Of a DNA stretch of 64,000 bases, positions 1 through 64,000 are shown in pieces. The translations under genes were made by a program, and so were the position numbers. The stretch is from Pseudomonadota bacterium (GTDB lineage: Bacteria; Pseudomonadota; Alphaproteobacteria; Micropepsales; Micropepsaceae): positions 1-64,000 of the forward strand of contig JAFEEQ010000003.1 of the NCBI GenBank assembly GCA_018241025.1. The letters are read 5' to 3'. Numbering within the stretch: the stretch's first letter is position 1; the number at the start of each line of letters is the position of its first letter. The notes beneath the pieces were generated by a model. The model had not been told where the DNA came from and did not search any database. It worked only from the letters and a program-made list of their open reading frames with translations.

Positions 1-40
1 GATTTTGAGTCTGCCGCGTCTACCATTCCGCCACTGGGGC
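1..40 (-). tRNA. tRNA-Leu (CAA), 5' part only
   Basis: The reverse complement begins GCCCCAGTGGCGGAATGG, a typical 5' acceptor and D-arm of a bacterial tRNA-Leu. It runs into an anticodon arm GCAGA-CTCAAAA-TC, whose loop gives anticodon CAA. The sequence is cut at window base 1, so the variable arm, T arm and 3' end are missing. The identity rests on the D-arm pattern plus the anticodon loop. Confidence 0.88.
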
Positions 41-55
41 ACGGGAAGGCGGGGG

Positions 56-83
56 AATATAGACGGACGCGGCGCGGCGTCAA
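56..83 (-). promoter_or_regulatory. Promoter of tRNA-Leu
   Basis: On the minus strand a -35 box TTGACG (83-78) and a -10 box TATATT (61-56) are separated by 16 bases. The -10 box lies 15 bases before the first tRNA base, a normal distance for a stable-RNA promoter. This is a sequence match only. Confidence 0.55.
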
Positions 84-144
84 CGCTGGCGCTCGCGCGG
101 TCGACGCGCCTAGGCTGGGGTCAACGACATCCTGGGAGGCAACC

Positions 145-783
145 TTGAAGCTCTATACCGAAAACTATCCCGCGCCCAATCCGCGCAAGGTGCACATCTA
201 TCTCGCCGAGAAGGGCCTCGCCGACACGGTCGCGCGCGTGCACACCAAGATGGCGGCGCGCATGCACAAGGCCGAAGACTTCGTGAAAATGAACTCCCTC
301 GGACAGGTGCCGGTGCTGGAGACCGATGACGGGCGCTTCCTGTCGGAGTCGGTCGCGATCTGCCGCTATTTCGAGTCGCTGCATCCGACACCGCCCCTGT
401 TCGGGCGCAGCCCTTACGAGCAGGCCGAGGTCGAGATGTGGATCCGGCGGTCTGAATTCCGCCTCTGGACACCGATGGGCCAGGTCTGGATCAACGACGA
501 TCCGCGCACCGCCGTCGTCAATCCCAACCAGTTCAAGGAATACGGCGCGCATATGCGCAAGGCGGTGATGGGCGCGATGAAATGGCTCGACAAGGAACTC
601 TCCGGTGCCGGGCCGTTCCTCGTCCACGACTACTTCTCGATGGCGGATATCGTGCTGCTGTGCGGGCTCGACTTCGCCAAGTTCGTGAACATGCCGATTC
701 CGGAGGAATTCACGCATCTCACCCGATGGCACAAGACCGTGTCGGCGCGGCCGAGCGCGCGGGCGGAAGGCGTGAAGGTTTAG
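145..783 (+). CDS. Glutathione S-transferase family protein
   Basis: 212 residues. The N-terminal thioredoxin-like domain (about 1-80) starts MKLYTENYPAPNPRKVHIYL and carries the GST glutathione-site pattern GQVPVLETDDGRFLSESVAI (cis-Pro followed by the E-S pair). An all-helical C-terminal domain follows, with FSMADIVLLCGLDF typical of the family. The start is TTG at 145, chosen because GGAGG lies 8 bases upstream and no ATG fits. Cytosolic conjugation or detoxification of electrophiles is the family role; the substrate is unknown. It stands alone between the tRNA and the biotin genes, convergent with bioD. Confidence 0.88.
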   Translation: MKLYTENYPAPNPRKVHIYLAEKGLADTVARVHTKMAARMHKAEDFVKMNSLGQVPVLETDDGRFLSESVAICRYFESLHPTPPLFGRSPYEQAEVEMWIRRSEFRLWTPMGQVWINDDPRTAVVNPNQFKEYGAHMRKAVMGAMKWLDKELSGAGPFLVHDYFSMADIVLLCGLDFAKFVNMPIPEEFTHLTRWHKTVSARPSARAEGVKV

Positions 784-815
784 GGTTAGCGCCCGATCGA
801 CGCATAATACCCACC

Positions 816-936
816 CGTCATGGGCGGGCCTGACCCGCCCATCCATCACATTCGCGGCGCGAATTTGAAAGAGTCATTGGCGCGCAGACGCGCGCCCGAT
901 GGGTGGCCGCCTCAAGGGCGGCCATGACGGTTTTTT
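816..936. repeat. Twin inverted hairpin, family A (GGCCATGAC type)
   Basis: Two palindromes in opposite orientation fill the gap between GST and bioD. The first (816-848) reads CGTCATGGGCGGGCC then its complement ending CCCATCCATCA. The second (898-930) reads GATGGGTGGCCGCC-TCAA-GGGCGGCCATGACGG followed by six T. The second arm plus T run can act as an intrinsic terminator for the plus-strand GST. Other copies of the family lie at 3934, 38681, 53509 and 59123. Confidence 0.85.
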
Positions 937-1600
937 AGAGCAGCGATGCGAGCTTGGCGAAGGCGGACATGTCGCCGCCGCGCGGGATCGTGGCGATGGG
1001 GACGCCGGCGAAGCGGCGCAGCGTGGCCAAAGTCTCTTCGAGCGGGATGGTGGCGCCTTCGCTTTCGTTGATGACAAGCGCCGATATCTTGAGACGGGCG
1101 CGGGCCACGACCTCCATCGCGGTGAGCGTGTGGCTGATGGTGCCGAGATAGGAGCCGGCGACCAGGATCAACGGCAGGCGCATGTCGGCCATCCAGTCGA
1201 GCACGGTGCGGCGCGCATCGAGCGGCACCATCACGCCGCCGACGCCTTCGATGAACAGCATGCCGTCCCGTGCCGCATGGACCGCGTCGCGGCAGGTCTC
1301 GAGCAATTCGTTGTAGGGGATGAAGCGCTCTTCGCGGGCCGCCGCCATGTCGGGCGACATCGGGGCGGCGAAGCGCCAGGGCGAGATGCGCGCGAGCGTC
1401 TCGGGCGTCACGGTTTCGCCGAGCGCATCGAGCAGGACGGCGGGATCGCTGCCGGCGGGGTTCGCGTCGTCGATGCCGCTGACGATGGGTTTGAGGGCTT
1501 GGGTCTTGAGGCCGCCGAGACGCGCGGCGCGGATCAGGCCGGCGGTGACGAAAGTCTTGCCGATATCGGTGCCGGTGGCGGTGACGAAATATGCGCTCAT
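935..1600 (-). CDS. bioD: Dethiobiotin synthetase
   Basis: 221 residues. ATP-dependent insertion of CO2 into 7,8-diaminononanoate to close the ureido ring, the penultimate step of biotin synthesis. The P-loop GTDIGKT is at residues 10-16, and FIEGVGGVMVPLD matches the conserved BioD core with its GAGG-like turn. Length is normal for the family. It overlaps bioF by 4 bases (ATGA), so the two are translationally coupled in a bioF-bioD transcript. Cytosolic. Confidence 0.95.
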   Translation of the reverse strand: MSAYFVTATGTDIGKTFVTAGLIRAARLGGLKTQALKPIVSGIDDANPAGSDPAVLLDALGETVTPETLARISPWRFAAPMSPDMAAAREERFIPYNELLETCRDAVHAARDGMLFIEGVGGVMVPLDARRTVLDWMADMRLPLILVAGSYLGTISHTLTAMEVVARARLKISALVINESEGATIPLEETLATLRRFAGVPIATIPRGGDMSAFAKLASLL

Positions 1601-2718
1601 GTCAGGATTTTTTCTCGAACGATGGTGGCAAGACGGACGATCTCGGAATCGGGGTGACCTGCGGTGAAGGCGAAGCGCAGGCGCGCGGTGCCTTCGGGCA
1701 CGGTCGGCGGACGGATCGCGGTCACGAGGAAGCCTTCGGCTTCGAGCGCAGCCTGTGCGCGCAGCGCCGCAGCTGCTTCGTGGAGTACGATCGGAACGAT
1801 GGGGCTTTGCGCTTCGGCCACGTTGAGCGCGCGGGTGAAGGCGCGCGCCTTGGCGCGCGGGGCGGCGGCAAGGGCTGGATCGGCGGCGATAATGTCGAGC
1901 GCTGCGCTCGCGGCAGCGACGGACGCCGGCGGCAGGCCGGTTGAATAGATGAGCGTGCGGGCACGGGTGCGGATGAGATCGATCACGGGCTGCGAGGCGC
2001 AGAGATAGCCGCCATAGGAGCCGAGTGTCTTCGACAGCGTGCCCATTTTCAAATCGGCGGGATTGTCGCCGTCGACGACGGCGAGGCCGTGGGCATCGTC
2101 GCTCATCAGCCAGGCATCGTGCGCGCGCGCAAGGACGGCGAGTTCGGCAAGCGGGGCAAGGTCGCCATCCATCGAGAAGACTCGGTCGGTGACGATGAGC
2201 GCGTGCCGGTGCTGCGCGCGATGGCTGCGCAGCAGCGCTTCGACGTGGGCGAGATCGTTGTGGCGAAATGTCTGCACCTTCGCGCGCGAAAGCTGGGCGC
2301 CGGCCCAGAGGCAGGAATGCGCGAGTTCGTCGACGAGCAACAGGTCGCCCTCACCCACGATCACGGGGACGATGCCCGCGTTGGCGAGATAGCCGGAGCC
2401 AAAGATGCAGGCGGCTTCGGTGCCCTTCAGCCGCGCGAGCTTCGCTTCGAGTTCGCCATAGAGCGGATGGTTGCCGGTGACGAGGCGCGAAGCGCCGGCG
2501 CCGGCGCCATGGGTCTGGACGGCGGCGATCGCAGCCGCCTTTACCCGCGGATGATGGGTGAGGTTGAGGTAGTCGTTGCAGGAGAAGGAGAGCAGGCGCT
2601 TGCCGTTCCGACAGATCCAGAGGCCGTCCTCGCGCGCGGAATCTACGAGCGAACGGCGTAAATCCTGCGCCGCGAGCTGCGCGAGCTTCTGGGCGGCGAA
2701 CCGATCGAGCGACGACAT
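1597..2718 (-). CDS. bioF: 8-amino-7-oxononanoate synthase
   Basis: 373 residues, PLP-dependent alpha-oxoamine synthase joining L-alanine to a pimeloyl thioester, the first committed ring-building step of biotin synthesis. Visible family marks are GAGASRLVTGNHPLYGELE, the SDDAHG motif (D207, H210) and the PLP lysine K230 in GTLSKTLGSYGGY. First gene of a minus-strand bioF-bioD pair, divergent from bioB across a 68-base gap. No bioC, bioH, bioG or bioZ is seen in the window, so the source of the pimeloyl thioester is not shown here. Confidence 0.95.
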   Translation of the reverse strand: MSSLDRFAAQKLAQLAAQDLRRSLVDSAREDGLWICRNGKRLLSFSCNDYLNLTHHPRVKAAAIAAVQTHGAGAGASRLVTGNHPLYGELEAKLARLKGTEAACIFGSGYLANAGIVPVIVGEGDLLLVDELAHSCLWAGAQLSRAKVQTFRHNDLAHVEALLRSHRAQHRHALIVTDRVFSMDGDLAPLAELAVLARAHDAWLMSDDAHGLAVVDGDNPADLKMGTLSKTLGSYGGYLCASQPVIDLIRTRARTLIYSTGLPPASVAAASAALDIIAADPALAAAPRAKARAFTRALNVAEAQSPIVPIVLHEAAAALRAQAALEAEGFLVTAIRPPTVPEGTARLRFAFTAGHPDSEIVRLATIVREKILT

Positions 2719-2729
2719 CCTGACGAAAC

Positions 2730-2756
2730 TTGCACCTTGTGGCTCGCCCCTATAAT
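2730..2756 (+). promoter_or_regulatory. Probable bioB promoter
   Basis: A perfect TATAAT (2751-2756) lies 30 bases before the bioB start. TTGCAC (2730-2735) is a possible -35 at a short 15-base spacing. I looked for the inverted TTATCTATAA-type BioR operator known in some alphaproteobacteria and did not find it in the bioF-bioB gap. Confidence 0.45.
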
Positions 2757-2786
2757 GGCTTCAGCAGCCTCGATAAAGGTGACTTG

Positions 2787-3770
2787 ATGAACGCGCCCGC
2801 TCCAGAATTCCGCGACGGAACCGTGCGGCACGATTGGACGCGCGACGAGATCGCGCAGCTATTCGCCCTGCCCTTCGCCGACCTGATTTTCCGGTCGCAA
2901 ACCGTGCATCGCCAGCATTTCGCAGCGAACGAGGTGCAGATTTCGACCCTGCTCTCGATCAAGACCGGCGGCTGCCCCGAGGATTGCGGCTATTGCTCGC
3001 AGAGCGCGAGCCACGAGACGGGCCTCAAGGCCTCCAAGTTGATGGAGATCGAGAAGGTGCTCGCCGATGCGCGGACGGCGCGTGACGCGGGCGCGACGCG
3101 GTTCTGCATGGGCGCGGCCTGGCGCTCGCCGAAGGATCGCGATCTCGATGCGGTGTGCGCGATGGTCGAGGGCGTGAAGGCGCTCGGCATGGAAACCTGC
3201 GTGACGCTCGGCATGCTGACCGGGCCGCAGGCGGAACGGCTGAAGGGCGCGGGGCTCGACTATTACAACCACAACATCGATACCTCGCCGGAGTATTACA
3301 CGGAGGTCATCACGACGCGGACATTCCAGGACCGGCTCGACACGCTCGAGCATGTGCGCAATGCGGGCATCAATGTCTGCTGCGGCGGCATCGTCGGCAT
3401 GGGCGAAGAGGAGAGCGACCGCGCGGGGATGATCCATGCGCTCGCGACGCTGCCGAGCCATCCGGAGAGCGTGCCGATCAACGCGCTGATGAAGGTGAAG
3501 GGCACGAAGCTGGGCGAAAGCGCGGCACTCGATCCGATCGACTTCGTGCGCACCATCGCGGTGGCGCGGATCACGATGCCGAAGTCGTTCGTGCGGCTGT
3601 CGGCGGGACGCGACAACATGAGCGACGAGACCCAGGCACTGTGCTTCCTCGCGGGCGCGAACTCGATCTTCTACGGGACGAAGCTGCTGACGACGCCGAA
3701 CCCGAAGGAAAGCCACGACCACAAGCTGTTCGAGAAGCTCGGCGTGACGCCGATGGCGCTGGACAGTTGA
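2787..3770 (+). CDS. bioB: Biotin synthase
   Basis: 327 residues. Radical-SAM enzyme that inserts sulfur into dethiobiotin. The Fe-S cluster motif CxxxCxxC is [10 protein letters not shown] with C63, C67 and C70. Downstream [13 protein letters not shown] and the C-terminal RLSAGRDNM are diagnostic of BioB. The start at 2787 is preferred over an upstream in-frame codon at 2730 because AAAGGTGA lies 6-13 bases before it and the upstream extension is not BioB-like. bioA follows on the same strand after a gap holding two hairpin elements. Confidence 0.95.
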
Positions 3771-3845
3771 GCGCCGTCCTCCCCTCACTCACCAAGGCCG
3801 GGCTTGACCCTGCCACCCAGCGGCACGAAGCGCCATATGAAATCA

Positions 3846-3903
3846 CGCGGAGCCGCGGAGACGCGGAGGATCGCGCTCAACTCCGCGCCTCCGCGGCTCC
3901 GCG
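3846..3903. repeat. 58-base palindrome between bioB and bioA (family E)
   Basis: Left arm 3846-3868 (three CGCGGAG-type units) and right arm 3881-3903 are reverse complements over 23 bases with one mismatch, with a 12-base loop. It is a very stable hairpin in the bioB-bioA gap and has no T run on the plus strand. The repeated CGCGGAG unit is of a type often dispersed in proteobacterial genomes. No second copy is seen in this window. Confidence 0.8.
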
Positions 3904-3933
3904 CGAATCTGTTGCGCTCGCTGACGCGAGCGC

Positions 3934-3970
3934 GATGGATGGGCGGCTCAAGGCCGCCCATGACGGTTTT
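3934..3970. repeat. Single family A hairpin upstream of bioA
   Basis: GATGGATGGGCGG-CTCAAGG-CCGCCCATGACGG followed by TTTT. It is nearly the same as the copy at 898-930, including the CTCAAGG loop and trailing T run. It ends 11 bases before the bioA start, so it could partly terminate bioB transcripts or affect access to the bioA ribosome site. Confidence 0.8.
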
Positions 3971-3981
3971 GGGGGTGGCGA

Positions 3982-5247
3982 ATGGTGACCGAACCCACTT
4001 GGTACGCCCGTGGCCTGCCCCATGTGTGGCTGCCCTATACCCAGATGAAGACGGCCAACCCGCCGCTGGCGGCGGAGCGGACGCACGGCACGCGGATCGT
4101 GCTCGCGGATGGGCAGGAGCTGGTCGACGGGATCGCGAGCTGGTGGACGGCAGTGCATGGTTACAACCATCCGCATATCGTCCAGGCGATCCAGGCGCAG
4201 GCGGCGAAGCTGCCACATGTGATGCTCGGCGGGCTCGTCCATGAGCAGGTGCTGACTCTGGCGGCGCGGCTTTGCGCCATCGCACCGGGTGGGATGGAGC
4301 GCGTGTTCTTCTCCGACTCCGGTTCGGTCGCGGTTGAAGTCGCTATGAAGATGGCGACGCAGTACTGGCTGAACCAGAACATCCGTGGGCGGACGAAATT
4401 CCTCGCCTTCCGCGGCGGCTATCACGGCGACACCATCGGAACGATGGCGGTGTGCGACCCCGAAGAGGGCATGCACAACCTCTTCACCGGCCTTCTTCCG
4501 GAGCATGTCATCGTCGATCTGCCGCGCGACGAGGCAAGCATCGCGGCGTTCGAGGCGGCGCTGGAGCGCCATGCCCACCATCTCGCCGGCATCCTGGTCG
4601 AGCCCTTCATCCAGGGCGCGGGCGGCATGCTGTTCCATTCCGAGGATGTGCTGAAGCGCCTGCGCGCGGCCGCCGACCGCTATGACCTTCTCCTGATCTT
4701 CGACGAAATCTTCACCGGCTTCGGCCGCACCGGGCCGATGTTCGCCTGCGAGGCGGCGGAGGTCGCGCCCGACATCATGACCGTCGGCAAGGCGTTGACC
4801 GGCGGCGCAATACCGCTCGCCGCCACGATCGCTACGCAAAAGGTGTTCGACGCTTTCTGGTCGGACGATCCGGCGCATGCGCTGATGCACGGCCCGACCT
4901 TCATGGGCAATGCGCTCGCCTGCGCCGCCGCCAACGCCTCGCTCGACCTGTTCGAGCAGGAAAACCGTCTGATGCAGGCGGTCGATATCGCCAAGTTCAT
5001 GGGCCCGGAACTCGGCGGCTGCATCGGCAGAAAAGGCGTGCGCGACGTTCGGGTCCGCGGCGCCGTCGGCGTCGTGGAACTCGATGAAATCGCGAATCTC
5101 AACGATTTCAAGCGCCGACTGGTCGCCGAGGGCGTTTGGGTCAGGCCGTTCCGCAATATCGTCTATCTCACGCCCGCACTGACCATCGACGAGAACGACC
5201 TGCAGACGCTTACGCGGGCAGTCGCCAAAGTGGTCAGTGGCGCGTAG
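3982..5247 (+). CDS. bioA: Adenosylmethionine-8-amino-7-oxononanoate aminotransferase
   Basis: 421 residues, class III PLP aminotransferase converting KAPA to DAPA with SAM as amino donor. WLPYTQM (Tyr19) and SWW (residues 53-55) match the SAM and KAPA site of BioA. FDEIFTGFGRTG carries the cofactor Asp, and K270 in TVGKALTGG is the PLP lysine. The SWW pair and HGPTFMGN distinguish it from other class III aminotransferases. It completes the set bioF, bioA, bioD and bioB within 4.3 kb. Confidence 0.95.
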   Translation: MVTEPTWYARGLPHVWLPYTQMKTANPPLAAERTHGTRIVLADGQELVDGIASWWTAVHGYNHPHIVQAIQAQAAKLPHVMLGGLVHEQVLTLAARLCAIAPGGMERVFFSDSGSVAVEVAMKMATQYWLNQNIRGRTKFLAFRGGYHGDTIGTMAVCDPEEGMHNLFTGLLPEHVIVDLPRDEASIAAFEAALERHAHHLAGILVEPFIQGAGGMLFHSEDVLKRLRAAADRYDLLLIFDEIFTGFGRTGPMFACEAAEVAPDIMTVGKALTGGAIPLAATIATQKVFDAFWSDDPAHALMHGPTFMGNALACAAANASLDLFEQENRLMQAVDIAKFMGPELGGCIGRKGVRDVRVRGAVGVVELDEIANLNDFKRRLVAEGVWVRPFRNIVYLTPALTIDENDLQTLTRAVAKVVSGA

Positions 5248-5559
5248 ACCGCGCAGCACTCAGCTGTTGAAGTCTCCGAGACCGTCGTCGCCGCTGGACC
5301 CGCCGTTGGCTGATTCTCGCGCGGGGATCGGGCGAAACTGCGGCGTCCGCCAAGCCGGGCGTTGCCGAGCGGTCCTGCCAGAATCGGCAGATTCCTGTGA
5401 CCGGACTCTTTGCATCGAAATCGGCATCGCTCAAAACCTCAAATAATTGGAAAACTAACGAGCCCAAATCTCGCCAAGGGCACGGTTCCTGTCAAATCCA
5501 GGACCGGACGCGCTGGACGGCGGAGCGATTCTGATCGATTCTCGTGCAAGGGTACCGCA
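5248..5559. other. Intergenic region between bioA and a small membrane gene
   Basis: 312 bases with no convincing ORF. It is more AT-rich around 5430-5470 (CAAATAATTGG, CTAACG), which would suit a promoter for the following genes, but no clear -35/-10 pair stands out. Short imperfect palindromes are present, such as GGTCC...GACCG around 5371-5402. I see no riboswitch or known RNA here. Confidence 0.4.
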
Positions 5560-5757
5560 ATGCGCTGGCTGATTTATCTCGGGATTTTCCTCATCGGCGC
5601 GCTGGCGCTCAGCCAGGCCGTTGCCATGATCGGGCTGGACCCGATGCCCGGCGACATCAACTACGACCATGACACCTGGCATATCCACATCCCGGTGATC
5701 TATTCGCTGGGGGCCAGCGGCGTTCTGGCCTTTGTTTTCTGGTTCTTCCGGCGTTAA
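5560..5757 (+). CDS. Small two-helix membrane protein, unknown function
   Basis: 65 residues. The ATG at 5560 has CAAGGG 9-14 bases upstream; the reading frame is open from 5410 but the upstream part is not protein-like. Helix 1 is [21 protein letters not shown] short loop with [19 protein letters not shown] follows, and helix 2 is [16 protein letters not shown] before a final RR. The Asp/His-rich loop could be periplasmic or bind metal, but this is a guess. It lies 34 bases before purH and may be co-transcribed. Family not recognised. Confidence 0.6.
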
Positions 5758-5791
5758 ACCGCCCCGTAGCCCCCTTGCCCCGAGTCACGTC

Positions 5792-7384
5792 ATGACGCTC
5801 CGCCCCATTCGCCGCGCGATCCTTTCGGTATTCGACAAGACCGGTCTGGTCGATTTCGCCAAGGGGCTCGACCGCCACGGCGTGATGCTGATCTCGACAG
5901 GCGGCTCGGCCAAGGCGCTGCGCGACGCCGGTCTGAAGGTCGCCGACATCTCGGAGATTACCGACTTCCCGGAGATGATGGACGGACGGGTGAAGACGCT
6001 GCATCCCAAGGTCCATGGCGGGCTGCTCTCGCTGCGCAACAAGGCCGATCACGCCGAGGCGATGAAGGCGCACGGCATCGAAGGCATCGATATGCTCGTC
6101 TCCAACCTCTATCCGTTCGAGGAGACTGTGGCGACGGGTGCGGGTTTCGAGGACACGATCGAGCAGATCGATATCGGCGGCCCGGCGATGACGCGTTCCG
6201 CCGCGAAGAACCACGACTGGGTGACCGTCGTCACCGATCCGGCCGACTATGCCGCGATCCTCGCCGAGATGGACGCGAACACCGGCGCGACAACGCTCGC
6301 CTTGCGCAAGCGTCTCGCGCAGACGGCGTTCGCGCGCACCGCAGCCTATGACGCGGCGGTGTCGAACTGGTTCGCCGAGCAGCTTGAGAAGGATGGCGAT
6401 GCCGAGCCGCCGCGCTGGCGCAGCTTCGCCGGCGGGCTCAAGCAGAAGCTGCGCTATGGCGAGAACATGCATCAGCGCGCGGCGTTCTACACCGGCGGCG
6501 AGAAGCGCTTCGGCGTCGCCACCGCGCATCAGATCCAGGGCCGCGAACTCAGCTACATAAATATTCTCGATGCCGACGCAGCGTTCGAGCTCGTGGCCGA
6601 GTTCGGCACGGAACCGGCGGTCGCGATCATCAAGCACGCCAATCCCTGCGGCGTCGCGGTCGGCAAAAATCATCTCGACGCCTATCTGCGTGCGCTCGCC
6701 TGTGATCCGGTGAGCCGGTTCGGTGGCATCATCGCGCTCAACGGCACGCTCGACGGGGAGACGGCGGCAAAGATCGCCGAGATCGTCACCGACGTGATCA
6801 TCGTTCCCGACGCCACCGAAGAAGCCAAAGCCGAGATCACCCGGCGCAAGAATGCGCGGCTGCTGATCACCGGCGGTATGCCCGATCCTTACGTGCCGGG
6901 CTGGACCGTGAAGTCGGTCGCCGGCGGCCTTCTCGTGCAATCGCGCGACGATGCCAATGCCGCCAAGCTCGACCTCAAGGTCGTGACCAAGAAGGCGCCG
7001 ACCGAGCAGCAGCTCGCCGACCTGCGCTTCGCTTTCCGCGTCGGCAAGCACACCAAATCGAACACCGTGATCTACGCCAAGAACGGCGCCACGGTCGGCA
7101 TCGGCGCGGGACAGATGAGCCGCGTCGATGCCGCGCGCATTGCCGCGATGAAGGCGCGTGACGCGGCCAAGGAGGCGGGGCTCAGCGAGCCGCTCACGGT
7201 GGGCTCGGTCGCATCGTCCGACGCGTTCTTCCCGTTCCCGGATGGACTTCTCGCCGTGGCCGAAGCGGGCGCAACGGCCGTGATCCAGCCCGGCGGCTCG
7301 ATCAACGACAAGGACGTCATCGCCGCCGCCGACGAAGCGGGAATCGCGATGGTGTTCAGCGGCGTGCGGCAATTCCGGCACTGA
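5792..7384 (+). CDS. purH: Bifunctional AICAR formyltransferase / IMP cyclohydrolase
   Basis: 530 residues, catalysing the last two steps of de novo purine synthesis. The N-terminal MGS-like cyclohydrolase domain (about 1-200) contains [15 protein letters not shown] and [15 protein letters not shown]. The C-terminal transformylase has the catalytic [11 protein letters not shown] motif, [11 protein letters not shown], and a C-terminus [20 protein letters not shown] then [10 protein letters not shown], all diagnostic of PurH. The start was set at the ATG at 5792, since family members begin close to this point; the longer open frame from 5732 overlaps the small upstream gene. Confidence 0.96.
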
Positions 7385-7593
7385 TACTGGATTTCGCCAT
7401 CCGCCAACATTGTTTGCGCCTCACGAGCCGGGCGGATTCGTGCTTGCTTTCAGCGTGTTAGCGACGCCGCTCGCTTGTCCCCAAAAATAGCGTTACGGGC
7501 CCGACACCAAACCCCTCCATTAGCGTTAATGTTCCGTAGCCATGGTTTCCGGCATGGCGGCCAGCGGGCGGGGGATGCCCATTGGGGGATGGG

Positions 7594-8862
7594 GTGGTCA
7601 CAATCCGAAAGCTGCGCCTCGTATTGGCTGCGCTAGCGACGCTGGTGCTGATCCAGCCGGCGGCGGCCGTCGACTACGCCGACGGCAATTTTGCCCTCAA
7701 CCACATCAGCCTCGAAGCCGCCGTGCGCATCTGGCGCAAGGCCGCCTGGCAGAACAACGACTTCCTCGCCCAGGCGAAGCTCGGCGACATCTACGACAAT
7801 GCCAGCGACAGCCGGTATTACGATCCGGTCGAAGCCTATGTCTGGTATTTCCTTGCCGCCCGCAATCGTACGGCGCGGCGTGGCTATTGGGACGACGAGG
7901 CGGCCGACATCATCGGCGCACGGCGCGCGCGTGCCTGGGCGAAGCAGGGTGAGATCCTTCTCACGCTTTCGACTGAAGAACGCGTCCAGGCGCGCAACCG
8001 CATCGTCTATATCCTCTCCTGTCGCGGCGCGGAGGGTTTCATCGACCTCGGCCGCATCACGCGCACCAACAACGACGACGATGACGGCTGGCGGCGCGGA
8101 CGACGTGGTGGCGGCAGCTACAACAACGACAGCGCCATCGTGCCGAACGACGCCGACGCGCTGATCTATTTCCATATTGCCGACGCGCTCGGCAGTCCGC
8201 TCGGCCGGGCCTATCTCAATCCGGTCGAAGGCGATCTGCGCCGCAGCGCCATCGGTGCGAAGCTGGTGGAAAAGCAGGCGCGGGATTTTCATTTCTGGTT
8301 CCCGCCCTATGAATTCTATCCGGAAGGCGACGCGCCCGGCGGCGTTCCGCTCAGCGACGAATGCCTGCCGAACCTCGAACACCAGCGCGCGCTCATTCTC
8401 GCCTCGGCCATCCCGGCGCCGGCGGGGCTGCATGCGCTCGCTTTCCTCGGCTTCCGCGGCCGCGGCGCGATCGCGCAGTTCCAGGCCTCACTTGCCGAAG
8501 AGCCGAGCGACCGGCTCACAGCCGCCGAGCTTGTGCGCGCGATCCAGATGGCGGCGCAGAACGGCGATGCGGAATCCCAGAACACGCTCGGCGTGATGTA
8601 CAGCAAGGGCACCGGCGTCGTGATCAACTATGCTCGCGCCGAGTACTGGTTTCAGAAGGCCGCCGATCAGCGCTATGCCGCCGCGCTCTATCATCTGGGC
8701 GTGCTCTACAAGGTCGGGCCGCCCGGCATCGACCAGGATCTGCACAAGGCGAACGACTACATGACGAGTTCGGCGCTTGCCGGATTCCGTCCGACCATGA
8801 ACCAGCTCGGTGCGCTGCTGAACGCGGCCGCTGCGCAGCCCCCGCGTCCGGGACAAAACTGA
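7594..8862 (+). CDS. Secreted Sel1-repeat (TPR-like) protein
   Basis: About 422 residues. The GTG at 7594 has GGGGG five bases upstream and gives a clean signal peptide (MVTIRKLRLVLAALATLVLI then PAAA-VD). Sel1-like repeats are visible at the N-terminus (AKLGDIYDNASDSRYYD then EAYVWYFLAARN) and C-terminus (SQNTLGVMYSKGTGVVINYA then AEYWFQKAADQRYAAALYHL). A low-complexity Asp/Arg/Gly stretch (NNDDDDGWRRGRRGGGSYNN) sits mid-protein. Sel1 repeats mediate protein-protein contacts, often in envelope or signalling complexes; the partner is unknown. A secreted gene follows 10 bases later, a likely operon. Confidence 0.75.
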   Translation: MVTIRKLRLVLAALATLVLIQPAAAVDYADGNFALNHISLEAAVRIWRKAAWQNNDFLAQAKLGDIYDNASDSRYYDPVEAYVWYFLAARNRTARRGYWDDEAADIIGARRARAWAKQGEILLTLSTEERVQARNRIVYILSCRGAEGFIDLGRITRTNNDDDDGWRRGRRGGGSYNNDSAIVPNDADALIYFHIADALGSPLGRAYLNPVEGDLRRSAIGAKLVEKQARDFHFWFPPYEFYPEGDAPGGVPLSDECLPNLEHQRALILASAIPAPAGLHALAFLGFRGRGAIAQFQASLAEEPSDRLTAAELVRAIQMAAQNGDAESQNTLGVMYSKGTGVVINYARAEYWFQKAADQRYAAALYHLGVLYKVGPPGIDQDLHKANDYMTSSALAGFRPTMNQLGALLNAAAAQPPRPGQN

Positions 8863-8872
8863 GAGGTATGCG

Positions 8873-9394
8873 ATGAAGAAGAGCTTTCTCCTCGCCCTGG
8901 CCCTGATCGGCGCCGCGTTCGTGCCGGGATCGGCCAGCGCGGGCGTGGCCACGGCCGGCGCCGTGCTGCTCGATCCGTTCGATCCGGTGCCGGAGATCAG
9001 CTTCCGCCACTACGGCGGCTACGCCTATGGCTATGGCGGATGCCACGTGGGATGCGGCTATACGGGTTGCGACGACGGCTGCTATCGGCCGCGCTACCAT
9101 CATCGCCACTATCGCCGTTGCGACGACGATTGCGACCGCGACTATGATCGCGATCGTGATGACCGCCCCCCGCCGGCACCACCCTGCACCTCTGCGCGCT
9201 GCTATGATGCCGAGCACTATGAGCGCCGCTGGCGCGATGGCGACCGCGTCGGCGTGGAATGGTTCGACCGCGGTCACAAGGAACGCACTGTCGGCGATCA
9301 CGATCACGACGACCGCTTCTACGGACGCGGCGACGGCGACTGGCGCAACGACGACGATCGCGGTCCGCCGCCAGGTCCGCCGGCCGGACACTGA
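8873..9394 (+). CDS. Secreted His/Asp/Arg/Cys-rich low-complexity protein
   Basis: 173 residues. The signal peptide MKKSFLLALALIGAAFVPGS ends ASA. The mature part has a Gly/Tyr/Cys segment (YGGCHVGCGYTGCDDGCY), then runs of His and Asp/Arg (HHRHYRRCDDDCDRDYDRDR), a proline patch and a Gly/Asp/Arg tail ending GPPPGPPAGH. Eight cysteines and many His/Asp suggest metal binding or disulfide bonding, but this is inference from composition. GAGAGG precedes the ATG. Co-directional with the Sel1 gene 10 bases upstream. No family recognised. Confidence 0.6.
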   Translation: MKKSFLLALALIGAAFVPGSASAGVATAGAVLLDPFDPVPEISFRHYGGYAYGYGGCHVGCGYTGCDDGCYRPRYHHRHYRRCDDDCDRDYDRDRDDRPPPAPPCTSARCYDAEHYERRWRDGDRVGVEWFDRGHKERTVGDHDHDDRFYGRGDGDWRNDDDRGPPPGPPAGH

Positions 9395-9397
9395 GGC

Positions 9398-10915
9398 TCA
9401 GGCCGCGCGCTCTTCCGTCACGAAGATCATCAGGATCAGACCGACGACGAGGAAGAAGGTGATGGCGAGGAGACCGCCGCGCTGGCTCATCGTCAGCGCC
9501 GTCATCGCCGTCACCGAAGCGTTGGCGAACGGCGTCGCCGCAGTGCCCGACAGCGACATCAGGCCGAAGAATTCGGTCATCTTCTCCGGCGGCGCAAGCC
9601 GGGCCATCATCGTGCGCGCATTGGCGTAGCCCGCCGTGATCAGCACCGCGACGCCGTTGACGATGCCGAGATAGATCAATTGCGGCCAGGTGTTGAAGAA
9701 CGGCATCGCGTTGATCGGCGCGGCGTGGACGTCGTAGGGGATGAACCAGAGGATCCGGTCCGGCGCCATCGTCAGGCTGAGGCAGAAGAATATCAGCGTG
9801 CCGCCGACCGAAACGAAGATCGCACGCTTGGAACCGAGCGCATTGTCGAGCCAGCCGCCGACATAGCCGCCGAGCACGGCGAAAACGCTGAGCTCGATGC
9901 CGTAGACCATCATGGTCAGCGGGCCCCAGTCGAAGGTCACCGCGGCATAGATGCCGCCGAACAGGAGCACCGCGCCCATGCCGTCGTTGAAGAAGATGCG
10001 CGCCAACAAATACATGCCGACATTGCGATAGCGCCGGAGGCTGAGCACGGTCTGCCACACCGCGCGCACGCCGCGCCGCATCTGCTCGCCGATCGGAATG
10101 CCGGCGCTCGGCTTGTCGGGTGTGAACAGGAACAGCGGCAGGCTGAAGATCAGCAGCCAGAGGCCGGAGATCGGCCCGGTGAGGCGTTCCGGATCGTGCG
10201 CCGCCTGGTCGACGCCGAACAGCGGATGGGACGGCACGAAGGGCCAGTCGACATGTCCCGGCGCCGAGAAGGCGACGATCATGAAGCCGAGCAGGATTAC
10301 GCCCGCGAGGTTGCCGAGCGAGAGCCCCAAGCCCGACAGCGGACCGACGCGCTCATGCGGCGCAATGGTCGGCAGCATCGCATTGTGGAAGACGCTCGAG
10401 AATTCATAGGCAAAGTTCGCCGCGATGATCGCGGCGGCGAGCAGGAGGATCTCGTTGCTAGACGCGTGCGGCGTCGCGATCCACAGCGCCGTCATCGAGA
10501 CCACCATGATCACGGTGTAAACGAAGATCCACCGTTTGCGCCGTCCGCCGATGTCGGCGATGGCGCCGAGAAAGGGCGCGGCGACCGCCGTCGCCAATCC
10601 GCCCCAGGACGAGATCGCCGACCAGATGATCTGGCCGCGCACCGGATCGCCGATCACGACTTTCGTGAAATAGGGCGCGAAGAGATAAATCGTCACCAAC
10701 AGGACGTAGGGAATGCGGGCGCACTCGAACATCGCCCAGGACACCTGTCCGAGCCGGCTCGCGATCGGGCCGCCGGTTGCCGAGAGTCCGCCGGGCCGAT
10801 GCAGCCATGCTGCCCAGCCGCCGGGCGCGGCTTCGGCCTGGGAAGCGGGATCAGCGTCTATGTTGGCTGCCAAACGCCGCGCGGATTCATCGCCCGCGTC
10901 ATTGGAAGACTTCAC
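9398..10915 (-). CDS. MFS transporter, UMF1 (Atg22-like) family
   Basis: 505 residues and about 12 membrane helices. The N-terminal VSWAMFECARIPYVLLVTIY and SAISSWGGLATAVAAPFLGA, with GGRRKRW in the 2-3 loop, match the UMF1/Atg22 branch of the major facilitator superfamily. A 50-residue cytosolic N-tail precedes helix 1. The start is GTG at 10915 with GGGGAG at 7 bases. The gene overlaps the upstream SH3 gene by 17 bases and is presumably coupled to it. Substrate unknown; yeast Atg22 exports amino acids from the vacuole, which may not transfer. Confidence 0.78.
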   Translation of the reverse strand: MKSSNDAGDESARRLAANIDADPASQAEAAPGGWAAWLHRPGGLSATGGPIASRLGQVSWAMFECARIPYVLLVTIYLFAPYFTKVVIGDPVRGQIIWSAISSWGGLATAVAAPFLGAIADIGGRRKRWIFVYTVIMVVSMTALWIATPHASSNEILLLAAAIIAANFAYEFSSVFHNAMLPTIAPHERVGPLSGLGLSLGNLAGVILLGFMIVAFSAPGHVDWPFVPSHPLFGVDQAAHDPERLTGPISGLWLLIFSLPLFLFTPDKPSAGIPIGEQMRRGVRAVWQTVLSLRRYRNVGMYLLARIFFNDGMGAVLLFGGIYAAVTFDWGPLTMMVYGIELSVFAVLGGYVGGWLDNALGSKRAIFVSVGGTLIFFCLSLTMAPDRILWFIPYDVHAAPINAMPFFNTWPQLIYLGIVNGVAVLITAGYANARTMMARLAPPEKMTEFFGLMSLSGTAATPFANASVTAMTALTMSQRGGLLAITFFLVVGLILMIFVTEERAA

Positions 10916-11384
10916 GCGCTCCGACTCCCCAGATGTTCCGCTTGTCGACCCAGCCTGTCGTGCCCGCAGCCTCGACCTGGCAGACCGCAAGCTCGCATGC
11001 CTTGAGCCGGGCGACAACGCCGGGCTGGGCATAGGCGATGATCTTGCCCTCGGGTGCGTCGTCTTCGCGGATCGGAGACTTTGAAAATCCGATGAACAGC
11101 ACGGTGCGGCGGTCGGTGATCTGGGTGTGATGCATCCAGCCGATCGTGCCATCGACATCCTTGACCTTGCGCCAGACGTCGAAGCTGCCGATTTCGAGCA
11201 GCGGATAATCCTTGTGGTGATAGATCCAGAGAATCTGATGCTTGTAGGACGGTCCCTGACGCAGATAGGCCTCGTTGCGGCGCAGGCTCACATAATGCGG
11301 CGCTTCGCCGGCCAAAGCCGGAAACGCGACAAGGACGATCAGGAGCGCCACGGCGCGGCGCATCGAACGGGAATCGAACCGCAT
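10899..11384 (-). CDS. Secreted bacterial SH3-domain protein
   Basis: About 161 residues from the ATG at 11384; an upstream start at 11453 is open but weaker. A signal-like segment MRRAVALLIVLVAFPALAGE precedes two SH3-like modules: NEAYLRQGPSYKHQILWIYH with LLEIGSFDVWRKVKD and GWMHHTQITDRRTVL, and a degenerate second copy ending GTTGWVDKRNIWGV. Such periplasmic SH3_4-type proteins are common in alphaproteobacteria, function unproven. It heads a two-gene minus-strand unit with the MFS gene. The ribosome site before 11384 is weak, so the start is uncertain. Confidence 0.7.
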   Translation of the reverse strand: MRFDSRSMRRAVALLIVLVAFPALAGEAPHYVSLRRNEAYLRQGPSYKHQILWIYHHKDYPLLEIGSFDVWRKVKDVDGTIGWMHHTQITDRRTVLFIGFSKSPIREDDAPEGKIIAYAQPGVVARLKACELAVCQVEAAGTTGWVDKRNIWGVGAREVFQ

Positions 11385-11439
11385 GCCGACGCGATCATAG
11401 TGACGCGGGCGGCGATTGCGAGCCATGCGAGCGCGGCAT

Positions 11440-11469
11440 TTGACGCGGCGCACCCAGCCGCACTAGGTT
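11440..11469 (+). promoter_or_regulatory. Candidate promoter of the btuB riboswitch transcript
   Basis: TTGACG (11440-11445) followed after 17-18 bases by CTAGGTT (11463-11469). The -35 is good and the -10 weak. The position immediately before the riboswitch aptamer is right for its transcript start. Confidence 0.4.
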
Positions 11470-11474
11470 CCGAC

Positions 11475-11763
11475 CCACGCGCTTGGTTTTGGGAACGCGG
11501 TTTGAAACCGCGGCTGCCCCCGCAACTGTAGCCGGCGAGCGATCCGTCCAAATGCCACTGGGGTTTCCCGGGAAGGCGGACGGGGAGCGAAGACCCGGCG
11601 AGCCAGGAGACCTGCCTTGCGCCGTCGTCCTGTTTCCGCTCGGGGTGAGGCGGGGACCGCGGGAGAAACCGCCGTGGCGACAAGGGGAGTCGTCGGGGTG
11701 GGTGTCATGCCAAACCAGAGAAGTGCTGCGCCGTGCGCGACGGCTCCTGTAACCCACAGGAGA
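11475..11763 (+). promoter_or_regulatory. Cobalamin (B12) riboswitch controlling btuB
   Basis: The aptamer (about 11475-11620) shows the conserved order GGTTTTGGGAACGCGGT, then GCTGCCCCCGCAACTGT, GCCACTG, GGGAAGGC, GACCCGGCGAG and the B12 box AGCCAGGAGACCTGCC (11601-11616). Downstream a perfect 7-bp hairpin CTCCTGT-AACCC-ACAGGAG (11744-11762) holds the btuB Shine-Dalgarno (CAGGAG) in its 3' arm. Its loop AACCC is complementary to GGGTT (11561-11565) in the aptamer P5 loop, fitting the L5-L13 kissing interaction known for this class. B12 binding would therefore block translation initiation. No terminator is seen. Confidence 0.93.
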
Positions 11764-11768
11764 ATGTC

Positions 11769-13745
11769 ATGCATAAGGAACTGCTTTTAGGATCCGCTTT
11801 GCTCGTTGGTCTGGCGTCAACGGCTCATGCCGACCCAGAAGTCACTGCGCTGTCCTCATCGCCAATTTATGGCCCCGAGACCATCACCGTCACCGCCACG
11901 CGCACCGAACAACCCATCGTGCTGACTGGCGCCTCTGTCAGCGTATTGACGGCGGAGGACCTCAAGACCCAGCAAACGATGCTGCTGACCGATGCATTGA
12001 AGGAAGTGCCTTCGCTCGTGGTGGTGCGCAACGGCGGCCTCGGCCAGCCGGCGAGCATCAGCCTGCGCGGCGCCGAGGCCGGACAAACGGTCGTGCTGAT
12101 CGACGGCGTACGCGTCAACGACGCCAGCACGACCGACGACAGCGCCGCCGCGGCGCTGGGCGATCTTTTGGTCAACAACATCGACCGCGTCGAAGTCCTG
12201 CGCGGCCCGCAATCGACGCTCTATGGCAGCGACGCCATCGGCGGCATCGTGAACATCGTCACCAAGCGCGGTGGCGACACGCTGTTCGGACTCGATGCCA
12301 GCGCCGAGGCCGGCTCTTTCGGCACCTTCCATGCCAGTGTCGCGGCCCATGGCAGCAACAACGTCGTGGAATACGGCGCGGGCCTGAGTTTCCTGACCAC
12401 CGCCGGCACGCCCGCGGCCGATGTGCGCAATGGCAATCCGGAGAATGACGGCTATACCAATTTCGGTGCGACCGCGAATGTCCGCGTCCATCTGAACGAC
12501 TGGCTGAGCGCAGATTTGCGCGGCTACTACACCCAAGGCCATGACGATTTCGACGACGGCTTCGGCGGCCCGCCGCTCTATACCGTTGCCGATTCCGCCG
12601 CCAACAATACCAATGAGCTGAAGGTCGGCTATCTCGGCCTCAACGCCGACCTGTTCGGCGGGCGGCTGCACAACCGCATCGCGCTTATCGGCACCGAGCA
12701 GGGGCGCATCTTTTACGACTCCGCCTCGGACATCACGCATCTCAATTACCAGTACTTCAGCAGTGCGGCGCGGTTCGAGTATCAGGGCACCTTCGATGTC
12801 GATGACGCGACGCAGATTGTGTTCGGTGCAGAGACGCAGTTCAGCACGTTCCGGAACGATAATTTCGGCACCTTCGCGTTCTTCTCGCCGCCGGTGATCG
12901 GCGGGCATGACCGCCTGACCGGCTACTACCTGCAGGGCCAGACGACGCTGTTCGAAGCGCTGACGCTGACCGGCGGCGTGCGCCTCGATGACGACGACCA
13001 GTTCGGCACGCACACCTCCTACAAGATCAACGCCGCCTATCAGCTCTTCCCGTGGAACACGGTTCTGCGGGCGAATATCGGCACCGGCTTCAAGGCGCCG
13101 AGCCTGTTCCAGGAGTTCGGGCCGAACTCCAATCCGATCGATACGCTGAAGCCGGAGACGGCGACCGGATGGGAAGCCGGGTTTGACACCGACCTGTTCG
13201 ACTCTCCAGTGCGTTTCTCGGCGACGTATTTCGACCGCACGACGTCGAACCAGATCGCGTTCCAGAACTGCTACACGCCTGCGGACGCACCGGGATGCCC
13301 GAGCCGCGTTGCGGTGTTCGGCTACTACCTCAACTTCGACAAGACGCGCGGCAACGGCATCGAACTCGAAGTGAAGGCGCCGATCGGCGACACGCTGGAG
13401 GCCAGCCTGCAATACACGAACATGACCTCGGTGAACGAGCTGAGCCATCTCGACCTGCCGCGCCGGCCGCACGACCTGGCAAGCGCGCTCGTCACCTGGC
13501 GACCGCTCGACGGAACGGTGCTCGGCTTCAGCGTCACCTATCAGGGCAAGCGCTTCAATGACGCCGGCAACTTCACGCCGCTGACCAGCAACACCACGGT
13601 GAACCTGTTCGGCTCTTATGATCTGTCGGATCAGTGGCAGCTCTTCGGCCGGATCGACAACCTGTTCAACGACCGTACCGAGGAGGTTACCGGCTACGGT
13701 GTGCCCGGAACCGGCGCCTTTGCCGGCATCCGCGCCGCTTTGTAA
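11769..13745 (+). CDS. btuB: TonB-dependent outer-membrane receptor, BtuB (cobalamin) type
   Basis: 658 residues. The ATG at 11769 follows CAGGAG, with a signal peptide MHKELLLGSALLVGLASTAHA. The TonB box is ETITVTATR. The plug domain shows PSLVVVRNGGLGQPASISLR and DRVEVLRGPQSTLYGSDAIG (then GIVNIVTK), and a 22-strand-type barrel follows with aromatic-rich strands. The cobalamin assignment comes from the riboswitch in its leader and BtuB-like plug motifs. The C-terminus ends FAGIRAAL, with Leu in place of the usual terminal aromatic residue. No btuFCD genes lie next to it. Confidence 0.88.
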   Translation: MHKELLLGSALLVGLASTAHADPEVTALSSSPIYGPETITVTATRTEQPIVLTGASVSVLTAEDLKTQQTMLLTDALKEVPSLVVVRNGGLGQPASISLRGAEAGQTVVLIDGVRVNDASTTDDSAAAALGDLLVNNIDRVEVLRGPQSTLYGSDAIGGIVNIVTKRGGDTLFGLDASAEAGSFGTFHASVAAHGSNNVVEYGAGLSFLTTAGTPAADVRNGNPENDGYTNFGATANVRVHLNDWLSADLRGYYTQGHDDFDDGFGGPPLYTVADSAANNTNELKVGYLGLNADLFGGRLHNRIALIGTEQGRIFYDSASDITHLNYQYFSSAARFEYQGTFDVDDATQIVFGAETQFSTFRNDNFGTFAFFSPPVIGGHDRLTGYYLQGQTTLFEALTLTGGVRLDDDDQFGTHTSYKINAAYQLFPWNTVLRANIGTGFKAPSLFQEFGPNSNPIDTLKPETATGWEAGFDTDLFDSPVRFSATYFDRTTSNQIAFQNCYTPADAPGCPSRVAVFGYYLNFDKTRGNGIELEVKAPIGDTLEASLQYTNMTSVNELSHLDLPRRPHDLASALVTWRPLDGTVLGFSVTYQGKRFNDAGNFTPLTSNTTVNLFGSYDLSDQWQLFGRIDNLFNDRTEEVTGYGVPGTGAFAGIRAAL

Positions 13746-13794
13746 CGGCCGTTAGGCCATGGCAGAGTCCGGGATCGACATTTCCGGACCTGCC

Positions 13795-16700
13795 ATGACC
13801 CTCTCCAGCATCCTGATCGCCAATCGCGGCGAGATCGCCGTGCGCATCGCGCGCGCCGCCGCCGAGCGCGGCCTGAAAAGCGTCGCGATCTATTCCGACG
13901 ACGACGCGACCTCCGCCCATGTGAAAGCCGCCGACAGCGCCATCGCGCTCGGCGCCAGCGGGCCGGCCGCCTATCTCGACATCGCCCGTGTGGTCGCGGC
14001 CGCCAAGACGGCGCATTGCGACGCGGTGCATCCCGGCTACGGCTTTCTGAGCGAGAATCCGCTCTTCGCCGAGGCCTGCGAGAAGGTCGGACTGACCTTC
14101 ATCGGCCCGAGCCCGCGCGTGCTCTCGATCTTCGGCGACAAGGCACGGGCTCGCGCACTGGCGGAACGCTTCGGCGTGCCGGTTCTGGCGGGCACCGAAG
14201 GTCCCGCGACGCTAGATCAGGTGCGCGACTTTTTCCGCAAACACGGCGCGATCGTGATCAAGGCCATCGCCGGCGGTGGCGGCCGCGGCATGCGCATCGT
14301 CACGAACGAGAACGATCTCGAAGCATCCTATCTGCGCTGCCAGTCCGAGGCGCGTGCCGCCTTCGGCAACGATCTCGTCTATGCCGAAGCGCTGATGAGC
14401 GATGCGCGCCATGTCGAGATCCAGGTCGTCGGCGACGGCAAATCGGCGGTGCATGTGTGGGAGCGCGACTGCACGCTCCAGCGCCGCCATCAGAAGATCG
14501 TCGAGATCGCACCCGCGCCCGGCCTCGATCCCGATCTGCGCAAGCAGCTTTGCGACGCCGCAGTATGGCTCGCCGACGACGTGAACCTGAAAGGCCTCGC
14601 GACCTTCGAATTTCTCGTGAACCCGAAGCCGCCGCGCCACGGCGCCGCCTTCGCCTTCATCGAGGCCAATCCGCGGCTCCAGGTCGAGCATACCGTCACC
14701 GAAGAGGTTACCGGCATCGATCTCGTCGGCGTGCAGATCGAGATCGCGCGCGGACGGTCGCTGCGCGAACTGGGCCTCGTGCAGGACGAAATCCCGGGGC
14801 CGCGCGGCTATGCCGTGCAGCTGCGCATCAACATGGAGAAGCTCGAGGCGGACGGTACCGTCAAGCCTTCCGGTGGCACGCTCACGCGCTTCACGCCGCC
14901 GTCGGGGCCCGGCGTGCGCGTCGATACCTTCGGTTATGAGGGTTATCGCACCAATCCGGCGTTCGATCCGCTGCTCGCCAAGCTGATCGTGCATGGTCCC
15001 GACTTCGCCTCGGCGATGACGCGGGCGAAGCGCGCGCTGGACGAATTCGCCATCGGCGGCGTCGCGACCAATGCCGGCTTTCTGCACGCCCTGATCTCAC
15101 GGCCCGACCTTATCGGCGGCACGGCGCATACGCGCTACGTCGAGAATCATGCCGCTGCGATCCTCGCCGACGCCGCTGCATGGCAGCCTGCTGCTACTGC
15201 GGTGTCTTCTACGACCGCAGCGCCTGCTCGCACAGAGTCCGCGGCTGTGCCGGCCGGCACGATCGCCGTTCCGGCGCCGATGCAGGGCAAGATCGTCTCC
15301 ATCGACGTGAAACCTGGCGATGTGGTGCGCCAGGGTTCGTCGGTCGCGGTACTGGAAGCGATGAAGATGGAGCATCTCGTCGCCGCCGCAATTTCGGGCC
15401 GGGTGCATTCCCTCGCACAGCAGGCGGGCACCGTGCTGTTCGAGGGCGACGCCCTGCTCTATCTGACGCCGGAAGCCGTCGCCGGCGCCGATACGCAGGC
15501 CGAAGCGGCGCGCGATCCCGACGCGATCCGCGCCGATCTGCAGGACGCGCTCGACCGTCACGCTTTCGGCTACGACGCCAACCGTCCCGACGCCGTTGCG
15601 CGGCGGCGCAAGACGGGCCAGCGCACAGTGCGCGAGAATCTCGAACAGCTCTGCGATCCGGACAGCTTCATCGAATACGGTGCCCTCGCCTTCGCAGCGC
15701 AGCGGCGGCGGCGCGAGCTCGACGATCTGATCAAGAACACGCCGGGCGACGGCATCGTCACCGGCATCGGCACGGTGAACGCGAAGGCGTTCGGCGAGCA
15801 GAAGGCACGCTGCGCGGTGATGGCCTATGACTACACCGTGCTCGCGGGCACGCAGGGCGCAATGAACCACCGCAAGAAGGACCGCCTGCTGAAGGTCGCG
15901 GAGGAGTGGAAACTGCCCATCGTGAGCTTCACCGAGGGCGGCGGGGGACGGCCGGGCGATACCGATTTCCCCGGCGTCGCCGGTCTCGATACGCCGACCT
16001 TCCGGCAATACGCCAAACTCTCCGGGCTGATCCCGCGTGTCGGGATCAATTCGGGACGTTGCTTCGCCGGCAATGCCGCGATCCTCGGCTGCTCCGATGT
16101 GGTGATCGCGACCGCGAATTCGAACATCGGCATGGGCGGCCCGGCGATGATCGAAGGCGGCGGCCTCGGCGTTTACAAACCCGAGGACGTCGGGCCGATG
16201 AGCGTGCAGGTCGCCAACGGCGTCGTCGACATCGCGGTCGCGGACGAGATCGAGGCCGTCGAAGCGGCGAAGAAATATCTCTCCTATTTCCAGGGCACGC
16301 TTTCGCATTGGGATGCCGCCAACCAGAAAGAGCTTCGTCACCTGATTCCGGAGAACCGGTTGCGCGTCTATGAAAGCCGCAAGGTGATCGACACGCTGGC
16401 CGACACGGGATCCGTGCTCGAACTGCGCGCCGGCTATGCGCCGGGCATGATCACCGCGCTGATCCGCATCGAGGGCGCGCCTTTCGGCCTCATCGCCAAC
16501 AACCCGATGCATCTCGCCGGCGCCATCGACGGCCCGTGCGCCGACAAGGCCGCGCGCTTCCTGCAGCTTTGCGACGCCTTCGGGCTGCCCATCGTTTCGC
16601 TCTGCGACACGCCGGGTTTCATGGTGGGGCCGGAGCACGAGAAGACCGCTCTGGTGCGGCGGGTATCGCGCATGTTCGTGGTCGGTGGCGCGCTCAGCGT

Positions 16701-17076
16701 GCCGATCTTCACCGTGGTGCTGCGCAAGGGTTACGGCCTCGGCGCGCAGGCGATGGCGGGCGGCAGCTTCCACGCGCCGTTCTTCATCGTGAGCTGGCCG
16801 ACCGGCGAGTTCGGCGGCATGGGCCTCGAAGGCGCGGCGCGTCTCGGCTACCGCAAAGAGCTGGAGGCCCAGCCGACCGAAGAAGCGCGCGACGCGCTGT
16901 TCAAGAAGCTGGTGGCGCAGAGCTACACCCGCGGCAAGGCGACCAACATGGCGGCCTATCTCGAGATCGACGACGTCATCGATCCCGCCGACACGCGGCG
17001 CTGGATCCTGCGTGGCTACAAGAGCCTTCCGCCCTGGGAGGCGAGCAAGCGGCGGGGATTTGTGGATACCTGGTGA
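13795..17076 (+). CDS. Single-chain biotin-dependent acyl-CoA carboxylase (BC-BCCP-CT fusion)
   Basis: 1093 residues from the ATG at 13795 (a longer start at 13759 is open). The biotin carboxylase domain (about 1-450) has ILIANRGEIAVRI, the ATP-grasp loop AGGGGRGM and EANPRLQVEHTVTEEVTGID. The biotin carrier domain (about 485-560) has VLEAMKMEHL with biotinylated K524. The carboxyltransferase (about 590-1093) carries both halves, with GGGGRPGDTDFPG and SLCDTPGFMVGPEHEKTA. Acetyl/propionyl-CoA carboxylases normally split these over two or three chains; the fused form resembles the long-chain acyl-CoA carboxylase (LCC) described from mycobacteria and Rhodopseudomonas. Substrate undetermined. 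Confidence 0.9.
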   Translation: MTLSSILIANRGEIAVRIARAAAERGLKSVAIYSDDDATSAHVKAADSAIALGASGPAAYLDIARVVAAAKTAHCDAVHPGYGFLSENPLFAEACEKVGLTFIGPSPRVLSIFGDKARARALAERFGVPVLAGTEGPATLDQVRDFFRKHGAIVIKAIAGGGGRGMRIVTNENDLEASYLRCQSEARAAFGNDLVYAEALMSDARHVEIQVVGDGKSAVHVWERDCTLQRRHQKIVEIAPAPGLDPDLRKQLCDAAVWLADDVNLKGLATFEFLVNPKPPRHGAAFAFIEANPRLQVEHTVTEEVTGIDLVGVQIEIARGRSLRELGLVQDEIPGPRGYAVQLRINMEKLEADGTVKPSGGTLTRFTPPSGPGVRVDTFGYEGYRTNPAFDPLLAKLIVHGPDFASAMTRAKRALDEFAIGGVATNAGFLHALISRPDLIGGTAHTRYVENHAAAILADAAAWQPAATAVSSTTAAPARTESAAVPAGTIAVPAPMQGKIVSIDVKPGDVVRQGSSVAVLEAMKMEHLVAAAISGRVHSLAQQAGTVLFEGDALLYLTPEAVAGADTQAEAARDPDAIRADLQDALDRHAFGYDANRPDAVARRRKTGQRTVRENLEQLCDPDSFIEYGALAFAAQRRRRELDDLIKNTPGDGIVTGIGTVNAKAFGEQKARCAVMAYDYTVLAGTQGAMNHRKKDRLLKVAEEWKLPIVSFTEGGGGRPGDTDFPGVAGLDTPTFRQYAKLSGLIPRVGINSGRCFAGNAAILGCSDVVIATANSNIGMGGPAMIEGGGLGVYKPEDVGPMSVQVANGVVDIAVADEIEAVEAAKKYLSYFQGTLSHWDAANQKELRHLIPENRLRVYESRKVIDTLADTGSVLELRAGYAPGMITALIRIEGAPFGLIANNPMHLAGAIDGPCADKAARFLQLCDAFGLPIVSLCDTPGFMVGPEHEKTALVRRVSRMFVVGGALSVPIFTVVLRKGYGLGAQAMAGGSFHAPFFIVSWPTGEFGGMGLEGAARLGYRKELEAQPTEEARDALFKKLVAQSYTRGKATNMAAYLEIDDVIDPADTRRWILRGYKSLPPWEASKRRGFVDTW

Positions 17077-17079
17077 GGA

Positions 17080-18030
17080 CTAGGGGCTGCCGGAAAGAAC
17101 GCCTATGGTGCGCAGCCATATCTCCACCAGCTGCGGCCAATGGGTGATCGGAAGCGCTGTCGGACGCAGGCCGAAGGCGTGGCCGCCGTCGGCGTAGAGG
17201 TGCATCTCGACCGGCACCCCGGCCTTCTGAAGGCCGGCGTAGTAGGCTAGCGACTGATACACGCCGTCGACCGTGTCGCTTCCGGCCTGCAACAGAAATG
17301 TCGGCGGCGTGTCGGACGTCACCGGCACGTTGGGGTTCAGCACCATGTCTTTCGACCCGTCGGGCGTCAGATGTCCCGGATAGACCAGCACGGCGAAATC
17401 CGGGCGGGCGCTTTCCTTGTCGGCGTCATCGATGGATGCGTAGAGGCGGCGCTGATAGTGCGTGCTGATTTCCGCGGCAAGGAAACCTCCGGCCGAAAAG
17501 CCGAGCACGCCGATCTTGTGCGGATCGATATGCCACTCGACCGCATGGTGCCGCACGAGCCCCATGGCCCTTTGCGTGTCTTCCAGCGACCGCGTCGGGA
17601 TCATGAGATTGTCCGGGCGGCAGTTGCAGTGCCAATCATAGGGCTCGCTCGGCACTCGGTATTTCAACACAACGCAGGTGATGCCTTTGGCCGTCAGCCA
17701 TTCGCACACTTCGGTGCCTTCGAGGTCGATGGCGAGGACTTCAAATCCGCCACCCGGAAGCACAAGGACTGCGGCGCCGGTGCTATTCTTCTTTGGCGAA
17801 TAGACCGTCAGCGTCGGCTGCGAGACGTTCAGGATCGCGTGCCACGGACGTCCGGCGACGGGATGCTCGGCGCTGACGACCGATTCCGGCGCCCGGGCAG
17901 GCTGCGCATCAGGCCCGGTCCGGTCGGGCCAGAGGGCAATCTGCACATGTCCGGACGCAGGTTGCCAGACTTCCGCAGCCGCCGCGCGAAGCACCAGCAT
18001 GCCGCAAAGCGCAAAGATCACGAACTTCAT
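17080..18030 (-). CDS. Secreted alpha/beta hydrolase (esterase, xylanase-annotated family)
   Basis: 316 residues. The ATG at 18030 has GGTCAGG upstream and gives the signal peptide MKFVIFALCGMLVLRAAAAE. The oxyanion strand is VLVLPGGGFEVLAIDLEGTE, the nucleophile elbow is LGFSAGGFLAAE (GxSxG), and the catalytic His lies in YADGGHAFGLRP. This family (BD-FAE/esterase-lipase group) often carries misleading endoxylanase names; the sequence supports a periplasmic carboxylesterase of unknown substrate. Convergent with the carboxylase gene, gap 3 bases. Confidence 0.8.
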   Translation of the reverse strand: MKFVIFALCGMLVLRAAAAEVWQPASGHVQIALWPDRTGPDAQPARAPESVVSAEHPVAGRPWHAILNVSQPTLTVYSPKKNSTGAAVLVLPGGGFEVLAIDLEGTEVCEWLTAKGITCVVLKYRVPSEPYDWHCNCRPDNLMIPTRSLEDTQRAMGLVRHHAVEWHIDPHKIGVLGFSAGGFLAAEISTHYQRRLYASIDDADKESARPDFAVLVYPGHLTPDGSKDMVLNPNVPVTSDTPPTFLLQAGSDTVDGVYQSLAYYAGLQKAGVPVEMHLYADGGHAFGLRPTALPITHWPQLVEIWLRTIGVLSGSP

Positions 18031-18102
18031 CGCCTGACCCGCAGTCGGATTTTCGAATGCGACGCACGCTAGACCAGAAGCCCGTAAAGACAAGCGTGGC
18101 GC

Positions 18103-18939
18103 TCAGCCCGCCGCCCTGCGCGGCGCGATGGCCTTGCCCTTCGTGAAGATCGTTGACGTGCGCTCGAGCGGCGTGAAGACGTCGCTCAGGCCGCGCGTCG
18201 TCTCGGCATGGCCGAGGATGAGTGTCCCGTCCGGCGTCAGGGTATCGGCGATCTTGTCGAGAAGCTGCGCCTTGGTCTTCTGATCGAAATAGATCATCAC
18301 ATTGCGGCAGAACACGACATCGAGATCGTCGAGCCAGCCGAAGGAATCGAGCAGGTTGAATTGCTGGAACCGCACCATGCGGCGCAGGCTTTCGTGAATG
18401 CGCCAGCTTCCGCTCTCTTCCGCAAAATGCGCGACGAGACGGCGGATCGGCAGGCCGCGCTGGACCTCGAAATGCGAGTAGAGCCCTTCTTCGGCGCGCG
18501 CGATCATCTCGGTGCTGAAATCGGTGGCGATGAGATCGATGCGCCAACCCTGGGTAACCAGCTTGGCGTCGTCGAGCAGCATGGCGATGGAATAGGCCTC
18601 CTGCCCGGCAGCGCAGGCGGCGCTCCAGATGCGCAGGCGCTTGCTCGCGGCACGCGCTTCGATCAGGCGGGGAAGGATCACATCGCGGAACTGTTCGAAG
18701 GCGCCGCGGTCGCGGAAGAAGGACGACTCGTTCGTCGTCATCGCCTCGGTCACCGCGCGCGCGAGCGTCTCGCGGCCGTGGCGCAACTCGGCGATCAGCG
18801 CCTCGACCGTGCGAAAGCCGAAGCGGCGCATGACAGGCGACAGCTGGCCCGCGATGAATCCCGGCTTGTGCGGCGGCACGACAATGCCCGAGCGCCGGCG
18901 CACGAGTTGCGCAAGATAGGTGAGGTCGCCGTCCTTCAT
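18103..18939 (-). CDS. cheR: Chemotaxis protein methyltransferase
   Basis: 278 residues. The N-terminal helical domain begins LTYLAQLVRRRSGIVVPPHK and includes TEAMTTNESSFFRD. The SAM-binding domain has IWSAACAAGQEAYSIAMLL, LIATDFSTEMI and FCRNVMIYFD, all diagnostic of CheR, which methylates chemoreceptor glutamates. It lies 14 bases downstream of cheY on the same strand, within a chpT-cheY-cheR series. No chemoreceptor, cheA or cheB is in the window. Confidence 0.92.
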   Translation of the reverse strand: MKDGDLTYLAQLVRRRSGIVVPPHKPGFIAGQLSPVMRRFGFRTVEALIAELRHGRETLARAVTEAMTTNESSFFRDRGAFEQFRDVILPRLIEARAASKRLRIWSAACAAGQEAYSIAMLLDDAKLVTQGWRIDLIATDFSTEMIARAEEGLYSHFEVQRGLPIRRLVAHFAEESGSWRIHESLRRMVRFQQFNLLDSFGWLDDLDVVFCRNVMIYFDQKTKAQLLDKIADTLTPDGTLILGHAETTRGLSDVFTPLERTSTIFTKGKAIAPRRAAG

Positions 18940-18953
18940 TGCAGTCCGGCGCG

Positions 18954-19319
18954 CTAGACGAGCCCGACTTCAGCCAGCTTGGCTTCCATGATCTCGCGAT
19001 CGAACGGCTTCATGATGTATTCGTTCGCGCCGGCGCCAAGCGCCTCGGTGATGTGCGCGACGTCGTTCTCTGTGGTGCAGAACACGACGACGGGATGATC
19101 GCCGCCGCGCTCGCGGCGCAGCGTCTTCAGGAATTCGATGCCGTTCATGTTCGGCATGTTCCAGTCGAGCAGGATCAGCTCCGGCATGTTGCTGCGGCAG
19201 GCGGCGAGCGCGGCTAGCCCGTCCTCGGCTTCATTGGTGTCGAATTTCAAATCCTGGAGTATCCGGCAGGCGACCTTGCGGATCACGCGGCTGTCGTCGA
19301 CGACAAGGCAATTTCTCAT
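18954..19319 (-). CDS. cheY: Single-domain response regulator, CheY-like
   Basis: 121 residues, a lone receiver domain. Acidic pocket D8-D9, phospho-acceptor D52 (LILLDWNMP), switch Thr82 or Thr83 (FCTT) and K104 (YIMKPF) are all intact, so it should be phosphorylatable. The ATG at 19319 was chosen over an upstream in-frame codon at 19361 because it begins directly at the domain (MRNCLVVDDSR). With cheR next to it and chpT upstream it could serve motility or accept phosphate from another kinase in the ChpT network; the data do not decide. Confidence 0.88.
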   Translation of the reverse strand: MRNCLVVDDSRVIRKVACRILQDLKFDTNEAEDGLAALAACRSNMPELILLDWNMPNMNGIEFLKTLRRERGGDHPVVVFCTTENDVAHITEALGAGANEYIMKPFDREIMEAKLAEVGLV

Positions 19320-19428
19320 GGCTCTCACCCCAATGCGGCCGCAAGACCCGGCGGCCCACAATGTCTCCGGTCGAGCCTAGAGCGCACTCGTAAATGGGGC
19401 GTTTAAGCGTTAACCGATTTTGCCGCGA

Positions 19429-20061
19429 TCAGCCGGCCGCGAGCTCGACGGCGCCTTCGCGGACCGTCAGCGTCAATCCGGCGTTAAGGTCGCGCGACAG
19501 CTTGTGGGTGAGATAGGGCTGGATGCCGCGGGCGTCGAGATGGGTTTCCTCGCCGCGCACCGCATTGGCGACTTCGTCGAGCACGCGCGCATAAGGGCTG
19601 GTCGCCACGATCCTGAACGACGGCGCCGCCGGATCGGTGCTTACCGTGACCTCGAGCTGGCCGCCACGCGGCAGGCAATCGGCGCCTAGCATCGCCGAAT
19701 TCATCAGCAGCTTGGCCCAGTTCTTGGGCCAGTTCACATGCGGCGAACTCCAGTTGAGCTGAACCTTGCCGCCGGCAAGCAGGCCGCCGACCAGGCGCCC
19801 AACCTCGCCGACATCGAGCTCCGCACCGGCCGAACCGGCCGCACCGAAAGCGATGCGCATGAACTGGAGCCGTGCCAACGCCTGTTCCGCGCTTGAGGTC
19901 ACGATCTTGAGCGCGTCGGCGCGCATCGCGGCGTCGCGCTCGTCCTCCATGACTTCCAAACCGTTGACCACCGCGCCCAGAGGCCCCACAAGATCGTGGC
20001 ACACCCGGCTGACGAGAAACGCCGAGAACTCGATGTCATCCATCACCGGGGCAATCTCCAT
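19429..20061 (-). CDS. chpT: Histidine phosphotransferase ChpT
   Basis: 210 residues. The N-terminal dimerising helix carries SRVCHDLVGPLGAVVNGLEV with phospho-accepting H22. The C-terminal part is a degenerate HATPase-like fold (VNWPKNWAKLLMNSAMLGAD) lacking ATP-binding boxes, as in Caulobacter ChpT. That protein passes phosphate from CckA to CtrA and CpdR, controlling cell-cycle and motility genes. An alternative start at 20043 has GGAG further upstream. It is divergent from cysQ, with a CtrA-type box between. Confidence 0.85.
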   Translation of the reverse strand: MEIAPVMDDIEFSAFLVSRVCHDLVGPLGAVVNGLEVMEDERDAAMRADALKIVTSSAEQALARLQFMRIAFGAAGSAGAELDVGEVGRLVGGLLAGGKVQLNWSSPHVNWPKNWAKLLMNSAMLGADCLPRGGQLEVTVSTDPAAPSFRIVATSPYARVLDEVANAVRGEETHLDARGIQPYLTHKLSRDLNAGLTLTVREGAVELAAG

Positions 20062-20104
20062 ATGCGGCTTATGGTTTTCAGCTGGTAACCATGATCGTCG
20101 CCTC

Positions 20105-20119
20105 TTAAGGAATGCTTAA
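20105..20119. promoter_or_regulatory. CtrA-type box TTAA-N7-TTAA
   Basis: TTAA (20105-20108), seven bases GGAATGC, TTAA (20116-20119). This matches exactly the full CtrA recognition pattern defined in Caulobacter. It lies 44-58 bases upstream of the chpT start, a reasonable promoter position for chpT, and it overlaps the cysQ Shine-Dalgarno (AAGGA), so it could block cysQ transcription less plausibly. Function is inferred. Confidence 0.5.
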
Positions 20120-20120
20120 G

Positions 20121-20909
20121 ATGGTTTCAACGCCTTCCGAGCGCTTGGTCGATCTGGTGCGCCTTACCCATTCTGCGGGGGGCATCATCATGCGCCACTA
20201 CGCGGAAGGAACGGAGACACGGAAAAAGGCAGACCATTCGCCCGTCACCGACGCCGACGAGGAAGCGGAGAAACACATTCTGGCCGGGCTGAACACGCTC
20301 GTCCCCGGCGTGCCGGTGGTCGCCGAGGAAGAGGTTGCTGCAGGCCGCATGCCGAAGGTCGGAATGCATTTCTTCCTGGTAGATCCGCTCGACGGAACCA
20401 AGGAATTCATCAACCGGAACGGCGAGTTCACCGTGAACATCGCCGAGGTGGTCAACGGACTCGCGGTGCGAGGCGTTGTCTATGCGCCCGCCAAGGGCAG
20501 GCTGTTCTTCGGCGAGACGCCGGGCAGCGCCTGGGAAATCGCAGCCGATGCTTCCGGCTTGCCCGATCTGGGGCAGGCGCGGACGATCAAGGTTCGCCGG
20601 CCGCCGCCGGACGGGCTCACCGCCGTCGCCAGCCGCAGCCATCGCGACAAGAAGACCGAGGAATATCTCGCTCACTACCCGGTGAAGGACTTCATCACAG
20701 CCGGTTCGTCGCTGAAGTTCTGCCTCGTGGCAGCGGGCGAAGCGGACATCTATCCGCGCCACGGCACGACGATGGAATGGGATACGGCGGCAGGCGATGC
20801 GGTGCTGACCGCGGCCGGCGGGCAGGTCACCAATCTGGACGGAACGGCATTTCTCTATGGCCGGCCGGATTTCACCAATCCGCACTTCGTGGCGCGCGGC
20901 GGGCGCTAG
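20121..20909 (+). CDS. cysQ: 3'(2'),5'-bisphosphate nucleotidase, CysQ
   Basis: 262 residues, inositol-monophosphatase fold. Metal-site motifs are SPVTDADEEAE, VAEEE and FLVDPLDGTKEFI, and the second Asp site is GTTMEWDTAAGDAVLTAAGG. The family hydrolyses PAP to AMP, recycling the by-product of sulfate activation. The start at 20121 (MVSTPSERL) is preferred over ATG at 20112 because AAGGA (20107-20111) is nine bases away rather than overlapping. Cytosolic. Its 3' end overlaps the convergent membrane gene by 4 bases. Confidence 0.92.
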   Translation: MVSTPSERLVDLVRLTHSAGGIIMRHYAEGTETRKKADHSPVTDADEEAEKHILAGLNTLVPGVPVVAEEEVAAGRMPKVGMHFFLVDPLDGTKEFINRNGEFTVNIAEVVNGLAVRGVVYAPAKGRLFFGETPGSAWEIAADASGLPDLGQARTIKVRRPPPDGLTAVASRSHRDKKTEEYLAHYPVKDFITAGSSLKFCLVAAGEADIYPRHGTTMEWDTAAGDAVLTAAGGQVTNLDGTAFLYGRPDFTNPHFVARGGR

Positions 20910-21169
20910 CGGTCGTAATTGTGGCGGCTGGAATAGAACAGCAGTGCCATCAATCCGCCGCCGACCGCGACCGTGATCAGCGATCCGCCGACGAGGGCGA
21001 TCCATCCGAACACGCTCATCTGGACGACACCGATTGCGGCCCACTGCGTCACCGCGATCCAGACCGCGGCAACAAGAAATCCGACGAGAACCGCCAGGGC
21101 AAACCATCCGCTCCCGGACAGATGGGCCCTGTCGTTCTCCTCGTCATCGTGCATGTAGGTGCCGCTCAT
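20906..21169 (-). CDS. Small two-helix membrane protein, unknown
   Basis: 87 residues from ATG 21169 (alternatives 21184 and 21154). A charged N-tail (HDDEENDR) precedes helix 1, GWFALAVLVGFLVAAVWIAV, and helix 2, IALVGGSLITVAVGGGLMAL, ending SSRHNYDR. No family is recognised. It is convergent with cysQ with a 4-base overlap. The upstream neighbour on its strand is nfeD, 38 bases away beyond the start, so it may be part of the nfeD operon. Confidence 0.6.
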   Translation of the reverse strand: MSGTYMHDDEENDRAHLSGSGWFALAVLVGFLVAAVWIAVTQWAAIGVVQMSVFGWIALVGGSLITVAVGGGLMALLFYSSRHNYDR

Positions 21170-21206
21170 GTTCCTATAACGCATATCCGCGCGGGACGTT
21201 CACCTT

Positions 21207-21704
21207 TCAGGCGGCTGCACCGCCCAGCATCAGCGATCCCGGCGCAATCCGGACCTTGAGCTCCGCCCCATCGGCTCCCGCGACCTCGAGCATGTCGCCC
21301 TTGATCGGCGCGGAACCATCGACGACATGCGCACTCCAACGGGTGTCGTCGACCCGCACCGGGCCGCGGCCGTTGACGAAATTATCTTCGGCCTTGACGA
21401 CCCGGCCGACATATTGCGCGCTTCGGTCGTTCAAATGTTTGTGCGTGTGGCGTTCGGCCTTGCCCAGCGAGGAGCGTTTCCACAGCACCGTCGCAACGAC
21501 CGAAATCAGAGCGAACAGGAAGATCGCCAGCCGTCCGTCGAGGCTCGGAACCAGGAACTTGAGCGCACCGGTAATCAACGCCGCGATTCCGGGCCAGAGC
21601 AGATACTGCGTGGTGCTGGCAATCTCGAGCGCGAGCAGAATCGCGCCCAGCGCCCACCAGTGCCAGGCGGGCTGGGTATCCAAGAACTGGATCATCGTGT
21701 TCAT
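21207..21704 (-). CDS. NfeD-like membrane protein
   Basis: 165 residues. Two or three N-terminal helices (WHWWALGAILLALEIAST, LLWPGIAALITGALKFLV, AIFLFALISVVATVLW) are followed by a soluble OB-fold domain with QYVGRVVKAEDNFVNGRGPV and RVDDTRWSAHV, the NfeD C-terminal signature. The start at 21704 has AAAGGTG 6 bases upstream, beginning right after the stop of the SPFH gene. NfeD partners SPFH/stomatin proteins in membrane-domain quality control. Corresponds to the short (NfeD1b or YbbK) type without the ClpP-like protease domain. Confidence 0.88.
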   Translation of the reverse strand: MNTMIQFLDTQPAWHWWALGAILLALEIASTTQYLLWPGIAALITGALKFLVPSLDGRLAIFLFALISVVATVLWKRSSLGKAERHTHKHLNDRSAQYVGRVVKAEDNFVNGRGPVRVDDTRWSAHVVDGSAPIKGDMLEVAGADGAELKVRIAPGSLMLGGAAA

Positions 21705-21714
21705 GGCTGCACCT

Positions 21715-22725
21715 TTACGTCCCTGCCGGGCGCGTCGTCGGTGGCGGGACATTGGGCACCGTGCCGGCTGCGTTCTGTCCGCGTGCACGGGTTGGCGAAA
21801 CCCCGGCGGCTTGCGAAGCAATCGCCTCGCGGGTCATCTCGGCAACGCCGGCGATGGAGCCGAGAAGTCCCGCGGATTCCATCGGGACGATGACGAATTT
21901 CTGGTTCGGTGCCGTGGCGAGCTGCGAGAAGGCCTCGACGTATTTCTGGCCGAGGAAGTAGTTGAGCGCATTGACGTTGCCGGCCTCGATCGAGTCCGAG
22001 ACCATTTGCGTCGCCTTGGCTTCGGCTTCGGCAAGACGCTCGCGCGCCTCGGCATCGCGATAGGCCGCTTCCTTGCGGCCCTCGGCCTGGAGGATCGCGG
22101 ATTGCTTGGCGCCTTCGGCGCGCAGGATCGCTGCATTCTTTTCGCCGTCTGCCTGCGTGACTTCGGCACGGCGGAAGCGCTCGGCCTTCATCTGACGCGC
22201 CATCGCTTCGGTGATATCGACCGGCGGCGACAGGTCCTTGATTTCGATACGCGTGACCTTCACGCCCCACGGGCTCGTCGCCTGGTCGACGACGGCGAGG
22301 AGGCGCTGGTTGATCTCGTCGCGCTTCGACAGGACTTCGTCGAGATCCATCGCGCCGATCACGGTACGGGCGTTGGTGAGGCAGAGATTGGTGATGCCGG
22401 CCTGCAGGTTGGCGACCTCATAGGCTGCCTTGGCGGCGTCGACGACCTGATAGAACGCGATGGCATCAGCGGTGACCGTCGCATTGTCGCGTGTGATCAC
22501 CACCTGGCTCGGGATCGTCAGAACCTCTTCCATCATCGAAAGCTTGCGTCCGACGCGGTCGAAGAACGGCACGATCAGGTTGAGGCCGGGCTTCAGGACC
22601 TTGGTGAAGCGGCCAAAGCGCTCGACCGTCCATTCGCGGCCCTGCGGCACCGCTTTGACGCCCGCGAAAATCGTGATGAGGGCAAGAAACGCGACCGCGA
22701 AAACGAATACCGTTGCGCCATCCAT
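21715..22725 (-). CDS. SPFH/band-7 protein (paraslipin, QmcA-like)
   Basis: 336 residues. An N-terminal membrane helix (FVFAVAFLALITIFAGV) is followed by the SPFH domain (VPQGREWTVERFGRFTKVLK to KVTRIEIKDLSPPVDI) and a long Ala/Glu-rich coiled coil (EKNAAILRAEGAKQSAILQA). It ends with a Pro-rich tail. It forms oligomeric membrane microdomain scaffolds. It is the first gene of an SPFH-nfeD pair with 10 bases between stop and start, the arrangement typical of qmcA-ybbK. Confidence 0.92.
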   Translation of the reverse strand: MDGATVFVFAVAFLALITIFAGVKAVPQGREWTVERFGRFTKVLKPGLNLIVPFFDRVGRKLSMMEEVLTIPSQVVITRDNATVTADAIAFYQVVDAAKAAYEVANLQAGITNLCLTNARTVIGAMDLDEVLSKRDEINQRLLAVVDQATSPWGVKVTRIEIKDLSPPVDITEAMARQMKAERFRRAEVTQADGEKNAAILRAEGAKQSAILQAEGRKEAAYRDAEARERLAEAEAKATQMVSDSIEAGNVNALNYFLGQKYVEAFSQLATAPNQKFVIVPMESAGLLGSIAGVAEMTREAIASQAAGVSPTRARGQNAAGTVPNVPPPTTRPAGT

Positions 22726-22902
22726 GGCTGACTTCTCCCCGATGCGGCCGTTGTCACCAGCCTAGCTTGCTAAAAGATAATCACGCCATGGGCCATCAAA
22801 AGGCCTTGAAGACCCCGGAAATCGTCCTACAGGTTTGTCCGTAAGGCCGGATTTTGGCAAGAATCCGTCCGGCGGGGAGAGACTGATTCGTTTGGAGAAC
22901 CC

Positions 22903-23502
22903 ATGATGAAACCGCTTCGGCTCCTCGGAGCCGCTCTGATCGGCCTCGCCGCCCTCACCGCTTCGATCACGCCGACGGTCGCGGACGACTCGCCGCCGCC
23001 GTCGCGCGACAGCAATTCCGACACCTTCTCGCCGGACGAGATCGTCCAGGCCGGCTCCGACTTCTTCGGCGTCACCACTGAAGTCATGGCCAAGGCGGTG
23101 CAGCGCGTCACACAGGATCTCGGCCTGCCCGACGCCTATATCAAGGGCGACGAGGGCTCGGGCGCCTTCGTGGTCGGCTTGCGCTATGGCTCCGGCTGGC
23201 TGATCCGCAAGGGCATGGAGCCGAAGAAGGTCTACTGGCGCGGCCCGTCGATCGGCTTCGACGTCGGCGGCAACGGCTCGAAGGTCTTCACGCTGGTCTA
23301 CAATCTGAAGGAAGAGCGCCGCCTCTATCAGCGCTTCCCGGGCGTCGAAGGCAGCATCTATTTCGTCGCCGGTATCGGCGTGAACTACATGCGCTCGGGC
23401 GGCGTCACGCTGGCGCCCATGCGTACTGGCGTCGGACTGCGTGCCGGCGTCAATGCGCACTACCAGGTCTACAGCGACCGGCGCGACTGGTTCCCGCTTT
23501 AG
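22903..23502 (+). CDS. EipA-like envelope protein (DUF1134)
   Basis: 199 residues. A signal peptide (MMKPLRLLGAALIGLAALTA, cleaving near VADD) precedes a conserved domain: FSPDEIVQAGSDFFGVTTEV, GSGAFVVGLRYGSGWL, WRGPSIGFDVGGNGSKVF and FPGVEGSIYFVAGIGVNYM. This is the DUF1134 family, whose Brucella member EipA is a periplasmic protein needed for envelope integrity. GGAGA is 4-7 bases before the two possible ATGs (22903, 22906). Convergent with secF, gap 1 base. Confidence 0.88.
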   Translation: MMKPLRLLGAALIGLAALTASITPTVADDSPPPSRDSNSDTFSPDEIVQAGSDFFGVTTEVMAKAVQRVTQDLGLPDAYIKGDEGSGAFVVGLRYGSGWLIRKGMEPKKVYWRGPSIGFDVGGNGSKVFTLVYNLKEERRLYQRFPGVEGSIYFVAGIGVNYMRSGGVTLAPMRTGVGLRAGVNAHYQVYSDRRDWFPL

Positions 23503-23503
23503 G

Positions 23504-24445
23504 TCAGGCACTCGCTTCCGCCGCGCCGGCATCGATCGAGCCCGCCGGCGCCGGGAGATAGAGCAGCAGCGCCGCGGCGACGTAGATCGACGAGAACGTG
23601 CCTACGATGATGCCGAACAGGATCGCGGCCGAGAAGTCGAACAGCGTCGGACCGCCATAGATCAGCAGCGGAATGATCGCCGAGGCCGTCGCCACGCTGG
23701 TCAGAATCGTACGGGTCAGCATCTGGTTGGTCGACAGATTGATCAGTTCGGGCAGCGAGATCCGCTTGTACTTGCGGCGGTTCTCGCGGATTCGGTCGAA
23801 CACCACGACGGTATCGTTGATCGAATAGCCGGCGAGCGTCAGCAGGGCCGCGACGCTGGTCAGCGTGAAATCGAGATGCAGGATCGAAAACAGGCCGGCG
23901 GTCACCAGCACGTCGTGGCCGGTCGCGACCGCGGCGCTGATGCCGTATTGCCACTCGAAGCGGAACGCGACCCAGATCGCGATTGCGACGACGGCGAGCA
24001 GCGTCGCATAGACGCCGGCGTGGAACAGTTCGCCGCTGACCTTCGGACCGACGACTTCGCTGCGGCGATAGGTGTAGCCGGCGCCGAGCTTGTCGCGCAC
24101 CTTTGTCACCACGGTCTCGTTGCTGTTGTTTGCGTCGGGCTGGACGCGGATCAGGACGCAGGAATTGGCCGGCTTCTCGCACTCGCCGCCGCCGACGAAC
24201 TGAATCTCGGTTTCCTTGAAGCCGAGCGTGCCGATGTCGTCGCGCATCTCGCCGACATCGATCGTCTGCGCAGCCTTGACCTCCATCAGGACGCCGCCCG
24301 TGAAGTCGATGCCGAGATTGAAGCCGTGGACCGCGATCGAGACGATCGAAGCCAGCAGCAGCAGGCCGTCGATGGCAAACGCGAAATAGCGCGCACCGAC
24401 GAAGTTGATTTTGGTAGCCTCGGGCAGGAAACGGAGAATGGGCAT
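23504..24445 (-). CDS. secF: Protein translocase subunit SecF
   Basis: 313 residues from ATG 24445 (MPILRFLPEATKINF). Helix 1 follows, then the periplasmic domain with GIDFTGGVLMEVKAAQ and CEKPANSCVLIRV, and a five-helix RND-like core with SINDTVVVFDRIRENRRKYK and LTRTILTSVATASAIIPLLI. SecDF uses the proton gradient to pull exported proteins across the membrane. secD and yajC, usually adjacent, are not present. The gene is instead divergent from the AI-2E permease. A longer open frame to 24550 is not SecF-like. Confidence 0.93.
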   Translation of the reverse strand: MPILRFLPEATKINFVGARYFAFAIDGLLLLASIVSIAVHGFNLGIDFTGGVLMEVKAAQTIDVGEMRDDIGTLGFKETEIQFVGGGECEKPANSCVLIRVQPDANNSNETVVTKVRDKLGAGYTYRRSEVVGPKVSGELFHAGVYATLLAVVAIAIWVAFRFEWQYGISAAVATGHDVLVTAGLFSILHLDFTLTSVAALLTLAGYSINDTVVVFDRIRENRRKYKRISLPELINLSTNQMLTRTILTSVATASAIIPLLIYGGPTLFDFSAAILFGIIVGTFSSIYVAAALLLYLPAPAGSIDAGAAEASA

Positions 24446-24573
24446 GGCGCGGTCCGGAAAAGCCCGGCAGACATATCCGCAGATGCCGTCCGGAACAAGT
24501 TGACGGGCCCCTTTGCATAATTCCCTGTTTTTGCGACACTTTCGCCGCAAGGCACTCTGAGGACCCCGCCGCC

Positions 24574-26487
24574 GTGACCGCCGCCCCGCATGGCCTGACC
24601 GATGCGCCCAAGGCGCCGTCCGGCGATACCGGGCTGCGCGACGCGGCTTATGCCGCGGTGATCGCGGCCGTGGTGGTGGCGCTGGTCTATTTCGGGCGCC
24701 CGCTCCTCGTTCCCCTCGCCCTCTCGATCCTGATGGCGTTCGCGCTGGCCCCGGTGGTCGAGTTCCTGCGTCGCCTGCGGGTGGGACGTATTGCCGGCGT
24801 GATCCTGACCGTCAGCCTGGCCGTGCTCCTGATCAGCGGCATCGCCACCTTCATCGGCACGCAGATCGCCTGGCTCGCCGTGGGGCTGCCGCAGTACCAG
24901 CACAACATCGTCCACAAGGTCCAGTCGGTGGAAGGCACCGCGACCAACAACGGCCTGGTTCAGGGCGCGATCAAGATGTTCAACAACCTGAGCGAACAGA
25001 TCGCCCAGGCGCCTTCCGAACCATCCAACGCACAACTTCAGAGCAAGAGCTCGGCGCAGCGCACCGCGGACGCGGTGCCCGTGGTGATCCAGAAGCCGCC
25101 ACCGGGACCGATCGAGTTGATCGAGAATTTCGCCGGCCCTGTGCTCGAACCGCTCGCCAACCTCACGGTCGTGATCATCTTCGTGATATTCATCCTTCTG
25201 CAGAAAGAAGACCTGCGCGACCGCTTCATCATGCTGGCCGGCGCGCGCGATCTGCAGCGCACGACGCTAGCCATCGACGACGGCGCCGAACGCCTGAGCC
25301 GGTATCTGCTTCTACAGACCGCGGTGAACGCGATCTTCGGCACGCTGGTGGGGCTCGGCCTCTGGGCCATCGGCGTGCCCAACCCGGCGCTGTGGGGTCT
25401 CATCTCCGGAATGTTCCGCTACGTGCCCTATATCGGCGTGCCGATCGCGGCGCTGTTGCCGGTCGCACTCGCGCTCGCCGTCGATCCGGGCTGGTCGATG
25501 ATGGTCTGGACGCTGGTTCTTTATGTGGGCCTGGAGTCGGTCACCGGCCAGGCGATCGAACCGTGGCTCTATGGCCGCAATATGGGATTGTCGGCGCTTG
25601 CGGTCGTGGTTGCGGCCGGCTTCTGGACCTTCGTATGGGGACCGGTCGGACTTCTTCTGTCGACGCCGCTGACCATGTGCCTCGTGGTGCTCGGCCGCCA
25701 TGTCGACCAGCTGCGCTTCCTCGACGTGATGCTCGGCGACGCGCCGCCGATGGCGCCGGAGGAGAGCTTCTATCTGCGCATGATGGCCGGCGACCCCGAC
25801 GAGGCGACGGAACAGGCCGAAGTCTATCTCGAGGAACATTCGCTGCCGGTCTATTTCGACGACGTCGCGGTGCGCGGCCTTGCCCTCGCCCAGCTCGACG
25901 TCAACCGCGGCGCGCTGACCGAAGACGGCTGCAAGCGGATCGTGACGACGGTCGAAGGCTTCATCGACAATCTGACGGTGAACGAGGATCCCGAAGCGCG
26001 TGCGGCGAGCATCAGCAATGCGCCGGTACCCTCCGACTGGCAGCGCAAGCCGGTACTCTGCGTCGCCGGTCGCAGCCTGCTCGACCATGCCGCCGCATCG
26101 CTTCTCGCTCATCTTCTCGAGCGCCAGGGCATCGGCGCAAGGCTGGCCACCTTTGAGGAGGTTTCGCCGCTCAGCATCTCCGATCTCGAGACCGACGGTG
26201 TGCGCGTCGTCTGTGTCTCCTATCTCGAACCCGGCAATCCGAAGAACGCGCGCTATCTGGCGCGCCGCCTGCGCAAGCGCCTTCCCGGACTGCCGCTGAT
26301 CGCGGGCTTCTGGAGCGCCATCGAGGACGACACGCATTATCTCGACAGCTTCGAGGCGACGGAATGCGATTTCCTCGCGAACAATCTGCGCCAGGCGGTC
26401 GACCAGGTCATTGCGATCATGACAAAGCCGCGCGACCGCCGCGCGGGCATGTCGCGTGAGGTCGAGGCGGAGACAATCACCGACTGA
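24574..26487 (+). CDS. AI-2E family permease with soluble C-terminal extension
   Basis: 637 residues. The start is GTG 24574 with GAGGA about 11 bases upstream. The membrane part (about 25-385) has about eight helices and the PF01594 marks PNPALWGLISGMFRYVPYIG and ESVTGQAIEPWLYGR. A soluble region follows: 390-480 helical, then 491-600 with alternating hydrophobic strands (KPVLCVAGRS, RLATFEE, VRVVCVSYLEPG, LPLIAGFW) that read like a Rossmann or B12-binding-like alpha/beta fold. Typical members end soon after the last helix at about 350-400 residues. Substrate unknown; the family name comes from E. coli TqsA. Confidence 0.85.
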   Translation: MTAAPHGLTDAPKAPSGDTGLRDAAYAAVIAAVVVALVYFGRPLLVPLALSILMAFALAPVVEFLRRLRVGRIAGVILTVSLAVLLISGIATFIGTQIAWLAVGLPQYQHNIVHKVQSVEGTATNNGLVQGAIKMFNNLSEQIAQAPSEPSNAQLQSKSSAQRTADAVPVVIQKPPPGPIELIENFAGPVLEPLANLTVVIIFVIFILLQKEDLRDRFIMLAGARDLQRTTLAIDDGAERLSRYLLLQTAVNAIFGTLVGLGLWAIGVPNPALWGLISGMFRYVPYIGVPIAALLPVALALAVDPGWSMMVWTLVLYVGLESVTGQAIEPWLYGRNMGLSALAVVVAAGFWTFVWGPVGLLLSTPLTMCLVVLGRHVDQLRFLDVMLGDAPPMAPEESFYLRMMAGDPDEATEQAEVYLEEHSLPVYFDDVAVRGLALAQLDVNRGALTEDGCKRIVTTVEGFIDNLTVNEDPEARAASISNAPVPSDWQRKPVLCVAGRSLLDHAAASLLAHLLERQGIGARLATFEEVSPLSISDLETDGVRVVCVSYLEPGNPKNARYLARRLRKRLPGLPLIAGFWSAIEDDTHYLDSFEATECDFLANNLRQAVDQVIAIMTKPRDRRAGMSREVEAETITD

Positions 26488-26508
26488 GTTTCCTGCCCTA
26501 AAGGAAAC
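26488..26508. other. Short inverted repeat after the AI-2E gene
   Basis: GTTTCCT, seven bases, AGGAAAC: a perfect 7-bp stem starting one base inside the end of the stop codon region. No T run follows on either strand, so it is not a classic intrinsic terminator. It may be a weak hairpin or an operator for the hydratase gene 62 bases downstream. Confidence 0.35.
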
Positions 26509-26570
26509 ACGATTGCGCTTCGCCTGCCCCCGACATCGGCGCTAGGCTCCGGCAAATATCGGAGGAAGCG

Positions 26571-27365
26571 ATGCGCCCGGACGAATTTCAGCACACGCTT
26601 TATGTCGTGCGCGACCATGTCTGCACCATCACGCTCAATCGCCCAGAGCGGCGCAATGCGCTCAATCCGCGTGCCTATGCCGAGATCGAGGCGGCCTTCC
26701 GCGCGGCAAGCAACGACGACGACATCCGTGTCGTGATCGTCACCGGCGCCGATCCCGCCTTTTGCTCCGGCGAGGACGTGAAGGAGATGATGACCGGTGA
26801 AGCACGGCCTGCCGATGCTGCGCCGCGCAAGGCCCAGCCGACACCTGCTGCTATGGCCGCGCTCGACTGCGCCAAGCCGGTGATCGCCGCGGTGAACGGC
26901 AATGCGGTCGGCTGGGGCATGGAGCTTGCGCTCTATGCCGACATCCGCATCGCGTCGGAGAACGCGAAGTTCGCCGAGCTTTTCGTCAAGCGCGGGCTGG
27001 TGCCCGATGTCGGCAGCTTCTATCGCCTGCCGGCGCTTGTCGGTGGGGCCAAGGCAGCAGAGTTGATGCTCACCGGCGACGTCATCGATGCGAAGGAAGC
27101 GGCGCGCATCGGCCTTGTCTCCGAGGTGGTGCCGCATGCCGAACTGCTCGGCCGCGCCGGCGCGCTCGCGGCGAAGGTCGCCGCGAATCCGCCGCTCGCC
27201 ACCCGGGCGATCAAGGAGGGCCTGCGTCGCCATGCCGGTGGCGATCCACGCGAGATCGGAACCTGGGCGATCGAGACGATCTACCGTCTGTTCCAGACCG
27301 AGGATCACCGCGAAGGCGTTAAGAGCTTCCTCGAAAAGCGCGAGCCGGTGTTCAAGGGCCGCTGA
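26571..27365 (+). CDS. Enoyl-CoA hydratase/isomerase family protein
   Basis: 264 residues, crotonase fold. LNRPERRNALNPRAYAEI and GADPAFCSGEDVKEM supply the first oxyanion NH, and AVNGNAVGWGMELALYADIR the second. The usual catalytic Glu positions read GLVPDVGSFYRLP, where Asp takes the place of the second Glu, so isomerase, hydratase or another crotonase activity cannot be told apart. GGAGGA lies 5 bases before the ATG. Ends overlapping the convergent cyclophilin gene by 14 bases. Confidence 0.82.
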   Translation: MRPDEFQHTLYVVRDHVCTITLNRPERRNALNPRAYAEIEAAFRAASNDDDIRVVIVTGADPAFCSGEDVKEMMTGEARPADAAPRKAQPTPAAMAALDCAKPVIAAVNGNAVGWGMELALYADIRIASENAKFAELFVKRGLVPDVGSFYRLPALVGGAKAAELMLTGDVIDAKEAARIGLVSEVVPHAELLGRAGALAAKVAANPPLATRAIKEGLRRHAGGDPREIGTWAIETIYRLFQTEDHREGVKSFLEKREPVFKGR

Positions 27366-28257
27366 CGCGCTTCACCGCGACGGGCACGCCGCAGATATCG
27401 AGCACCGGCGGCGGCTTGCGGAAATAGAAGGGGGAAGTCGGATAGCGCCGCGCCTTCACCGCGTCGGCGAACGCTTTCGATTCCGTGCGGATCACCTGGA
27501 ACACCGGGCGCTGGTCTTCCGGCAGATCGGCGGCGAGTTGCATGCGGACGATAGGGTCTCGCTTGGCGACGTCCATGATCACGCCGCTATCGACCTCCGC
27601 ATCGCCGCGCTCGAGCTTCTGGAGATATTGCATCCCCGATATCACGCGGCCGAAAGCCGTGAGATCGCGGTCGAGTCGCCGCGGCGACTGGCCGATGACG
27701 ATGTAGAATTCCGTGGTTGCGGTGTCGGGGCCGTTGTCGCGGGCGAAGGCAAAGGTGCCCGGGCAATGGATCAGCCATTCATGCGCCTTGCGCGCATCGC
27801 GCGCGACCGGAAAGCCATTCTCGAATCCGACGAACGGCGCCATCGGATCGGCGTTGCCGAGCGGCGTGAAGGTCTCGCCGCGCGCGACCTTGCGGTCGAA
27901 CTCGGCCTTCAGTGGCGGCCATCGATCGAGCGCCTTGGCTTCGTCCGGATGGTCCTTGGCCGGTGCATCCTCCTCGCCGATGCCGCCCTGCGCCACAAAG
28001 CCGTCGATCACCCGGTAGAAGGACAGCCCGTCGTAGAAATGCGCCCGGATCAGCGCCCTCACCCGCGCGGCGTGATTTGGCGCGAAATCGGGAAACAGCT
28101 CGACAGCGACCTGACCGTAGCGGGTGTCGATCAGGACGAGGTTCTCGGGATCGACCGTCCTGAAATCGGCCGCAGCGGGCGGCGCGGCCGGGGCCGGCAG
28201 AGCGCCGCAAATCAGTACGGCCATGAGCAATGTCCGCAATCCGTAAACGGTCTTCAT
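27352..28257 (-). CDS. Periplasmic peptidyl-prolyl isomerase, cyclophilin type
   Basis: 301 residues. The signal peptide MKTVYGLRTLLMAVLICGAL is followed by PAPAAPPAAA. The cyclophilin domain has VAVELFPDFAPNHAARVRAL, FYDGLSFYRVIDGFVAQGG and TTEFYIVIGQSPRRLDRDLT then AFGRVISGM, with inserts that make it longer than cytosolic cyclophilins. A C-terminal extension contains FYFRKPPPVLDICGVPV. It should assist folding of exported proteins. Divergent from the PAS kinase gene, convergent overlap with the hydratase. Confidence 0.86.
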   Translation of the reverse strand: MKTVYGLRTLLMAVLICGALPAPAAPPAAADFRTVDPENLVLIDTRYGQVAVELFPDFAPNHAARVRALIRAHFYDGLSFYRVIDGFVAQGGIGEEDAPAKDHPDEAKALDRWPPLKAEFDRKVARGETFTPLGNADPMAPFVGFENGFPVARDARKAHEWLIHCPGTFAFARDNGPDTATTEFYIVIGQSPRRLDRDLTAFGRVISGMQYLQKLERGDAEVDSGVIMDVAKRDPIVRMQLAADLPEDQRPVFQVIRTESKAFADAVKARRYPTSPFYFRKPPPVLDICGVPVAVKRVSGP

Positions 28258-28353
28258 CGATACCTCTTGCCGCCGCCGTGGTTTGGTCTACTTCTAAGGT
28301 TAAGGGTGGACGACGGGCTTGCGCCAGATGGCGCGGACGGCGGGCAAACGAAA

Positions 28354-31300
28354 ATGGGCGATTCCGGCGACGACATGGATCTCGCGCAGCTTCGAGGCAA
28401 TCTCGATCTGCTGCTGCGCGCTCAGCTGCATGGCCGCACCGGCTATGTTGTGTCCAACGTCAAGTCCGATCGCGTCTACTGGTCGGATTCCCTGTTCGAG
28501 CAGCGCCGGATTCCGCGCCGGCCCTATTTCACGCTCGCCGAAGGGCTTTCCGTCATCCATCCCGACGACCGCGCCGCTTTCATGGCCAAACGCGAACAGG
28601 CGATCCGCGACGGCAAGTCATTCGAGCACGAAACCCGCATCGTCTGCGGCGACGGCGCGATCGTCTGGGAGCGCGGCCATTCGCAGCCACAGTTCGACGC
28701 CCAAGGCAATTTCACCGGCCTGCTCAGCGTGGTCGACGACATCACCGAGAGCAAGGCCGTAGCAGCTTCGCTGATGGAACAGGAAGCGACCTATCGCACG
28801 CTGTTCAACAGCATCGGCGACGCGATCTTCGTGCTCAGCGACGGAATCTTCATCGACTGCAACAAGGCGGCACTGGAGATGTTCGGCACGACGCGGGAAC
28901 AGCTCATAGGCGCGCCGCCGCAGGACTACTCGCCGGCGGTCCAGCCCGACGGCAGACCGTCCGCCGATAAGGCTCGCGAAAAAATCGCGGCAGCCCTGCG
29001 CGGCGAGCGCCAGTTCTTCGAGTGGCGGCACGCCCGCCAGGACGGCACGCCCTTCGATGCCGAGGTCACGCTTACGCGCGTCGAGCCGTCCCGCGAACCG
29101 CTCGTCTTCGGCGTGGTGCGCGACGTCAGCGAGCGCAAGAAGGCCGAAGAGGACCTCAAGGCCTCGCACGACAAATTCGCAGGAGCCTTCAGCTCAAGCG
29201 CCGACGCGATGATCGTCGTGCTCGCGTCCACACAAGCGGGCCAGGGAACGATCCTCGAAGCGAACGACTCCGTAAAGAAGGTCTTCGCCCGAGATCGCGC
29301 CGAGCTGATCGGAAAGTCGGTCGCCGAAGCCGGTGCGGCGCTCGACTCCTCCGCCGTTGCCGAGCTGCGCAGCCTGCTGGCCCAGAACGGCTCGGCGCGC
29401 GACTTTCCGATGCGCATCCGCCGTGCCGACGGCAAGGCCATCGACACGGAAATCAGCGGCGCGCAGTTCGAGAGTGGCGGACAACTGTTGTCGATCCTGA
29501 CCATCCGCGATACGAGCGAGCGGCACGAGAAGGACCGCCAGATCCGAGCCCTCAACCTCGAGCTCGAGGCCAATCTACGCCAGCTGCGCGCCATTGCGGA
29601 CAACCTGCCGGTCGGCCTCAGCCATACCGACAACGATGGCCGCATCCTTTTCCTCAACAAGACGCTCGAGCGCTGGCTGAACATCGGGATCGACGCGGCG
29701 CGCGGGCACACTGCGCAGGAGCTCTTCTCGCCCGGCTACATCGAAGCGACCCGCCCGATGCGCGAAGCATTCGCTATCGGCGCGCCGAGCGCGGAACAGA
29801 TCGTTCCGATGCCGGATGGCCAGACCCGCACCGTCGAGTCGACAAATATTCCCGATATCGATGCCGACGGCGTGAAGCACGGCAATTTCGGTCTTGTCGT
29901 CGACGTCACCGGACGCAAGCGGGCGGAAGACGAGCTTCGCGCCAGCCACGAGAAATTCGCCAGCGCCTTCGAATACTCGACCGATGCCATGGTGGTCTCG
30001 TCGATCGGCGAAGGTTTGTGGGGCGGCGAAATTCTCGACATCAACCGCTCGGCCGAGCGGATGTTCGGCATTCCGCGCCAGGCCATCGTCGGCCGCACCT
30101 TCGCCGACATGCGTGGCCGGATGACGACGTTTCCGCTCGACGAATTCCGCCGGATGGTGCTCGAGGACGGCGCTGTGCGCGACATGGCGATCGAGGTTCC
30201 GCGCGGCGACGGCGGAACGATCTATGCCCTCGTCAGCGGCGCCCGGTTCGAGCTGGCTGGACGACTGCACACGCTGACGGTCATCCGCGATGTCTCGCAG
30301 GCCCGTCTTGCCGAACAGCGCATCCGCGAACTGAACGGCTCGCTCGAAGAAAACCTCCGCCTCCTGCGTGCCATCGCCGACAACCTTCCGGTCGCGATCA
30401 GCTATCAGAACGCGGATGGGCAGTTCGTCTTCACCAATCGCACCATGGAAAGCTGGTTCGCGGTGCGCGAGGGCGGCATGATCGGCCGCAGGGTCGCCGA
30501 CCTTGTGTCGCAGTCCTATCTCGATGCCGTTACGCCGCTCAGCGGACATGTCCGCGCCGATCTGGCGAAGATCGAATGCACGGTCCCATATCCCGACGGC
30601 AAGACCCGGGTCGTGGAGCTTACTTTCGTCAACGACCGAAACTCCGATGGAAGTTCGCGCGGGCGCTATACTCTTGCCATCGACCTGACGGAACGCAAGG
30701 CACAGGAAGAACAGCTCCAGCAGTCGCAGAAGATGCAGGCGGTGGGCAAGCTGACCGGCGGCGTGGCGCACGACTTCAATAACCTGCTCGCCGTGATCGC
30801 CGGCAACCTCGATCTGGCGGCGGAGCAGCTCGGCAATACCAACAAGCGTGTTTCGCGCCTGCTCGAACCGGCGCGGCGCGCGGCGGAGCGCGGCACGACG
30901 CTGACCCGCAGCCTGCTCGCATTTTCACGCCAGCAGCCGCTCAGCCCGCTCGTCACCGACCTGAATGCGCTGATCCGCGACATGACCGAGCTGCTGCGGC
31001 GGACCATGCCGTCGAACATCGGGCTCGAATTCGTCGGCGGCGCCGGCCTCTGGCCCAGCGAGGTCGATCCCGGGCAGCTGCAGAATGCGCTGCTCAACCT
31101 CGTCGTCAATGCGCGCGATGCCATGCCCGACGGCGGGCGCCTGACGATCGAGACCCGCAACACGCGGATCGACGATCACTATGCCGCAAAGCATGCCGAT
31201 CTTTCCCCGGGTCAGTATGTGATGCTTGCGGTCTCCGACACGGGCATGGGCATGCCGCCTGACGTCGTGGCGCGCGCTTTCGAGCCGTTCTTCACCACCA

Positions 31301-31863
31301 AGGATCTCGGCCAGGGCACCGGCCTCGGCCTCAGCATGGTCTACGGCTTCGCCAAGCAGTCGGGCGGCCATGTGGCGATCTACAGCGAGGTGGGCAGCGG
31401 CACGACCGTGAAGATCTATCTGCCGCGCTGGGCCGGCCAGCTTCGGGCCGAAGCCGCGCCACAGGAACACGCCGAAACCACTGCGCGTAACGAAACCATC
31501 CTCGTTGCCGAGGACGACGAAGACATGCGCCTCGTCGCGGTCACGATGTTGCGGTCGCTCGGCTACAACGTGCTGGAAGCGGGAACCGGACCGAAGGCGC
31601 TGGATCAACTCGCCGCCAATCCCTCGGTCGACCTGCTCCTGACCGACGTCATCCTGGCCGGCAGCATGAATGGCCGCCGCGTCGCCGAAGAGGCCACCCG
31701 GCAGCGGCCCGGAATCGGCGTGCTCTACATGTCGGGCTATACCGAAGACGCGATCGTCCATCACGGCCGCCTCGACCAGGGCGTACACTTCATCCAGAAA
31801 CCCTTCCGCAAGCCTGACCTTGCGGCAAAGGTTCGCGAAGCTCTCGGCAAGACAGTCAAGTGA
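28354..31863 (+). CDS. Soluble hybrid histidine kinase with six PAS domains and receiver
   Basis: About 1169 residues; the start is uncertain (ATG 28354 or 28375, GTG 28306). There is no membrane helix. PAS-like units begin near residues 20, 147, 274, 411, 534 and 671, several ending in DITE/DVSER-type PAC motifs. The HisKA box is GGVAHDFNNLLAVI with H806, followed by HATPase boxes (LNLVVNARDAMPDGG, GTGLGLSMVYGFAKQSGGHV). The receiver domain near 1050-1165 has EDDED, D1098 (LLTDVIL) and KPF. Units 3-4 and 5-6 are a tandem duplication with an exact 780-base period. The ligand or redox signal is unknown. It resembles CckA in H-box and receiver but lacks its membrane helices. Confidence 0.88.
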   Translation: MGDSGDDMDLAQLRGNLDLLLRAQLHGRTGYVVSNVKSDRVYWSDSLFEQRRIPRRPYFTLAEGLSVIHPDDRAAFMAKREQAIRDGKSFEHETRIVCGDGAIVWERGHSQPQFDAQGNFTGLLSVVDDITESKAVAASLMEQEATYRTLFNSIGDAIFVLSDGIFIDCNKAALEMFGTTREQLIGAPPQDYSPAVQPDGRPSADKAREKIAAALRGERQFFEWRHARQDGTPFDAEVTLTRVEPSREPLVFGVVRDVSERKKAEEDLKASHDKFAGAFSSSADAMIVVLASTQAGQGTILEANDSVKKVFARDRAELIGKSVAEAGAALDSSAVAELRSLLAQNGSARDFPMRIRRADGKAIDTEISGAQFESGGQLLSILTIRDTSERHEKDRQIRALNLELEANLRQLRAIADNLPVGLSHTDNDGRILFLNKTLERWLNIGIDAARGHTAQELFSPGYIEATRPMREAFAIGAPSAEQIVPMPDGQTRTVESTNIPDIDADGVKHGNFGLVVDVTGRKRAEDELRASHEKFASAFEYSTDAMVVSSIGEGLWGGEILDINRSAERMFGIPRQAIVGRTFADMRGRMTTFPLDEFRRMVLEDGAVRDMAIEVPRGDGGTIYALVSGARFELAGRLHTLTVIRDVSQARLAEQRIRELNGSLEENLRLLRAIADNLPVAISYQNADGQFVFTNRTMESWFAVREGGMIGRRVADLVSQSYLDAVTPLSGHVRADLAKIECTVPYPDGKTRVVELTFVNDRNSDGSSRGRYTLAIDLTERKAQEEQLQQSQKMQAVGKLTGGVAHDFNNLLAVIAGNLDLAAEQLGNTNKRVSRLLEPARRAAERGTTLTRSLLAFSRQQPLSPLVTDLNALIRDMTELLRRTMPSNIGLEFVGGAGLWPSEVDPGQLQNALLNLVVNARDAMPDGGRLTIETRNTRIDDHYAAKHADLSPGQYVMLAVSDTGMGMPPDVVARAFEPFFTTKDLGQGTGLGLSMVYGFAKQSGGHVAIYSEVGSGTTVKIYLPRWAGQLRAEAAPQEHAETTARNETILVAEDDEDMRLVAVTMLRSLGYNVLEAGTGPKALDQLAANPSVDLLLTDVILAGSMNGRRVAEEATRQRPGIGVLYMSGYTEDAIVHHGRLDQGVHFIQKPFRKPDLAAKVREALGKTVK

Positions 31864-31930
31864 TATCGCCCTATGCGACGCGGCGTGCCTTGCACGGGCG
31901 CGCGAAAACCGCCAATGAAGGCGGCCCGCC

Positions 31931-33196
31931 ATGACAACCGACATTACCGCGTCTCCGCCCGAGCCCGTTTCCGCAGCGGCGCTCCCGACCCTCCTCTCGG
32001 TGATGTTCATCAATTTGCTGGGCTTCGGAATCATCGTTCCGCTGCTGCCTTTCTATGCGGAGTCGTTCCGCGCCCCGCCATGGCAGGTGGCGCTGATTTT
32101 TTCGGCCTACGCCATCGGCGCGTTTTTCGGCGAACCGTTCTGGGGAAGACTATCCGACACGGTCGGGCGCAAACCCATCCTGATCAGCACCGTAACCGGC
32201 AACTGCCTGTGCTATCTCGCTCTCGCCTTTGCGCCGAACATCTATGTCGCGTTCTTCGTCCGCCTCCTCGGCGGGATGGCAAGCGGCAACGGCGCGGTGA
32301 TCCAGGGCTATATCGCCGACGTCACGCCGCCGGACGAGCGTACCGGCAAAATGTCATGGCTGGGTGCTGCTTATAATGTCGGCTTCATCGTCGGGCCGGC
32401 GGTGGGCGGTCTGCTCGCCAATCCAGCCGCCGGCCATGACGGGTTCCGCACCCCGCTTCTGATCGCCTCCAGCCTCTCTGGCATCTGCGTCATCGGTCTC
32501 ATCACCTTCCTGAAGGAGAGCCGCTCGCGCCGCCGCATCGGCAACCGGCCCAACCGCTGGGCGGTGATCGCCGATGCCTTCCGCAATCCGGTTGTGTGGC
32601 GCCTCTTCATGGTGACTCTGCTTGCCGGCAGCGCCTTCAACGGAATCGAGTCGGTGTTCGGCCTGTGGACTCATGCCCGGTTCAACTGGTCGCCTTACGA
32701 TGTCGGCCTCGCCTTTGCCGTCACCGGCATCGTCGCCGCGGTGTGCCAGATCTTCATCGCCGGCCCGGCCTCGAAGAAATACGGCGAAGCGCGGATGCTC
32801 GCCTTCGGCATGCTGCTCACGACGTTGTGCGCATCGCTCCAGCCGTTTTCCTATGGCAGCGTGATGATCGTGACGCTGCTCTCGATCTCCGCCTTCGGAC
32901 AGTCGGTCGCCTGGCCGAATGTCTCAGCGCTCCTTTCCCGCAGCGTCGATATCGACCACCAGGGTCAATATCTCGGCCTCAACAACGCCGTCGGCGGCCT
33001 CGCCCGTCTGGTCGGGCCGCAGATCGCCGCCATCACCTTCTCGGTGATCAGCGTCGATGCGCCGTTCTTTTCGGCCGGGGCCATGGTTCTGCCGGCCATT
33101 TTTTTCGCCTGGTATGCCGCGACGCATAAAAGTCGCAGGTCGTTGTCCGATCCGATGGGGACGCCTACGCTTTCCGACAATGATGGCGCGCCCTGA
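31931..33196 (+). CDS. MFS drug-type transporter (TetA/TCR-like)
   Basis: 421 residues, about 12 helices. FINLLGFGIIVPLLPFYAES and GRLSDTVGRKPILI (loop 2-3 motif A) with RLLGGMASGNGAVIQGYIAD match the TCR/Tet branch of 12-helix drug-proton antiporters. A charged central loop (KESRSRRRIGNRPNRW) separates the halves. Starts 68 bases after the kinase and is probably in the same transcript. Substrate not predictable. Confidence 0.82.
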   Translation: MTTDITASPPEPVSAAALPTLLSVMFINLLGFGIIVPLLPFYAESFRAPPWQVALIFSAYAIGAFFGEPFWGRLSDTVGRKPILISTVTGNCLCYLALAFAPNIYVAFFVRLLGGMASGNGAVIQGYIADVTPPDERTGKMSWLGAAYNVGFIVGPAVGGLLANPAAGHDGFRTPLLIASSLSGICVIGLITFLKESRSRRRIGNRPNRWAVIADAFRNPVVWRLFMVTLLAGSAFNGIESVFGLWTHARFNWSPYDVGLAFAVTGIVAAVCQIFIAGPASKKYGEARMLAFGMLLTTLCASLQPFSYGSVMIVTLLSISAFGQSVAWPNVSALLSRSVDIDHQGQYLGLNNAVGGLARLVGPQIAAITFSVISVDAPFFSAGAMVLPAIFFAWYAATHKSRRSLSDPMGTPTLSDNDGAP

Positions 33197-33236
33197 CCGC
33201 CTTCGGCGGAGGGCGACGCTCCACTGGGAGAGAACG

Positions 33237-34040
33237 ATGGCAGGAACGCTCAAGGGTAAGGTTGCGCTGATCACCGGCGCGAGCCGCGGTATCGGTGAAG
33301 CGATTGCGGTCCGGCTCGGCCAGGAAGGCGCGAAGATCGTAGTCTCGGCGCGCACCGCCGAAGCAGGCGAAAGCCGCCTGCCCGGAACGCTGCACGAGAC
33401 CGTCGAGCGTGTGAAACGCGCCGGCACCGATGTCGTCTTCGTGAAGGCCGATCTTGCCCAGGCGCGCGAGCGCGAACAGCTGATCGAAAAAGCCGAGGCC
33501 GCCTTCGGACCGGTCGATATCCTGGTGAACAACGCTGCGATCACCTATTTCATGCCGGTCGCGGATTTCACCGAGAAGCGCTTCAAGCTGATGATGGAGG
33601 TGCAGGTCTATGCCCCGTTCCATCTCGCCCAGCTTGTGCTGCCGTCGATGAAGGCGCGCAAATCCGGCTGGATCGTGAACATCTCTTCGCCCGCCGGCCT
33701 GCATCCGAAGCAGCCCTACATGCCCGGCGCGCGCGGCGGCACGGTCTACGGCATGTGCAAGGCGGCGCTTGAACGCTTCACCACCGGCCTCGCCTCCGAA
33801 GTCCATGACGACGGGATCGCGGTGAATGTGGTCTCGCCCGGCCTTGTCGACACACCCGGCGTGGCGGTGCACGGGCTGATCAACGAGCGCACGAAGGATC
33901 GCGTGCAGCCCATCGAATATATCGCCGAAGCAGTTTACCGCCTGTCCTCGGGCGACCCGAAAACGATGACCGGCCGGATCGACTATGCCGAACCTCTATT
34001 GAAGGAGCTGGGTCTGAAGCCGGCGGAGCTCGTCGCCTAG
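33237..34040 (+). CDS. Short-chain dehydrogenase/reductase
   Basis: 267 residues. NAD(P) motif TGASRGIG (residues 14-21), NNAA motif (DILVNNAAI), catalytic Ser in NISSPAG and YxxxK as VYGMCKAA. The C-terminal part has PIEYIAEAVYRLSSGDPKTM, seen in SDRs of lipid or xenobiotic catabolism. The ATG at 33237 has GGGAGA upstream; the open frame from 33057 overlaps the MFS gene and is not used. Cytosolic oxidoreductase, substrate unknown. Confidence 0.85.
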   Translation: MAGTLKGKVALITGASRGIGEAIAVRLGQEGAKIVVSARTAEAGESRLPGTLHETVERVKRAGTDVVFVKADLAQAREREQLIEKAEAAFGPVDILVNNAAITYFMPVADFTEKRFKLMMEVQVYAPFHLAQLVLPSMKARKSGWIVNISSPAGLHPKQPYMPGARGGTVYGMCKAALERFTTGLASEVHDDGIAVNVVSPGLVDTPGVAVHGLINERTKDRVQPIEYIAEAVYRLSSGDPKTMTGRIDYAEPLLKELGLKPAELVA

Positions 34041-34100
34041 TCCGGGAACGGAATTCGCTGCCAGCCGTAATCATGGCGCAGCCTTTCGTCCCGGGGGACC

Positions 34101-34259
34101 ATGCGGACACTCGAAATCGTCATCGCGATCGTCATCGCGCTGGTCGTGTTTGTCGCTCTGAAAATCGTCGGCATGCTGCTGCAGGTCGCGCTGATCGGCG
34201 CGGCGCTCGGCTTCATCATCGGACTTGTCATCGCTTTCGCGTTCCGGAAGCGAAGCTAG
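34101..34259 (+). CDS. Small hydrophobic membrane protein (52 residues)
   Basis: A short ORF that would be easily missed. It encodes MRTLEIVIAIVIALVVFVAL, then KIVGMLLQVALIGAALGFII and a tail GLVIAFAFRKRS. It is almost entirely two transmembrane helices with a positive C-terminus, a composition typical of real small membrane proteins rather than chance. GGGGGA lies close (2 bases) before the ATG. It is tail-to-tail with the PAS_5 gene (4-base overlap). No known family is assigned. Confidence 0.55.
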   Translation: MRTLEIVIAIVIALVVFVALKIVGMLLQVALIGAALGFIIGLVIAFAFRKRS

Positions 34260-34825
34260 GCCGGTGCGCCGCCGCCAATATCGATGAACCGGTAGGCCAA
34301 GGCCGTATCCGCGCGCATGACCTTGTCGCCGGTCGGCGTCGGAAGGAGATAGATCGGTATGGGCTGGGTCAGCACGAGCAGCAAATCGGCGCCGTCGGCG
34401 CCGGGCCGAAGCGGGAATATCGTCAGCTCGAGATAATGCGCAAAGCCGCGCTCGTAATGCACCGGCATGACCTGCCACAGGCCGCAGGGCCGGGTCACAA
34501 TCTCGCGCACCGACTCGATCGCACTCGCGTGATGGGCTTCCGGCAGGAAGTCGAGATAGTCCTTGCCGCGCACATCGCGCTGGATCCGGTTCTCGAACTC
34601 GGTCCCGACCAGCCGCATGCGCACCGCCGACTGCCCGTCGAGTTGGGCTTCGCACAGCATGATATGGCGCAGGAATTTGCCTGCACGTTCCGGCCGGAAG
34701 TCGGCGCGCTGCGGCACGAGACCGCTCTTCGGCAGCGCGCGCCAGAACGCCTCGAACGCGACGCTCAGCGTGCTGCGTTCAGGCGGCTCGTGGAGAGGAG
34801 GAAACGATGTCTGATGGACGACCAT
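34256..34825 (-). CDS. PAS domain protein (PAS_5-type)
   Basis: 189 residues, no output domain. FWRALPKSGLVPQRADFRPE, HIMLCEAQLDGQSAVRMRLV, GTEFENRIQRDVRGKDYLDF, PCGLWQVMPVHYERGFAHYL and LTIFPLRPGADG match the alphaproteobacterial PAS_5 (PF07310) family of single-domain proteins. Probably a sensor or adaptor; no ligand evidence. The ATG at 34825 is preceded by a GAGGAAACGATG-like string in the other orientation, so I keep the longest start with moderate certainty. Confidence 0.72.
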   Translation of the reverse strand: MVVHQTSFPPLHEPPERSTLSVAFEAFWRALPKSGLVPQRADFRPERAGKFLRHIMLCEAQLDGQSAVRMRLVGTEFENRIQRDVRGKDYLDFLPEAHHASAIESVREIVTRPCGLWQVMPVHYERGFAHYLELTIFPLRPGADGADLLLVLTQPIPIYLLPTPTGDKVMRADTALAYRFIDIGGGAPA

Positions 34826-34936
34826 GGCGTTCTGCCCGCTTGCATGCGCATTATCGGCGCAGCGCGTGAATGGCGGGTTGATGCGAAACCCAGGCAGCCT
34901 GGGTAATTGTACCTTCTTCGGTCCCCGCCCGTTCCC

Positions 34937-35260
34937 CTAAGCCTGCTGGAGCCGTGTGACGCCGAGCGTCATCACGACACCGACAACGTCGCCGACGGTG
35001 ATGTTGGCCTTGTGGCGGACGGCCGCCTTCAGCGGCAGCAGATAAGAGCCATCCTTGGGAAACAGTGAGGTTGTGAATTGCACGCCGCCGATCTCTGCCG
35101 TCACCGGCACCACGCCCCAACCGTAGCTCACCGCTTTCGCGGCGTGGCGTAGCTCCACCGCATGCTCCGGCGGCACCGGCGCATAGAAAAACGGCGATGG
35201 CCCGCGCCACTCGTTGATGGTCGTCCGGAACTTGAACTGGAGGTTCGAAGATTTGCGCAT
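34937..35260 (-). CDS. DUF1905 domain protein
   Basis: 107 residues. SNLQFKFRTTINEWRGPSPF, PEHAVELRHAAKAVSYGWGV, VPVTAEIGGVQFTTSLFPKD and GSYLLPLKAAVRHKANITVG follow the DUF1905 pattern, a small beta-barrel family with no proven function. ATG 35260 was chosen because the open frame upstream runs into the tRNA-Glu gene. It begins 24 bases past the tRNA 3' end and may be read through from the tRNA promoter. Confidence 0.8.
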   Translation of the reverse strand: MRKSSNLQFKFRTTINEWRGPSPFFYAPVPPEHAVELRHAAKAVSYGWGVVPVTAEIGGVQFTTSLFPKDGSYLLPLKAAVRHKANITVGDVVGVVMTLGVTRLQQA

Positions 35261-35284
35261 GCGCCGAAATGGGCTCCAGCCGCT

Positions 35285-35359
35285 TGGCGCTCCCACGGGG
35301 AATCGAACCCCGGTTTCAGCCTTGAGAGGGCCGCGTCCTAACCGCTAGACGATGGGAGC
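35285..35359 (-). tRNA. tRNA-Glu (CTC)
   Basis: 75 bases including an encoded CCA end. The acceptor stem GCTCCCA pairs with TGGGAGC. The D arm is TCGTCTAGCGGTTAGGA and the anticodon stem CGGCC/GGCTG has loop CTCTCAA (anticodon CTC). The T arm is GGGG-TTCGATT-CCCC. The layout matches other bacterial tRNA-Glu. Confidence 0.96.
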
Positions 35360-35376
35360 ATCCGGCAGAGGCGGGG

Positions 35377-35406
35377 CTTATAGCGTCGCCGGGGCGGCGA
35401 TATCAA
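35377..35406 (-). promoter_or_regulatory. Promoter of tRNA-Glu
   Basis: On the minus strand TTGATA (35406-35401), 18 bases, TATAAG (35382-35377), ending 17 bases before the tRNA. Good match to a housekeeping promoter. Confidence 0.55.
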
Positions 35407-35433
35407 GCGGCCTCGTCGGCCCGGCCCAACCCT

Positions 35434-35838
35434 CTATCCCGCCTCGACAATTGGAACCGGGTGGAAGTCCGCGCCATCGAAGACGAAGCCTGCGAGAACC
35501 CCACCGCTGCCGGCGATCAGCCAGACGAAATCCTTCTCCAGCGCGCCGGCGCGGTCGCGTGGCGAAGGCCTGGGCCGGCCATCCGGGTGGGAATGGTAGC
35601 AGCCGATGATCGCCGTACCGCGGTCGCGGGCGCCGCGCTGGGTCTCAAGATGCACCGCCGGATCGATCTCGAAGCGGTCGGCATCCTGAGAAAGGTTCGG
35701 CGCGGGATGCAGGCGATCTGCCCGCCAGCCTTCGCCATGGCGGATACCTTCGATCAGGCCGCAGCATTCGCGGGGATGGGCGGCTTCGGACTCGCGCAGG
35801 ATCTGCGCGCGCAAATCCCGCGGCAGGAGGAACCTCAC
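35434..35838 (-). CDS. JAMM/Mov34 metalloprotease-like protein (M67)
   Basis: 134 residues, starting at GTG 35838. A complete JAMM zinc site is visible: E24 in HPRECCGLIEG and HSHPDGRPRPSPRD with H82, H84, S92 and D95. Bacterial members of this size remove C-terminal tails from small ubiquitin-like sulfur carriers or cleave cysteine conjugates, but no ThiS/MoaD-like partner is in the window. It overlaps the upstream membrane gene by 4 bases (GTGA), suggesting coupled translation. Confidence 0.88.
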   Translation of the reverse strand: MRFLLPRDLRAQILRESEAAHPRECCGLIEGIRHGEGWRADRLHPAPNLSQDADRFEIDPAVHLETQRGARDRGTAIIGCYHSHPDGRPRPSPRDRAGALEKDFVWLIAGSGGVLAGFVFDGADFHPVPIVEAG

Positions 35839-36161
35839 GGCGCCGCTTTGACCTGCGCGATCAGGCGGCCGTCTTCGGTCGAGACGATGTCGATCTCGTC
35901 GCCCGAGGCGGCGTGAACGAGAAGGATGAGGCGGCCGTTCTGAGTTTCCATCTGCCCGATCTTCGCACCCTTGGGCAGGACGAAGGCCTGGCCCGGCGTC
36001 GGACGGCCGGGCGTCGCTGGCGAGCCGTGGGTGAGTTGCCAGACGAAGCCGACGACTAGTCCCAGGACCGCGAGGATGATAAGCGCCGAGAGCACGCCGA
36101 CGATCCATTTCGCCGTGCGATGGCTCACCAGGGGCTTGGCCGACAACTCGATGTCCGACAC
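35835..36161 (-). CDS. Single-helix membrane protein (DUF6476-like)
   Basis: 108 residues. A cytosolic N-tail (MSDIELSAKPLVSHRTAKW) precedes one helix (IVGVLSALIILAVLGLVVGF) and a periplasmic domain with GQAFVLPKGAKIGQMETQNG and EIDIVSTEDGRLIAQVKAAP. The GTG at 36161 has GGAGG five bases upstream, a decisive ribosome site. It resembles the alphaproteobacterial DUF6476 proteins encoded beside rluD; recognition is tentative. Its first 11 bases overlap the start of divergent rluD. Coupled to the JAMM gene downstream. Confidence 0.72.
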   Translation of the reverse strand: MSDIELSAKPLVSHRTAKWIVGVLSALIILAVLGLVVGFVWQLTHGSPATPGRPTPGQAFVLPKGAKIGQMETQNGRLILLVHAASGDEIDIVSTEDGRLIAQVKAAP

Positions 36162-37164
36162 GCAATCCTCCGAAGGCGAAACCCGCCGCGCCGTCGTTGA
36201 CGAGGCGCAGGCCGGATGGCGGCTGGACCGTTTCCTCGCCGCCGCGCTCTCCGATATCAGCCGCTCGCGCATTCAGCAATTGCTCGCGGGCGGCGCGGTG
36301 CTGAAGGCGCGGCAGGCGGTGAAGGATGCCAACCATCGGGTCAAAGCCGGCGAGGCCTATACCGTGACCGCACCGCCGCCCGCGCCCGCCGCACCGCAGG
36401 GCCAGGACATCCCGCTCGACGTCGTCTACGAGGACAAGGACCTGATCGTGATCGACAAGCCCGCCGGGCTCGTCGTCCATCCGGCGGCAGGCAATCCCGA
36501 CGGCACGCTGGTCAACGCGCTGATCGCCCATTGCGGCGCCTCGCTTCAGGGCGTCGGCGGCGAGGCGCGGCCCGGCATCGTGCATCGCCTCGACAAGGAT
36601 ACCAGCGGTCTCCTCGTCGCCGCGAAGAACGAACGCGCGATGACGAGCCTTGGCAAGCAGTTCGCCAACCACACCATCGAGCGCGCCTATCACGCCGTGG
36701 TCTGGGGCCGGCCGCGCAATGCTGAGGGCCTGATCGAGAGCCAGATCGGGCGCAATCCGTTCGACCGCAAGCGCATGACGGTGCTGCGCGGCGGCGGCAA
36801 GGCGGCGCGCACCCGCTACCGCGTGGTCGAGAGTTTCGGCGATGCCGAGCGGCCTTTCGCCAGCCTGATCGAGTGCCGGCTGGAAACCGGGCGGACCCAT
36901 CAGATCCGGGTGCACCTGACCCATCTCGGCCATCCGCTGATCGGCGACCCCAGCTATGGCAAGGCGCGGCAAGCTCCGCGCGCAAAGACCCCGGACGAGG
37001 AATTGGCATTTGCGACCGCCGCCAACTTCCCGCGCCAGGCGCTGCACGCCTTTATTCTGGGATTTCAGCATCCCAGCCTGCACAAAACCCTGCGTTTCGA
37101 GTCGAAATGGCCGGCGGATTTCGAGGGGCTTGTGGCGGCCTTGCGAGGCTTGAAAAAAACTTGA
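36151..37164 (+). CDS. rluD: 23S rRNA pseudouridine synthase, RluD type
   Basis: 337 residues. The S4 domain (about 22-75) has WRLDRFLAAAL and SRSRIQQLLAGGAV. The synthase domain has PLDVVYEDKDLIVIDKPAGL, catalytic D148 in HRLDKDTSGLLV and RTHQIRVHLTHLGHPLIGD. RluD modifies helix 69 of 23S rRNA (positions 1911, 1915, 1917). The ATG at 36151 lacks a good Shine-Dalgarno and lies inside the 5' end of the divergent gene. The rpoH heat-shock promoter lies at its 3' end. Confidence 0.92.
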   Translation: MSDTQSSEGETRRAVVDEAQAGWRLDRFLAAALSDISRSRIQQLLAGGAVLKARQAVKDANHRVKAGEAYTVTAPPPAPAAPQGQDIPLDVVYEDKDLIVIDKPAGLVVHPAAGNPDGTLVNALIAHCGASLQGVGGEARPGIVHRLDKDTSGLLVAAKNERAMTSLGKQFANHTIERAYHAVVWGRPRNAEGLIESQIGRNPFDRKRMTVLRGGGKAARTRYRVVESFGDAERPFASLIECRLETGRTHQIRVHLTHLGHPLIGDPSYGKARQAPRAKTPDEELAFATAANFPRQALHAFILGFQHPSLHKTLRFESKWPADFEGLVAALRGLKKT

Positions 37165-37177
37165 CGCAACCCCACAT
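37149..37177 (+). promoter_or_regulatory. Heat-shock (sigma-32 type) promoter of rpoH
   Basis: CTTGAAA (37149-37155), 14 bases, CCCCACAT (37170-37177). This fits the sigma-32 consensus CTTGAAA-N11-15-CCCCATNT with one mismatch. The -35 lies within the last codons of rluD and the start site would be about 120 bases before rpoH. A self-regulated sigma-32 promoter is established for Caulobacter rpoH. An inverted repeat CGCAACCC...GGGTTGCG (37165-37192) overlaps the -10. Confidence 0.72.
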
Positions 37178-37305
37178 CGGCTGCGGGTTGCGGCTCTTTC
37201 CGTCTCAGAACCGTTATCCAACACTGAGCCCGGGCGTTGTAGACTTGGGCTTCCGCCGGACGATGCGCTTGGGCGTCCGAAAGCGGTCAATGGGGTCAGA
37301 TCGAT

Positions 37306-38211
37306 ATGAGCAGCCGCGGCTTGCCCGTTCTGCAGGGCGAAGGTGGGCTTTCCCGCTACCTCTCCGAGATCCGGAAGTTTCCGCTTCTGGAACCGGAGGA
37401 AGAGTACATGCTCGCCAAGCGCTGGAAGGAGCATGAGGACACCTCCGCCGCGCGCAAGCTCGTCACCAGCCATCTGCGCCTCGTTGCCAAGATCGCGATG
37501 GGCTATCGCGGCTATGGCCTCCCCGTTTCCGAGATCGTCGCCGAAGGCAATGTCGGCCTGATGCAGGCGGTCAAGCGTTTCGAGCCCGACAAGGGTTTCC
37601 GCCTGGCGACATACGCGATGTGGTGGATCCGCGCCGCGATCCAGGAATACATCCTGCGCTCGTGGAGCCTGGTGAAGCTCGGCACGACCGCGAACCAGAA
37701 GAAGCTGTTCTTCAACCTGCGCAAGGCCAAGAACAAGATCGGCGCCATCGAAGAGGGCGACCTGACCAAGGAGCATGTCGACACCCTGTCCGACCAGCTC
37801 GGCGTCACGCCGCAGGAAGTCACCGACATGAACCGGCGCCTCTCCGGGCCCGACGCCTCGCTGAATGCGCCGCTGCGCTCGGACTCCGAGTCCGGCAGCG
37901 AATGGCAGGACTGGCTCGCCGACGACACGCTGGACCAGGAGACGCGCCTCGCCGACCGCGAGGAATTGGGCGAACGCCACACGCTGCTCACGAGTGCGCT
38001 GGACGAACTGACCGAGCGCGAGCGCGACATCATCCAGGCCCGGCGCCTGCAGGACGAGCCGGCGACGCTGGAAGAGCTGTCGCAGAAATACGGCATCTCG
38101 CGCGAGCGTGTGCGCCAGATCGAAGTGCGAGCCTTCGAGAAGCTGCAGAAGCAGATGAAGGCCGCGATGCACGACAAGCGGCCGGTCGTGGTCGAGGCGA
38201 CGGCGGAATAA
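37306..38211 (+). CDS. rpoH: RNA polymerase sigma factor RpoH (sigma-32)
   Basis: 301 residues. Region 1.2/2.1 is GLSRYLSEIRKFPLLEPEEE. Region 2 has LVTSHLRLVAKIAMGYRGYG, ATYAMWWIRAAIQEYILRSW and then SLVKLGTTANQKKLFFNLR, the RpoH box diagnostic of this sigma group. Region 4 has LTERERDIIQARRLQDEPAT and YGISRERVRQIEVRAFEKLQ. It directs heat-shock gene transcription. The start at 37306 (MSSRGLPVLQGEGG) is standard for alphaproteobacterial RpoH. An intrinsic terminator follows 5 bases after the stop. Confidence 0.96.
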   Translation: MSSRGLPVLQGEGGLSRYLSEIRKFPLLEPEEEYMLAKRWKEHEDTSAARKLVTSHLRLVAKIAMGYRGYGLPVSEIVAEGNVGLMQAVKRFEPDKGFRLATYAMWWIRAAIQEYILRSWSLVKLGTTANQKKLFFNLRKAKNKIGAIEEGDLTKEHVDTLSDQLGVTPQEVTDMNRRLSGPDASLNAPLRSDSESGSEWQDWLADDTLDQETRLADREELGERHTLLTSALDELTERERDIIQARRLQDEPATLEELSQKYGISRERVRQIEVRAFEKLQKQMKAAMHDKRPVVVEATAE

Positions 38212-38215
38212 GCCG

Positions 38216-38245
38216 CCCTCGACTTGCGGGAGGGTTGTTTTTCTT
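38216..38245 (+). terminator. Intrinsic terminator of rpoH
   Basis: CCCTC (38216-38220), nine-base loop, GAGGG (38230-38234), then TTGTTTTTCTT. Short GC stem followed by a T-rich run, placed 5 bases after the stop codon. Confidence 0.65.
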
Positions 38246-38253
38246 CTCCATAT

Positions 38254-38307
38254 GAAGCGGCGCACGAGTCCGTTCCGGGCCAAAGGAACGTGCGCGTGCG
38301 CCGCTTC
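38254..38307. other. Long perfect hairpin downstream of rpoH
   Basis: GAAGCGGCGCACG (38254-38266) is perfectly complementary to CGTGCGCCGCTTC (38295-38307). An inner GTTCC/GGAAC stem (38272-38276, 38285-38289) continues it after an internal loop. No T run follows, and it lies past the rpoH terminator, so it is neither that terminator nor a copy of the repeat families in this window. From 38308 to 38580 I see no convincing gene. Confidence 0.6.
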
Positions 38308-38591
38308 GATTGGCGTGGGCTGGCCGTGTACGGCTCCTGTCACGGAATCCGTCACCTACGGCGCCATACCGCCGATCCCGGGAAACGTCGCAGTGATCGG
38401 CACATTGCGAGGGCGCTCCATGGGCGCCGGCGCAACAGGCTCGATTGTCTGCGTGGATGCCTGCAAGGGCGCACCCCGTCCCCGTATGTGCCTCGCAGAC
38501 CCTTCGGGTCATGAGCCGCGTCATCGCGGGCCTCCTGCACTTACGTTGACGGGGAGATGGGGGCGCCGGAGAACGTTTCAAGACCTAAGGT

Positions 38592-38608
38592 TGTAACAAA
38601 TTGTTACA
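38592..38608. promoter_or_regulatory. 17-bp perfect palindrome, operator-like
   Basis: TGTAACAAATTGTTACA is an odd-length perfect palindrome (8+1+8) in the rpoH-phzF gap, in locally AT-rich DNA. It looks like a dimeric regulator site. I cannot assign a regulator, and the nearest downstream start (38895) is 287 bases away. Confidence 0.4.
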
Positions 38609-38680
38609 GCCCGTTCAGGTTGAGCAGCTGGCATGGATTCGGCGGACCAGAATTCCGCACTTCATCCAAAAAAACTTTCC

Positions 38681-38784
38681 TGTCATGGCCCGCCGGAGAG
38701 CGGGCCATCCAAAATGTGCGCCACTGCGCTTTGCAGTGCCCGCTGTGTCGCATGGATGGCCCGCTTTTGCGGGCCATGACAATT
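38681..38784. repeat. Twin inverted hairpin, family A
   Basis: First hairpin 38681-38711 (TGTCATGGCCCGC-CGGAGA-GCGGGCCATCCA) and second 38750-38784 (GGATGGCCCGC-TTTT-GCGGGCCATGACA) in opposite orientation, about 40 bases apart. The family is shared with 816-936, 53509-53654 and 59123-59217. Confidence 0.85.
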
Positions 38785-38894
38785 CTGGAGATGAACTGAA
38801 GAGCGCTCCGTCCACGCATAACCCCGATGCGACGACATGCATTCACGCATGATGCCCATAGCGTCTAGCGTCGCGTTCCATTCAGGAGCGCGCG

Positions 38895-39704
38895 ATGAAT
38901 CTCAAGATGTGGCAGGTCGATGCGTTCAGCGACAAACCGTTCGGCGGCAATCCCGCGGCGATCGTGCCGCTCGAACGCTGGCTCGACGACGCGCTGATGC
39001 AGCGCATCGCCAATGAGAACAATCTCGCCGAGACCGCGTTCTTCGTCGCCACCGCGCCGGGGCGCTATCGTCTGCGCTGGTTCACGCCGGAAAGCGAAGT
39101 CGAGCTCTGCGGACATGCGACGCTGGCAAGTGCGTGGCTGCTGTTCGAGCAGCTTGCGCCGGGGCTGAACAGGATAGATTTCGACACGCTGTCCGGTGTG
39201 CTCACGGTCGCGCGCGGCACCGATGGGCGCCATGTGATGTCGATGCCGTCGACCGCGTCCGCCGAATTCGATGTGCCGGGGCTGAACCGGAAAATCGCGG
39301 CGGCGCTCGGTGCGCCGGAACCCGCAACGGTCTTGAAATCGCGCTATCTCGTCGGCGTGTGGGACGATGCGAAAGCCGTGCGCGCCCTCAAAGGGCCCGG
39401 CGACATCGCCCACGTCACGCGTGAGTTCGACCTCTGGGGCTTCATCGCGACCGCGCCAGGCGATGTGGGATACGACTTCGTCTCGCGCTTCTTCGCACCC
39501 GACAAGGGCGTACCGGAGGATCCGGTGACCGGCTCGGCGCACTGCATCCTGTCGCCCTATTGGGCGAAGCGGCTGGGCAAGACTTCGCTGAAGGCACGGC
39601 AGGTGAGTCCGCGCGGCGGCGATGTCGACTGCACCGATGCCGGCGACCGCACGGTGCTGAGCGGACCTTGTGCGCTGTATATGACGGCGGAGATTTTTGT
39701 TTAG
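38895..39704 (+). CDS. PhzF family isomerase/epimerase
   Basis: 269 residues. AFSDKPFGGNPAAIVPL, catalytic Glu in ANENNLAETAFF, ESEVELCGHATLASAW and EDPVTGSAHCILSPYW are the marks of the PhzF (diaminopimelate-epimerase-like) fold. No phenazine genes are near, so a phenazine role is not supported; the family includes many isomerases of unknown substrate. AGGAG is 8 bases before the ATG. Confidence 0.88.
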   Translation: MNLKMWQVDAFSDKPFGGNPAAIVPLERWLDDALMQRIANENNLAETAFFVATAPGRYRLRWFTPESEVELCGHATLASAWLLFEQLAPGLNRIDFDTLSGVLTVARGTDGRHVMSMPSTASAEFDVPGLNRKIAAALGAPEPATVLKSRYLVGVWDDAKAVRALKGPGDIAHVTREFDLWGFIATAPGDVGYDFVSRFFAPDKGVPEDPVTGSAHCILSPYWAKRLGKTSLKARQVSPRGGDVDCTDAGDRTVLSGPCALYMTAEIFV

Positions 39705-39724
39705 AGTGGTTTCGGCGACACAAG

Positions 39725-39826
39725 ACCCTCGCCCTTCGACAAGCTCAGGGTGAGGGTCTTGAGTGAGAGACTTGCACAGCTCGCTATAGAAAAACTTCAA
39801 CCTCATCCTGAGCTTGTCGAAGGATG
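39725..39826. repeat. Twin inverted repeat, family B (CTTCGACAAGCTCAGG type)
   Basis: CCCTCGCCCTTCGACAAGCT with CAGGGTGAGGGT (39725-39757) and, inverted, CCTCATCCTGAGCTTGTCGA with AGGATG (39799-39826). The core CTTCGACAAGCTCAG is shared and reversed between them. Further family copies at 47164, 47217, 54374 and 54472. Located between phzF and the GNAT gene. Confidence 0.85.
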
Positions 39827-39851
39827 CGGGCTTGGCGCTAGAATGCGCCCC

Positions 39852-40340
39852 ATGATTTCCATCCGCCCCGCCACCCGCGCCGACGACGATGCCATCTGGC
39901 GCGTGCTGGAGCCGACGCTGCGCGCCGGCGAGACCTATCCGCAGCCGCGCGACATCTCACGCGCCGACGCCCTCGCCTATTGGTGGAAGCCGGAGCACAG
40001 CATCTTCGTCGCGGTCGACGAGGATGACCGGGTTGTCGGCACCTACTACATCAAGCCGAACTCGACCGGCCCGGCGGCGCATGTCGCCAATTGCGGTTAC
40101 ATGGCTTTGCCCGAAGCGTCGGGCCGCGGTGTCGGCCGCGCGCTCTGCCTGCACTCACTGGAGGAAGGACGGCGGCAGGGCTATCGCGCGATCCAGTTCA
40201 ACCTCGTGATCGCGACCAATGCCCGGGCTCTACATCTGTGGCAGGCCTGCGGCTTCGAGATTGTCGGACGGCTACCGGGCGCGTTCGAACATCCGACGCA
40301 AGGGTTCGTGGATGCGTTTGTGATGTATCAGGAGCTATGA
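39852..40340 (+). CDS. GNAT family N-acetyltransferase
   Basis: 162 residues from ATG 39852 (39843 also possible). ISIRPATRADDDAIWRVLEP, VVGTYYIKPNSTGPAAHVAN then CGYMALPEASGRGVGRALCL with the R/Q-x-x-G-x-G/A acetyl-CoA loop (SGRGVGRAL), and NARALHLWQACGFEIVGRLP. Acceptor unknown. The longer open frame from 39750 reads through the family B repeat and is not used. Convergent with the next gene through a family D element. Confidence 0.82.
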   Translation: MISIRPATRADDDAIWRVLEPTLRAGETYPQPRDISRADALAYWWKPEHSIFVAVDEDDRVVGTYYIKPNSTGPAAHVANCGYMALPEASGRGVGRALCLHSLEEGRRQGYRAIQFNLVIATNARALHLWQACGFEIVGRLPGAFEHPTQGFVDAFVMYQEL

Positions 40341-40469
40341 CCTCCCCCTCGTGGGGAGGTCGACAAAATCGCGAAGCGATTTTTCGGGTGGGGGAAGGCG
40401 TAGCAGGATGGAGCGGCCTCCCACCCGAAATCTGCTTCGCAGATTTCGACCTCCCCACAAAGGGGGAGG
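40341..40469. repeat. Twin inverted repeat, family D (CCTCCCC type)
   Basis: The left half (CCTCCCCCTCGTGGGGAGGTC, then a GAAGCGAT-centred stem and TTTCGGGTGGG) and the right half (CCCACCCGAAATC, a GCTTCGC-centred stem, GACCTCCCC and GGGGGAGG) are near reverse complements over about 50 bases. The whole element exactly fills the 132-base gap between two convergent stop codons. Confidence 0.85.
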
Positions 40470-40472
40470 TGA

Positions 40473-40940
40473 TTAATCCTTCCCGTCCCAGCCGTATTTC
40501 AGGATCAGCGACAGGGTCCATTGTTCGCCCATGGCCGAGCGCACGTCGTCGAGCTTCCAGCCCGCCTTGGTCTTCTCGAAATAGAAATGGATCTCTTCCG
40601 GCTTGCCGAAGTTGAGGAAGCTGGCGACGACGATCATACGGTCCGCGGCGCCCTCGACGTCGATCTTGCCGACCTTGACGTTCTTGATATCGCTGTCCTG
40701 GCCGTTGATCCAGAAATCGAAATCGATCCGCCCGACCTCGCCACCGGCTTCCTTCTGTTCGAGCTGGAACAGCGCATCGAGGCGCGGCGTGTAAATGTCG
40801 TCGGGTTCCGGCTTGGTACCGACGGAGTCGGCATAGACCGTCTTCACGAAAGCGACGGGATCGGAGATCACGGTGCCCGCGGTGGCAGGCAGCGCCGACA
40901 GCATGGCCAGCACGAAGGCTGCAAACAGGCGAAACCGCAT
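40473..40940 (-). CDS. Secreted DUF3828-like protein
   Basis: 155 residues. The signal peptide MRFRLFAAFVLAMLSALPAT ends AG. The mature part has DPVAFVKTVYADSVG, DIYTPRLDALFQLEQKEAGG, GRIDFDFWINGQDSDI, IVVASFLNFGKPEEIHFYFE and KTKAGWKLDDVRS, consistent with the DUF3828 family of periplasmic proteins with an NTF2-like fold. Function unknown. The ATG 40940 has GGAGA upstream. The long antisense frame extending to 42773 is not real. Confidence 0.75.
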   Translation of the reverse strand: MRFRLFAAFVLAMLSALPATAGTVISDPVAFVKTVYADSVGTKPEPDDIYTPRLDALFQLEQKEAGGEVGRIDFDFWINGQDSDIKNVKVGKIDVEGAADRMIVVASFLNFGKPEEIHFYFEKTKAGWKLDDVRSAMGEQWTLSLILKYGWDGKD

Positions 40941-40977
40941 GCGAATCTCCAAATGTGTCGCAGCGCAGCGTAATTCA

Positions 40978-41006
40978 TTGACCGCTAACCGGCGAGCCTC
41001 TAAAAG
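40978..41006 (+). promoter_or_regulatory. Promoter of the serine operon
   Basis: TTGACC (40978-40983), 17 bases, TAAAAG (41001-41006). Spacing is ideal and the -10 fair. A start near 41013 would give a leader of about 48 bases before serC. Confidence 0.55.
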
Positions 41007-41018
41007 GATCGCGGGCCA

Positions 41019-41060
41019 CACCGCCCCAACGCGGTGCGAACATTCTGGAAGGAATGTCTG
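41019..41060 (+). promoter_or_regulatory. serC leader hairpins
   Basis: Hairpin 1 is CACCGC-CCCAAC-GCGGTG (41019-41036). Hairpin 2 is ACATTC-TGGAAG-GAATGT (41040-41057), whose loop and 3' arm hold the serC Shine-Dalgarno (GGAAGG). A serC leader RNA motif has been described upstream of serC in alphaproteobacteria; whether this is that motif needs a covariance-model search. Together with the terminator inside serC it looks like an attenuation region. Confidence 0.55.
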
Positions 41061-42218
41061 ATGACCGGTAATACGCCGGCCGTGCGCCCTGCACGGCCTT
41101 TTTTTTCGTCCGGACCCTGCGCCAAACGGCCGGGATGGACTCCTGAAGCGCTCAACAGCGCGCTTCTCGGGCGCTCGCATCGTTCGAAGCCCGGCAAAGC
41201 CAAGCTGAAAGACGCGATCGACCGCACCAAGGCGCTGCTCGGCATTCCCGCCGATTATCGCGTCGGCATCGTGCCGGCTTCCGACACGGGCGCCGTGGAG
41301 ATGGCGCTGTGGTCGATGCTCGGGCCGCGCCCCGTCGACTGTTTTGCCTGGGAAAGCTTCGGCGAGGACTGGGTCACCGACACGGTGAAGCAGCTCAAGA
41401 TCAAGGACGCCCGCGTGATCAAGGCGGGCTATGGCGATCTGCCGGACCTGACGCAGGCCGATCCCACGCATGACATCGTGTTCCTGTGGAACGGCACGAC
41501 CAGCGGCGTGCGCGTGCCCGATGCCGACTGGATCGCGAAGGACCGCGAGGGCCTGACGATCTGCGACGCGACCTCGGCCGCCTTCGCGATGGACCTGCCC
41601 TGGGACAAGCTCGATGTCACCACCTTCTCCTGGCAGAAGGTGCTGGGCGGCGAGGCGGCGCATGGCATGCTGGTGCTCAGCCCGCGCGCGGTGGCGCGAC
41701 TCGAATCGTATACGCCGCCCTGGCCGCTGCCGAAGATCTTCCGCATGACCAAGGGCGGAAAGATCGTCGACGGCATCTTCGAAGGCGAGACCATCAACAC
41801 GCCGTCGATGCTGGCGCTGGAGGATTACCTCGACGCGCTCACCTGGGCCGAGGGCATCGGCGGGCTGAAGGGCCTGATCGCGCGCAGCCAGGCCAATCTC
41901 GGCGTGCTCGACCGCTGGGTGCGCGAATGCGGCTGGGCCGATTTCCTCGCCCGCGAACAGGGCGCGCGCTCCAACACGAGCGTGTGCCTGAAGATCGTCG
42001 ATCCGTGGTTCCAGGGTCTCGGTGAAGACGCCCAGGCCGATGCCGCGAAGAAGATCGCCACGCTGCTCGAGAAGGAAGGCGTCGCGCTCGACATCGCCGG
42101 CTATCGCTCGGCGCCGCCGGGGCTGCGTATCTGGTGCGGCGCGACGGTCGACAAGGCCGATCTCGAAGCCCTGACGCCCTGGCTCGACTGGGCCTGGGCC
42201 AAGGTGAAAGCCGCCTGA
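41061..42218 (+). CDS. serC: Phosphoserine aminotransferase
   Basis: 385 residues, PLP enzyme converting 3-phosphohydroxypyruvate to phosphoserine. [20 protein letters not shown] and [20 protein letters not shown] are typical of the alphaproteobacterial SerC branch; [16 protein letters not shown] and PLP lysine K193 in [15 protein letters not shown] are visible. GGAAGG precedes the ATG at 41061. First gene of serC-sseB-serA. The N-terminal codons [10 protein letters not shown] double as the terminator hairpin and T run. Confidence 0.94.
41078..41106 (+). terminator. Intrinsic terminator-like hairpin inside the start of serC
   Basis: GGCCGTGC (41078-41085), loop GCCCT, GCACGGCC (41091-41098), then eight T (41099-41106). 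It has a perfect 8-bp GC-rich stem and an uninterrupted T run, a textbook rho-independent terminator, yet it lies in codons 6-16 of serC. The downstream SerC protein is intact, so the signal must be conditional if it works. Confidence 0.75.
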
Positions 42219-42230
42219 CGGAGTTGCACC

Positions 42231-42959
42231 GTGTCGTTTGAGCCGGAAAACGCGCTCGAAGAGACGCTGGTCCGCGCCGGCACCGACCCGCTGGCGCGGC
42301 CGGAGTTCTATCGCCTGCTCATGGAGACGGAGCTGGTCGTGCTCGGACGCGCCGAACCGATGAACGAAGGCAAGCTCGACCTGCAGATCGGGCAGCTGCG
42401 CCACAACGGCCGCGATTATCTCGCCGTGTTCAGCGCGCTGTCGCGCCTGCGCAACTTCTCGGCCAAGGACGAGCCGCATTTCACGCTCGGCGCGCGGCCG
42501 CTGTTCGAAGCGACGCGGGGCGCGAATTTCGTGCTCAATCCGAACGCGCCCTACGGCAAGCTGCTTTCGGCGGCGGAGATCGCCTACTGGCTCGATCCCT
42601 CGGCGCGGACGCGGCGCAAGCTTCAGCGCGCCTCCGAAGTGCAGCTTGCAGATTATGCCGAGCCGCCGCCCATCCTTGTGGAAGCGCTCTGCCTTCTGTT
42701 CCGCAATCGCCAGGCCGTGCAGGGCGCCTGGCTGCTCGAAGCGACACCCGTCGATGGCCGCGAGCCGCCGCATCCCCTCGTCGGCATCGAAACCACCGAG
42801 CGCTGGAGCAAGATTGCCGGCGAGGTCGGCGAGCTCGTCGAAGCCATCGCACCCGGCACCGTTCTCGACCTCGTGCAGATCGACCGCGGCGATGCGCCGG
42901 ACAGCCCGTCGCTGCGCATCATGCAGTCGCCGCCCCTCTACATCCGCACCCTGAACTGA
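42231..42959 (+). CDS. SseB-family (enhanced serine sensitivity) protein
   Basis: 242 residues. Two related halves: an SseB domain (NALEETLVRAGTDPLARPEF, RLLMETELVVLGRAEP, LAVFSALSRLRNFSA, VLNPNAPYGKLLSAAEIAYW) and a C-terminal domain (PPILVEALCLLFRNRQAV to DSPSLRIMQSPPLYIRTLN). E. coli SseB overexpression raises serine sensitivity, mechanism unclear. Its place between serC and serA, 12 and 17 bases from each, links it to serine metabolism. GTG start with GGAG upstream. Confidence 0.82.
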   Translation: MSFEPENALEETLVRAGTDPLARPEFYRLLMETELVVLGRAEPMNEGKLDLQIGQLRHNGRDYLAVFSALSRLRNFSAKDEPHFTLGARPLFEATRGANFVLNPNAPYGKLLSAAEIAYWLDPSARTRRKLQRASEVQLADYAEPPPILVEALCLLFRNRQAVQGAWLLEATPVDGREPPHPLVGIETTERWSKIAGEVGELVEAIAPGTVLDLVQIDRGDAPDSPSLRIMQSPPLYIRTLN

Positions 42960-42976
42960 ACCCGAAGGAACCTGCC

Positions 42977-44554
42977 ATGCCCCGCGTATTGATCGCCGAC
43001 AAGCTGTCGCCCGCCGCCGTCGCCATCTTCAAGGAGCGCGGCGTCGACGCCGACGTGAAGACCGGACTCTCGAAAGAAGAATTGCTCAAGATCGTCGACC
43101 AGTATGACGGTATCGCGATCCGCTCGGCGACCAAGATCACCGCCGACGTGATCAAGGCGGCGGCGAAGCTGAAGGTCGTCGGACGCGCCGGCATCGGCGT
43201 CGACAATGTCGACATCCCGGCCGCGACCGCCGCCGGCGTGATCGTGATGAACACGCCCTTCGGCAATTCGATCACCACCGCCGAGCATGCGATTTCGCTG
43301 ATGCTGGCGCTGGCGCGCGAGCTACCCGCCGCCAACGCTTCGACCCATGCCGGCAAGTGGGAGAAGAACCGCTTCATGGGCGTGGAGATCACCGGCAAGG
43401 TGCTGGGCCTGATCGGTGCCGGCAATATCGGCTCCATCGTCGCCGACCGCGCCCGCGGCCTGAAGATGCGCGTCGTGGCCTACGATCCCTATCTCTCGGC
43501 GGAGCGGGCGCAGGATCTCGGCGTCGAGAAGGTCGAGCTCAACGAGCTCCTGGCCCGCGCCGATTTCATCACCCTGCACGTGCCGATGACGGCGGATACC
43601 AAGAACATCCTCTCGGCCGATGCGATCAACAGGACCAAGAAAGGCGTGCGGATCATCAACTGCGCCCGTGGCGGGCTGATCGACGAGGTGGCGTTGAAGG
43701 CGGCGCTCGATTCCGGCCATGTCGCCGGCGCGGCGCTCGACGTGTTCGAGGAAGAGCCGGCCAAGACCAACGTGCTCTTCGGCAACGAGAAGGTGGTGGC
43801 GACGCCGCATCTCGGCGCCTCGACGAGCGAAGCGCAGGAAAATGTCGCGCTCCAGGTCGCCGAGCAGATCTCGGATTATCTCCTCACCGGCGCGATCACC
43901 AACGCGCTCAACATGCCGTCGATCACGGCCGCCGAAGCGCAGAAGGTGCGGCCCTGGATCTCGCTCGCCGAGAAGCTCGGCTCCTTCGTCGGCCAGGTGA
44001 CGGAGACCAGCATCAAGGGCGTGCAGATCGTCTACGAAGGCGAGGCCGCCGAGATGAACCAGCGCGCGCTGACCCAGGCGGTGCTCGCCGGCATGCTGAA
44101 GCCGACGCTGTCGGGCGTGAACATGGTCAATGCGCCGATCGTCGCCAAAGAGCGCGGCATCATGGTGAGCGAGACGCGCCAGCCGCAGCAGGGCGCCTAT
44201 GAAGGCTATATCAAGGTCACCGTCGATCTCGGTGGCACCACGCGCCGCGCCGCCGGCACGGTGTTCTCGAACGGCCGCCCGCGCCTCATCCAGGTCAAGG
44301 ACATCAACCTCGACGCCGAATTCGCGCCCAACATGCTCTACATCGTCAACGAGGATAAGCCCGGCTTCATCGGCAAGCTCGGCACGATGCTCGGCGATGC
44401 CAAGGTGAACATCGCGAATTTCAACCTCGGCCGCAGCGCGCCGGGCCAGGAATCGATCTGCCTGGTCGAGATCGACGAACCGCTGGACGAGAAGGTGCTG
44501 GGCGAGATCCGCAAGCTCCCCTGGGTGCGCCACGCCAAGCCGCTGGCGTTCTGA
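42977..44554 (+). CDS. serA: D-3-phosphoglycerate dehydrogenase
   Basis: 525 residues, the long form with regulatory domains. The NAD site GLIGAGNIGSIVADRARG, catalytic Arg in NCARGGLIDEVAL, Glu in LDVFEEEPA and His in HLGASTSEAQENVA are present. The allosteric substrate-binding domain spans about 315-445 and the ACT domain 450-525 (MLYIVNEDKPGFIGKLGTML), which binds serine for feedback inhibition. It commits 3-phosphoglycerate to serine. AAGGAA precedes the ATG. Confidence 0.95.
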   Translation: MPRVLIADKLSPAAVAIFKERGVDADVKTGLSKEELLKIVDQYDGIAIRSATKITADVIKAAAKLKVVGRAGIGVDNVDIPAATAAGVIVMNTPFGNSITTAEHAISLMLALARELPAANASTHAGKWEKNRFMGVEITGKVLGLIGAGNIGSIVADRARGLKMRVVAYDPYLSAERAQDLGVEKVELNELLARADFITLHVPMTADTKNILSADAINRTKKGVRIINCARGGLIDEVALKAALDSGHVAGAALDVFEEEPAKTNVLFGNEKVVATPHLGASTSEAQENVALQVAEQISDYLLTGAITNALNMPSITAAEAQKVRPWISLAEKLGSFVGQVTETSIKGVQIVYEGEAAEMNQRALTQAVLAGMLKPTLSGVNMVNAPIVAKERGIMVSETRQPQQGAYEGYIKVTVDLGGTTRRAAGTVFSNGRPRLIQVKDINLDAEFAPNMLYIVNEDKPGFIGKLGTMLGDAKVNIANFNLGRSAPGQESICLVEIDEPLDEKVLGEIRKLPWVRHAKPLAF

Positions 44555-44570
44555 CCTCTTGCCGTCTCCC

Positions 44571-44604
44571 CGCACGGCCCCCATCTTCTCCGTGGGGCTG
44601 TGCG
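44571..44604 (+). other. Stable hairpin between serA and the next gene
   Basis: CGCACGGCCCC (44571-44581) pairs with GGGGCTGTGCG (44594-44604) with a single G-U. No T run follows; its 3' arm abuts the ribosome site (GAGGGA) of the methyltransferase gene. It might slow, protect or separate the two messages. Confidence 0.45.
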
Positions 44605-44614
44605 AGGGACGACC

Positions 44615-45232
44615 ATGTGGCCTGAGCAAGCGATCTATATCCCGTGGGATATCTGGATCGTCACCTGGATCGTGGCGGCGCTGTGGGTGAACCGCACCCT
44701 GAAGCGGCCCGGCGGCGGGCGCGAGTGGCCCTACCGCATTGTCGAGATCGCCGGGATCGTCTGCCTCGTGGGGCTTATCCCGCCCTTTTACAGCCAGGGC
44801 TCCGACGCGTTCTACAGCCATGTCGCGGCGAGCAATCCGCTCGCCCAGCGCTATTGGGCGCTGCCGCCGGCCGCCGGCTGGGCAATGGTGGCCCTGGCAT
44901 CGCTGGGCTTCGTGTTCTGCTGGTGGGCGCGGCTCCATCTCGGCCGCTTGTGGTCGGGACGGATCACGCGCAAGGAAGGCCATCGCGTCGTCGACACAGG
45001 GCCTTATGCGATCGTGCGCCATCCGATCTATACCGGCATCTACCTTGCCGCGGCGGCGACGATGGCGGAGAAGGGCTCCGGCTTCGCGATGCTGGGCTTT
45101 GTGCTGGTCGTAACCGGCTATTGGATGAAGGCGCGGCTCGAGGAGCGCTTCCTGCGCGCCGAGCTGGGCGCGGACGCGTATGACGCCTATGCGCGGAAGA
45201 CGGCGATGCTGGTGCCGTTCGTGAGACTTTGA
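44615..45232 (+). CDS. Isoprenylcysteine carboxyl methyltransferase family membrane protein
   Basis: 205 residues and four or five helices. The C-terminal ICMT/PEMT-type signature is GRLWSGRITRKEGHRVVDTG followed by PYAIVRHPIYTGIYL and EERFLRAELGADAYDAYARK. Bacterial members methylate unknown membrane-associated substrates; prenylated proteins are not expected. GAGGGA is upstream of ATG 44615. Not obviously related to serine metabolism, although SAM-dependent methylation draws on one-carbon units. Confidence 0.83.
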   Translation: MWPEQAIYIPWDIWIVTWIVAALWVNRTLKRPGGGREWPYRIVEIAGIVCLVGLIPPFYSQGSDAFYSHVAASNPLAQRYWALPPAAGWAMVALASLGFVFCWWARLHLGRLWSGRITRKEGHRVVDTGPYAIVRHPIYTGIYLAAAATMAEKGSGFAMLGFVLVVTGYWMKARLEERFLRAELGADAYDAYARKTAMLVPFVRL

Positions 45233-45319
45233 TCCTTCGGGGCTTCGCTTCGCGAAGCACCTCAGAATGACGTATCGCGCGTCATGCTGAGGCGCTCGCA
45301 ACGCGAGCCCCGAAGCATG
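45233..45319. repeat. Twin inverted repeat, family C (TCATGCTGAGG type)
   Basis: ATCCTTCGGGGCTTCGCTTC to ACCTCAGAATGACG (ending 45272) and, inverted, CGTCATGCTGAGGCGCTCGC to CCCCGAAGCATG (45280-45319). It exactly fills the 92-base gap between convergent stops. Family shared with 49653-49756. Confidence 0.85.
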
Positions 45320-45324
45320 TTGCC

Positions 45325-45615
45325 TCAGACCGTATCGAAATACTGCACGTCCGGGCGGCCGGCCATCGACGGGCCCATCTTCGGGCCGATGGTGCGGAAA
45401 TGGTCCGACTTGCCATGCGCTTCGAGCGCCGCCTGGTCGGCATAGATCTCCATCACGACATAGGTCGTGGGGTCTGCCTTCGATTTGCAGAACTGGTAGA
45501 CCTTGTTGCCCGGCTCGTTGGCCCGCACCGCGGCCATCAACTCATTCGCCACGGCCTCGAACGCCTCGTTCGTGCCTTCCTTGATCTTGATCGTCGCGAC
45601 AACCCCAATGGCCAT
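45325..45615 (-). CDS. Antibiotic-biosynthesis-monooxygenase (ABM) domain protein
   Basis: 96 residues. VATIKIKEGTNEAFEAVANE, YQFCKSKADPTTYVVMEIYA then DQAALEAHGKSDHFRTIGPK give the ABM ferredoxin-like fold. These small dimeric proteins act as quinol oxygenases or have unknown roles. GGAGGAAAC lies 3 bases before the ATG. Stands alone, divergent from the histidine kinase gene. Confidence 0.85.
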   Translation of the reverse strand: MAIGVVATIKIKEGTNEAFEAVANELMAAVRANEPGNKVYQFCKSKADPTTYVVMEIYADQAALEAHGKSDHFRTIGPKMGPSMAGRPDVQYFDTV

Positions 45616-45728
45616 TGTTTCCTCCGATAGTTAAGCCGCGTTCACCGTAAACCGGACCCCGCACTTCCGCAAAGTTCCTTCAGGCCGCCTTAACCCCGAT
45701 CGCGGCATCGTGCCCGCCGGGGAAGGAC

Positions 45729-47144
45729 ATGGACGGCTCTTCGATCTCTTTCGCCACGACGGCGGACGCGCGCGACCGGCGGCTCGTTCAGGAGCAGCTC
45801 GGCCTTGCGCTGCGTAACCTTCGGCCGAACGCCTGGATGATGCCGGCGCTCGCCGCCGTGGTCTGCCTCATCTTCCATGAATGGATCGAAACGCAGAAGC
45901 TGGTGACCTGGTTCGCCCTTGTCGTCGCCGGCTGCATCCCGCTCGGCTTCGTGACGCGCCGTTATGGCGGACAGGTGCAGCTTGCCGCCGATCCGACGCG
46001 CCGCATCGTTCTGGCGACCGGTGCGTATTTCTTCTTCACCCTGACGTGGTCGTCGATGGGGTTCTTCCTCTGGGTGCCGCACAACGACCTGCCCTGCCTG
46101 ATGATCGTGATGCTGCTCGCCTGCACCGTGGCGGGGAACGGCGCGCTCGTCGGCGCCAGCAGGCCCCTCACCTTCGTCGCCTATGGCAGCTACGGCGCCG
46201 CCCTGATCCTTGCGCCGCTGCAATCGGGCGGCACGGTCTACAACGGCATCGCTGTTCTCGCCCTGCTCTATGTCGGCTACATGGTCTTCATGTCGCGACA
46301 GATCTTCATCACCGCGCGCGACATGCTCCAGCTCCGCTACGAGAAGAACGACCTGATCGCGGCGCTGGCACAATCGAAGGACGTCTCGGACCGCGCCCGC
46401 GAGCATGCCGAAGCCGCCAGCCGCGCCAAATCGCAATTCCTCGCCAATATGAGCCATGAGCTGCGCACGCCGTTGAACGCGATCCTCGGCTTCTCCGAGC
46501 TCATCACCTCCCGCATTTTCTCGCATGCGCCGGAGAAGCAGATCGAATATGCCGGGCTGATCCACAATTCCGGCCATCACCTGCTGGCGCTGATCAACGA
46601 CATCCTCGACCTGGCCAAGATCGAGGCCGGCAGCTGGACACTGCGGGAAGGCAATGTCGATCTCGACGCGCTGCTGCGCGACGTCAGCGCGATGATGACG
46701 GCGAAGGCGTCCGAAGCCGGAACGCATCTGAGCTGCGAGATCGACGCTGCCCTCCCGGCGATCCGCGCCGACGAACGGGCGCTCAAGCAGATCCTGCTCA
46801 ACCTCGTCTCCAACGCGATCAAGTTCACGCCGCGCGGCGGGCAGATCACGATTTTTGCCGACCGGAGCGATGCAGGGGATGTCCGTTTCGGGGTCAGCGA
46901 TACCGGCATCGGCATCGCGCCCGAGGAGCACGGCAAGGTGTTCGAAAGCTTCGGCCAGGGCCGCCATGATGTCGTCACCGCGGACAAGGGCACCGGCCTT
47001 GGTCTTCCCATCGTGAAGGGCCTGATCGAGCATCATGGCGGCCGCATCGAGCTCAACAGCCGCGTCGGCGAAGGCACGACGGTGACGGTATATCTGCCGG
47101 CGGAACGGGTGATCGGCGGCAACGCACTACAGGCCGCATCCTAG
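45729..47144 (+). CDS. Membrane histidine kinase, PleC/DivJ-like kinase core (paralog 1)
   Basis: 471 residues. Five or six N-terminal helices (about 35-200) with short loops, a coiled coil, the H-box FLANMSHELRTPLNAILGFS, an N-box (LLNLVSNAIKFTPRGGQITI), G1 (GVSDTGIGIAPEEHGKVFES) and G2 (GTGLGLPIVKGLIEHHGG). The H-box and FESFGQGRH resemble the PdhS/PleC/DivJ group that acts on DivK in alphaproteobacteria, but that is inferred. No receiver or regulator gene adjoins. The paralog is at 48172-49638. Confidence 0.85.
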   Translation: MDGSSISFATTADARDRRLVQEQLGLALRNLRPNAWMMPALAAVVCLIFHEWIETQKLVTWFALVVAGCIPLGFVTRRYGGQVQLAADPTRRIVLATGAYFFFTLTWSSMGFFLWVPHNDLPCLMIVMLLACTVAGNGALVGASRPLTFVAYGSYGAALILAPLQSGGTVYNGIAVLALLYVGYMVFMSRQIFITARDMLQLRYEKNDLIAALAQSKDVSDRAREHAEAASRAKSQFLANMSHELRTPLNAILGFSELITSRIFSHAPEKQIEYAGLIHNSGHHLLALINDILDLAKIEAGSWTLREGNVDLDALLRDVSAMMTAKASEAGTHLSCEIDAALPAIRADERALKQILLNLVSNAIKFTPRGGQITIFADRSDAGDVRFGVSDTGIGIAPEEHGKVFESFGQGRHDVVTADKGTGLGLPIVKGLIEHHGGRIELNSRVGEGTTVTVYLPAERVIGGNALQAAS

Positions 47145-47163
47145 GTCTGCGTCAAAGACGCCG

Positions 47164-47242
47164 CCCTCGCCCTTCGACAAGCTCAGGGTGAGGTCGTTGT
47201 GGAAACACCGACACCACCCCTCATCCTGAGCCTGTCGAGCCG
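47164..47242. repeat. Twin inverted repeat, family B
   Basis: CCCTCGCCCTTCGACAAGCT with CAGGGTGAGG (47164-47192) and, inverted, CCCCTCATCCTGAGCCTGTC with GAGCCG (47217-47242). Lies between convergent stops of the kinase and the hydratase. A small GCGTC-AAA-GACGC hairpin (47149-47161) precedes it. Confidence 0.82.
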
Positions 47243-47252
47243 TCCTGCGGAC

Positions 47253-48050
47253 TTAGCCTCCCTTATATTCCCCCGCGCGCTTGTCGAAGAACGCGTTGAC
47301 CGCTTCCATGTGATCTTCGGTGTGGTGCGCCAGCGCCTGATAGGCCGCCGACATCTCCATGATGATGTCGAAACTGACGTTCTGGCCTTCGCGCATCATG
47401 CGCTTGGTCATGCGCAGCACATCCGGCGGCTGGCGCGCGATCTTGGCCGCAAGCGCCCGTGCTTCGGTCATCAATATATCCTTCGGCACCACGCGGCTGA
47501 CGAGGCCCCAGACAAGCGCGGTCTGCGCGTCGATGGTGTCGCCGGTGAAGAACAGCTCGGCGGCGCGGGCATGGCCGATGGTGCGCGGCAGGATCCAGGA
47601 ACCACCGTCGCCGGGAACCAGTCCGATCTTCAGGAAGGTCGCGCCGAACACCGCATTGTCGGCGGCGAGGCGCATATCGGCGAGGCAGGCGACATCGTTG
47701 CCGAGGCCGATGGCCGGGCCGTTCACCGCCGCGATCAGCGGGATCTCGAGATTCCACAGGCTCTTCACGATGCGGTGGATGCCGTTGCGATAGCGCTCGC
47801 GGATATGCACGCCGGCACCGGCGAAGGAGCCGGCGCGCTCGCGCATCGCCTTGACGTTGCCGCCGGCGGAAAACGCGCTGCCCGCGCCGGTCAGGATCGC
47901 GCAACGCAGCCCGCGATCCTCGTTGATCGCCGCGCAGGCCTCGGCGAATAGCGGCCCGTCGCCTTCCTCGCCCAGCGGATTGCGGCTCTCCGGCCGGTTG
48001 ATGGTGAGTGTGACAATCGGACCGTCTTTTTCGACCAGTAGCGCAGACAT
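47253..48050 (-). CDS. Enoyl-CoA hydratase/isomerase family protein
   Basis: 265 residues from ATG 48050 with GAGGAAA upstream. Crotonase fold: TLTINRPESRNPLGEEGDGP, GAGSAFSAGGNVKAM (oxyanion loop), AAVNGPAIGLGNDVACLADM then RLAADNAVFGATFLKIGLVP and GDGGSWILPRTIG. Asp replaces the second catalytic Glu of classical hydratases, as in the window's other crotonase, so the reaction is open. It sits between the two kinase paralogs on the opposite strand. Confidence 0.83.
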   Translation of the reverse strand: MSALLVEKDGPIVTLTINRPESRNPLGEEGDGPLFAEACAAINEDRGLRCAILTGAGSAFSAGGNVKAMRERAGSFAGAGVHIRERYRNGIHRIVKSLWNLEIPLIAAVNGPAIGLGNDVACLADMRLAADNAVFGATFLKIGLVPGDGGSWILPRTIGHARAAELFFTGDTIDAQTALVWGLVSRVVPKDILMTEARALAAKIARQPPDVLRMTKRMMREGQNVSFDIIMEMSAAYQALAHHTEDHMEAVNAFFDKRAGEYKGG

Positions 48051-48171
48051 TGGTTTCCTCGGGAAACAGCGTGAACGGAAGGTTAGCACCGGGCGGCGTG
48101 CAAGGCGAAAAGTTCCATTAACACGTCCTGGGTCATTCTACGTAGAGCCACACTCCCTGCGGAGTTGCGTA

Positions 48172-49638
48172 TTGATTTCGATTTCCACCATCGCCGAACG
48201 GACCCGTGCGGACCTGTTGGGGTTCGCGCAGGAGATCCGGCGCTCGCTGGTGCCGAAGTCGGATTCCGACATCCGCCTGGTCGACGAGCAACTGGCGATG
48301 GCGCGCAGCGCCAGTTGGGCCAACAGCCTGATCGTTCCGATCGCATCGGTGCTGATCGCCATTTCGCAGAGCGCCAATGTCGCGACGGTATGGCTGATCG
48401 GCTGGCCGCTGGCGATGATCGTGACCTGTGGCGCCAGCGAACTCTACTATCGGCACCTTCTGCTTCATGCCGATCACTCCGCCGCGGATGTTTCGCGCCG
48501 GGCGCGCGCGCATGCGCGGCTGACGCTGCTGCAGAGCGCACTCTGGTGCAGCATGGGATATGCGATGTGGCAGCCCGGCAATCCCGAGGCGCAGGGCTTT
48601 CTGGTTCTGATCATCGCCTGCTCGCTGTCCGGCTGGACCTCCATGGGCGCCTTCCATCTCGCGACCGCCGCCGCCGGAATGCCGACCTATCTCGTGGCGC
48701 TGCTGGCCATGCCGATCGCGATGGGATCGGACAACGTCTACATCCTGTCGGCGCTGTCCGGAGCCTTCTTTCTGCTGATGCGCACGCTGATGATGGCGAA
48801 CTATCGCACCCGCGAGAAGATGATCCTGCTCGAACACGAGCGCAGCGGCCTGATCGACAAGCTGAAGACGGCCAAGGACGATTCCGATCACGCCCGCCAG
48901 CGCGCCGAAACCGCGAGCCGCGCCAAGTCCGACTTCCTCGCCAATATGAGCCATGAGCTGCGCACGCCGCTCAACGCCATCCTGGGCTTCTCCGAGATCA
49001 TCCACACCAAGGCGATGGGCAGCACCGCGATCGAGCAGTATTCGGAGTATGGCGGCTACATCCACAGCTCGGGCGGACACCTGCTCTCACTGATCAACGA
49101 CATTCTCGATCTGGCCAAGATCGAGGCCGGCCGGCTGACGCTGCGCGAAGCCGAGGTCGATCTTCGCGTCCTGATGGACGACATCATGCGCATGCTGGAG
49201 AGCCGGGCCTCGTCCGGCGGCATCGAACTTGCGGTCGAAGTCGATTACGACTTCCCAAACCTGATGGCCGACGAGCGGGCGATGCGCCAGATGGTCGTCA
49301 ACCTCGCCTCGAACGCGATCAAGTTCACCCAGCCGGGCGGGCGGGTGACGGCGTTCGCGAACGTCCTCGGAGACGGCAGGCTCTCCTTCGGCATCGACGA
49401 CACCGGCATCGGCATCGCCCCGGAAGAGCATTCGACGGTGTTCGAGAGCTTCGGCCAGGGCCGCCACGACGCCGTGCTCGCCGACAAGGGCACCGGCCTC
49501 GGCCTGCCGATCGTCAAGGGCCTCGCCGAAGCCCATGGCGGCAGCATCCTGCTCAACAGCGTGCCGAACGAGGGCACGCGCGTGACGGTGATCATGCCGG
49601 CCGCGCGCGCACGCGTGAGATTGCGGGCCGCGAGCTAG
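48172..49638 (+). CDS. Membrane histidine kinase, PleC/DivJ-like kinase core (paralog 2)
   Basis: 488 residues. TTG 48172 is chosen since GCGGAG lies seven bases before it and no ATG fits. The N-terminal soluble stretch carries DIRLVDEQLAMARSASWANS, then about six helices (60-215), H-box FLANMSHELRTPLNAILGFS, N-box (VVNLASNAIKFTQPGGRV), G1 (DDTGIGIAPEEHSTVFESFG) and G2 (GTGLGLPIVKGLAEAHGG). The catalytic half is very close to paralog 1 while the sensor halves differ, implying duplication with sensor divergence. Partner regulator unknown. Confidence 0.85.
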   Translation: MISISTIAERTRADLLGFAQEIRRSLVPKSDSDIRLVDEQLAMARSASWANSLIVPIASVLIAISQSANVATVWLIGWPLAMIVTCGASELYYRHLLLHADHSAADVSRRARAHARLTLLQSALWCSMGYAMWQPGNPEAQGFLVLIIACSLSGWTSMGAFHLATAAAGMPTYLVALLAMPIAMGSDNVYILSALSGAFFLLMRTLMMANYRTREKMILLEHERSGLIDKLKTAKDDSDHARQRAETASRAKSDFLANMSHELRTPLNAILGFSEIIHTKAMGSTAIEQYSEYGGYIHSSGGHLLSLINDILDLAKIEAGRLTLREAEVDLRVLMDDIMRMLESRASSGGIELAVEVDYDFPNLMADERAMRQMVVNLASNAIKFTQPGGRVTAFANVLGDGRLSFGIDDTGIGIAPEEHSTVFESFGQGRHDAVLADKGTGLGLPIVKGLAEAHGGSILLNSVPNEGTRVTVIMPAARARVRLRAAS

Positions 49639-49652
49639 AGCAGTGCTGCGTC

Positions 49653-49756
49653 GTCCTTCGAGGGCTGCTGCGCGGCCACCTCAGGATGACGCTTGGAGCT
49701 CAATTGCACACATCTCGTCATGCCGAGGTGCGAGCGAAGCGAGCCTCGAAGCACGC
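49653..49756. repeat. Twin inverted repeat, family C
   Basis: GTCCTTCGAGGGCTGCTGCG to ACCTCAGGATGACG (49653-49691) and, inverted, CGTCATGCCGAGGTGCGAGC to GCCTCGAAGCACG (49717-49756). It fills the gap between convergent stops of kinase paralog 2 and the acyl-CoA dehydrogenase. Confidence 0.83.
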
Positions 49757-49760
49757 ACGA

Positions 49761-50882
49761 TCAGCTCAGCGACGCATAGCGCTTCAGGTGATGATCGGTG
49801 CTGCCGAACAGCGTATCGAGCATCGTCAGGCGCTTGAAGTAATGGCCGACATTGAGCTCGTCGGTCATGCCGATGCCGCCATGGATTTGCACCGCCTGCT
49901 GGCCGACGAAGCGGCCGCCCTTGCCGATGGTAACCTTGGCCGCCGACGCCGCCTTGGCGCGCTCCGCCGCTTCCTCCGCGAGCTTGAGCGTGACCATCAG
50001 CGTGATCGAGACGCCCTGCTCGTAATGCACGAACATGTCGACCATGCGGTGCTGGAGCGCCTGGAACTTTCCGATCGGAACGCCGAACTGCTTGCGGGTC
50101 TTGGAGTACTCGACCGTCGTATCGACGAGCACCTTCATGCAGCCGGTGGCTTCGGCGCAAGACGCGGCGATGGCTTCGTCGACGACCTGCTCGATCAGCG
50201 GCAAGCCGTTGTCGGCCGTACCGATGAGGGTGCCTTCGGCGTTCTCGAAGGTGACTTCGGAGGCACGCAGCGAGTCGACGGTCGGATAGTCGCGCACCGA
50301 CACGCCCTTGGCGTTCTTCGCAACGAGGAAGACGCTGACGCCCTTCTCATCGCGCTGGCCGCCAGCGGTGCGGGCGGTGACGATGAAGTGGTCGGCCCAA
50401 GGCGCGCCGATCACGACGGCCTTCTGGCCGTTGATGACATAGCCCGAGCCGCTCTTCTTCGCGGTGGTCGAGAGGTCGGCGAGATTGTAGCGGCCCTTGG
50501 GTTCGGCGAAGGCGAAGGCGAGCATCGTCTCGCCGGCCGCGATCTTGCCGAGCCATTCGGACTTCTGCGCATCCGTGCCGCCATGCTTGAAGAAACCGCC
50601 GCCGACCACGACGGTCGGGACGTAAGGCTCGACGACCAGCGCCTTGCCGAACTCCTCCATGATGATCAGCGACTCGACGGCACCGCCGCCGAGGCCGCCA
50701 TGCTCTTCGGCGATGGGCGCGGCGAGCAGGCCCAGCTCGGCGAACTGCTTCCAGTGCGCGGCGTCGCGGCCGAGATCGGAGCGGGTGAACTTGCGCCACT
50801 GCTCGAACTTGTAATTGTCGGCGAGATATTTCGAGACCGAGTTGCGAAGGAGGGTTTGTTCTTCGGTGTAGGAGAAATCCAT
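49761..50882 (-). CDS. Acyl-CoA dehydrogenase, small-subunit type (PimD-like)
   Basis: 373 residues. ATG 50882 with AAGGAAA upstream. FAD-dependent ACAD fold: MDFSYTEEQTLLRNSVSKYL, AFAEPKGRYNLADLSTTAK, YVINGQKAVVIGAPWADHFI, RKQFGVPIGKFQALQHRMVD and VQIHGGIGMTDELNVGHYFK. Paired with the ACAD upstream it resembles the two-subunit pimeloyl-CoA dehydrogenase (PimC/PimD) and other heteromeric ACADs for bulky or dicarboxylic acyl-CoA. A 116-base palindrome element lies between the two genes. Substrate inferred only from the pairing. Confidence 0.85.
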   Translation of the reverse strand: MDFSYTEEQTLLRNSVSKYLADNYKFEQWRKFTRSDLGRDAAHWKQFAELGLLAAPIAEEHGGLGGGAVESLIIMEEFGKALVVEPYVPTVVVGGGFFKHGGTDAQKSEWLGKIAAGETMLAFAFAEPKGRYNLADLSTTAKKSGSGYVINGQKAVVIGAPWADHFIVTARTAGGQRDEKGVSVFLVAKNAKGVSVRDYPTVDSLRASEVTFENAEGTLIGTADNGLPLIEQVVDEAIAASCAEATGCMKVLVDTTVEYSKTRKQFGVPIGKFQALQHRMVDMFVHYEQGVSITLMVTLKLAEEAAERAKAASAAKVTIGKGGRFVGQQAVQIHGGIGMTDELNVGHYFKRLTMLDTLFGSTDHHLKRYASLS

Positions 50883-50898
50883 GGTCGTTTCCTTGGTT

Positions 50899-51014
50899 CC
50901 TCCCCCGTCGTTACGGGGGAGGTGCCGAGCGGAGCGAGGCGAAGGGGGCAGCGCCGCCCCCTCCACCACGCCGCTTTGCGGCGTGGTCCCCCTCCCCCGT
51001 AACGACGGGGGAGG
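50899..51014. repeat. Twin inverted repeat, family D, with 24-bp perfect terminal arms
   Basis: The end segments 50899-50922 and 50991-51014 are perfect reverse complements (24 bases, CCTCCCCCGTCG... against ...CGACGGGGGAGG), and each is itself nearly palindromic. Between them are a GGGGGC/GCCCCC stem and an ACCACGCCGC-TTT-GCGGCGTGGT stem. The element ends 16 bases before the ATG of the downstream ACAD, leaving only its ribosome site. Confidence 0.9.
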
Positions 51015-51023
51015 AACATTTGG

Positions 51024-52211
51024 TCAAAGTCCCAGCACCGCTTTCGCGATGATGTTGCGCTGGATCTCGTTCGATCCGCCGTAGATCGAGGTCTTGCGCA
51101 TGTTGAAGTAGTGGCCGGCGGCGCCGATCGCATAGTCGGGCCCGACCGCGGCGTTGTCGCCGAAGCCGCGCTCGTTCGGATAGGCGTAGTAGCCGATCGC
51201 CTCGACGGTGAGCTCGGTGATGCGCTGCTGAATCTCGGTGCCGCGGATCTTGAGGATCGAGCTTTCCGGTCCCGCCATATGGCCCTTGGACTCTGCCGCC
51301 AGCGTGCGCAGCTCGGTGAATTCGAGGGCGGCGAGATCGATCTCCAGATCGGCCACCTTGCGGGCGAAATCCGGATCGTCGATCAGCGGCGTGCCGTCGA
51401 TGGTCTCGGCCTCGCCGATTTCCTTCAGGCGCTGCACGGCCTTCTTCGAGCGCGCGACGCCGGCTATGCCGGAGCGTTCGTTGACGAGCAGGAACTTGGC
51501 ATAGGTCCAGCCTTTGTTTTCCTCGCCGACGCGGTTCTCGACCGGGACCTTCACGTTGTCGAAGAAGACCTCGTTCACCTCATGCGCGCCGTCGAGCACG
51601 ATGATCGGCTTCACGGTGATGCCCGGCGTCTTCATGTCGATGAGAAGGAAGGTGATGCCTTCCTGCTGCTTCACGTTCGCATCGGTGCGGACGAGGCAGA
51701 AGATCCAGTCGGCGAACTGCGCCAGCGTGGTCCAGGTCTTCTGGCCGTTGACGATGTAGTGGTCGCCTTCGCGCACCGCCTTGGTGCGCAGCGAAGCGAG
51801 GTCGGAGCCCGAGCCCGGCTCGGAGTAGCCCTGGCACCACCAGTCTTCACCGGAAAGGATGCGGGGCAGGAATTTCTTTTTCTGTTCGTCGTTGCCGAAG
51901 GTGAAGATCACCGGCGCGACCATGCTGAGACCGAAGGGCAGCGTCGTCGGCATCTCGGCGTTGGCCGTCTCTTCGTTGAAGATGTAGCGCTGGGTGACGT
52001 TCCAGCCGGTGCCGCCATATTCCTTCGGCCAGAGCGGCGCGACCCAGCCCTTCTTGTAGAGAAGCTTGTGCCAGGCGAGGTAATCCTCCTTGGAGCGGTC
52101 GGCACTTTCGGCCGCGCCCAGGCCCTTGGGCAGCTTCGGCTTCGCCTCGGCGATGAAGGCGCGAACCTCCTGGCGGAAGGCTTCTTCTGCGGGCGAAAAA
52201 CTCAAATCCAT
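51024..52211 (-). CDS. Acyl-CoA dehydrogenase, large-subunit type (PimC-like)
   Basis: 395 residues. MDLSFSPAEEAFRQEVRAFI, GWVAPLWPKEYGGTGWNVTQ, QGYSEPGSGSDLASLRTKAV (FAD and substrate loop), YIVNGQKTWTTLAQFADWIF and the C-terminal TSIYGGSNEIQRNIIAKAVL. The position that is Glu in short/medium-chain ACADs (IYEG) is Gly here, so the catalytic base must be elsewhere or in the partner subunit. First of the ACAD pair; a chorismate mutase gene lies 108 bases upstream on the same strand. Confidence 0.87.
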   Translation of the reverse strand: MDLSFSPAEEAFRQEVRAFIAEAKPKLPKGLGAAESADRSKEDYLAWHKLLYKKGWVAPLWPKEYGGTGWNVTQRYIFNEETANAEMPTTLPFGLSMVAPVIFTFGNDEQKKKFLPRILSGEDWWCQGYSEPGSGSDLASLRTKAVREGDHYIVNGQKTWTTLAQFADWIFCLVRTDANVKQQEGITFLLIDMKTPGITVKPIIVLDGAHEVNEVFFDNVKVPVENRVGEENKGWTYAKFLLVNERSGIAGVARSKKAVQRLKEIGEAETIDGTPLIDDPDFARKVADLEIDLAALEFTELRTLAAESKGHMAGPESSILKIRGTEIQQRITELTVEAIGYYAYPNERGFGDNAAVGPDYAIGAAGHYFNMRKTSIYGGSNEIQRNIIAKAVLGL

Positions 52212-52319
52212 GGGCAGGCTCCCTGCGAGTACTGATATTTTGTCGGCATGATAGCGGGCGCGACCGGCCCTGCAAGCACGACTGTCGCACCGCGCAATTT
52301 ACCGCACGGGTCGCAGCGC

Positions 52320-52613
52320 TCAGCCCTTGGCCGAGCGGATCGCCTCGTGATGGCGGATCACTTCCTTGACGATGAAATTGAGGAATTTCTCGGCAAAGTC
52401 GGGATCGAGCTTGGCGTTCTGGGCAAGCTGGCGCAGGCGGGCGATCTGCTGCTCCTCGCGCGACGGATCGGCCGGCGGCAGGTCGTGTGCAGCCTTGTAG
52501 ACCCCGACCGCCTGGGTGCATTTGAAGCGTTCGGCGAGCATATGGATGAGCGCGGCGTCGATATTGTCGATGCTGTCGCGCAGGCGCAGGAGCTCGGGAT
52601 GGGGTGTCGTCAT
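52320..52613 (-). CDS. Chorismate mutase, AroQ class
   Basis: 97 residues, all-helical. LLRLRDSIDNIDAALIHMLA then ERFKCTQAVGVYKAAHDLPP and DPSREEQQIARLRQLAQNAK, FLNFIVKEVIRHHEAI match the AroQ fold with the usual Arg, Lys and Arg/Glu/Gln active-site positions. It converts chorismate to prephenate for Phe/Tyr. The ATG 52613 has a weak ribosome site; an upstream open stretch to 52691 is not family-like. Its proximity to the catabolic genes may be incidental. Confidence 0.88.
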   Translation of the reverse strand: MTTPHPELLRLRDSIDNIDAALIHMLAERFKCTQAVGVYKAAHDLPPADPSREEQQIARLRQLAQNAKLDPDFAEKFLNFIVKEVIRHHEAIRSAKG

Positions 52614-52717
52614 GGCGGTAAACTCGGAATGGCTCTGCCGCCTGTCATAGCCGTTCGGCCGGTTTGACAGCAACAGCGGCCCGCCCCACAACGGCGCTCC
52701 ACAATTCGGGGAACGCC

Positions 52718-53491
52718 ATGAAAGACCTGTTTTCGCTCGCCGGTAAGACCGCGCTGATCACCGGCGGCAGCCGCGGCATCGGCAAGATGATTGCCGAAGG
52801 CTTCCTCCATGCCGGCGCCAAGGTCTACATCTCGGCCCGCAAAGGCGGCGCGCTGGAAGAGACGGCGAAAGAGCTGTCCGCCATCGGGCCCTGCGTCGCG
52901 ATCACCAGCAACGCCTCGGGCGCGGACGGCGCCAAGGCGATGGCCGATGCCTATCTCAAGCACGAGAAGACGCTCGACATCCTGGTCAACAATGCCGGCG
53001 CCGCCTGGGGTGCGGATTTCGACGAATTCCCCGAGAGCGGCTGGGACAAGGTCATGGACCTCAACGTCAAGACGCCGTTCTTCCTGACCCAGGCGCTGCA
53101 CGGCGCGCTGAAAGCCGCGGGGTCGAAAGAGCGCCTCGCCAAGGTCATCAACATCGCGTCGATCGACGGCGTGTCGGTGAACATGCAGGAGACCTATTCC
53201 TATGCCGCCTCGAAGTCGGGGCTGATCCACCTGACCAAGCGCATGGCGATGCGGCTGATCAAGGACAACATCGCGGTGACCGCAATCGCGCCGGGCGCGT
53301 TTGCTTCCGACATGAATCGCGATGCGCGCGACCACGGCGACACGGTGAGCCGCGGAATTCCTGCCCGCCGCATCGGCACGGCGGAGGATATGGCCGGCGC
53401 CGCTATCTATCTGGCGTCGCGCGCGGGCGACTATGTCGTCGGCTCGACGGTGATCGTCGACGGCGGCGTGACCTGGGCGCGGGGGGCTTAA
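52718..53491 (+). CDS. Short-chain dehydrogenase (RhlG/FabG-like)
   Basis: 257 residues. TGGSRGIG NADP motif, DILVNNAGAAWGADFDEFPE, catalytic NIASIDG and SYAASKSGLIHLTK (YxxxK), C-terminal GSTVIVDGGVTWARGA. SNASGADGAKAMADAYLKHE and the acyl-type pocket resemble RhlG-like 3-oxoacyl reductases. The ATG 52718 follows GGGGAA. Divergent from chorismate mutase. Substrate unassigned. Confidence 0.85.
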   Translation: MKDLFSLAGKTALITGGSRGIGKMIAEGFLHAGAKVYISARKGGALEETAKELSAIGPCVAITSNASGADGAKAMADAYLKHEKTLDILVNNAGAAWGADFDEFPESGWDKVMDLNVKTPFFLTQALHGALKAAGSKERLAKVINIASIDGVSVNMQETYSYAASKSGLIHLTKRMAMRLIKDNIAVTAIAPGAFASDMNRDARDHGDTVSRGIPARRIGTAEDMAGAAIYLASRAGDYVVGSTVIVDGGVTWARGA

Positions 53492-53508
53492 CAGCACCCC
53501 TCTCTCAA

Positions 53509-53654
53509 CCGTCATGGCCGGATTTGTTCCGGCCATCCATGATCACCCAAGTCTGCATTCACCGAGCTTGCTCGGTGACGCACAGTCTTGATCTTCCTGC
53601 TGCATCGAGATCATGGATCCCCGGGACAAGCCCGGGGATGACGATGATTTTTTT
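53509..53654. repeat. Twin inverted hairpin, family A
   Basis: CCGTCATGGCCGGATTTGTT then CCGGCCATCCATGATC (53509-53544) and, inverted, GATCATGGATCCCCGGGACA then AGCCCGGGGATGACGATG (53609-53646) followed by seven T (53648-53654). The second arm plus T run could terminate the SDR transcript. Lies between convergent SDR and lysE-type genes; the remaining gap to 53730 holds nothing recognisable. Confidence 0.85.
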
Positions 53655-53729
53655 GAATGGTGCTTCACGACCGCTTCATCGGCGTGACGAGCAACTGGCT
53701 TCCGCCCGTCGCAAGCAGCGTTCCGCGCG

Positions 53730-54353
53730 CTAGCGACGGATCGCGGCGAGGCCGACGCCCGCGCCGATCAGGAGCGAGCCGGCGACGCGGTCGGTGATGC
53801 GGGCGAAGCGCGGTTCGGCAGCGAGATGGGCGGCGCGTCCGGCAAGCGCGGCATAGGCGAACTGCACGCCGAACTCGATCACGACCGAGGTGACGGCGAG
53901 GATCGCGACCTGCGGCGCGATGGGCGCGTGCGGGTTGAAGAACTGCGGCAGCAGCGCGGTGAAAAACACGATCACTTTCGGGTTCGACATCTGCAGGATG
54001 AAGCCGTTCAGGAACAGGCGGCGGCCGGAGGCCGGCGTGGCGTCGGCGGCGCGGATGGAGAGCGACTTGGACTTGCCGAGAAAGGCGGAGATGCCGAGCC
54101 AGACAAGATAGGCGGCGCCGATCCACTTAATCGCGAAGAAGAGATTGTAGGAGGCAAGCAGGATCGCGGCGACGCCGGTGGCGGAGAGGATGAAATAGAC
54201 CGTGTTGGCAGCGAGGATGCCCAAGATGGAATAAACCGCCCTGCCCGCGCCGCGCGTCAGCGCCTGGCTGAGCACGAGCAGTACGGCCGGGCCGGGCGTG
54301 AGGCAGAGCACGAACTCGACGGCGAAGAAGGCTGTCCAGATTTGCCAGGTCAT
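53730..54353 (-). CDS. LysE/RhtB family exporter
   Basis: 207 residues, six helices. IWTAFFAVEFVLCLTPGPAV then LLVLSQALTRGAGRAVYSIL is the LysE signature; LSATGVAAILLASYNLFFAI, NGFILQMSNPKVIVFFTALL and PQFFNPH are typical of the RhtB subgroup. Exports amino acids or derivatives; substrate unknown. ATG 54353 is chosen because the N-terminus begins at helix 1; the long open frame upstream crosses the family B repeat. Confidence 0.88.
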   Translation of the reverse strand: MTWQIWTAFFAVEFVLCLTPGPAVLLVLSQALTRGAGRAVYSILGILAANTVYFILSATGVAAILLASYNLFFAIKWIGAAYLVWLGISAFLGKSKSLSIRAADATPASGRRLFLNGFILQMSNPKVIVFFTALLPQFFNPHAPIAPQVAILAVTSVVIEFGVQFAYAALAGRAAHLAAEPRFARITDRVAGSLLIGAGVGLAAIRR

Positions 54354-54373
54354 GTCGATAAATCCACCACCGA

Positions 54374-54503
54374 ACCTCATCCTGAGCTTGCCGAAGGATG
54401 GCAGTCCTGCACCGTTCGCGCCGCCAGGTTCGCTGTCGCTCTCCTGGCCTTCGCACGCTGTCGCTACGAAGCCCTCGCCCTTCGACAAGCTCAGGGTGAG
54501 GGT
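54374..54503. repeat. Twin inverted repeat, family B
   Basis: ACCTCATCCTGAGCTTGCCG with AAGGATGG (54374-54401) and, inverted, CCCTCGCCCTTCGACAAGCT with CAGGGTGAGGGT (54472-54503), 70 bases apart. Between the GH5 stop and the exporter start on the minus strand. Confidence 0.82.
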
Positions 54504-54520
54504 CATTGTATGAGCGATCC

Positions 54521-56470
54521 TTACAACCGCGTCACCACCACCATCTTCGGACCCGGCGTTTTCGCGCGGATATGCAACAGCGTTTCGGTGATCCATTCGG
54601 CGTGGCAAGTGTCGGGGCAGTCGACCTTGGCGCCGCCGGGATAATGGATGAGGGGGACGAAGATCTCGGTCGGGGCGCGGAGCTTCGGGTCGGCGTCGAA
54701 GACGAGCGTGAACTCCGCCGTGCGGCGGTCGAAGGACATGCGCTTCGGCTCGCCCTGAATGTGACGGGCGAAGGGGCGCGAGAAACCTTTGACGGCGCGG
54801 CCGCCGGAGCTGGGGTCGTTGGGGCCGGTGCTCTGGTCGGCGGAATAGATCGAGAGGTCTTCCTGGTTCCAGTTGTCGCCGGTGGCGGCATCGTTGTGGT
54901 TGGCGGCGGTGTAATTCCACTGGGTCGACGAGATGAGCAGCTTGTCCATCGCATCGTACATCAGGCCGAGCGCGAGCTCGTGGCGCTTCCACGGGGCCGA
55001 CGAGCGGTCGCCCTGCGCCCATTCGGCATAGGCGGCGCCATCGTCGAGATCGTAGGGGATGCCGAATTCACCGATCAGCGTCGGCGCGCCGTCGGAGCTC
55101 AGCGTATCGGCGAGGCGGGCGATGTGCGCGAGCTGGGCGGTGTATTGTTCGGCGACGGCGCCCTGCCCGGCTGCGTCATCGAGATTGTCCTTGAGCTCGC
55201 GCGGAGCGAAGCGCTTCGTGGCAAGCGTGCGGATGTCGTACCAGTGGCTGGCGTTGACCGTGCGCTCGGGCGCGCCGGGCGCGAAGCCTTCGCCGGCGAA
55301 AGCGCGGAACGGACTGACCTCAGCGAAGACGAGCCAGTCGGCGCGGATTTCGCGGATCGCGTCCGCGACGCGGTGGAAGAACGGATTCATGTAGTCGGCT
55401 TCGATGGAAAGCTTGCGGCCGCCGCGATGTGAGAAATACTGCGGATCGCGCACGCTGCCATCGGCGGCATAGGCGCCGGCCTGTTCGAAGGGACAGGGGC
55501 GCATCCAGATCGAGATGGCGTTGGGGTTGAGACGCTCCTTGCCGATCTCTTTCACGGTGAAGGTTTCGCTGTCGAGGGCGCGGACGGGGATGTCGCGCGG
55601 CGTGCCGCGTGCGATGAGCAGCGCATCGAGCGGACTGATGGCGAGGCCGGGCATAATCGCGGCCATGCCGGTGCTGTCTTCGCCTTCGCCATGGCTGAGC
55701 TTCTCGCCGATCCAGCCTTCGCCGGGCTCGTTCAGCGTGTCGAAGCCGATGACATGCGGGAGGTCCTTCACCCGTTCGGCGACGGACCGCATCGCGCCGA
55801 TGTAATGGCCCTGCAGATAGTCCTGGACGTTCACGCCGTCGATGAGGAAGTCCGGCGTCATGTCGCGGCCGGCGAAGAACAGCGTCCACATGATGCCGTT
55901 GGCCGGGAGGCGATAGTTCGAGGACCAGGTCATCGTGGGATAGGCGTCCTGGCGGCCGCCTTTTGCGTAGTCGTATTTGTATTGCATCACATGCGCGGCG
56001 CCGGCGGCGTGGAATTTCGTGAAGTCGAGGCCGACCGCTTCGAAGGTCCAGCCCGGGGCACCGTCGCCGCCGGTCATACGGCTCCAGACGTCCTGATGAA
56101 AATCGATGAAGATGTAGAAGCCATACTCCGCGGCCTTGGCGCAGATCGTTGCGAAGTAGTCGAGATATTCGGTGTCGTACTGGCCGGGTCCGGCGTGTTC
56201 GACCGCTTCCCAGGTGGTGAGAAGGCGCAGGCAGTTGAAGCCCCAATGGCGCAGGCGCGCGAAATGCTCGTCCGCTTCGGCGAGCGGAAACGGGCGGCCG
56301 ACGAAGGAGATGGCGCGGTGGTTGGAGAAATCGGACGGGTGCTGCGTGCCGCCATCCGGGAATGGGACCTTGCAGTCGCCGCCGAGATTGACGCCGCGCA
56401 GGATGACGCGGCGCCCCGCCTCATCCACGAACCAGCGGCCTTTCATGTCGAGACGGCCCAACTTCGCCAT
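54521..56470 (-). CDS. Glycoside hydrolase family 5, endoglycoceramidase/steryl-glucosidase-like
   Basis: 649 residues, no signal peptide, so probably cytosolic. VILRGVNLGGDCKVPFPDG, FNCLRLLTTWEAVEHAGPGQ, YGFYIFIDFHQDVWSRMTGG then DGAPGWT, acid/base E248 in FDTLNEPGEGW and nucleophile E468 in PTLIGEFGIPYD place it in clan GH-A, family 5. The DGAPGWT block and a C-terminal beta domain (about 560-649) resemble subfamily 12, known for glucosylceramide and steryl-glucoside hydrolysis. GGAAG lies upstream of the ATG. Divergent from the PhyH gene across 54 bases. Confidence 0.8.
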   Translation of the reverse strand: MAKLGRLDMKGRWFVDEAGRRVILRGVNLGGDCKVPFPDGGTQHPSDFSNHRAISFVGRPFPLAEADEHFARLRHWGFNCLRLLTTWEAVEHAGPGQYDTEYLDYFATICAKAAEYGFYIFIDFHQDVWSRMTGGDGAPGWTFEAVGLDFTKFHAAGAAHVMQYKYDYAKGGRQDAYPTMTWSSNYRLPANGIMWTLFFAGRDMTPDFLIDGVNVQDYLQGHYIGAMRSVAERVKDLPHVIGFDTLNEPGEGWIGEKLSHGEGEDSTGMAAIMPGLAISPLDALLIARGTPRDIPVRALDSETFTVKEIGKERLNPNAISIWMRPCPFEQAGAYAADGSVRDPQYFSHRGGRKLSIEADYMNPFFHRVADAIREIRADWLVFAEVSPFRAFAGEGFAPGAPERTVNASHWYDIRTLATKRFAPRELKDNLDDAAGQGAVAEQYTAQLAHIARLADTLSSDGAPTLIGEFGIPYDLDDGAAYAEWAQGDRSSAPWKRHELALGLMYDAMDKLLISSTQWNYTAANHNDAATGDNWNQEDLSIYSADQSTGPNDPSSGGRAVKGFSRPFARHIQGEPKRMSFDRRTAEFTLVFDADPKLRAPTEIFVPLIHYPGGAKVDCPDTCHAEWITETLLHIRAKTPGPKMVVVTRL

Positions 56471-56524
56471 GGCGCTTCCTGACCCCGTTTTCTATGCTGA
56501 CGAACAGAACAAATCCGGTGTGCC

Positions 56525-57334
56525 ATGTCCACGAGCCTCAAGAAACGCGAGCCCAAGATCCATCCGCTCAATGTCGGTTTCGAATGGCACATGCCGGAGC
56601 CGGAAAATCTGCAAGCGCTGACCGAGGCACAATACCGCCAGTTCGACGCAGAAGGCTTCGTGAAGATCGAGAATGTGTTCTCGCCGGAAGAGATCGCGGC
56701 AGTGACGACGGCGATCGATCCGCTCGAAGCCGAGAGCGAGGACTTCCTGCGCTCGCAGGGCGGACGCATCTCGATCTCGGAAGCCGATGTCATCACCTTC
56801 ACCACGCATATCGTGAAGAAGTCCGATGTGCTGAAGCGCTTCGCGGCACATCCGAAGATCCGCGCGATCTGCCACGACCTGATCGGCGGCAAGGTGCGGC
56901 TCTACTGGGATCAGTCGGTCTACAAGAAGACGGGCAAGGCGCAGGAATTCCCCTGGCACCAGGACAACGGCTACACCTTCATCGAGCCGCAGCAGTACCT
57001 CACGCTGTGGATTCCGCTGGTCGATGTCGACGAGAACAACGGCTGCCCGTGGATCGCGCCGGGCGTGCACAAGGGCGGCACGCTGGAGCATTGGCTGACC
57101 TCGATTGGGCTCAAATGCATGGAAGACGCGCCCGACGCGGTCTGCGTGCCGGGCAAGGCGGGCGATGTGATCGCCTTCTCCTCGCTCGCGCCGCATCGTA
57201 CCGGACCGAATCTCGTGAAGGGCTCGGTGCGCAAGGCCTATATCCTGCAATACGCGCCCGACGGCGCCTACACGATCCGCAGCGGCGTGAAGGCGCTGCA
57301 GGACGACGCCGAGCGGCAATTCCTGATCTCATAA
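56525..57334 (+). CDS. Phytanoyl-CoA dioxygenase (PhyH) family protein
   Basis: 269 residues, Fe(II)/2-oxoglutarate oxygenase fold. The iron triad is H145 and D147 (FPWHQDNGYTF) and H224 (LAPHRTGPNLV); R225 or nearby basic residues would hold 2-oxoglutarate. GFVKIENVFSPEEI and WIPLVDVDENNGCPWIAPGV are typical of PhyH. The family hydroxylates branched acyl-CoAs, terpenoids, sterol-like compounds or small metabolites. A sulfatase gene follows 95 bases downstream on the same strand. Confidence 0.87.
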   Translation: MSTSLKKREPKIHPLNVGFEWHMPEPENLQALTEAQYRQFDAEGFVKIENVFSPEEIAAVTTAIDPLEAESEDFLRSQGGRISISEADVITFTTHIVKKSDVLKRFAAHPKIRAICHDLIGGKVRLYWDQSVYKKTGKAQEFPWHQDNGYTFIEPQQYLTLWIPLVDVDENNGCPWIAPGVHKGGTLEHWLTSIGLKCMEDAPDAVCVPGKAGDVIAFSSLAPHRTGPNLVKGSVRKAYILQYAPDGAYTIRSGVKALQDDAERQFLIS

Positions 57335-57429
57335 TCTTATCTCCCAGAGGTGGGTGTTCCGGAACCGGAATAGCAATTCACTTTCTGGTCTGACCATGCT
57401 AGAAACCCCGCCATAACGAGGGGGAAAGC

Positions 57430-59091
57430 ATGGCCATCAGGAAGCGGTGGATCGCGCTCGGCGCGGTCGCGGTTGTGGCGCTCGCGGGTTACGTCGCGTT
57501 CCAGAACTACTGGTACTACATCCCCGGCATCATCGGCCGGATCAAGGATCCGGTGCTGCCGAACCATCCGGTGACCTGGGCGGCAGGGCCGGCGACGGCA
57601 CTCGCCGGTCCGCGCAAGCCCAACGTGGTCTTCATCCTCGCCGACGATCTCGGCTTCAACGATCTGTCGTTCAACGGCGGCGGTGTCGCCGGCGGCGTGG
57701 TGCCGACGCCGCGGATCAACTCCATCGCGCGCGACGGCACGATCTTCCGCAACGGCTATGCTGGCAATGCGACCTGCGCCCCCTCGCGCGCGGCGATCAT
57801 GACCGGCCGCTATGCCACGCGCATGGGCTTCGAGTTCACGCCGACACCGCAGCAGTTCGAGAAGCTGGTCGCCACCTATGTCTATCCCGACGGCAGTCAC
57901 GGCATCTATGACGCGGCCGACGAGGACAAATATCCGATCGACGCCAACACACTGACAGTGCCGCCGCGCGAGATCATGATCGGCACACTGATGAAGAGGG
58001 CGGGCTATCACACCCTCTTCCTCGGCAAGTGGCATCTCGGCGGCACGCCGGACACGCGGCCGGAAGCCAAGGGCTTCGACGAGACACTGAGTTTCCTCGC
58101 CGGCGCCTCGCTCTATGCCAACACCGGCGATCCGAACATCGAGGAGTCGCGCCAGGATTTCGATCCGATCGACAAGTTCCTCTGGGCCAACCTGACCTTC
58201 AGCGTCGAGAACAATGGCGGCCAGCATTTCGAGCCGTCGGAGTACATGACCGACTATCTCGGCAAGGAAGCGGTGAAGGCGATCCACGCCAACCGCAACC
58301 GGCCGTTCTTCATGTATCTCGCCTTCAACGCCGTGCACACGCCGCTGCAGGCGCTGAAGAGCGACTACGACTCCCTGCCGATGATCAAGGATCACCGTCT
58401 CCGGGTGTATGCGGCAATGGTGAAGTCGCTCGAGCGCAATGTCGGCCGCGTGCTGGACGAACTGAAGGCCGACGGCCTCGACCAGAACACGCTGGTGATC
58501 TTCACCAGCGACAATGGCGGCGCCTATTACATCGGCCTGCCGGAGATCAACAAACCCTATCGCGGCTGGAAGGCGACCTTCTTCGAAGGCGGCATTCATG
58601 TGCCGTTCTTCATGAAATGGCCGGGCACGATCCCGGCGGGCGCGACCTATGACAAGCCGGTCGGCCATGTCGACATCTTCTCGACCACGGCGGCCGCGGC
58701 GGGCGCGGCGCTGCCGACGGATCGCAAGATCGACGGCGTGAACCTGCTGCCCTATCTCACCGGCAAGGACGCCGACGCGCCGCACAAGTCGCTGTTCTTC
58801 CGCTCGGGCCCCTACGCCACGCTGCTGGAAGGCGACTGGAAGATCCAGGTGATGGACAAGCCGTTCCACAAGGTCTGGCTCTTCAACCTGAAGAACGATC
58901 CGACCGAAAAGGTGAATCTGGCTTCGGCCAATCCGGCACAGACCGCAATGTTGCTGAAGGAACTCCGGCGTCAGAGTGCGGAACAGGCGAAACCGCTCTG
59001 GCCCTCTTTGCTCTTAGGACCGCAGGCAGTCGACCGGCCGCTCTCCTATCCGGCCAAGCCCGGCGAGGAAGTGATCTGGTGGGCGAACTGA
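57430..59091 (+). CDS. Arylsulfatase-type sulfatase
   Basis: 553 residues. One N-terminal membrane anchor or uncleaved signal (WIALGAVAVVALAGYVAFQN). PNVVFILADDLGFNDLSFNG supplies the Ca site (D72, D73). The formylglycine motif is C116 in NATCAPSRAAIMTGRYATR (C-x-P-S-R), so it needs a formylglycine-generating enzyme. HTLFLGKWHLGGTPDTRPEA and VIFTSDNGGAYYIGLPEINK complete the active site. Periplasmic hydrolysis of sulfate esters is expected. A C-terminal segment is lipid or membrane neutral. Same strand as the PhyH and BVMO genes. Confidence 0.9.
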   Translation: MAIRKRWIALGAVAVVALAGYVAFQNYWYYIPGIIGRIKDPVLPNHPVTWAAGPATALAGPRKPNVVFILADDLGFNDLSFNGGGVAGGVVPTPRINSIARDGTIFRNGYAGNATCAPSRAAIMTGRYATRMGFEFTPTPQQFEKLVATYVYPDGSHGIYDAADEDKYPIDANTLTVPPREIMIGTLMKRAGYHTLFLGKWHLGGTPDTRPEAKGFDETLSFLAGASLYANTGDPNIEESRQDFDPIDKFLWANLTFSVENNGGQHFEPSEYMTDYLGKEAVKAIHANRNRPFFMYLAFNAVHTPLQALKSDYDSLPMIKDHRLRVYAAMVKSLERNVGRVLDELKADGLDQNTLVIFTSDNGGAYYIGLPEINKPYRGWKATFFEGGIHVPFFMKWPGTIPAGATYDKPVGHVDIFSTTAAAAGAALPTDRKIDGVNLLPYLTGKDADAPHKSLFFRSGPYATLLEGDWKIQVMDKPFHKVWLFNLKNDPTEKVNLASANPAQTAMLLKELRRQSAEQAKPLWPSLLLGPQAVDRPLSYPAKPGEEVIWWAN

Positions 59092-59122
59092 CGTAGGGGA
59101 ATTGTCGTTGCCCCCTGCTCTT

Positions 59123-59217
59123 CCGTCATCCCCGGCCTCGTGCCGGGGATCCATGATCAACTTGATGCATGGGTGATCTTGGATGGCCGGGACAGGCCCG
59201 GCCATGACGTTCTTTTT
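59123..59217. repeat. Twin inverted hairpin, family A
   Basis: CCGTCATCCCCGGCCTCGTG then CCGGGGATCCATGATC (59123-59158) and, inverted, TTGGATGGCCGGGACAGGCC then CGGCCATGACG (59179-59209) followed by TTCTTTTT. It lies between the sulfatase and BVMO genes and could end the sulfatase transcript. Confidence 0.85.
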
Positions 59218-59268
59218 ATGGCTGCGAAATCTCCCTAAGCTCTCCCAAAGAACATCCGGGAGTGAGCC

Positions 59269-61206
59269 ATGTCCGCGATCCGCGAAACCGACGACGCCTT
59301 GAAGGCCGCCATCGAAGAGGCGCATCTGCCGAGCCTGATCGCCGCGCTGGTGCACATCACCGGCGATGCCGGGCTGATCTCCGGCGACATCAAGCCGGTC
59401 TATGACTTCTTCGGCGACGGCCAGGGCGGCCTGACCGACGAGCAGCGGGCCGCGACCAAGGCGCGGGCGCTGGCCGCGCTGAAGGGCCTGCGCGACGGAA
59501 AGATCAAGCCGGTGCCGCTCTCCAGCGACACCGTGCACAAGATCATGAGCTTCGTCGCCGGCGCCGAAATCCCGGAACGCTACATCCCCTTCCTCGAAGA
59601 AGAGCTCGCGCTCGAAGGCAAGGATCTGAAGGCCGTCCACGGCCTCGACGAAGTGCCGGCCAATCTCAAGCACGACTTCAAGGTGCTGATCGTCGGTGCC
59701 GGGATGTCGGGCCTCTTGGCGGCGATCCGCATGAAGCAGGCGGGCATCGCCTATACCGTGATCGAGAAGAACGCCGATGTCGGCGGGACCTGGATGGTCA
59801 ACGCCTATCCCGGCTGCCGCGTCGACAATCCGAACCACCTCTATTCCTATTCCTTCGAGCCGAACCACGACTGGCCCTATCACTTCTCGACCCAGCCGCT
59901 CTTGTGGAAATACTTCCAGGGCGTCGCGGACAAATACGCGCTCCGCCCCAACATCCGCTTCAATACCGAGGTGATCGAGAGCGTCTATGACGAGGCGCAT
60001 GGCCTGTGGAAGACGCGTGTGAAGGGCAAGGACGGCAAGGAAGAGACCCTCGTCTCCAACGTCGTCATCACCGCCGTCGGCCAGCTCAGCCGTCCGCGCC
60101 TGCCGGACATCAAGGGCATCGAGAGCTTCAAGGGCCAATCCTTCCACTCGGCGACCTGGGATCATTCGGTCGACCTGAAAGGCAAGCGCGTCGCGGTGAT
60201 CGGGACGGGGGCGAGCGCCTTCCAGTTCGTGCCCGAGATCGCGCCTGTGGTCGGACACCTGACGGTGTTTCAGCGCAACGCGCCCTGGCTCGGGCCGACG
60301 CCGAACTATCACGACAAGGTATCGGAGGGGAAAAAGTGGCTGCTCAAGCACGTCCCGACCTATGACAAGTGGTACCGCTTCTGGCTGTGGTGGATGCTGA
60401 CCGACGGCATCTACGAGTTCGTCAAATCCGATCCCGACTGGACGTCGCGCAAGGACAGCGTCGGGGCGCAGAACGACATGCTCCGCGAGATGCTGTCGCA
60501 ATACACGATCAGCCAGCTCGAAGGCCGGCCCGATCTCCAGAAGGCCGCGGTGCCGAGCTATCCGCCCGGCGGCAAGCGCAGCGTGCGCGATAACGGCGTG
60601 TGGCTTGCGGCCCTGAAGCGGCCGAATGTCGAAACCGTCACAGACGGCATCGCCGAGATCACGCCGACCGGCCTGAAGACCAAGGACGGCCGGAGCTTCG
60701 ACGTCGATGTCATCATCTATGGCACCGGCTTCACCGCGAGCCAGTTCCTCGAGCCGATGAAATTCAAGGGCAAGGGCGGCGTCGACCTGCACGAGCAGTG
60801 GAACGGCGATGCCCGTGCCTATCTCGGCATCACGGTGCCGAACTTCCCCAACCTGTTCATCATGTACGGCCCGAACACCAACATCGTGGTCAACGGCTCG
60901 ATTATCTTCTTCTCGGAATGCGAGATCCGCTACATCCAGGGGCTGATCGAGCTGCTGCTGAAGTCCAACGCCAGCGCGATCGAGGTGAAGAAGGCCGTGC
61001 ACGACGTGTTCAACGACAAGGTCGATGCCCTGAACAGCCAGATGGCGTGGGGCGCGCCGCAGGTGACGAGCTGGTACAAGAACGCCAAGGGCCGCGTGTC
61101 GCAGAACTGGCCCTGGCCGCTGGTGGATTACTGGAACGCGACGCGGGTGCCGGACCCGAACGACTACGATCTCGGCGGCGCACCGGAACGGCAGGCGGCG
61201 GAATAA
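59269..61206 (+). CDS. Flavoprotein Baeyer-Villiger monooxygenase (HAPMO-like)
   Basis: 645 residues. A 135-residue helical N-terminal extension precedes the FAD motif VLIVGAGMSG (143-148 GAGMSG) and KNADVGGTWMVNAYPGCRVD. The BVMO fingerprint FxGxxxHxxxW[P/D] is FKGQSFHSATWD (F287, G289, H293, W297, D298). The NADPH motif is IGTGASAFQF (312-317). The size and N-terminal extension match 4-hydroxyacetophenone monooxygenase-type enzymes. It inserts oxygen next to a ketone; the substrate is unknown. Followed after 1 base by the nitroreductase. Confidence 0.9.
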   Translation: MSAIRETDDALKAAIEEAHLPSLIAALVHITGDAGLISGDIKPVYDFFGDGQGGLTDEQRAATKARALAALKGLRDGKIKPVPLSSDTVHKIMSFVAGAEIPERYIPFLEEELALEGKDLKAVHGLDEVPANLKHDFKVLIVGAGMSGLLAAIRMKQAGIAYTVIEKNADVGGTWMVNAYPGCRVDNPNHLYSYSFEPNHDWPYHFSTQPLLWKYFQGVADKYALRPNIRFNTEVIESVYDEAHGLWKTRVKGKDGKEETLVSNVVITAVGQLSRPRLPDIKGIESFKGQSFHSATWDHSVDLKGKRVAVIGTGASAFQFVPEIAPVVGHLTVFQRNAPWLGPTPNYHDKVSEGKKWLLKHVPTYDKWYRFWLWWMLTDGIYEFVKSDPDWTSRKDSVGAQNDMLREMLSQYTISQLEGRPDLQKAAVPSYPPGGKRSVRDNGVWLAALKRPNVETVTDGIAEITPTGLKTKDGRSFDVDVIIYGTGFTASQFLEPMKFKGKGGVDLHEQWNGDARAYLGITVPNFPNLFIMYGPNTNIVVNGSIIFFSECEIRYIQGLIELLLKSNASAIEVKKAVHDVFNDKVDALNSQMAWGAPQVTSWYKNAKGRVSQNWPWPLVDYWNATRVPDPNDYDLGGAPERQAAE

Positions 61207-61207
61207 C

Positions 61208-61876
61208 GTGAACTTCATCGATGTCTTGCACGCGCGCAAATCCGTGCGCGCCTTCGCCGACAAGCCGGTTTCACGCGAAACGGTGGAAGAGCTGTTGCGG
61301 CTCGCCAGCCGCTCGCCTTCGGGCACGAACATCCAGCCCTGGAAGGTGCATATCGTCGCCGGCGATGTGCGGCGGCGGCTGGAGGAAGAAGTCCTGGCGC
61401 ATCGCGAGACCAACCCGCCGGACACGGGCGCGGAATTCCCGCGCATGGGCAAGCGCAAGGAGCCCTACCAAACCCGCATGCGCAAGCTCGGCAAGGACAT
61501 GTATTCGCTGATCGGCATCCCGAAGGGCGACCAGGCGGCGAACTGGGCGCAATGGGGCCGGAACTACAAATTCTTCGACGCGCCGGTCGGCCTCATCTTC
61601 ACCGTCGACAAGGATCTCGACCGCATGAGCTATGTCGATATCGGCATGTTCATGCAGAGCTTCATGCTGGCGGCGAAGGCGCACGGTCTCGACACCTGCG
61701 CCCAGGGCGCCTGGAACAACTACTGGAGCGTGACGCGCCGCGTGCTGAACGTGCCGGAGGACGAGTTCATCATCGCCGGCATCTCGCTCGGCTATGCCGA
61801 CGACAGCCATCCGGTGAACACGCTGGTGGCGGAACGCGAGCCGCTGGACAGCTTCGCGACGTTTCACGGGTTTTGA
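61208..61876 (+). CDS. Nitroreductase family FMN oxidoreductase
   Basis: 222 residues. RKSVRAFADKPVSRETVEEL and ASRSPSGTNIQPWKVHIVAG provide the FMN phosphate and ring contacts; DIGMFMQSFMLAAKAHGLDT and IAGISLGYADDSHPVN are typical of NADPH-dependent nitroreductases. GTG start one base after the BVMO stop, so the two are coupled. Possibly reduces an enone, quinone or nitro group; the partnership with the BVMO suggests a role in the same degradation route. Confidence 0.87.
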   Translation: MNFIDVLHARKSVRAFADKPVSRETVEELLRLASRSPSGTNIQPWKVHIVAGDVRRRLEEEVLAHRETNPPDTGAEFPRMGKRKEPYQTRMRKLGKDMYSLIGIPKGDQAANWAQWGRNYKFFDAPVGLIFTVDKDLDRMSYVDIGMFMQSFMLAAKAHGLDTCAQGAWNNYWSVTRRVLNVPEDEFIIAGISLGYADDSHPVNTLVAEREPLDSFATFHGF

Positions 61877-61879
61877 GCG

Positions 61880-62233
61880 TCAGCGCGCGCGCAGCGACAT
61901 CGCCGTCAGAATGGCGCCGATGATGAAGAGCGTGCCGATCAGGGCATAGGTGCCGAGGTTCGAGCCGCCCTGCAGCGCAGTCGGCAGGAAAGTGCGATAG
62001 AGCCCAGCGGCGAGCGCGAGCCAGCCGACGATCGTGATCAGCACCGGCCAGCGCCAGGTCCAGACGTTGTGCGCCCGCAGGATGGCCAGCCCGGCGACAA
62101 ACAGCAGGCAACCATTGAGATAGACCAGCGTTGCCGGCGCTCCCTCCCAGATGCGCAGGTTGATGGTCTCGGACGATGTCACGGCGAGCAGCGTCGGGCC
62201 GATCAATCCGGCCAGGGATTTGGAGTTGGACAT
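61880..62233 (-). CDS. Four-helix membrane protein, unknown
   Basis: 117 residues from ATG 62233. Helices: LAGLIGPTLLAVTSSETINL, LVYLNGCLLFVAGLAILRAH, WPVLITIVGWLALAAGLYRT and LIGTLFIIGAILTAMSLRAR. No family named. An alternative GTG at 62308 or 62311 would overlap the upstream SDR stop as GTGA and add 25 residues, allowing coupled translation; I cannot decide between them. Convergent with the nitroreductase, gap 3 bases. Confidence 0.62.
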   Translation of the reverse strand: MSNSKSLAGLIGPTLLAVTSSETINLRIWEGAPATLVYLNGCLLFVAGLAILRAHNVWTWRWPVLITIVGWLALAAGLYRTFLPTALQGGSNLGTYALIGTLFIIGAILTAMSLRAR

Positions 62234-62304
62234 CACGGCAGTCTGACCGGCGTATTCTGGCCAGCGGTTGATCGGGGTCAAACTTCCGCGCTTCGCGAGG
62301 CCGA

Positions 62305-63003
62305 TCACCACACCTCGCCGTAAGGCCTGATCTCGACGTTGAAGCTCCAGGCGCTTTTGTCCTGATGGGCGAGATGGAAGATCTCGTCGGCGATGGCGCC
62401 GGGCTTGATGAAGAAGGCGTCCGGCTTGTCCTTGAAGCGCTCGCGGGTCCAGGGCAGATCGATCACCGCGTCGATCACGACATAGGCGACGTGGACGCCC
62501 TTCGGCCCTGCGTCGCGTGCGATCGACTCGGCGAGGATGCGCTGCGCCGCCTTGGTCGGCGCGAAGCCCGCGAACCCGGCGCGGCCGCGCTGCGCCGAGG
62601 TGTTGCCGGTCGCGATCAGAGCGCCCTGCCCGCGCGCGATCATGCCGGGCACGAAGGCGCGCGCGAGATAGAGCAGGCCCATCGCATTGACCTGGAAATT
62701 GCGGTTGAGCACCTCCGGATCGATGTCGAGAAACGTGCCGAAGGCGCCGCCGACGGCGTTGTGGATCACGACCGATGCCTCGCCGAGATCACGGGCGATG
62801 GCTGCGGCCGTGGTTTCGACCTGCTTCGGATCGGAGACGTCGCAGGGATAGGCCTTCGTGCCCTCGATCTCCCTCTCAAGCCCCGCGAGCCGGTCGGCAT
62901 TGCGGGCCAGCATGGCAATCCGGTAGCCGCCAGCGGCGAAGCGACGGGCCATGGCGGCACCGGTACCGGGGCCGACTCCGGTGATGACGGCGAGTTTGGT
63001 CAT
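62305..63003 (-). CDS. SDR-fold protein lacking the catalytic tyrosine
   Basis: 232 residues. The cofactor motif TGVGPGTG is kept, as are SVVIHNAVGGAFGTF (an HNA variant of NNAG) and the active-site lysine K151. The YxxxK tyrosine is replaced by F147 (GFAPTKAAQ). GVHVAYVVIDAVIDLPWTRE follows. Some related sequences annotated as glucose/ribitol-type or SDR family lack this Tyr; the protein may bind cofactor without normal carbonyl reduction. GGAGA is upstream of the ATG. Confidence 0.8.
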   Translation of the reverse strand: MTKLAVITGVGPGTGAAMARRFAAGGYRIAMLARNADRLAGLEREIEGTKAYPCDVSDPKQVETTAAAIARDLGEASVVIHNAVGGAFGTFLDIDPEVLNRNFQVNAMGLLYLARAFVPGMIARGQGALIATGNTSAQRGRAGFAGFAPTKAAQRILAESIARDAGPKGVHVAYVVIDAVIDLPWTRERFKDKPDAFFIKPGAIADEIFHLAHQDKSAWSFNVEIRPYGEVW

Positions 63004-63128
63004 GTGGGGTCTCCGTGGTTGGAGATTATATGGTGGATATCATATCACTTGGGGACTGCGTTTGGGACATGCCCCCTCCACCATCGCTGCGCGACGGTTT
63101 CCCGCTTCGCGGAGGAAGAAAAGTCAAG

Positions 63129-64000
63129 TCAGCGCAGGAAATCGAGGGCGTCGAGATCGAGGATCTGATCGGTAGCGCTCTTGATCATCGCCATGAACAT
63201 GTCGTCGCCGCGCGCGGTCTGCTGCACAAGCACCGATGCATAAAATGCCACCGTGAACAGCGCGAAGGCACGGCTGCGATAGTCGCGCCAGAGCGTGTCA
63301 AAATCGTAGTCCCGAACGCCGAGTTCCTTCAGTCGCTCATGATATTCGCGGACGAGTTCGGTCTCGACCGCGCGGCGCTGATCGCGCGGCAGCGCGCCGG
63401 CGATGAAATAGGTCACGTCGGTGACGCCGGGACCGAAGGCGAGCGACTGCCAGTCGAGCATCGTGAACGGCCGCCCGCCCTTCGCGCTCGCGAACATCAT
63501 GTTGTCCGGCCGGTAGTCGATATGGACCAGCGATTTCGGGCCCTTGTAGTACGCATTGTAGGTGTCGAAGTTGTCGATCAGCGCATTGCCGACGCGCCGC
63601 GCATCGTCGCTGAGGCGCGCGTCGTAGCGGGCGCAGAACATCTGCCACAGATTGCGGATCGCATTCGGGTCGGCCGAGCCGCGCTGGCCGGCGGCACGCG
63701 TGCCGCTGACCCAGGCGAGATCCTCGATCGCGGCGTCGCCCCAATGCGAGGCGTGCAGGTTCGCCGCTTCGCGCACCGCGAGCCGCGCCTGGTCCAGCGT
63801 GCAGCCCTTGAGCTGGTCGCCCTGCTCCGCCGGCGACAGGTCTTCCATCATCAGGACGAATTCGCTGGTCTCCGGATCGACCTCCGTGAACCAGACTTTC
63901 GGCGTCGAGATCAGCGCCGTCGGCGCGAGGTGCTTGTAGAAGTTCACTTCGCGGATGTAGTTGCCGAGCGCGATGCCGGTGTTGCGGCTGTCGTCCTGCG
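63129..64000 (-). CDS. Phosphotransferase (APH/EcKinase-like) family protein, cut by window end
   Basis: At least 290 residues of the C-terminal part; the frame stays open to base 64000, so the N-terminus is missing. YIREVNFYKHLAPTALISTP, FVLMMEDLSPAEQGDQLKGC, catalytic loop LVHIDYRPDNMMFA (HxDxxxxN) and FTMLDWQSLAFGPGVTDVTY (DFE-like DWQ). It belongs to the aminoglycoside-phosphotransferase-like fold found beside acyl-CoA dehydrogenases and SDRs in fatty or steroid catabolic clusters; antibiotic resistance is unlikely. Possible acyl-alcohol or hydroxyacyl kinase. Confidence 0.83.
   Translation of the reverse strand, partial: QDDSRNTGIALGNYIREVNFYKHLAPTALISTPKVWFTEVDPETSEFVLMMEDLSPAEQGDQLKGCTLDQARLAVREAANLHASHWGDAAIEDLAWVSGTRAAGQRGSADPNAIRNLWQMFCARYDARLSDDARRVGNALIDNFDTYNAYYKGPKSLVHIDYRPDNMMFASAKGGRPFTMLDWQSLAFGPGVTDVTYFIAGALPRDQRRAVETELVREYHERLKELGVRDYDFDTLWRDYRSRAFALFTVAFYASVLVQQTARGDDMFMAMIKSATDQILDLDALDFLR

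Follow-up and report, generated by a model that had tools for sequence, protein, structure and literature searches.

The 64,000-nt stretch of DNA analysed here (the window) carries, in front of a btuB-type gene, what is probably a cobalamin riboswitch acting on translation, as that of E. coli btuB does: loop L5 of the aptamer would dock on loop L13, a chain of helices would follow, and a hairpin would close over the Shine-Dalgarno sequence (SD), with B12 as the repressor. More tentatively, and with somewhat less than even confidence, we propose that the kissing loop gates the SD hairpin, some 100 nt distant, by way of an order-specific relay, an exclusion chain of helices that we refer to as PX/PY, PZ and AS, which would be fixed in the leaders of btuB genes in a single alphaproteobacterial order and would also serve in front of a second group of TonB-receptor genes.

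The aptamer is predicted at 11448–11633 on the + strand, on which all leader features given below also lie. The covariance model RF00174 matches there over its full length (model positions 1–189 of 189) with 111.4 bits (E 4.5e-27), the gathering score being 31.5, and its alignment places the B12-box segment, GCCAGGAGACCUGCC, at 11602–11616. The ATG at 11769, 3' of the aptamer, opens the gene of a btuB-type TonB-dependent receptor of 658 residues (11769–13745, +; PF00593 148.9 bits, PF07715 89.9 bits). A sequence-only reading of this DNA had named a cobalamin riboswitch before a btuB-type gene, and these matches bear it out. That B12 is the substrate of the receptor we infer from the riboswitch upstream. 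Directly 3' of btuB, 13759–17076 (+) encodes a 1105-residue fused biotin carboxylase/biotin carrier/carboxyltransferase of the acyl-CoA carboxylase type; one can only guess at a connection between this carboxylase and the B12-dependent use of propionate. Elsewhere in the window, at 41009–41061 (+), lies a serC leader RNA (RF00517, 49.6 bits).

Of 96 genomes sampled from the window's family, 90 contain a match to RF00174. Among the matches listed we read 132 loci; by pattern, 120 of these yielded 121 aptamers, and the other 12 had no match. A relative of the window's receptor lies downstream of 67 of the 121 aptamers, and 29 of these relatives, the window's own included, are close (at least 47% identity). 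Our alignment (A1) comprises 28 leaders, the window and 27 orthologs, from the aptamer to the start codon, and leaves out L072. This ortholog has no SD hairpin, and its ATG stands 108 nt past the B12 box, right behind PZ. At one locus of the sample (L004, G067:C1) two divergent cobalamin aptamers, 1357131–1357327 (-) and 1357409–1357597 (+), lie about 80 bp apart.

The pseudoknot of cobalamin riboswitches is reported to sit at "a specific C-rich loop" (PMC2258182), and the consensus of L5 is given as UCCCG (PMC10653944). In the window, L5 is CCCCCG at 11517–11522, inside GCUGCCCCCGCAACUG (11513–11528), a position assigned by RF00174. Its kissing bases CCCCG (11518–11522) are complementary to CGGGG (11641–11645) in the loop of P13, a 9-bp hairpin at 11632–11657 that starts 15 nt past the B12-box segment and has its loop, L13, at 11641–11648 (CGGGGUGA). 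All five L5–L13 pairs can form in 28 of 28 leaders. P13 itself is paired in 96% of cells, with a change on both sides in six of its nine pairs. The loop of PZ, AAGGGGA, was tried as L13 and rejected because it is variable, whereas the CGGGG of P13 is fixed. CCCCC occurs in L5 of 120 of the 121 pattern-located aptamers (132 loci, among the matches listed); L5 and L13 are invariant within the order, so they are conserved rather than covarying there. Among the class loci, read by eye among the matches listed because the automatic table missed many P13 hairpins and had some wrong rows, a U before CCCG in L5 faces an A in L13 in three of three (L170, L173, L188), and a C faces a G in 19 of 20 (L002 included; L185 is the exception). 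The automatic placement of P13 was wrong in L001, L181, L183 and L195, PX was misnamed in several loci, and L186 has no L5 by pattern. An L5 of UACCCG occurs in L175, L179, L180 and L190, and in three of the four L13 reads CGGG, then a bulge and UA; these three (L175, L179, L190) resemble the kissing loop with a bulge that is reported in env8. In E. coli btuB (L133), L5 ACGC faces L13 GCGU. By complementarity, then, the leader has a predicted L5–L13 kissing loop that covaries outside the order, in the class.

At the start codon, CUCCUGU (11744–11750) and ACAGGAG (11756–11762) form a 7-bp hairpin around the loop AACCC (11751–11755). This SD hairpin (11744–11762; P14 in the naming of E. coli btuB) buries the SD, AGGAG at 11758–11762, which ends 6 nt before the ATG. 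It is the predicted fold of 11738–11768 (-13.2 kcal/mol; z -4.15, with none of 200 shuffles reaching this energy), and across the 28 leaders 97.4% of its cells are paired while the loop-closing pair is GC, AU, UA or CG. To judge by this comparison, the hairpin at the start codon covaries and is distinct from P13, as in E. coli btuB. The hairpin that the earlier reading had drawn over the btuB SD is thus found where it was drawn, and the translational control deduced from it is likewise supported, since an SD locked in a hairpin points to control of translation. An outer extension (11739–11742/11765–11768) is paired in only 5 to 25 of the 28 leaders, and we do not claim it. Free folding of the whole leader gave nothing better than shuffles (z -1.09), as did folding of the 142-nt platform alone (z -0.87).

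The anti-SD strand of this hairpin has a second potential partner. In the window, 11685–11695 (GGGAGUCGUCG), a putative anti-anti-SD strand, is able to form 11 pairs with 11738–11748 (CGACGGCUCCU), a segment that overlaps the anti-SD strand, and would thereby take that strand away from the SD hairpin. We refer to this anti-SD:anti-anti-SD helix as AS. We scanned 1542 pairs of 14-nt segments and ranked them by how far self duplex energies differ from cross duplex energies; P13 came first and AS 11th, the ten places ahead of AS being taken by aptamer helices, P13 and PZ. Over the 28 leaders the 11 pairs of AS are paired in 81.5% of 303 cells, compared with 35–57% when the strands are slid; five pairs are changed on both sides, and only 3 of 500 shuffles reach its pairing and 7 of 500 its covariation score. 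AS is imperfect, 11685/11748 being paired in 4 of 28 leaders and 11693/11740 in 7 of 28 (2 gapped).

An alternative reading would keep the SD hairpin and PZ permanently formed, let the ligand act by mRNA decay or Rho-dependent termination, and explain AS as a side effect of the recurring words GGAG and GUCGUC. The computed energies given below, in which the set that hides the SD is the ground state in most leaders, favour such a reading, which we nevertheless regard as unlikely because AS changes along with the anti-SD in five leaders from about three lineages while the SD stays AGGAG. The AS strands are AGAGUC with GACUCU in L024 and L039, GAAGUC with GGCUUC in L031 (a run of 15 pairs), and GAGGUC with GGCUUC in L119 and L128 (13 pairs in L128); AS therefore follows the anti-SD and not the SD. 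A control with reversed strands, furthermore, has no gap between self and cross energies in either leader set, which argues against a by-product of repeated words. In group 2, the 21 more distant TonB leaders, self pairing of AS averages -20.3 and cross pairing -18.6, with 2 of 5000 permutations as good, kinship ignored; in group 1 the count, again with kinship ignored, is 194 of 5000 with corrected borders (1 of 5000 with four rows misplaced). By script, a run of at least 7 pairs is present in 16 of the 21 group 2 leaders, several of these runs lying off the anti-SD (for example in L103, L078 and L009), and L065, L091, L104, L121 and L124 have a shorter run. Sequence and covariation support a helix AS that would exclude the SD hairpin, and the computed energies stand against it.

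The hairpin begins 127 nt after the end of the B12 box at 11616, in agreement with the "almost 130" bases given earlier. The description of this spacer as long holds by comparison with E. coli btuB, where 97 nt separate the B12 box from the start codon and the window has 167, but not among the orthologs: the distance is 158–217 nt across the 28 leaders, with a median of 177 over the 29 that include L072 (108), so the window's spacer is normal for its group. Three helices occupy it in addition to P13 and AS. PX (11624–11629/11676–11681; 11624–11681) encloses P13 and PY and is paired in 99.4% of cells, mostly invariant. PY is a small hairpin at 11659–11672 (11659–11662/11669–11672), paired in 89.8% of cells, with two of its four pairs changed on both sides. 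PZ spans 11669–11701, and its two parts, 11669–11672/11698–11701 and 11675–11681/11689–11695, are paired in 90.7% and 98.4% of cells.

We examined how far this platform extends with R1, a covariance model of the B12 box, P13 and PZ that was derived from the order itself and is hence biased towards it. Within the window's order, whose sample consists of the same 96 genomes as that of the family, R1 matches 82 genomes at E<=0.001, and a hand count of the match list gives 73 places in 67 genomes of the order at 74 bits or more. R1 was also run on 289 genomes of the class, at least four of which belong to the window's genus; beyond this genus its scores reach 58.2 bits at most. By script, among the matches listed, one (L178) of the 26 loci taken from other parts of the class has a PZ-like run of at least 7 pairs; PZ thus appears, from these sequences, to be confined mostly to the order. 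Six loci (L012, L013, L014, L020, L026 and L063) share a different recurring post-aptamer platform (GUGUCACGC...GCGGUGACA) without the CCGGGG loop of P13.

PX and PY share strands with PZ, PZ shares 11689–11695 with AS, and AS shares 11744–11748 with the SD hairpin. These mutually exclusive helices suggest a strand-exchange relay from the kissing loop to the SD. Two compatible sets can be drawn: an open set of PX, P13, PY and AS, in which the SD would be free, and a hidden set of P13 docked on L5, PZ and the SD hairpin, in which it would be occluded. The hidden set is paired in 96.8% of 887 cells, as opposed to 40–53% when slid, with nine pairs changed on both sides and a covariation score of 0.233 (0.162 shuffled, 0.04–0.08 slid). 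The open set is paired in 90.6% of 831 cells, with 13 pairs changed on both sides and a score of 0.246 (0.182 shuffled). Binding of B12 would favour the L5–L13 dock; P13 docked on L5 would disfavour PX, so that PZ could form and AS could not, and the SD hairpin would then close and stop translation. Without B12, the anti-anti-SD strand would hold the anti-SD strand in AS and the gene would be translated. Nearest-neighbour energies favour the hidden set in 25 of 28 leaders, with one tie and two leaders favouring the open set (open minus hidden: mean +6.2 kcal/mol, window +7.8), and the open state would therefore have to be kinetic or helped.

The direction of this switch, repression by B12, is presumed by analogy with E. 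coli btuB, as reported in PMC11162775. The same anatomy could also work with the opposite sign, the dock stabilising PX, the 3' strand of PZ being freed, AS forming and B12 opening the SD. An activating corrinoid riboswitch has a precedent in A. halodurans cobT (PMC10653944). PX, moreover, lies directly between the aptamer and P13 and is paired in nearly every cell, and a computed ground state that hides the SD would suit a switch opened by its ligand. We nevertheless consider activation quite unlikely, because B12 would be expected to repress the genes for its own uptake. A btuB fusion of E. coli is reported to be 97% repressed by AdoCbl (PMC11162775).

A different anti-anti-SD strand could be the B12 box itself, whose CAGGAG (11604–11609) is complementary to the CUCCUG of the hairpin. 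The six complementary bases are each paired in 27–28 of 28 leaders and the duplex is strong (mean -14.8 kcal/mol), but self pairing is no better than cross pairing (z +1.6). Since the aptamer constrains the B12 box and the ribosome constrains the SD, the two would match in any case and no covariation is possible. We judge this pairing very unlikely to be the switch, and keep it as a rival reading.

The sequence-only reading had also proposed a tertiary contact, in which an aptamer loop GGGTT (11561–11565), taken as L5, meets the loop AACCC (11751–11755) of the SD hairpin, taken as L13, and locks the SD upon B12 binding. The two are exact reverse complements in the window, but GGGTT is not a free loop: in both the Rfam alignment and the fold G11560–G11562 pair with C11567–C11569 and only GUU is left unpaired, and 11561–11568 and 11562–11567 are paired in 28 of 28 leaders, which puts two Gs of GGGTT in a stem. 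By the RF00174 alignment and the fold, GGGTT is the tip (L11 in E. coli btuB numbering) of an arm at 11555–11576, CCACUGGGGUUUCCCGGGAAGG. The numbering and sequence of E. coli indicate that this arm, CCACUG...GGGAAGG, corresponds to P10–P11, which is described in E. coli btuB with J11/10 (PMC5359240). The assignment to L5 and L13 is thus mistaken, L5 being the C-rich loop elsewhere and L13 the loop of P13; the real L5 is complementary to AACCC at one base only.

Comparison of the leaders likewise speaks against this contact. Between 11561–11565 and 11751–11755, 37.4% of 115 cells are paired, below the shuffled mean of 40.3%, and 470 of 500 shuffles reach the same level; two pairs are changed on both sides, with a covariation score of 0.063 against 0.083 shuffled. 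Self and cross energies of the arm tip and the SD-hairpin loop are alike (988 of 5000 permutations as good), and that loop varies from 3 to 9 nt among the orthologs. A Watson-Crick run of 5 occurs in only two of 28 leaders (the window and L128), the nearest orthologs L060, L083 and L089 have runs of 2, 3 and 3, and in L055 and L064, where the script took the arm too long, the best run is still only 3. When the 296-nt leader is shuffled by dinucleotides 2000 times, at least one GGGTT arises in 904 cases, so the complementarity is no more than chance. In env8 the hairpin with the ribosome-binding site (RBS) is P13 and is reported to kiss the aptamer (PMC10907184), and an RBS hairpin is therefore a possible docking partner in principle. 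For the window, we rejected GGGTT/AACCC as a conserved contact; a kiss between the two is hardly credible, and the match is, as far as these leaders tell, a chance coincidence.

The known system closest in outline is E. coli btuB, which shares with the window the aptamer, the L5–L13 kiss with a P13 that follows the aptamer closely, an SD hairpin (P14) distinct from P13, and the btuB gene. Its SD is reported to be hidden under AdoCbl by P13, in the pseudoknot, and P14, and its ON state to contain an anti-SD:anti-anti-SD helix (PMC11162775). The window differs by the added helices PX, PY and PZ, and R1 gives the E. coli leader only 9.2 bits (E 0.96). The env8HyCbl riboswitch, as described, is also translational, with a kissing loop and SD occlusion, but its P13 carries the RBS in the loop, whereas P13 and the SD hairpin are two elements in the window. 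In the corrinoid riboswitches of P. megaterium metE and A. halodurans cobT, an L5–L13 kiss similarly gates competing downstream helices; these are, in the account of PMC10653944, transcriptional terminators with no SD hairpin. In a second riboswitch of the window's genome (L002, G000:C8, a btuCD-type leader), the aptamer is likewise followed by PX and by a P13 whose loop reads GGGGUU, but PZ was not found there (best run 4 bp) and a coding frame starts close behind. This riboswitch (L002 1501–1619) lies upstream of a permease, which from its translation we take to be of the BtuC type, and then an ATPase-like frame.

The riboswitch itself is ordinary, and its platform is a modest variant. Our literature searches found no printed account of the PX/PY/PZ/AS platform, and a study of corrinoid platforms states that the changes induced in them by binding had remained unknown (PMC10653944). 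The analysis corrects a wrong but plausible tertiary contact and shows that a 5-nt loop match arises easily. About fifty natural leaders (28 and 21) name the competing strands of the platform, so that the chain could be tested with a few mutants.

Follow-up and report, generated by a model that had tools for sequence, protein, structure and literature searches.

A glycosidase, a PhyH dioxygenase, a sulfatase, a Baeyer-Villiger monooxygenase (BVMO), a nitroreductase, an SDR and a kinase lie together at one end of the window (the whole 64,000-nucleotide stretch of alphaproteobacterial DNA that was analyzed), raising the question of whether they serve a single pathway. A first-pass annotation had proposed that they do, acting on sulfated or glycosylated hydrophobic compounds and passing products to beta-oxidation.

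Gene layout and conservation in the genus

All of the enzymes named in that proposal were found and look intact. The GH5 glycosidase, PhyH, sulfatase, BVMO, nitroreductase, second SDR (SDR2) and APH/EcKL kinase all read as open frames and carry their expected Pfam domains, and the paired acyl-CoA dehydrogenases (ACADs), SDR and exporter said to lie just upstream are also in place:

49761..50882, minus strand: acyl-CoA dehydrogenase acadS (open reading frame; 82–85% orthologues in G027, G028, G046 and G100)
51024..52211, minus strand: acyl-CoA dehydrogenase, pimeloyl-CoA dehydrogenase large-subunit-like (Pfam ACAD domains; TIGR03204 at 523.5 bits, under the cut-off of 623.9)
52718..53491, plus strand: SDR1, with Tyr in its YAASK motif (Pfam adh_short; 83–93% orthologues)
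53730..54386 (or to 54506), minus strand: LysE/RhtB-family exporter (PF01810)
54521..56470, minus strand: GH5_12-like, sterylglucosidase-like beta-glucosidase (PF00150, PF18564; fold; best PDB matches 7lpo/8exd)
56471..56524, no strand: divergent GH5/PhyH intergenic region (measured gap of 54 bp)
56525..57334, plus strand: PhyH-A, Fe(II)/2-oxoglutarate dioxygenase (PF05721; iron triad; fold)
57430..59091, plus strand: S1-type sulfatase with an N-terminal hydrophobic anchor (PF00884; CAPSR at 116; FGE in genome)
59269..61206, plus strand: type I BVMO with a ~135-residue N-terminal extension, HAPMO-like layout (PF00743 and others from residue 138; fingerprint)
61208..61876, plus strand: nitroreductase-family flavoenzyme (PF00881; 1 bp after the BVMO gene)
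61880..62311, minus strand: membrane-like frame of 143 aa (coding score)
62305..63003, minus strand: SDR2, tyrosine-less (PF00106; FAPTK motif, site compared in orthologues)
63129..63998, minus strand: APH/EcKL-like kinase, 3′ part (PF02958, PF01636; HxDxxxxN)

The 143-aa frame had been missed in the first pass and had no match in Pfam or PHROG. The kinase gene is cut by the window end; its full frame encodes 359 aa and starts ~210 bases beyond. Since strands alternate along the locus, the gene set cannot be a single transcript. Promoter and terminator scans returned nothing above chance. The 54-bp gap between GH5 and PhyH is a likely shared control region.

We then compared the locus across 69 species of the genus. 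The full gene set was present in two other species, G100 (a single contig, covered by two overlapping stretches) and G049 (split over two contigs), and in both the LysE gene adjoins GH5, as it does in the window, where it lies 3′ of GH5 in the same orientation. Alternatively, G027, G028 and G046 keep the ACADs, SDR, PhyH and BVMO but lack GH5, LysE and the sulfatase, with cytochrome bd genes between PhyH and BVMO. The first-pass expectation of a conserved neighborhood was borne out in part: the whole set does co-occur elsewhere, and GH5 and PhyH are found together in other orders, yet with strands mixed and three genes missing from the G027/G028/G046 locus it is not a co-oriented, co-inherited operon. 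The genes upstream keep the same order in G100, and acadS is common to relatives with and without GH5. The ACAD-SDR part, formerly assigned to the pathway, is shared chromosomal backbone. REP-like palindrome pairs sit at 53.5 and 59.2 kb, one at each edge. Though suggestive of cassette borders, they are not the ancestral ones, given that a pattern search of G100, whose gene order matches, turned up none.

The GH5 glycosidase and the neighboring PhyH

As modeled, GH5 appears genuinely sterylglucosidase-like in fold and glucose site, in agreement with its original assignment. Its best fold match was fungal Sgl1 (Z 33.6; 595/649 residues; 30% identity). Sterylglucosidases of this kind have a cap region around a Y-shaped hydrophobic pocket; with regard to such a cap, the superposition spanned those 595 residues versus ~410 for endoglycoceramidases, in a model of pLDDT only 76.9 with weak loops. 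The catalytic Glu residues E248 and E468 align with Glu270 and Glu520 of Sgl1 and are invariant in 13 homologues. Sgl1 glucose-site residues Lys47, His142, Asp144, Asn269, Tyr453, Trp570 and Glu587 correspond to K34, H125, D127, N247, Y411, W518 and E537 (Tyr453/Y411 being matched via an SglA alignment), and all those comparable with Sgl1 are invariant among homologues. The endoglycoceramidase I model (NCBIfam NF051847) scored 89.3 bits, below its equivalog cut-off of 700. We found no evident signal peptide, and we place the protein in GH5_12 through its fungal matches, not a subfamily model.

PhyH-A carries an HxD...H iron triad (H145, D147, H224) invariant in 17 sequences, and its model (pLDDT 90.7) matched the SnoK fold (Z 24.7). 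Orthologues are rare outside the genus (4/287 class genomes), while PhyH-A lies within 10 kb of 9/77 GH5 loci there, the background rate being class-wide and not that of Sphingomonadales and Caulobacterales alone. Sphingopyxis, Caulobacter and Phenylobacterium carry GH5 and PhyH in tight runs that also hold an MFS_2 transporter, a TonB receptor and additional PhyHs. The run of Sphingopyxis panaciterrae starts 66 bp after MFS_2, and its PhyH-C, PhyH-A, PhyH-B and GH5 genes each overlap by 4 bp. On the GH5 tree, the PhyH-linked label takes at least 5 changes. GH5 with PhyH is the strongest link among the locus genes; the two are not obligate partners, since GH5 is missing from all four class-sample genomes that carry PhyH-A outside the genus. 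The search for MFS_2 found none in the window or ~58 kb beyond, and the sole TonB-receptor-like match in that range is 42 kb away, both of which count against an import-based model.

Two plasmid leads were set aside. The best plasmid matches to PhyH were only ~31% identical and gave no useful annotated context. Tomatine degradation was considered through plasmids of tomato-associated Sphingobium, where a GH5 homologue, split into two ORFs in the annotation, lies close to arylsulfatases and inositol genes, a context that we did not take as evidence for tomatine. Literature searches for PhyH with glycosidase, TonB or saponin found no paper, and a broader search returned nothing relevant.

The GH5-PhyH unit probably helps to degrade sugar-bearing hydrophobic plant or microbial compounds. 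Tentatively, it may belong to a novel pathway by which bacteria process hydrophobic beta-glucosides, perhaps those of sterols or triterpenoids, and in which a GH5_12 sterylglucosidase works with a dedicated PhyH set (PhyH-A, joined by PhyH-B and PhyH-C in Sphingomonadales and Caulobacterales), with a reduced form in this genus beside, and maybe coupled to, the BVMO module. We think it rather doubtful that GH5 and PhyH serve soluble plant phenolics (flavonoid-type) or other non-steroid glycosides, with the BVMO, nitroreductase, kinase and sulfatase as unrelated neighbors. Passages of PMC3526467 do describe GH5_12 as including a flavonoid beta-glucosidase alongside a bacterial-dominated clade; Brevundimonas and Caulobacter GH5 homologues occur with GH78 rhamnosidase, tannase/feruloyl esterase and carboxylesterase, and Rhizobium homologues adjoin carbohydrate ABC transporters, which point to soluble glycosides. 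However, in the GH5 tree the homologues with those contexts branch separately from the window GH5, no rhamnosidase, esterase or sugar transporter lies beside the window genes, and fold coverage favors the capped Sgl1 form.

The BVMO-nitroreductase pair and the sulfatase

The BVMO carries the type I fingerprint FxGxxxHxxxW[P/D] (FKGQSFHSATWD at 287) flanked by Rossmann motifs GAGMSG at 143 and GTGASA at 312. Its N-terminal extension precedes Pfam domains that begin at 137–140, and genus homologues align from residues 3–11; the best solved relatives are PAMO/OTEMO/CHMO. The nitroreductase orthologue stands beside BVMO in G027, G046 and G100 (83–87%) and in G049 (78%). Kept in five species, BVMO-nitroreductase is the second tight pair of the locus, consistent with the HAPMO-like BVMO and coupled nitroreductase of the first-pass annotation. 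SDR2 is truly tyrosine-less, as had been noted, with Phe or Leu at the Tyr position in four relatives, and the kinase motif is intact (HIDYRPDN). A literature search for BVMO with PhyH and sulfatase found no paper.

The sulfatase has the S1 formylglycine signature CxPSR, and the genome encodes its maturation enzyme FGE (PF03781 matches at 217 and 190 bits). Among solved relatives it is closer to carrageenan sulfatase (288 bits) than to steryl-sulfatase (147–148 bits). An FGE-type gene adjoins the sulfatase in 11/23 loci, making FGE, not GH5, PhyH or BVMO, its recurrent neighbor class-wide, and further species of the genus have the sulfatase at other loci. BVMO-like genes occur near it in 3/20 loci of other genomes, which we did not take as linkage because such genomes hold many FMO-family genes. 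For KshA (3-ketosteroid 9-alpha-hydroxylase), PF19298 had no match in the genome, the control set being positive in one genome only, below cut-off; classical (9,10-seco) steroid-ring degradation is thus unlikely to be at work here, and with the sulfatase scores this weakens the earlier steroid guess.

These results bear on the single-pathway proposal, by which conjugates of sterol-, hopanoid- or terpenoid-like compounds with sulfate and glucose would lose both groups, undergo hydroxylation and BVMO cleavage, and enter beta-oxidation. We consider it unlikely, although all pieces do lie together in the window and G100, the sulfatase is present in 9/11 GH5 genomes versus 27/386 overall (class sample), and in G111, from a distant family, PhyH-A is surrounded by a sulfatase, flavin monooxygenase, MFS_2, second PhyH, SDR and P450. 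Close relatives can dispense with GH5 plus LysE and, separately, with the sulfatase while retaining the other genes, sulfatase and GH5 sit at far-apart loci in other genomes with co-occurrence limited to few families, and the FGE partnership, KshA result and mixed strands likewise argue against it.

Proposed separable units and known relatives

On balance, we favor a catabolic neighborhood assembled from separable units (GH5-PhyH, BVMO-nitroreductase and sulfatase), a patchwork and not one pathway operon. In the first unit, GH5 (with LysE) is divergent from PhyH; GH5, as a cytosolic retaining beta-glucosidase, would take one glucose off an imported hydrophobic glycoside, and the PhyH dioxygenase would oxidize the aglycone, or the glycoside prior to cleavage. 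The second unit comprises BVMO-nitroreductase, SDR2 and the APH/EcKL kinase on the opposite strand, and more catabolic genes past the window. Its BVMO would place oxygen adjacent to a ketone, after which hydrolysis and CoA steps could feed beta-oxidation, and both units might act on the same compound. In the third, not tied to the others, a membrane-anchored, FGE-matured S1 sulfatase would remove sulfate outside the cytoplasm. That ordinary genome rearrangement joined independent genes without common function would suit the unchanged order of the upstream backbone, the alternating strands and the REP-like palindromes at both edges, but is very improbable against a GH5-PhyH linkage recurring in tight runs in divergent lineages and a BVMO-nitroreductase pair conserved in five species.

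The gene set as a whole is not to be taken for a single pathway. Were GH5 and PhyH-A to form one module, their genomic context would assign a testable function to the bacterial half of GH5_12, a clade with fungal relatives that serve as drug targets. Such a module might offer soil, plant-associated and aquatic Alphaproteobacteria a route to use glycosylated sterols, terpenoids or phenolics.

Like the fungal GH5_12 sterylglucosidases Sgl1/EGCrP2 and SglA, the window GH5, a putative steryl glucosidase, shares a near-whole-protein fold, both catalytic Glu and the glucose-site residues; unlike them, it belongs to a bacterial clade, is ~130–150 residues shorter and has a catabolic context. That clade was already noted in 2012 (PMC3526467); gene context is absent from the passages of that paper considered here, and the PhyH pairing is our addition. 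The sulfatase resembles S1 carrageenan sulfatases in its CxPSR site and best solved relatives (6prm, 6bia), and differs in being alphaproteobacterial, with a hydrophobic N-terminal anchor, and in standing beside FGE in other genomes. HAPMO carries an N-terminal extension (PMC10028610), which the window BVMO shares along with the type I fingerprint; the window enzyme is paired with a nitroreductase and is likened by layout only. The ACAD10/ACAD11 and LvaA kinases act on 4-hydroxyacyl-CoA (activity: PMC11342911), and the window kinase is similarly APH-like, with HxDxxxxN and a beta-oxidation setting, but it is EcKL-like and neither fused to nor beside an ACAD.

Gene content and enzyme identities

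A first-pass annotation had read positions 54521-64000 as a candidate pathway for sulfated or glycosylated hydrophobic compounds. All of the genes it named were present, with ORF listing, codon-based gene call and Pfam in agreement, and a motif check found the catalytic motifs of the window enzymes intact. At lower coordinates than GH5 come genes for a LysE exporter, an SDR and two ACADs.

Genes of the block (ORF listing, codon-based gene call and Pfam)
54521-56470, minus strand, GH5
56525-57334, plus strand, PhyH
57430-59091, plus strand, sulfatase
59269-61206, plus strand, BVMO
61208-61876, plus strand, nitroreductase
62305-63003, minus strand, SDR (SDR2)
stop at 63129, start ~210 bases beyond the window end, minus strand, APH/EcKL kinase

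From the 54-bp gap between GH5 and PhyH two transcription units run in opposite directions, and the BVMO and nitroreductase genes are spaced by 1 bp. SDR2 lacks the active-site tyrosine, as annotated, and carries FAPTK where YxxxK is expected; since Phe or Leu is kept at this position in four orthologues, the protein may have an altered function or no catalytic one. Its gene overlaps by 7 bp that of a 143-aa membrane-like protein (61880-62311), which had no match in Pfam or PHROG. Two inverted REP-like palindrome pairs (53510-53643 and 59124-59209; CGTCAT..CCGG..CCGG..ATCCA), the only such pairs within the window, flank LysE-GH5-PhyH-sulfatase; the same pattern search found none in the stretches of G100, a congener with the same gene order.

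The top matches of GH5 among solved proteins were Cryptococcus Sgl1 and Aspergillus SglA, fungal enzymes that we take, from the family literature, to belong to GH5_12. Its predicted model (mean pLDDT 76.9) superposed on Sgl1 over 595 residues (Z 33.6), compared with ~410 residues for endoglycoceramidases. By alignment, GH5 keeps all of the glucose-binding and catalytic residues defined for Sgl1 (PMC8497620), and these are invariant across 13 homologues. No signal peptide was evident on sequence inspection. GH5_12 includes a flavonoid beta-glucosidase and a bacterial clade described in an earlier study (PMC3526467), therefore family membership alone cannot tell the aglycone.

PhyH has the HxD...H triad (alignment) and the PhyH fold (predicted model, fold comparison). 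The BVMO carries a type I fingerprint and, in a HAPMO-like layout, an N-terminal extension of 135 residues. The sulfatase has a CAPSR motif and a hydrophobic N-terminus, and FGE genes are found in the window's genome; among solved proteins it is nearest to carrageenan sulfatases, and steryl sulfatase is far more distant.

Conservation of the block within the genus

PhyH turned up in 6 of the 69 genomes of the genus. The proposed GH5-PhyH-sulfatase-BVMO-nitroreductase neighborhood recurred in G100, where the order is ech-acadS-acadL-SDR1-LysE-GH5-PhyH-cytochrome bd-sulfatase-BVMO-nitroreductase, followed by amidohydrolase, SDR2 and kinase, and in G049, which has the same set over two contigs (kinase left out of the comparison). 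Three other relatives (G027, G028 and G046) retain acadS-acadL-SDR1-PhyH-bd-BVMO, with nitroreductase and SDR2 in two of the three; GH5, LysE and sulfatase are absent at this locus, and neither GH5 nor sulfatase was found genome-wide at the thresholds used. The BVMO-nitroreductase pair is retained in G027, G046, G049 and G100. Elsewhere in the genus, GH5 of G004 lies at an unrelated locus with no PhyH, and G002 and G052 carry the sulfatase at a different locus, near PLP lyase and apparent bd oxidase genes (sequence inspection), with FGE adjoining it in G052. The block is therefore made up of pieces that can be separated, and some of it is just conserved chromosome. The single-pathway reading had real genes and was partly right as an idea, but chose the wrong unit.

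The cytochrome bd pair lies inside the block in relatives (extracted stretches L107, 13158-15865, and L039, 5829-8512) and is missing from that of the window. Upstream of the G049 sulfatase is a 44-residue PhyH tail (L041, 13465-13596), while the complete PhyH lies on a different contig, which points to partial duplication or to a break in the assembly.

Across 23 sulfatase loci, a GH5, PhyH or BVMO orthologue occurred in G100 only, which is closely related and shares the block; an FGE-type gene adjoins the sulfatase at 11 of them (one member confirmed by Pfam). The sulfatase is also present in 9 of 11 GH5 genomes, a co-occurrence that is suggestive only, as the loci are distant and the families few.

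Beyond the window (L057, 1302-14750) lie SnoaL-like, FAD monooxygenase, 2OG dioxygenase, SDR, aspartyl-protease-like, amidohydrolase and CMD genes, then SDR, IclR-like, CoA-transferase, ACAD and hydratase genes (IclR, ACAD, hydratase and this second SDR named by sequence inspection), so the first reading covered just the beginning of a more extensive catabolic region.

GH5-PhyH linkage beyond the genus

Scanning 84,980 species genomes for GH5 yielded 80 loci, 77 of them outside the genus. At nine of these 77 a window-type PhyH orthologue (47–66% identity) lay ≤10 kb from GH5, in Sphingomonas, Hephaestia, Sphingopyxis, Blastomonas, Caulobacter, Phenylobacterium and two further lineages. In an even class sample of 289 genomes, which counts the window's own and G100, 4 of the 287 from outside the genus had such a PhyH, making chance proximity very unlikely against this class-wide, not order-specific, background. 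In S. panaciterrae, MFS_2, PhyH-C, PhyH-A (the window-type orthologue), PhyH-B and GH5 are co-directional, with 4-bp overlaps downstream of MFS_2. Recurrent members of these clusters are a TonB receptor, a GntR/FCD regulator and a 290-aa protein with no Pfam hit. The PhyH-linked label requires at least five changes on the GH5 tree, therefore the pairing recurred or was lost repeatedly.

Other GH5 branches have rhamnosidase and tannase neighbors, and Rhizobium homologues neighbor carbohydrate ABC transporters. Brevundimonas/Caulobacter homologues (L170, L171, L178, L181, L189) occur with MFS_2, tannase, carboxylesterase, TetR and GH78 rhamnosidase genes, a setting that resembles a locus for utilization of acylated, flavonoid-type rhamnosides.

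PhyH-A was also found in G111, from another family, with a sulfatase, FMO-like monooxygenase, zinc alcohol dehydrogenase, P450, MFS_2, PhyH-C and SDR (sulfatase and FMO are 25–27% identical to the window's, not close homologues), and in G172, with SDR, AMP ligase, thiolase, nitroreductase-family and ACAD-like genes. These neighborhoods support a role for PhyH-A in breakdown of hydrophobic compounds, in some cases perhaps conjugated.

A candidate route for a hydrophobic glycoside

What the data show are the active site of the glucosidase, its linkage to PhyH and the closely packed gene runs; the substrate, the order of the steps and a shared role with the BVMO, as set out below, are inferred. 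In the cytosol, one beta-glucose would be cleaved off an imported hydrophobic glycoside and the dioxygenase would oxidize the aglycone; the BVMO module possibly continues the route in this genus, which would end in CoA-dependent beta-oxidation. A search of the genome found no KshA homologue; this speaks against complete breakdown of steroid rings by the classical route, but not against use of side chains or sterol glucosides. What is useful here is the GH5-PhyH module; the remainder is a catabolic neighborhood of an ordinary type.
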